A stretch of 14,984 nucleotides of DNA, taken from positions 1-14,984 of the forward strand of contig JAGCBE010000126.1 of the NCBI GenBank assembly GCA_017652345.1, written 5' to 3'. Of the stretch, positions 1-14,984 are shown in pieces. Below the pieces are notes generated by a model. That model was not told the origin of the DNA. It was given only the letters and a program-made list of their open reading frames with translations, and did not search any database. Both the position numbers and the translations under genes were made by a program. Each line of letters begins with the position of its first letter. The stretch's first letter is position 1. The DNA comes from Methanobrevibacter sp. GTDB taxonomy: Archaea > Methanobacteriota > Methanobacteria > Methanobacteriales > Methanobacteriaceae.

Positions 1-94
1 AATATAATAGAAAATAATATAATAAATATATAAATAATGAGACAATATGATATAAATATGTATAATTATGATAGGGTCTTTCCCTCAATTTGAG
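1..94. other. AT-rich sequence outside the left inverted repeat
   Basis: No gene is visible in this stretch. It is almost pure A/T up to about position 70, followed by a short GC-richer part at 74-95. It lies outside the left copy of the inverted repeat, whereas the right copy ends exactly at the window edge. Positions 74-87 can fold back on 91-109 as an imperfect hairpin, with stem parts 74-78/105-109, 79-81/97-99 and 83-87/91-95. It may be the outer part of a longer terminal repeat that is cut off on the right side, or an assembly extension past the true genome end. The sequence alone cannot decide this. Confidence 0.5.
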
Positions 95-153
95 GTAAAG
101 AAAAGACCCACACAATGTGTGTGGATCTAATCTGTGATAGATAATTATTGTGA
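95..153 (+). repeat. Left inverted terminal repeat, 59 bp
   Basis: Positions 95-153 are the exact reverse complement of 14926-14984, 59 of 59 bases by direct comparison. The match stops at 154 (T against A). Inverted terminal repeats are the replication origins of phi29-type linear genomes, where DNA synthesis starts from a terminal protein bound at each 5' end. The repeat also contains a transcription terminator for the leftward operon (97-127). The outer limit is uncertain because 94 more bases lie to the left while the right copy ends at the window edge. Confidence 0.93.
97..127 (-). terminator. Intrinsic terminator of the leftward operon, inside the left repeat
   Basis: Read on the minus strand, 127-105 forms a 10-bp stem (one G-T wobble) with a 3-base loop. 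It is followed by a T-rich run (complement of 97-104) interrupted by one C. It lies downstream of the packaging ATPase gene and the non-coding region, so it would end leftward transcription just before the genome end. The same hairpin is present in the right repeat for the opposite operon. Confidence 0.75.
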
Positions 154-272
154 TAGTGCTCGGTTTAAACACATGAGCTGGTGTTGTTAACGGGAAATAT
201 AAAAAATAATTCCGCATTGTTTTAAGTCCTTCGGATTTCGGACTGTCATAAAACATATCTGGAGTTGATTTA

Positions 273-306
273 TATTAACACTGGAAGGGAAATCCAATTG
301 TTAATA
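273..306. other. Strong stem-loop in the left non-coding region
   Basis: Positions 273-280 pair perfectly with 299-306 (8 bp). After a small internal loop, 282-285 pair with 293-296, leaving a 7-base loop. There is no T-run after it on either strand, so it does not look like an intrinsic terminator. Its right arm overlaps the left arm of another possible 8-bp stem (302-309 with 348-355), so only one of the two can form at a time. Confidence 0.6.
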
Positions 307-462
307 CCTGGGGGAGAAGAACAGTTTAGAGTGATGTTCAGCACTTTAGGTATTATCAAACAACAAAGAATAGAAAGAAAGTCCCTCTTCGTCATCAGAA
401 GGTTAATTAAAGTTCAAGCTGGGTGACTGCCTATCTAGACCAATTGGGGAGTTCATTTCCTC

Positions 463-499
463 CAGTTTCCGTTCCTCTTCGGACGAACTCGGCTAACTG
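463..499. other. Long interrupted stem-loop downstream of the ATPase gene
   Basis: Pairs 463-467/495-499, 469-470/491-492 and 471-474/485-488 give 11 base pairs with small bulges around a 10-base loop (475-484). An alternative 6-bp stem, 449-454/485-490, uses part of the same strand. It lies about 50 bases beyond the ATPase stop codon and has no T-run, so it is more likely part of a folded RNA than a terminator. Confidence 0.55.
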
Positions 500-545
500 A
501 ATTATTGGAGATATTAGATAAGTCCTCTTATGAACTGATTAATAA

Positions 546-1610
546 CTATCTTGGTTTCAATAAACTGATTGCTTGTTGAAATTGCTTGAAAGTTATTAAA
601 TCCTTATATGTGTAAGACCTATAATTGAAAAGCTGAATAACGGCATTTCTACCTTCTTCAGTGAATAGTTCATCCAAGTAAGGTCTCATTGGTATAACGC
701 TATGTATTTTTTCTTTGTTCCATCTATGAACAACATTACCATCCCATACAGTGAACCAGTCAGCTTCACTCTTTGAGAATTTTATAATCATAGTTGGTCT
801 AACACAACGTTTTTTATTCACTAGACTGTTGTCAGTCTTAATTTCATTTGTAAATGTAGAACTGTTAGGCATAAGAATATCAGATACTGTTCCTTCTCTT
901 CTCTTCTTATACGCTTCATTCTCTTTAATATATTCTATCACACATCTTTTTGATTTTAAATAATAACGTCCATATTTTTCAGGTAAAAAATTGAAAGCAC
1001 ATAAAATGTCACTAGCTTCTTCAAGTAAGTTACCAATACAGATTATTCTAACACGTTTTTTAGTAGATCTAATTAAATTTTCAAGCTGATTCACAAAAGC
1101 ATAAACAATATCAAAGCTTTTCTTTTCATTAACTTCTCTATTCATTTCATCCAAACATATATTGTAATACATGTTAGGATCATTAAGAAAATCTTTATCA
1201 AATAATCCTGAACCTTTGTCATTGTAGAACGTTGCTAGGTCTAACACCTTACACATCAATTCTTTTGCCTTAATTTTGCCTTTTTGGTCTCTTTCGGTAA
1301 CATTATATACATTGTCTCCTAAAGTCACTAAATCGAGCTTAAATTTACGTCTTAAATCGGGGTCAACTAATTTTTCAGCGTTGTTGGTTAAAAGCTTTCT
1401 CTTACTGGTTTCAGTTAATCTCATCCAATAAAAAGGTCTATGATATTTTTTGTATTGTCTAACATAGCATTCAGTAACCGAGTAAGATTTTCCAGTTTCT
1501 CTTCCACCTATAATTATTAGGAACATTGCCCACCAATTACCCAAAAGAGAGTTCAAACGATAGAACTCTCTTTGTTCAAGCTTAATTTTCAGTTTTTCTT
1601 TCTTGGTCAT
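546..1610 (-). CDS. DNA packaging ATPase (encapsidation protein, phi29 gp16 type)
   Basis: This 354-aa protein is the motor ATPase that pumps the genome into the prohead through the portal. A Walker A motif, GGRETGKS, lies at residues 35-42 after a hydrophobic strand. A Walker B motif, NICLDE, lies at 150-155, with the acidic pair D154-E155. A hydrophobic strand ending in GN (RIICIGN, about 188-194) fits a sensor/coupling motif. Length is close to phi29 gp16 (332 aa). The start ATG at 1610 follows a GAGGTGAAG-type binding site. It is the last gene of the leftward operon, whereas in phi29 the ATPase gene is in the rightward late operon, so here it would be made together with the replication genes. 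The non-coding hairpin region follows directly. The ATPase role is well supported, since motifs and context agree. Confidence 0.85.
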   Translation of the reverse strand: MTKKEKLKIKLEQREFYRLNSLLGNWWAMFLIIIGGRETGKSYSVTECYVRQYKKYHRPFYWMRLTETSKRKLLTNNAEKLVDPDLRRKFKLDLVTLGDNVYNVTERDQKGKIKAKELMCKVLDLATFYNDKGSGLFDKDFLNDPNMYYNICLDEMNREVNEKKSFDIVYAFVNQLENLIRSTKKRVRIICIGNLLEEASDILCAFNFLPEKYGRYYLKSKRCVIEYIKENEAYKKRREGTVSDILMPNSSTFTNEIKTDNSLVNKKRCVRPTMIIKFSKSEADWFTVWDGNVVHRWNKEKIHSVIPMRPYLDELFTEEGRNAVIQLFNYRSYTYKDLITFKQFQQAISLLKPR

Positions 1611-1631
1611 TCTTCTTCACCTCTTTTCTAA

Positions 1632-1895
1632 TTAATAAGCATTTAACCAATCTTTAAGTAATTCATATTCTTTTTCAGTTAAATACATACTATCATCATT
1701 AAAGATTGAATTATAAAATTCTCTTGGTTGAGACTTCTTCAAAATGTAATATTTTAAATTATCTATTTGCACTTTTTTCTTATCTAATATATTTAATATT
1801 TCTTCCATATCATAAAGAAAATCTATTGCTTCTGCTTTTTCTTTATCAGAATGTTCTTCATAAAATAAAATGTCTAATGCTTCTTTACTTGCCAT
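1632..1895 (-). CDS. Small acidic phage protein, unknown function (related to the gene at 2451-2750)
   Basis: An 87-aa protein of unknown function, rich in D, E and K, and mostly helical by eye. The C-terminus, LTEKEYELLKDWLNAY, resembles the end of the 99-aa protein at 2451-2750 (LTQDEFDLIKEWLEK). Both also have an I-L-rich helix followed by a short strand region and a Y-N or F-Y-N stretch, so the two look like diverged copies. The start ATG at 1895 has a weak AAAGGA site 11 bases upstream. If the TGA of the previous gene (1966-1968) were read as an amino acid, that gene would end at 1885 and overlap this start by 11 bases, the usual spacing in this operon. It sits 21 bases before the ATPase gene. 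Confidence 0.7.
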   Translation of the reverse strand: MASKEALDILFYEEHSDKEKAEAIDFLYDMEEILNILDKKKVQIDNLKYYILKKSQPREFYNSIFNDDSMYLTEKEYELLKDWLNAY

Positions 1896-1965
1896 TGCCT
1901 AACATTCCTTTCAAAACTTTTCTTCTAACCTCTATTGTCTTTTCGCCATTTAAGATTTTACATAT

Positions 1966-2454
1966 TCATTCAGGGCGGATAGAGATTAAAACATATTTTT
2001 CACCTGTATTTTTACCATAGCAATACATCATATTTTGTGGGGCATTTTCTATGTGATAAAATACATTTTGTTTTGATTTACCACAATAATTAAATAATTC
2101 TCTTGGCTTATCAAAAATATTTAAGTTTTTAATGTGTATTGCATAACCGACTTTCTCACCATTAACTTTACAACCTAAATAATTTTCAATTTCAAATTGT
2201 GTTAAACAACTTTTGCTTGATATATTATCTATGGTTTCAGTATAAAATATTGGCTCATATCCTACTCCATTATTTAACTTTTCACTACATATCTCTTCTA
2301 CCTTAAAATCACATTCAGCTACTATTTTGCCGTTAAAAATAAATCTTTCTTTTTCTTCTTCTAAAATACCTAGATTATTTGTAGCCATATAACCTTTAAA
2401 TGCTTCTTTTACTAGATATGGCTTTGTTTTAGTGCAATATAATAATAATTTCAT
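1966..2454 (-). CDS. Phage PUA/ASCH-like protein, apparently truncated by an in-frame TGA
   Basis: About 162 aa from the ATG at 2454, which overlaps the previous stop as ATGA and has AAGGA 12 bases upstream. An in-frame ATG at 2466 has its binding site too close. The protein resembles a family common in phages and prophages of Firmicutes: an N-terminal MKLLLYCTKTKPYL strand, then NGKIVAECDF, then GYAIHIKNLNIFDKPREL, ending ISIRPE. As remembered, members continue with a Trp and then a stretch like CKILNGEKTIEVRKK, the ASCH-type RNA-binding signature. Here the codon after ISIRPE is TGA, and the same frame continues to a TAA at 1885-1887 with ICKILNGEKTIEVRRK and KVLKGML. So the last 26 residues are either lost by nonsense mutation or reached by readthrough. 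Function in phage biology is unknown. The family call rests on memory of motifs, not on a search. Confidence 0.65.
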   Translation of the reverse strand: MKLLLYCTKTKPYLVKEAFKGYMATNNLGILEEEKERFIFNGKIVAECDFKVEEICSEKLNNGVGYEPIFYTETIDNISSKSCLTQFEIENYLGCKVNGEKVGYAIHIKNLNIFDKPRELFNYCGKSKQNVFYHIENAPQNMMYCYGKNTGEKYVLISIRPE

Positions 2455-2750
2455 TTTTCTAACCATTCCTTAATTAAATCAAATTCATCTTGTGTTAATT
2501 CTTCTCTCCACCAATAATCTTTTTCTGCTCTAACTTTAACATTGTATGCCTCAACATTAACACCAGCCCAAACAACTAATTTAACATCTATTTGTTTTTC
2601 TACAATTAGTTTTAATATCTTATCTTGCTTTTCTTTTTCTTCTAATTCTTTTTTAATACTTTCTAATGTTTCTTTATCTATGGTCGCTTTATCTTTACCA
2701 TAATATTCACAATCTATTATTACATTTTCTAAAAGTTCTTTATTTGTCAT
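2451..2750 (-). CDS. Small phage protein, unknown function (related to the gene at 1632-1895)
   Basis: A 99-aa protein with no recognised enzymatic motif. Residues 20-47 are a charged helix rich in K and E. A hydrophobic region (KLVVWAGVNVEAYN) follows, then a C-terminal helix, LTQDEFDLIKEWLEK, which resembles the end of the 87-aa protein nearby. The start ATG at 2750 overlaps the end of the preceding gene by 11 bases and follows a GGTGAG binding site. The stop TGA overlaps the ATG of the PUA/ASCH-like gene (ATGA), a hallmark of coupled translation that argues for TGA being a true stop in this genome. Confidence 0.7.
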   Translation of the reverse strand: MTNKELLENVIIDCEYYGKDKATIDKETLESIKKELEEKEKQDKILKLIVEKQIDVKLVVWAGVNVEAYNVKVRAEKDYWWREELTQDEFDLIKEWLEK

Positions 2751-2955
2751 CTATCTCACCACTACTTTCTATTAAACACATTAAATCTACGTATGCTTCA
2801 ATTTCACCGATTAATCTTTGTTCTTTTTCTAAATAATGTTCTTGTGCTTGTTTATCCCATTTATTTTGATTTATACAATTCCACGTTGCTATTTTATATT
2901 TTTCTGCACTTTCTTTCTTTTTCTTTATTGTTTCATACAATTCTTGTATTGTCAT
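2740..2955 (-). CDS. Small coiled-coil protein, unknown function
   Basis: A 71-aa protein, almost entirely helical and rich in K, E and Q, with a possible short coiled coil in the first 50 residues. No motif is recognised. It starts at ATG 2955, sharing one base with the stop of the terminal-protein candidate, and has an AAAGGAG site at good spacing inside the end of that gene. It overlaps the next gene by 11 bases. Its place directly after polymerase and terminal-protein candidate may hint at a replication or host-takeover accessory role, but this is a guess from position only. Confidence 0.65.
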   Translation of the reverse strand: MTIQELYETIKKKKESAEKYKIATWNCINQNKWDKQAQEHYLEKEQRLIGEIEAYVDLMCLIESSGEIDDK

Positions 2956-3632
2956 TATTTATTCTCCTTTCTATAAATACCAAGTTTTTCTTTTCCTTCT
3001 AATATTGCTTTTAACACATCATTTTCAGCCATTAATTGAGGACTATTTGATACACCTTGTCTTATCTTTTGTTTATTATCTCTTATTTTCCATTCTTCAT
3101 AATAAACTGTCTCATACCCGACTGATATTCCACTCTTTGGGGATATCTCTTCAATAATAACGACATCTCTTCCAGTCTTTGGGTCAGTGTATCTTAAATA
3201 ATTTCTTTTAGGATCATCAGATTTTAATATTGTAGCGTTGGATGAATCTATCTTTTCTTTCCAACCTATTTTTTTCTTAAATTCTCTAAAAGCGTCTTTG
3301 TCCATTTCTTTTAATTGAGACATTCTACTTTCAAAAATACGTTCTTCTTTTGAAGTAACAAGAGTAGTTCTTTGAACCTCGTTAATTGCTTGTCTAACAG
3401 TTAAACCCTTCTTTTTCATTAAAGTTTTAACCTCATTTTTAAAAATAGTTTTCTTTACTTTACTATCTCCAAAACTTTCTATATGTTCATCCAGGAAAGC
3501 TTTGTTATTATTATATACAGCGTCAATGTATCGGTCAGTTGATTTATACAAGCTTTGTTTTCTTTTAGCTTGAAGTGTTCCCTTACCACCAACAGTTGAA
3601 CGTTGTCCAAGTGTATATTTTCTACGTTTCAT
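2955..3632 (-). CDS. Candidate terminal protein (protein primer for DNA replication)
   Basis: A 225-aa, strongly basic protein. Its first 35 residues carry many K and R and several Y, S and T, a plausible DNA-binding tail. Helices rich in K and E follow (about 35-130), then a C-terminal part with strand-like segments (GRDVVIIEEI, VGYETVYYEEW). In phi29-type phages the terminal protein is 230-270 aa, basic, hydroxyl-primed on Ser, Thr or Tyr, and encoded next to the polymerase. Size, charge and position all fit, and this is the only gene here that does. The ATG at 3632 overlaps the polymerase stop as ATGA, with AGGAGG within the polymerase's last codons, so the two are probably translated in a coupled way. 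No signature motif was identified, and it could be another DNA-binding protein. Confidence 0.5.
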   Translation of the reverse strand: MKRRKYTLGQRSTVGGKGTLQAKRKQSLYKSTDRYIDAVYNNNKAFLDEHIESFGDSKVKKTIFKNEVKTLMKKKGLTVRQAINEVQRTTLVTSKEERIFESRMSQLKEMDKDAFREFKKKIGWKEKIDSSNATILKSDDPKRNYLRYTDPKTGRDVVIIEEISPKSGISVGYETVYYEEWKIRDNKQKIRQGVSNSPQLMAENDVLKAILEGKEKLGIYRKENK

Positions 3633-4702
3633 TTTTTATTCCTCCTAATTTGTATTTTATCATAATCAAAATAAAACTCGTTCATATCAAAAGAAGGTGG
3701 AGTATCATATAAGATATTAAAAGGTCTCTTATTTATCTTTTCAAATTCTTTGAACCAATTTTTTACAACTCCTCTATATGTTGGCTTTTCATCATTCCAT
3801 TGATAATTAAAACCAATATAGCTGAACCTTCCATGATGTGCAACATGAAATTGTCCAATTGCGTCACCAAGTTCTAAATCTTTTCTTTCTTTTTTACTAA
3901 CAATACAATCTGTATTACAATACAATGTGTCATCATCAATTAATGATATAATTTTATTAGTGCAACGATTAACAATTGTATTTCTTATAAATGGGTTAGT
4001 TCTTTGCATATATCCAACAGCAAAATTAATAATTTGTTTAGCCTTCATTGACTGGTCTTTATCTCCATACTTTTTTATACCAAAGTATTTATTTACAAAT
4101 CTTTTAAAAGGTGATTCCATTAAAGGGAAAATGATTTTAGCGTAACTATCAAAAGTTATAGATCCATCTAAAAGAAAACCAATTTCTCCTTCTTTTACAA
4201 CACTATTATATCTAGGTTTTACGCTAGTATCTGGAATAGGCTGACACAAAGCCCAACCATAAGCTGAAGTCATATCATATTCATAACAATTATCATGTGT
4301 TTTTCCGCCTTCAGCTAAATTACTCCATAATAGAGGAACAGCGGAACATACAACCCAACTTATAGAACTTCTTTGTCCTATCATTGTTTTTTCTTTTTTT
4401 AAGAATTTATTGTCTGACATATTAGGAACTTTATAATAGTGACATAAAGTAGTGTATGCTTGAAGTCCAGTTGTTTTTAGTATATTCTCTTCTCCATCTA
4501 AGCGTGTATTATAAGTCACAGTTGAATCGGCTGAACGATAAGTTAGATATACGTTAGTCCTATTAACTTCAATATTAGCTTCAAGATAACTAGCTCCATT
4601 CTCTCTTGGACCATAGACAATATTTCTATATTTCTTGACATATAGAAGATGTTTATTAAATTCGTTGACATTGATAAAAACAATTTTCTTTCCTCTATAC
4701 AT
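3629..4702 (-). CDS. Short B-family DNA polymerase, protein-primed type
   Basis: From the ATG at 4702 the protein is 357 aa. A GTG at 4711 in the same frame is possible, but a GAGGTG site upstream fits the ATG better. The three B-family polymerase motifs are visible: motif A, YEYDMTSAYGWAL, at about 140-152 (catalytic D143); motif B, KQIINFAVGYM, at about 222-232 (K222, N226, G230); and motif C, YCNTDCIV, at about 261-268 (D265). The usual first Asp of the DTD in motif C is replaced by Asn. phi29 polymerase is about 570 aa and begins with a 3'-5' exonuclease domain; here only about 140 residues precede motif A and no exonuclease motif is evident. The thumb after motif C is also short. The gene sits between a DnaD-like gene and the terminal-protein candidate. 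Polymerase identity is well supported, and proofreading is probably absent. Confidence 0.8.
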   Translation of the reverse strand: MYRGKKIVFINVNEFNKHLLYVKKYRNIVYGPRENGASYLEANIEVNRTNVYLTYRSADSTVTYNTRLDGEENILKTTGLQAYTTLCHYYKVPNMSDNKFLKKEKTMIGQRSSISWVVCSAVPLLWSNLAEGGKTHDNCYEYDMTSAYGWALCQPIPDTSVKPRYNSVVKEGEIGFLLDGSITFDSYAKIIFPLMESPFKRFVNKYFGIKKYGDKDQSMKAKQIINFAVGYMQRTNPFIRNTIVNRCTNKIISLIDDDTLYCNTDCIVSKKERKDLELGDAIGQFHVAHHGRFSYIGFNYQWNDEKPTYRGVVKNWFKEFEKINKRPFNILYDTPPSFDMNEFYFDYDKIQIRRNKK

Positions 4703-4713
4703 CAATAACACCT

Positions 4714-4980
4714 CTACTTAAATTGTTGTTTGAAATCTTGAAGCCATTTACTACCGCTGGATGTTGGTTCTTCTTTTTTCTTAATTTCACTTGTAGGAAA
4801 TTTGACTTCTCTTAATATTGCTTTCATATATGCAAGTGGTCTTTCTTTATCTTGGCTCATCATAGCACTTTCTAGCAATACTTCTTCATTGAATTGTTCA
4901 GTTAAATTAACTATTGTTTGTAATTCAATGGGTGATAAAGTTCTACCCCATAATTGTTCTATTTGATTTATCAACTCCAT
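4714..4980 (-). CDS. DnaD-domain-like small replication protein
   Basis: An 88-aa protein whose first 60 residues match the pattern of the DnaD/DnaB C-terminal (DDBH2) helical domain: WGRTLSPIE at 11-19, then a helix, EEVLLESAMM at 32-41, and RPLAYMKAILRE at 47-58, which corresponds to the family's Y-I-x-x-I-L motif. The trailing W of that motif is not at the usual place. A flexible, Lys- and Ser-rich tail ends in WLQDFKQQFK. DnaD-type domains bind DNA and help helicase loading during initiation in Gram-positive bacteria and their phages. Phage versions are usually fused to a winged-helix domain, which is missing here. Start ATG 4980, with AAGGAG 11 bases upstream. It is directly upstream of the polymerase, which supports a replication role. 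Confidence 0.55.
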   Translation of the reverse strand: MELINQIEQLWGRTLSPIELQTIVNLTEQFNEEVLLESAMMSQDKERPLAYMKAILREVKFPTSEIKKKEEPTSSGSKWLQDFKQQFK

Positions 4981-5294
4981 TAATCTTTCAACTCCTTAAT
5001 CATATCAGAAGCTTCATCATATGTTAAGTCTTCTAAATCTTCTTCATCAACACCTAAATTAATTAACCAATTTCTTTGTGCTTGGCTCATCATCCTAACG
5101 GGTGGTTTTGGTTTTGGTTTAGGTTTTGAAAAAGTGCTAATCTTTTCTTGTTCAGGTGCAACGTTCTTCATGTATAATAGAATGTTTCTATACACAGTGA
5201 ACATTTCAATTATTTCATTCTCATTCTTTGGATCTAATTCATATTCAAATTCTACACTTTGAAAATTATATACTGGTTTACATTTAACTATCAT
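4980..5294 (-). CDS. Phage accessory protein with Pro-Lys linker and C-terminal helical module, unknown function
   Basis: A 104-aa protein in two parts. The N-terminal half, with YNFQSVEFEYEL near residues 9-20 and an MFTVYRNILLYMKNVAPEQ helix, resembles small proteins often found near replication or recombination genes of Gram-positive phages. A KPKPKPKPP linker then leads to a C-terminal motif, SQAQRNWLINLGV, followed by LTYDEASDMIKEL, a two-helix module seen at the ends of various phage replication proteins. The molecular function is not known to me. The ATG at 5294 has an AAGGAAG site, and the stop overlaps the start of the DnaD-like gene by one base. Neighbours suggest a part in replication. 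Confidence 0.7.
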   Translation of the reverse strand: MIVKCKPVYNFQSVEFEYELDPKNENEIIEMFTVYRNILLYMKNVAPEQEKISTFSKPKPKPKPPVRMMSQAQRNWLINLGVDEEDLEDLTYDEASDMIKELKD

Positions 5295-5296
5295 AT

Positions 5297-5680
5297 TTAT
5301 TCTTCCTTTCTTTTTGGGTTTCTTGAATCAACTAAATTCCATTCACCTTTTTCAGACCTATAACGCTTAACTAGATGGAAGTTATTTTTATTATACCATT
5401 CTTCTTCTTGTTCCATCAGTATTTCTTCAAGTTCTTTATCAGTAATATATATTTTAACTATTGTTCCATAAGAACTTGTATATTGTTTCTTAACTTCATC
5501 AACTTGTTGATACTCAATTAATGACCAAATTTTACGTTTTTGATTACTATTCTTTAATTCCTTTTTCATACATTCAAAAATGGCTATTTTTCGATTTAAA
5601 ACCACTCTAACGTAAGAATATTGATCAACACAGTTTTCTTCTATTCTTGCTTTTACACTATTACTTAACAAGTTGTTCAT
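5297..5680 (-). CDS. Early-operon protein, unknown function
   Basis: From the ATG at 5680 this is 127 aa. A TTG three codons earlier is open but sits too close to the AGGAGTG site. No family is recognised. The N-terminal half is basic with mixed helices and strands. A strand-rich middle (TSSYGTIVKIYITDKELEE) is followed by an acidic helix, and the end is charged (ESRNPKRKEE-like, with many K, R and E). There is no membrane segment. The start overlaps the previous gene by 20 bases. As the second gene of the leftward operon it could be an early regulatory or host-takeover protein, but nothing in the sequence shows this. Confidence 0.7.
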   Translation of the reverse strand: MNNLLSNSVKARIEENCVDQYSYVRVVLNRKIAIFECMKKELKNSNQKRKIWSLIEYQQVDEVKKQYTSSYGTIVKIYITDKELEEILMEQEEEWYNKNNFHLVKRYRSEKGEWNLVDSRNPKRKEE

Positions 5681-6038
5681 ATAATTCAATCACTCCTACT
5701 TCATGAGAAAAAATCTCACCATTTTTTCTTCTTTCATCATAATTATTTTTGTTGTATTCAATGGCTCTTTTTATTGATTCTGGGATGTCCTTCCAAGTTG
5801 AAGCCATTGAAGATTTTTGAACATCAAATAACACATCACTTATAAATTCAATACTATACATGCAAGGGTCTATTCCATACCTAATAATACCTGAAATTAT
5901 TCCTTTATAAAAAGCTCTAGTTTCAAGTGGTTCATGAATATTGACAGACATTAAAATATTGTAGTCAAGATTGTATGATCCTAATAATATGTTATAAGTT
6001 TGTGTTTTTGATAGTTCATTAAAAAGTTTTATTTCCAT
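5661..6038 (-). CDS. First gene of the leftward operon, unknown function
   Basis: A 125-aa protein without a recognised family. It appears helical and soluble, with no helix-turn-helix, zinc-binding or membrane pattern evident. The region around residues 45-75 (a GIISGIIRYGIDP stretch) is hydrophobic but too short and polar to be a clear membrane span. Start ATG 6038 has AAGGAG 9 bases upstream. It is the promoter-proximal gene of the leftward transcription unit, where small phages often carry early regulators or anti-host proteins; that role is inferred from position only. Confidence 0.75.
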   Translation of the reverse strand: MEIKLFNELSKTQTYNILLGSYNLDYNILMSVNIHEPLETRAFYKGIISGIIRYGIDPCMYSIEFISDVLFDVQKSSMASTWKDIPESIKRAIEYNKNNYDERRKNGEIFSHEVGVIELYEQLVK

Positions 6039-6091
6039 TTTTCATCACTCCTTCTGATTTTATTTTAACACAATAAAAAATACATTTCATT

Positions 6092-6106
6092 ATGAAAACG
6101 TTTTCT
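6092..6106. promoter_or_regulatory. 12-bp perfect palindrome in the divergent promoter region; cre-like operator
   Basis: Positions 6094-6105 are a perfect palindrome, GAAAACGTTTTC. With flanks, 6092-6106 (ATGAAAACGTTTTCT) fits the degenerate cre consensus WTGNAANCGNWNNCW bound by the LacI-family regulator CcpA in Firmicutes. It lies between the two operons, in the probable leader of the leftward transcript and upstream of the rightward promoter. It could be a site for host CcpA or another LacI-type protein, a phage regulator site, or chance in an A/T-rich stretch. Confidence 0.35.
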
Positions 6107-6134
6107 AATTTATAAAAAAATTTTCAATTTTTTT

Positions 6135-6164
6135 TTGACAAATTAATATATTATAAATTATACT
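6135..6164 (+). promoter_or_regulatory. Promoter of the rightward structural operon
   Basis: A perfect -35 box, TTGACA, lies at 6135-6140 and a TATACT -10 box at 6159-6164, with 18 bases between them and runs of A/T upstream that resemble an UP element. Transcription would start near 6171, on or next to the AGGAGG binding site of the scaffold gene, giving an extremely short leader. This is the best sigma-70-type promoter seen in the window. Confidence 0.7.
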
Positions 6165-6184
6165 AAAAGTAGGAGGTGTCACAA
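6157..6184 (-). promoter_or_regulatory. Candidate promoter of the leftward operon
   Basis: On the minus strand, a TATAAT -10 box (6162-6157) lies 16 bases after TTGTGA (6184-6179), a partial match to the -35 consensus. It would give a leader of about 110 bases before the first leftward gene at 6038 and would overlap the rightward promoter's -10 box. Other A/T-rich possibilities exist closer to 6038, so the assignment is tentative. Confidence 0.35.
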
Positions 6185-6706
6185 ATGACAGAAGAAGAAA
6201 GATTAAATAACGAAGCAAAAGAACAAAAGGAAGATACTTCAGCAAACGAGTATCAAGAATACATTGATACAATCAATGAATTAAAAAAGAACTCGGTTAG
6301 TAAGGAAAAATACGACCAACTTAAAGCCGAGAAACAAGGACTTATTGAAGCTTTAAAAACTGGTGGTCAAGTAAAAATCGAAGAAGAAAAGGGAAAAGTA
6401 GATATTGACCAACTAAGAAAGGATCTATATGGAAATCCTAACAAACAAATGTCTGATATTGAATATATTGACAAAACACTTCAATTAAGAGACGCACTTA
6501 TTGAGAGGGGTGAACGTGACCCGTTCTTACCAAATGGTGCTGATTATAACTATTCAAAAGAAGACCAAGAAAAAGCTGATTATATCGCTTCAGTTTATCG
6601 TGAATGTTTAGAATATGCAAATGGGGACAACCAAGCGTTTATAAATGAATTAATGCGTAGAACTAAAGACGATAGTCCTATAATGGGTCGTAAATTCAAA
6701 AATTAA
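6185..6706 (+). CDS. Probable scaffold protein
   Basis: From the ATG at 6185 the protein has 173 aa; an upstream GTG at 6176 overlaps the binding site AGGAGG (6171-6176), so the ATG is preferred. It is very acidic and rich in E, K, Q and D, with a predicted coiled coil in the first half (residues 1-65) and a more ordered C-terminal half with the motif DPFLPNGADYNYSKEDQEKA. It has no membrane span and no Cys-rich motif. Scaffold proteins of tailed phages are typically charged, helical and encoded immediately upstream of the major capsid protein, exactly as here. phi29 gp7 is shorter (98 aa). Role assigned from composition and position. Confidence 0.65.
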   Translation: MTEEERLNNEAKEQKEDTSANEYQEYIDTINELKKNSVSKEKYDQLKAEKQGLIEALKTGGQVKIEEEKGKVDIDQLRKDLYGNPNKQMSDIEYIDKTLQLRDALIERGERDPFLPNGADYNYSKEDQEKADYIASVYRECLEYANGDNQAFINELMRRTKDDSPIMGRKFKN

Positions 6707-6724
6707 TTTTAAGGAGGACCAATT

Positions 6725-7900
6725 ATGGCAACTGGTAATTTTTATGGCAAATCGCCTTTATTAAATGCAAATGAAATTTTTACAACAATTTACAACATGA
6801 TTATTTCTCAACGTGTTTTTAGTGATAACATTAAAGGAACTTACGGAACTCTAGTGGATAAGTTTAGAGTAGATGGAACTTTATATGGAGACACTAAACT
6901 TTACTATGCAACTGACTGTTTAGAAAGTTCACCTTGGACTGGTGACAGTGAAGCTGCAAATTTATTAGCTTTAAATAGGCCTGATGACCCAAAAGTTCAA
7001 TATGTTACAATTGACCAATTTAGAAAAATTTGGACAACAATTGATAATTATTTAACAAAGAGAGCTTGGTCAACTGAAGGAGCTTTCAGTTCATTCAATT
7101 CAGTAATGCTTGGATGGATGGGCGAAACAAAGAGAATTTATGATTCTAGATTAATTAATGTATTCGTAGGTAACACTACTTCAAATGCAACAAAAGGAAC
7201 TATTACAATTAACCTAGATGAAGCTTCAAGTGGAGACCCATTATATGGATTAACTGGTGAAGAAAAGAATAGAGTAGAGGCTTCAATTATCGCAAGAGAT
7301 ATTGCAGACTTACTTGTAGATCTAAAAGATACTACTAGAGACTACAACGATTATAAATTTATCCGTTCATATGCAACTGATGATTTAATCTTTGTATGGA
7401 ACAGTGCTTGGGTAAATAAGATTAAGAAAATTGATTTACCTACAATTTTCCACAAAGACGGATTAATGGAAAAGATGGATGAATATATCCTTCCAGCTAA
7501 ATACTTTGGTAGAGCAGTAGCAGCTTCAGACAAAGGTTCAGGTAAAGTAATCAATGGATCTAATGAATATGACCCAACTAAAGGAACTATTCGTTCTAAA
7601 GTTGAAAAGACTGTTACAGTTAGTGGAACTGATTATCATTTATTCCCAGGTGATGAACTACCATCTGGTGCAACAGTAGGAACTTCACAACAATTTACTG
7701 ATGTTGAAGTTTATATTGTAGATTCTACTATTATGTGTAAAGCAATTCATAAGGACGCTGTTCCATTTATGTCAGCCTTCACTACTAACACAGTATGGTG
7801 GAATCCAAGAGCATTAAATGAAAACCATTACTTAATCTGGGGTTATTCAGAACCATGTTATTTATATAACTACCCATTCTTAACTATCAAGAAGAAATAA
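6725..7900 (+). CDS. Major capsid protein
   Basis: A 391-aa protein placed right after the scaffold candidate, with a strong AAGGAGG site upstream. The composition is typical of a major capsid protein: few Cys, many aromatic residues, and a mix of strand and helix. It contains the N-terminal patch NEIFTTIYNMIISQRVFSDN and a helix-rich core (about 120-200). The region around 270-340 (TVTVSGTDYHLFPGDELPSG) may be an insertion in the HK97 fold. Length is near that of the 44AHJD/phi29 group (about 400-450 aa). A terminator-like hairpin follows at 7915-7952, as would suit a gene whose product is needed in hundreds of copies. The call rests on length, order and the very even codon choice. Confidence 0.8.
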   Translation: MATGNFYGKSPLLNANEIFTTIYNMIISQRVFSDNIKGTYGTLVDKFRVDGTLYGDTKLYYATDCLESSPWTGDSEAANLLALNRPDDPKVQYVTIDQFRKIWTTIDNYLTKRAWSTEGAFSSFNSVMLGWMGETKRIYDSRLINVFVGNTTSNATKGTITINLDEASSGDPLYGLTGEEKNRVEASIIARDIADLLVDLKDTTRDYNDYKFIRSYATDDLIFVWNSAWVNKIKKIDLPTIFHKDGLMEKMDEYILPAKYFGRAVAASDKGSGKVINGSNEYDPTKGTIRSKVEKTVTVSGTDYHLFPGDELPSGATVGTSQQFTDVEVYIVDSTIMCKAIHKDAVPFMSAFTTNTVWWNPRALNENHYLIWGYSEPCYLYNYPFLTIKKK

Positions 7901-7914
7901 TTAAGCATAAAAAT

Positions 7915-7952
7915 AAGAGAGTGGAATAATGTTTTTCACTCTCTTTTCCTTT
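7915..7952 (+). terminator. Terminator/attenuator between capsid and tail genes
   Basis: Positions 7915-7923 pair perfectly with 7937-7945 (9 bp) around a 13-base loop, and the stem runs into TTTTCCTTT. It stands in the only sizeable gap (66 bases) of the rightward operon. No new promoter is evident after it, so it probably lets only part of the transcripts continue to the tail and collar genes, raising the capsid to tail ratio. Confidence 0.75.
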
Positions 7953-7966
7953 AAGGAGGTATAGAA

Positions 7967-10465
7967 ATGTATAATATTCATTTATTTACAAATTACAACA
8001 ATTATTACAATAGACAAGTAAAATTCAAAGCAACTCTTAATGAATATTTAACGGATGATGATATATTCTTAATCACATTTCAAAAGAGAAACTTTGTAAT
8101 TGCTGATGGTATTAGAACACAACACATTATAGAATACGCTGAACACCTTCCAACGCCAAACTATTTAATAGCAGAAGATGAAAAAACACATGCTTTTACT
8201 AGATGGTTCGTTATTGAGTGTAGACAAACAAGAGGTATGCAATACACCTTATCCCTAAAGCGTGATACAATAGCCGATTTTTACGATACTATAAAGGCTA
8301 GTCCTTTACTAGTAAAGAAAGGTTATGTTGATGATAATAATGTTCTTGTATTTAATAAAGAAATGCAAGAATACAACAAAGTTAAGAAAAATGAATTATT
8401 AATAAAAGACAAAACAAATAGTGGTTATGTAGTCGGATTTATTGACCAAGATAAAGACCACGCTTCAAAGATTTATACATCATATAAAATAGAATTACAA
8501 GTAGACTTTGATTATTCAGCTTTACCAAGTTCAGTAACTGATTATATGGCAATTGGTAATGCAACTCCAACTTCAACAGCCAAAAGAATTGTAGGTGAAA
8601 ATAAAGCTAATGTATGTTTGAAAGTAAACTTTGGATCATATAAATTTGTTGTAGATGGTTTAAATAGAGACATTTATTCAAATTATAATCTTAATGAATA
8701 TTTTTGGATGAACGGATATAGAGGAAAATACACTGCAATAACTGATACAGGAACAAATTATGGAAACGGAATTTTTTATACTGGTTCAACTACAATTGGT
8801 AATTATTCTCTTTCTAATAATTGTATTATTGACTGTGGCGAAAATGGAAAATCTTTAGAAATTGCTAATCAAGTCAGTTTATATGTAGCAAATAAATTTT
8901 CACAATTTGATTTATCATATATTGAAGATTGGTTTTCAATTAATACGCTACCAAAAACAACTGTTGAATCATATGATGGAAAAATATGTGAAATAAGCGG
9001 AACATATTATAGATGTGAAGTTACTAGAAGTGGTTCTTCAAATTTAGAAACTATAACACCGCCAAGTTATGAATTAGCAACATTAAAAAGCTTAATGCCT
9101 TCAAGTGAATTAAGTTATTGGGCAAGTTATAATAATAATATAACTCCAAAATATATAACAGGTCATTCACCTTCTGATATGCTAATTAGTGATTTTACCG
9201 CTTATGCAAATACTGAACAAGTATATATTAAGTTAGTTCAACAAGACACTAATATATATACATACTTAACTCCCAGTGCAAATAGAAACCATCTCATTGA
9301 CAATCCTTATGATATGTTCGTTATTCCTTACAGTGATGAAATGGTTTATGAAGTAAACTCTACAAATTATAATGCTAATAAAAATATGGCAATAAATTTA
9401 GCACAAGCAATTTGTCAAGCAAGTGGTAGTTCAGTTTATGATATACAAATTGTTCCTTATTGTCCGTTTAGTGTTCCTACAAGTCCATCTATTGACTTTA
9501 GCTTAATAAATAGCCAAGCAATATATTTGGATGCTGATGACACAGTATGCGGTTATTACTTTTGGGCTTCAAAATCAAGTGGTGAATTAACTTTAAGTGA
9601 AACAAGAGAAGAATTAACTTTAAGTGGTGATAGTTATTCTTATAAGGAAATAACACAGTTAAGGCAATACTTCTTATGTTCACCAAATAAAGAAAGTGTT
9701 TATGAATTTAATCCAGCAATGAACAAAGGTGTAACTGAATGGAAAATATCATATGATTATAGACCATTTAGTTCTTACATAAAAGTTCAACCTACTTGGA
9801 ATTATCTTTATTCTTTAAACACTTCTACATTTAATGGATTAACTGACCAAAGAGGACTTTTATATAACGGAAATTATAGTATCACTCAATTAAGCAATGC
9901 TTGGAATGAATATGTAAACTCTAATAAGAATTATCAAGCAATATTTGATACTGAAATTAAGACACAAATTTCCCAAAATCAATTACAAAATAAAGCATAT
10001 GAAGAAACAATTGGAATTAGATCATATAATTTAAATCCAATTAAAGCTGTTATGAATGTAATTGGTATGGAAAAGGAAATTGACTTCATGCGTGAAAATC
10101 AGTCAATAGATATCAACGCTAGAAGACAATTATTCAATTATCAATTAGATAATATAAAATCTCAACCAAACACAATAAGAAAAATGACTTCTATTAATAC
10201 TGATTTTAGGATTTTCCCTTTTGTTGAAGTTTATGATACAACTCCACAAGATAAACAAAACTTTGATAATTTAATCAAGTATAATGGTATGACAATAATG
10301 GTTATGGGATTTATGGAAGAATACTTACAAGCCAACACCGAAACATTCTTCCAAGCTTCAGTAGTAAGATTTACTGATTGTATAGGTGTTGAAAATGATT
10401 ATACACTTGTCTCTGATATCAATAATGAATTAGAGATGGGATTATATATAACAAAGGAGGTATAA
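7967..10465 (+). CDS. Tail knob / distal tail tube protein (phi29 gp9 type)
   Basis: An 832-aa protein, the largest in the window. Residues 80-108 contain WFVIECRQTRGMQYTLSLKR followed by DTIADF, a signature of the N-terminal region in phi29-type tail knob proteins, which form the tail tube that delivers DNA. The rest is strand-rich with many Tyr, Asn and Ser. phi29 gp9 is about 600 aa, so some 230 extra residues are present, perhaps surface loops or a host-interaction domain in the middle (about 190-560). The motif ELTLS is duplicated around residues 540-555. No lysozyme, amidase or endopeptidase motif was seen, so a tail-associated lysin activity cannot be claimed. The ATG at 7967 has AAGGAGG 7 bases upstream. 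Identity as tail tube/knob is well supported; host-range function is inferred. Confidence 0.75.
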   Translation: MYNIHLFTNYNNYYNRQVKFKATLNEYLTDDDIFLITFQKRNFVIADGIRTQHIIEYAEHLPTPNYLIAEDEKTHAFTRWFVIECRQTRGMQYTLSLKRDTIADFYDTIKASPLLVKKGYVDDNNVLVFNKEMQEYNKVKKNELLIKDKTNSGYVVGFIDQDKDHASKIYTSYKIELQVDFDYSALPSSVTDYMAIGNATPTSTAKRIVGENKANVCLKVNFGSYKFVVDGLNRDIYSNYNLNEYFWMNGYRGKYTAITDTGTNYGNGIFYTGSTTIGNYSLSNNCIIDCGENGKSLEIANQVSLYVANKFSQFDLSYIEDWFSINTLPKTTVESYDGKICEISGTYYRCEVTRSGSSNLETITPPSYELATLKSLMPSSELSYWASYNNNITPKYITGHSPSDMLISDFTAYANTEQVYIKLVQQDTNIYTYLTPSANRNHLIDNPYDMFVIPYSDEMVYEVNSTNYNANKNMAINLAQAICQASGSSVYDIQIVPYCPFSVPTSPSIDFSLINSQAIYLDADDTVCGYYFWASKSSGELTLSETREELTLSGDSYSYKEITQLRQYFLCSPNKESVYEFNPAMNKGVTEWKISYDYRPFSSYIKVQPTWNYLYSLNTSTFNGLTDQRGLLYNGNYSITQLSNAWNEYVNSNKNYQAIFDTEIKTQISQNQLQNKAYEETIGIRSYNLNPIKAVMNVIGMEKEIDFMRENQSIDINARRQLFNYQLDNIKSQPNTIRKMTSINTDFRIFPFVEVYDTTPQDKQNFDNLIKYNGMTIMVMGFMEEYLQANTETFFQASVVRFTDCIGVENDYTLVSDINNELEMGLYITKEV
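9584..9626 (+). repeat. 16-bp direct repeat inside the tail gene
   Basis: The 16-base sequence at 9584-9599 recurs exactly at 9611-9626, a 27-base step (nine codons, so the frame is kept). It makes the peptide ELTLS appear twice. It looks like a recent short in-frame duplication in a surface-exposed part of the tail protein. Confidence 0.8.
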
Positions 10466-10466
10466 T

Positions 10467-10874
10467 ATGGGTTACTATGAACAAGGCTTTTCAAATTTAG
10501 GCGGTCAAATTGGTGGTGCTGTTGAAAAAATCGCCATTTCAGCCGTTGCAAAGAGTGAAGTGAATAAGAATAAGGCAAAAGGTGAAAAACAAGAATTAGA
10601 CGTCATTAATCAACAATTAGAGACTACTAATCTACAAAATGACATGCTTAAAGAAGAGAAGGGCATTGCTAAACAAGAAAAATCACTTCAATCACAACTA
10701 AAAAAATTTAGTGGTGACCCTAACCAATGGAGTGAGAAGTATAAACTAGCTCACGAAAATATGGTTAAAAGAGTTGAAGCAATGGCTCTTCAACGACAAA
10801 ACTTTGAAACTAGAAAAAAGTTAGTTCAAGAAAAAATGGAGGAACTAGCTAAGATGAGAGGAAGTGGCAAGTAA
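10467..10874 (+). CDS. Coiled-coil virion-associated protein, unknown function
   Basis: A 135-aa protein. The N-terminus is glycine-rich and mildly hydrophobic (FSNLGGQIGGAVEKIAISAV). Residues 30-130 are a long charged coiled coil rich in K, Q and E. It lies between the tail knob and portal genes, so it is probably a virion component. A Gly-rich amphipathic start plus coiled coil is reminiscent of small internal or ejected proteins, or of a tail assembly chaperone, but no family is recognised. The binding site AAGGAGG is at 10454-10460. Its stop shares a base with the start of the portal gene. Confidence 0.75.
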   Translation: MGYYEQGFSNLGGQIGGAVEKIAISAVAKSEVNKNKAKGEKQELDVINQQLETTNLQNDMLKEEKGIAKQEKSLQSQLKKFSGDPNQWSEKYKLAHENMVKRVEAMALQRQNFETRKKLVQEKMEELAKMRGSGK

Positions 10875-12001
10875 TGGGAAAAGGTAACGGAAAAAATAAT
10901 GCTTTTCTTCCTAACATTGAATGGATGATTAAAGCTGGAATTGACCCAAAAACTGGTTTACCTGTAAAAATGGGTAAAAGTGGAAGTAAATTAAAAGAAG
11001 GCATAAAAAGAGCATTAAGAATACTTGATGAACAAGACGCTATCAATAGAGGTAAATGGTATAATATTCCATGTGATCTAACAAGCCAAGACTTGGAAAG
11101 ACTATTGTATTATAAAGGTCAATTATGTTTGTTTTATTCAAAAGATTTAGAACAATTCTTCATTCTTCCTTTTACTCTTTGTAGTGACAAAGGAAATGGG
11201 CTTGACGTTTATGGTAGATATAATTATATAAAGCCCGTTCCACTTAATGCAAGTTCAGAAGAAGACAAAAAAACTCCAATTGAAATTTACTTATCTTCTC
11301 TATGCTTAAAAGTTGTATATTCTCCAAAAGAAATTATAACTGAAGATGATTTATATAATAGTGCAGTAATCATAAGAGATTATAACCCACAATTAGATCC
11401 AACAAATATTATTCCACGTTCATTCCTTCAAGAAGATATTATAGATGTAATGTCTGACTGTATTCCATTTATGAGAACTTCATTATTACTTGGAACTGGT
11501 GTAACTGGTGTAAGAGTGCAAGATGGAGACCAAGCAAATGAAGTTGCTGAAGCATGTAATGCAATGGAAACAAAAGCTTTAAAAGGTGAGCCTTGGATTC
11601 CACTAACTTCTACTTTAGAGTTCCAAGAACTAACTAACACAACTAAAACAAATAATTCAGAAGAATATATGTTAGCAATGCAAAGTTTAGATAATTTTAG
11701 ACTTTCATTATATGGTATAGATAATGGTGGATTATTTGAAAAGAAAGCACATGAACTTCAAAGTGAAGCTGATATAAATGGTGGACCAGTCGGTTTAGTG
11801 CTTCAAGATAAAGTCACAATATCTCAAAATGCTTGTAACATTATAAATAGTATATGGGATATTGGAATGTGGTTTGAACCTTCTGAAACTATTATTAAAG
11901 CTGATACTAATGGGGATGGAATGTTATATGATCGTGACGATTCACAAACACAAACTGGAACTGATACATCTGTAAATGAAGGCGGTGAAGATAATGATTA
12001 A
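10874..12001 (+). CDS. Portal (upper collar / head-tail connector) protein, phi29 gp10 type
   Basis: A 375-aa protein with the pattern of phi29/44AHJD upper collar proteins near the N-terminus: WYNIPCDLTSQDLERLLYYK, then GQLCLFY and FILPFTL, and DVYGRYNYIKPVPLN at about residues 62-125. The central and C-terminal part (about 180-340) is mainly helical, as in the portal wing, stem and crown, and the last 30 residues are acidic and low in complexity. phi29 gp10 is 309 aa. Twelve copies form the ring through which the packaging ATPase threads DNA. The ATG at 10874 overlaps the previous stop (TAATG), with AGAGGA upstream. Family and gene order agree. Confidence 0.85.
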   Translation: MGKGNGKNNAFLPNIEWMIKAGIDPKTGLPVKMGKSGSKLKEGIKRALRILDEQDAINRGKWYNIPCDLTSQDLERLLYYKGQLCLFYSKDLEQFFILPFTLCSDKGNGLDVYGRYNYIKPVPLNASSEEDKKTPIEIYLSSLCLKVVYSPKEIITEDDLYNSAVIIRDYNPQLDPTNIIPRSFLQEDIIDVMSDCIPFMRTSLLLGTGVTGVRVQDGDQANEVAEACNAMETKALKGEPWIPLTSTLEFQELTNTTKTNNSEEYMLAMQSLDNFRLSLYGIDNGGLFEKKAHELQSEADINGGPVGLVLQDKVTISQNACNIINSIWDIGMWFEPSETIIKADTNGDGMLYDRDDSQTQTGTDTSVNEGGEDND

Positions 12002-12578
12002 ATATAACACAATGTCACTAGCTGACGTATGGACTGATAGTGAAGAATTTAAAACTGAATATAAAGATTCAGCATTTTATCGAGTAGGAGAAAGATTATA
12101 TGATGGAGTAGAACAAGTAAACAATGTGACAATGCCTGATAATATTACTTTATTCTTTACTATGTTTTATGCTAGATATAATGATACTCCAATTTCAAAT
12201 GACAATATAGATGTGTTTAAATTAAAGGTTTTTACAACTATATTTGAATATGGTCCAATATGGCAAAGAAAACTCGAAATTCAAAAAGCAATTAGGGGTT
12301 TAACTGAAGATGATATAAGAGTTGGAGGTAAAATGATATATAATCACGCAATGCATGACGCTTCAGCTCCAACAACTGATAGTTTAGAAGAAACAACTTA
12401 TATTGATTCACAAGATACCGCTAACAATAAGAAATCAAAATTAAGTGCTTATAATGAACTTGTAATGTTACTTGATGATGGAATTTCAAAAGAATTTTTA
12501 GATAAATTCAAAAAATTATTCAAAATTGTTTTAGCAACTGATAGACCATTATATATCTATGAAGAGGAGGATGATTAA
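11994..12578 (+). CDS. Lower collar protein (phi29 gp11 type)
   Basis: The ATG at 11994 has GGTGA 5 bases upstream and gives 194 aa; the frame is open six codons earlier, but without a good site. It follows the portal gene with an 8-base overlap, the same order as gp10-gp11 in phi29. The start MIKYNTMSLADVWTDSEEFK, and an aromatic-rich middle with NITLFFTMFYARYND, resemble lower collar proteins of small podoviruses, which join portal and tail knob. It is shorter than phi29 gp11 (293 aa). The C-terminal 60 residues are acidic and helical. The assignment depends mainly on gene order plus these patterns. Confidence 0.65.
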   Translation: MIKYNTMSLADVWTDSEEFKTEYKDSAFYRVGERLYDGVEQVNNVTMPDNITLFFTMFYARYNDTPISNDNIDVFKLKVFTTIFEYGPIWQRKLEIQKAIRGLTEDDIRVGGKMIYNHAMHDASAPTTDSLEETTYIDSQDTANNKKSKLSAYNELVMLLDDGISKEFLDKFKKLFKIVLATDRPLYIYEEEDD

Positions 12579-12580
12579 TA

Positions 12581-12922
12581 ATGTCTGAAAAAGTAATTGA
12601 ATTTTTGACTAACTGTTTACCAGCTTTAATTGCTGGACTAGCTTGTATTCTAACAATGTTTAAGGTTCTAGGTGGAATCAATGAATGGAAAGGTTCAATT
12701 AATGCAACAAATTTGAAGCAACTAGACAAAGACATGAAGAACGTAATTAAAAAGAACCAACAACTTATTCAACAAAATGAAGAATATAAAAATGAACTTG
12801 TTAGTTTAAAAGAAGATTTTAAAAATATGTTAATACGTTTTAATGCGTTAGCTGAAGAACTACAACAAGCTTCTACTGAAGAAACTGAAGAAAAAACTGA
12901 AGAACAAGAAGAAGGTGAATAA
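12581..12922 (+). CDS. Small membrane protein with coiled coil (holin or lysis candidate)
   Basis: A 113-aa protein with one hydrophobic segment (about residues 8-32, LPALIAGLACILTMFKVLGG), a coiled coil at about 45-95 with Lys/Glu/Gln heptads, and a strongly acidic tail made of EETEE-type repeats. This is the layout of single-span phage membrane proteins. A holin-like role is a common guess for such proteins late in the structural operon, but the coiled-coil tail is unusual for a simple holin, and a spanin-like or membrane-anchored virion protein is as likely. The GAGGAGG site overlaps the end of the lower collar gene. No enzyme motif is present. Confidence 0.65.
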   Translation: MSEKVIEFLTNCLPALIAGLACILTMFKVLGGINEWKGSINATNLKQLDKDMKNVIKKNQQLIQQNEEYKNELVSLKEDFKNMLIRFNALAEELQQASTEETEEKTEEQEEGE

Positions 12923-12923
12923 T

Positions 12924-13316
12924 ATGTCAGCAACTACAAAAAGATATATGAAACTCTCTTTCTTATTCTTTTGGCTAGGGGTATTATTTACATTTCTTCC
13001 CTTAATAATTTTTGGTATTAAAGGATGTATGGATGGAACAATTGATATTACACATAAATTAAGTTTAGGATTATGCTTTACAAGTGCGTTGTTCTTAACA
13101 GTTTTAGGTGTTAAATCAAAATATAATTGTAGATCTATTACTTATTTATTACTTTTTGGATGTTACTTTGTTGTTAAACAAATTGAAGTTGTTATTATAG
13201 TGGCTGGAATTTGTTGTATTTCGGATGAATTTATATGTCGTCCATTACATAAACATTTCCATGAAAAAGCCGTTATAAATAAAGAAATTGACAAACGACT
13301 TCCAAAGGAGGAATAA
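12924..13316 (+). CDS. Multi-span membrane protein, unknown function
   Basis: From the ATG at 12924 this is 130 aa; the GTG at 12915 in the same frame lies inside the AAGGTGA binding site. There are three to four hydrophobic segments: about 10-31 (LSFLFFWLGVLFTFLPLIIF), 46-63 (LSLGLCFTSALFLTVLG) and one long or two short spans at 72-98. The C-terminus is charged (KHFHEKAVINKEIDKRLPKEE region) and probably cytoplasmic. The loop between spans contains several Cys. No family is recognised. With the neighbours on both sides it forms a block of three membrane proteins before the fibre gene, so lysis, superinfection exclusion or DNA entry are possible roles, none shown. Confidence 0.7.
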   Translation: MSATTKRYMKLSFLFFWLGVLFTFLPLIIFGIKGCMDGTIDITHKLSLGLCFTSALFLTVLGVKSKYNCRSITYLLLFGCYFVVKQIEVVIIVAGICCISDEFICRPLHKHFHEKAVINKEIDKRLPKEE

Positions 13317-13319
13317 TAT

Positions 13320-14018
13320 ATGATATACAATAAAGAAAGAGGAAAGAAAACGAGAGAGTTTATCTCTAATACTAAAAATGCAATAGCGGTATTTATACTT
13401 TCAGCAATTGCAATGTTTTTAGTCCCATTGCTTGGTTCTTATGCAACTGGAACAAGTCAATTTCCGACAACAGTTGCCGAGTGGATATTATATTTCACTT
13501 GTGCAATAGCTGTCTCAATATGTTCATTGATGATTTATTTAGCATTACATAATCAAGGAAAACTAAATGTTAAGGATGAAGAAGAATATTTAAGAGCAAA
13601 AGAGCTTCATCTTAAAAACTTTGAACGCATGAACGGAAAGGAATTGATTCCAGTAGATCCATTCAAATGGGAAAAGAAACAAAAGACAATGAAAGGTATA
13701 TTTCAAACGCTAGGAATATTCTTTGGACTTTTAGGCTTTGGTCTAGGAGTTTTATGTTGGAACAATAGTCAATTTATATCTTCTACATTCTCAATAGTTC
13801 TTTCAATTGGTTTTGGTCTCGTTCATATGGGAGACGTTGAAAGAATGTTCACTGAAGGATGGTTAGAATGGGAAATGTATGTTGATAAAAAATTGAATGA
13901 AGAAGAAAAACGAAAACAAGCCGAAATAGAGCTTTTAAAACAAGAGAGTGTTAATAATACACTTAATGCTAAAAAGCTTGAAAATGACATAAATAATTCA
14001 ATTAAGGAGGTAAATTAA
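13320..14018 (+). CDS. Four-span membrane protein, unknown function
   Basis: A 232-aa protein with two pairs of membrane segments: about 20-44 (AIAVFILSAIAMFLVPLLG), 52-76, 128-149 (GIFQTLGIFFGLLGFGLGVL) and 154-173. A charged loop of about 50 residues (77-127) separates the pairs. The last 50 residues form a charged, Lys/Glu/Asn-rich helix likely to be a coiled coil. The start ATG at 13320 has AAGGAGG upstream, and the stop is one base before the next start. No homologous family is recognised. Membrane proteins of this size are rare in phi29-type genomes, so this is one of the more original genes in the window. Confidence 0.7.
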   Translation: MIYNKERGKKTREFISNTKNAIAVFILSAIAMFLVPLLGSYATGTSQFPTTVAEWILYFTCAIAVSICSLMIYLALHNQGKLNVKDEEEYLRAKELHLKNFERMNGKELIPVDPFKWEKKQKTMKGIFQTLGIFFGLLGFGLGVLCWNNSQFISSTFSIVLSIGFGLVHMGDVERMFTEGWLEWEMYVDKKLNEEEKRKQAEIELLKQESVNNTLNAKKLENDINNSIKEVN

Positions 14019-14019
14019 T

Positions 14020-14922
14020 ATGGCAGTAAAAATCGGTGATAAAATATATAGAAATGAACAAGAACAAGTTTATCAAAACATGAAGGATATTGAAGAATTA
14101 AAAAGTAAAATTTTAGAAAGTTATTATTGTATTGGAGAATTAAATACAGCTAGTATTGCTGTAGCTAGAAACTTAACAAATGTTCCAGAAAATGTTGAAA
14201 CTGGATGGCTTATTGATACTGTAGGAAACTTATTTAAAATCACTGGATCAGATGAAAACGGATTATTAATTCAATTTTACTCTTCAATTAGAGGACCTCA
14301 AGGAGAAGCTGGTTCTGAAGGTTCTACTGGTCCTACTGGTCCAGCTGGTTATTCAATTAGATATACAAGCGAAGATTTTGTTCCTGGAACAAGAACGTAT
14401 ACAAAGTCATATATTCAGCCTTCATATCAATTAAAATCTCATGACTGGATAGTATTTAAAAATGGATATGTTGCTTTGATTTCAACAATAGGTGATTCAA
14501 CAATCAATATTGCAGAAGATAGTGAAATCGAACTTGATATCAGTGGTGGTAAGAGTTATAGCCATAATATCCAAATTTATTCACGCAGCACAACCCAAGC
14601 TAGAAGATTTAGATTTAGAATTACAATTATAAACAAAAGCGATGTAGCTTTTACTATTGATTCTTTATTTAATTATATTACAGATAAAACTTTATTTATT
14701 CAAGCGTGTGGTAAATATTATGATAGCACAGCACAATACAATGATACATATTTAATATATGGCTTGACTTATAAAGACTCAACAAATTTAGATATGCAAA
14801 CAATAAAAATCGGAACGTCAGCAGGGTTAGATTCAACAATAGTAAGGACAAATATAAGTATTCAACCTGCTGATTCAAACGCTGGTTCTTATGATTTGAC
14901 AGATGAAGTAAGAGAAATTTAG
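14020..14922 (+). CDS. Tail fibre / receptor-binding protein with short collagen-like segment
   Basis: A 300-aa protein in three parts. Residues 1-90 form a short helical start (MAVKIGDKIY and a K/E/Q-rich helix) and a small strand domain, probably the virion attachment end. Residues 92-109 are six G-X-Y triplets (GPQ GEA GSE GST GPT GPA), a collagen-like trimerising stalk common in phage fibres. Residues 110-300 are strand-rich (GYSIRYTSEDFVPGTRTYTK and later IYSRSTTQARRFRFRI) and resemble the C-terminal heads of receptor-binding proteins from gut phages of Firmicutes. It is the last gene of the rightward operon, 3 bases before the right repeat, with a strong AAGGAGG site. Receptor binding is inferred from architecture. 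Confidence 0.65.
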   Translation: MAVKIGDKIYRNEQEQVYQNMKDIEELKSKILESYYCIGELNTASIAVARNLTNVPENVETGWLIDTVGNLFKITGSDENGLLIQFYSSIRGPQGEAGSEGSTGPTGPAGYSIRYTSEDFVPGTRTYTKSYIQPSYQLKSHDWIVFKNGYVALISTIGDSTINIAEDSEIELDISGGKSYSHNIQIYSRSTTQARRFRFRITIINKSDVAFTIDSLFNYITDKTLFIQACGKYYDSTAQYNDTYLIYGLTYKDSTNLDMQTIKIGTSAGLDSTIVRTNISIQPADSNAGSYDLTDEVREI

Positions 14923-14925
14923 TAT

Positions 14926-14984
14926 TCACAATAATTATCTATCACAGATTAGATCCACACACATTGTGTGGGTCTTTTCTTTAC
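14926..14984 (-). repeat. Right inverted terminal repeat, 59 bp
   Basis: Exact reverse complement of 95-153. It ends precisely at the window edge, so the repeat could be longer in the real genome, and the terminal base is not proven. Together with the left copy it marks the window as an essentially end-to-end linear phage genome with a replication origin at each end. Confidence 0.93.
14952..14982 (+). terminator. Intrinsic terminator of the rightward operon, inside the right repeat
   Basis: 14952-14961 pairs with 14965-14974 (10 bp with one G-T wobble, 3-base loop), followed by TTTTCTTT. It begins 30 bases after the last structural gene and would stop transcription a few bases from the genome end. 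It is the mirror copy of the leftward terminator at 97-127. Confidence 0.8.

What the first reader, a model, noticed from the sequence alone, without database searches (positions are those of the whole stretch)
1885..1968. In-frame TGA at a conserved Trp position of a PUA/ASCH-like phage protein
The gene ends ISIRPE-TGA, but the same frame runs on for 26 more codons with ICKILNGEKTIEVRRK and KVLKGML to a TAA at 1885. As I remember the family, this is the normal continuation after a Trp. The extended gene would close the largest gap in the leftward operon (70 bases) and overlap the next start by 11 bases, like its neighbours. Explanations: recent nonsense mutation (TGG to TGA), programmed or leaky UGA readthrough, or a host that partly decodes UGA as Trp. 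Other genes use TGG for Trp, and two genes use TGA in ATGA overlaps, so a general code change is unlikely.
Basis: partly seen in the sequence, partly recalled or inferred. Interest (0 to 1): 0.7.

Follow-up and report, generated by a model that had tools for sequence, protein, structure and literature searches.

The report
Broken, circularly permuted phage ASCH gene
A small phage carries a gene cut short by a stop codon where its relatives have a conserved tryptophan, most likely an ordinary nonsense mutation, but the gene's family turns out to be an ASCH (RNA-binding-type) domain whose two ends have been swapped round during evolution.

Summary
After the TGA (1966-1968, minus strand) 26 codons stay open to a TAA. 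All 119 other listed homologues run on through that tail, 112 with Trp at the TGA column; none of 42 distinct related loci has a stop there. A general code change is very unlikely. Best explanation: a recent nonsense mutation in an accessory gene. Error or leaky UGA decoding cannot be excluded; no readthrough signal was found. The tail is the canonical N-terminal strand-helix-strand motif, moved to the C-terminus. A self-doubled canonical profile aligns in one piece (score 261.5, versus 158.3 and 107.8 apart; shuffled controls at most 20.1); PHROG 3136 matches in swapped stretches. The stop removes residues matching YqfB Lys21, Thr24 and Arg26, so the short product is probably dead. Three literature searches showed no report of a permuted ASCH.

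The parts
1966..2454 (-). Truncated permuted ASCH gene as written (162 aa from ATG 2454; the mechanical ORF starts at 2466, 166 aa), ending in TGA 1966-1968
   Evidence: (P0001, 162 aa, 100% identical)
1966..1968 (-). In-frame TGA at the column where 112 of 119 other listed homologues have Trp
   Evidence: codon in 42 distinct permuted relatives: 36 TGG, 6 other sense codons, 0 stops (canonical-order L048 set aside)
1885..1965 (-). 26 further open codons (ICKILNGEKTIEVRRKVLKGMLGNGK) and TAA; equivalent to the first helix and second strand of a canonical ASCH domain
   Evidence: (PF04266 positions 1-23 align to residues 161-183, E 0.11)
1632..1895 (-). Downstream gene, 87 aa, unknown; its ribosome-binding-like GAAAGGAATG lies inside the lost tail
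   Evidence: no Pfam or PHROG match at E<=0.001
2451..2750 (-). Upstream gene, 99 aa, ATGA overlap with the ASCH start; relatives lie in seven of the 74 fetched loci, and a weakly similar stretch precedes the ASCH domain in P0026
   Evidence: (28% identity, E 0.012)

Best explanation
A TGA nonsense codon has truncated an accessory gene of a small phi29-like phage. The gene codes for a circularly permuted ASCH (PUA-like) domain: the strand-helix-strand piece that starts a normal ASCH domain sits at the C-terminus here. Translation now ends at the start of that helix. The product lacks one seventh of the protein, including the GEKTIEVR motif, and is probably unfolded or inactive. Shown: the stop, the open tail, its conservation, and (by sequence profiles) the permutation. 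Inferred: that the stop is obeyed, that it is recent, that the gene is accessory and that the product is dead.
For: All 119 other listed homologues have the tail, 112 with Trp at the stop. No stop in 42 distinct permuted relatives. The tail is strand 157-163, helix 165-172 and strand 178-181, with block pLDDT 92-98 over residues 151-190. Canonical relatives keep invariant K21, E24 and R26 in the same motif; in YqfB, K21A, T24A and R26A are inactive (PMC6972931, passages). Trp and stop usage and polymerase lengths fit standard decoding. The window's tail is somewhat more diverged relative to its body than in most homologues (ratio 0.407, median 0.238; 15 of 119 others as high), which is compatible with a recent stop. 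The same 162-aa product is counted in 4 contigs (the window may be one of them), and no other listed homologue exceeds 66% BLASTP identity.
Against: The tail shows no clear decay, which readthrough would also explain. No reads were available. Only the best 120 of 1970 homologues could be seen, and the query included the tail, so weaker truncated homologues could be missed; the related loci were found by patterns two of which lie in or next to the tail, which has a similar effect. The four contigs may come from one sample.
Confidence: 0.66

Rival explanations
1. UGA is read through, leakily or on purpose, so that some full-length permuted ASCH is made; the stop sets the dose.
For: The tail is open and close to consensus: three departures up to residue 189, each shared by 5-11 homologues. 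The full frame would give the overlap with the next gene that neighbouring genes show.
Against: The next base is A; that this is not a leaky context is recalled. The RNA around the stop (1880-1990) folds no better than shuffles (z -0.14). No Rfam element at gathering score and no tRNA in the window. 119 of 119 other listed proteins run on, and 0 of 42 distinct related loci have a stop.
Confidence: 0.1
2. Sequencing or assembly error at one base.
For: One base is enough; no reads were available to check.
Against: The truncated protein is counted in 4 contigs, the longest 15,029 bases against 14,984 here, though they may share reads.
Confidence: 0.15
3. The truncated protein works: the tail is dispensable or the short form has a new role, for example as a competitor of full-length ASCH proteins.
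For: The body lies as close to the homologues as they lie to each other (mean distance 0.480, median of others 0.515), although the homologues were chosen by likeness to the window, which biases this.
Against: No other listed homologue ends there. The tail holds the longest run of nearly invariant columns and lies inside the predicted fold.
Confidence: 0.06
4. The host or phage decodes UGA as Trp generally (code 4 or a mixed code).
For: The TGA sits exactly at a Trp column.
Against: 61 Trp codons in the 21 genes are TGG (the genes were called with TGA as stop, so in-frame TGA is absent by construction). The polymerase ends in TGA; reading on would add 49 residues, but its 83 homologues are 277-390 aa, 29 of the best 30 being 355-367.
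Confidence: 0.03

Closest known systems
ASCH domain (Pfam PF04266), PUA-like superfamily
PHROG 3136 (phage family, unknown function)
   Same: Canonical phage ASCH proteins match it end to end (L062 residues 2-174 to profile 3-129).
   Different: Intact permuted proteins match in two stretches; the best one shown is the tail (P0004, profile 3-33; P0014, 2-33) or the body (window read through, 38-115). The truncated window protein matches with the body only (38-121).
YqfB ac4C amidohydrolase (E. coli)
   Different: The nucleophile position Thr24 is Glu here, so the same chemistry is not expected.
ZmASCH (5guq, 5gus), single-strand RNase by the title of its paper (seen in a reference list)
   Same: Closest solved sequence and fold to the canonical phage relatives.
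   Different: Not permuted; catalytic residues not compared.

Membership tests
ASCH (PF04266), permuted branch | Significant sequence match to the ASCH profile | tested here: inconclusive
   92 of 121 members match at E<=1, best 0.0004. The six scanned singly match only profile 1-24 with the C-terminal tail, all below the gathering score. The canonical relatives match in 14 of 14 at E<=0.01; of four scanned singly, one is above gathering.
ASCH (PF04266), permuted branch | All blocks of the domain present and alignable, in any order | tested here: met
   One alignment of 170 columns across the junction of the self-doubled canonical profile, score 261.5; 5 of 5 column-shuffled controls at most 20.1. 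PHROG 3136 in two stretches.
ASCH (PF04266), permuted branch | Canonical N-to-C order of elements | tested here: not met
   Motif C-terminal in 41 ORFs, N-terminal in 20 (plus 2 whose chosen start lay inside or after the motif), duplicates included, in 74 loci. So it is a permuted relative, not an ordinary member.
ASCH (PF04266), permuted branch | PUA-like barrel fold | tested here: inconclusive
YqfB-type amidohydrolase | Thr-Lys-Glu triad | tested here: not met
   The Thr24 position is Glu in 110 of 121 rows (window read through included, P0001 a gap; triad from PMC6972931). The column equivalence rests on motif spacing.
Programmed UGA readthrough gene | Stop conserved in relatives, or a downstream signal | tested here: not met
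   0 stops in 42 distinct loci; no unusual RNA structure in 1880-1990.
Genetic code 4 (TGA=Trp) | TGA used for Trp across genes | tested here: not met
   61 TGG in 21 genes; the polymerase's terminal TGA is a true end by the lengths of 83 homologues.

The most novel reading that the evidence does not exclude
Phages have a large unannotated branch of the ASCH superfamily that arose by natural circular permutation. The conserved strand-helix-GEKTIEVR segment that opens an ordinary ASCH domain is the last thing translated, so the ligand pocket is completed only by full translation, and nonsense codons like this one disarm it cleanly.
Probability: 0.85. Interest if true: 0.5.

Novelty: new variant of a known kind. 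Interest (0 to 1): 0.42.

Why it matters
The stop itself is a small point. The permutation matters more. The search gave 1970 hits, and none of the 120 listed carries a precomputed Pfam domain; 119 of those 120 have the C-terminal tail (the unlisted hits were not seen and may include ordinary ASCH proteins). The permutation explains the missing annotation, suggests a role (binding RNA or modified bases, by analogy with ASCH), and offers natural sister proteins in both orders for testing how circular permutation affects an RNA-binding fold.

Tried and rejected
General TGA=Trp code: rejected. Selenocysteine: thought unlikely because homologues have Trp, not Cys, at the column; no Rfam family at gathering score. 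Downstream reinitiation: the ATG overlapping the TGA opens only a three-codon frame (ATG AAT ATG TAA, read from the sequence). Sister phages at this codon: none found in IMG/VR by exact pattern, terminase, capsid or polymerase, nor among INPHARED phages, so population data are missing. Host genome: none held, so a tRNA-Trp(UCA) could not be sought. Profile search of A1 against PDB sequences: no match; Foldseek of the permuted model: nothing at E<=0.001, and in the VIA list ribosomal proteins rank above the one ASCH-like row. A fusion link to the downstream gene: not supported; to the upstream gene: weak. Literature: 'ASCH domain' + 'circular permutation' 0 papers; 'ASCH' + 'circularly permuted' 36 papers, of which I saw the 10 listed titles and abstract starts, none on ASCH domains; 'PUA domain' + 'circular permut' 4 papers, listing only, one followed by passages (CSP3 phage, a permuted genome, not a permuted domain). 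'permut' does not occur in the main texts of PMC6972931 and PMC7641849 (passages seen). Listings of ASCH-and-phage and readthrough papers were only skimmed. The founding ASCH paper (Iyer and others, cited) was not read.

Full report
What is there. On the minus strand the gene 1966-2454 ends ...ISIRPE-TGA. The same frame continues for 26 codons to a TAA at 1885-1887, which overlaps the next gene's ATG (1895) by 11 bases. The better start is the ATG at 2454 (MKLLLYC...), an ATGA overlap with the upstream gene; it gives P0001, the 162-aa product.

Homologues. A search with the read-through sequence found 1970 proteins among 2150 candidates, of which the best 120 are listed. One is the window's own truncated product, P0001, counted in 4 contigs (longest 15,029 bases). 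In the alignment (columns) all 119 others have letters after the stop column. At that column 112 of 119 have Trp, 3 Glu, 2 His, 1 Tyr and 1 Asp. At the DNA level, 43 distinct matches in fetched loci reach from the body to this column; one (L048) is a canonical-order protein and was set aside. Of the remaining 42, 36 have TGG, 6 have other sense codons and none has a stop (all rows, tail-only matches included, also without a stop). These loci were found with short patterns, two of which lie in or beside the tail, and the protein query included the tail, so broken relatives are somewhat less likely to be seen. The best identity of any other listed homologue is 70% in the alignment and 66% by BLASTP, so no close intact allele is visible. 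Close relatives of the phage do exist: a terminase cluster at 97% with 23 member sequences and a polymerase cluster at 99% with 22. Their ASCH regions could not be inspected.

Genetic code. The 21 genes hold 61 TGG codons and end in TGA three times. They were called with TGA as a stop, so the absence of TGA inside them is by construction; the independent test is the polymerase. It ends in TGA, and reading on would add 49 residues, while its 83 homologues are 277-390 aa and 29 of the best 30 are 355-367. TGA is therefore a real stop in this phage.

What the protein is. Pfam ASCH positions 1-23 align weakly with the C-terminal tail (residues 161-183, E 0.11), and 92 of 121 aligned members match ASCH at E<=1 (best 0.0004). 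In other fetched phage loci the same motif opens the protein: one search lists 22 such ORFs (two with a start chosen inside or after the motif) against 41 with the motif C-terminal, duplicates included. With a length and motif filter I kept 17 of the first kind, 14 of them distinct. All 14 match Pfam ASCH at E<=0.01. Profile comparison of the permuted family (120 rows, P0001 removed) with these 14 gives two local matches in swapped order, body 158.3 and tail 107.8. Against the self-doubled canonical profile it gives one continuous match of 170 columns, score 261.5, while five column-shuffled doubled controls give 11.6 to 20.1. Independently, PHROG 3136 matches the three canonical proteins scanned in one stretch over most of the profile. 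For the three permuted proteins two stretches pass; the best stretch shown is the tail (profile 2-33) in P0004 and P0014 and the body (profile 38-115) in the read-through window protein. The truncated window protein matches with the body only.

What the stop does. The TGA falls at residue 167, near the start of helix 165-172. It removes the rest of that helix and strand 178-181, with the motif GEKTIEVR. In YqfB, alanine at Lys21, Thr24 or Arg26 of the matching motif abolishes activity (PMC6972931, passages seen); the match rests on spacing and on L062 K21, E24 and R26 being invariant in the canonical set. The Lys and Arg are conserved here and the Thr24 position is Glu, so I expect binding or another chemistry rather than the YqfB reaction (inference). 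A product lacking this piece is unlikely to keep function (inference).

Mechanism. Most likely a recent nonsense mutation in an accessory gene (0.66). Readthrough (0.10) has no positive signal: the next base is A, the RNA fold is ordinary, there is no tRNA, and no relative seen has a stop there. Error (0.15) cannot be excluded without reads; the 4 contigs argue mildly against it. The tail-to-body divergence ratio of the window is 0.407 (median of others 0.238; 15 of 119 others as high). As the homologues were chosen by likeness to the window this is only a rough guide; it is compatible with a short period without selection and does not prove one.

Novelty. A nonsense codon in a phage gene is ordinary. 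The permuted ASCH branch did not appear in the searches named, which cover open-licence papers only; I have not read the founding ASCH paper. I therefore rate the whole a new variant of a known kind.

Noticed in passing
95-153 and 14926-14984: Perfect 59-base inverted repeat near both ends, as expected for a protein-primed linear phi29-like genome; the contig looks nearly complete.
   Followed up: partly
3629-4711: Type B DNA polymerase of only 360 aa, perhaps without an exonuclease domain (not tested); its 83 homologues are all 277-390 aa, several with PF03175 (only lengths up to 1.75 times the query were candidates), against about 575 aa for phi29 (recalled). No sequence match in the PDB.
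   Followed up: partly
546-1610: Packaging ATPase; most of the 120 listed homologues carry PF05894 and many sit on contigs of 13-15 kb, so this seems a common but unnamed group of small phages, absent from INPHARED by tblastn.
   Followed up: partly
L047:2965-3600: The ASCH opening motif (ISIRPEWVKKILNGGENRDI) joined to an unrelated-looking sequence, just upstream of a full canonical ASCH gene: a possible broken or chimeric copy.
   Followed up: no
2451-2750: Relatives of this 99-aa protein lie in seven of the 74 fetched loci, near permuted ASCH genes, and a weakly similar stretch precedes the ASCH domain in P0026.
   Followed up: partly
14020-14922: Tail-fibre-like protein with a short collagen-like stretch (PHROG 5073 and 30509).
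   Followed up: no
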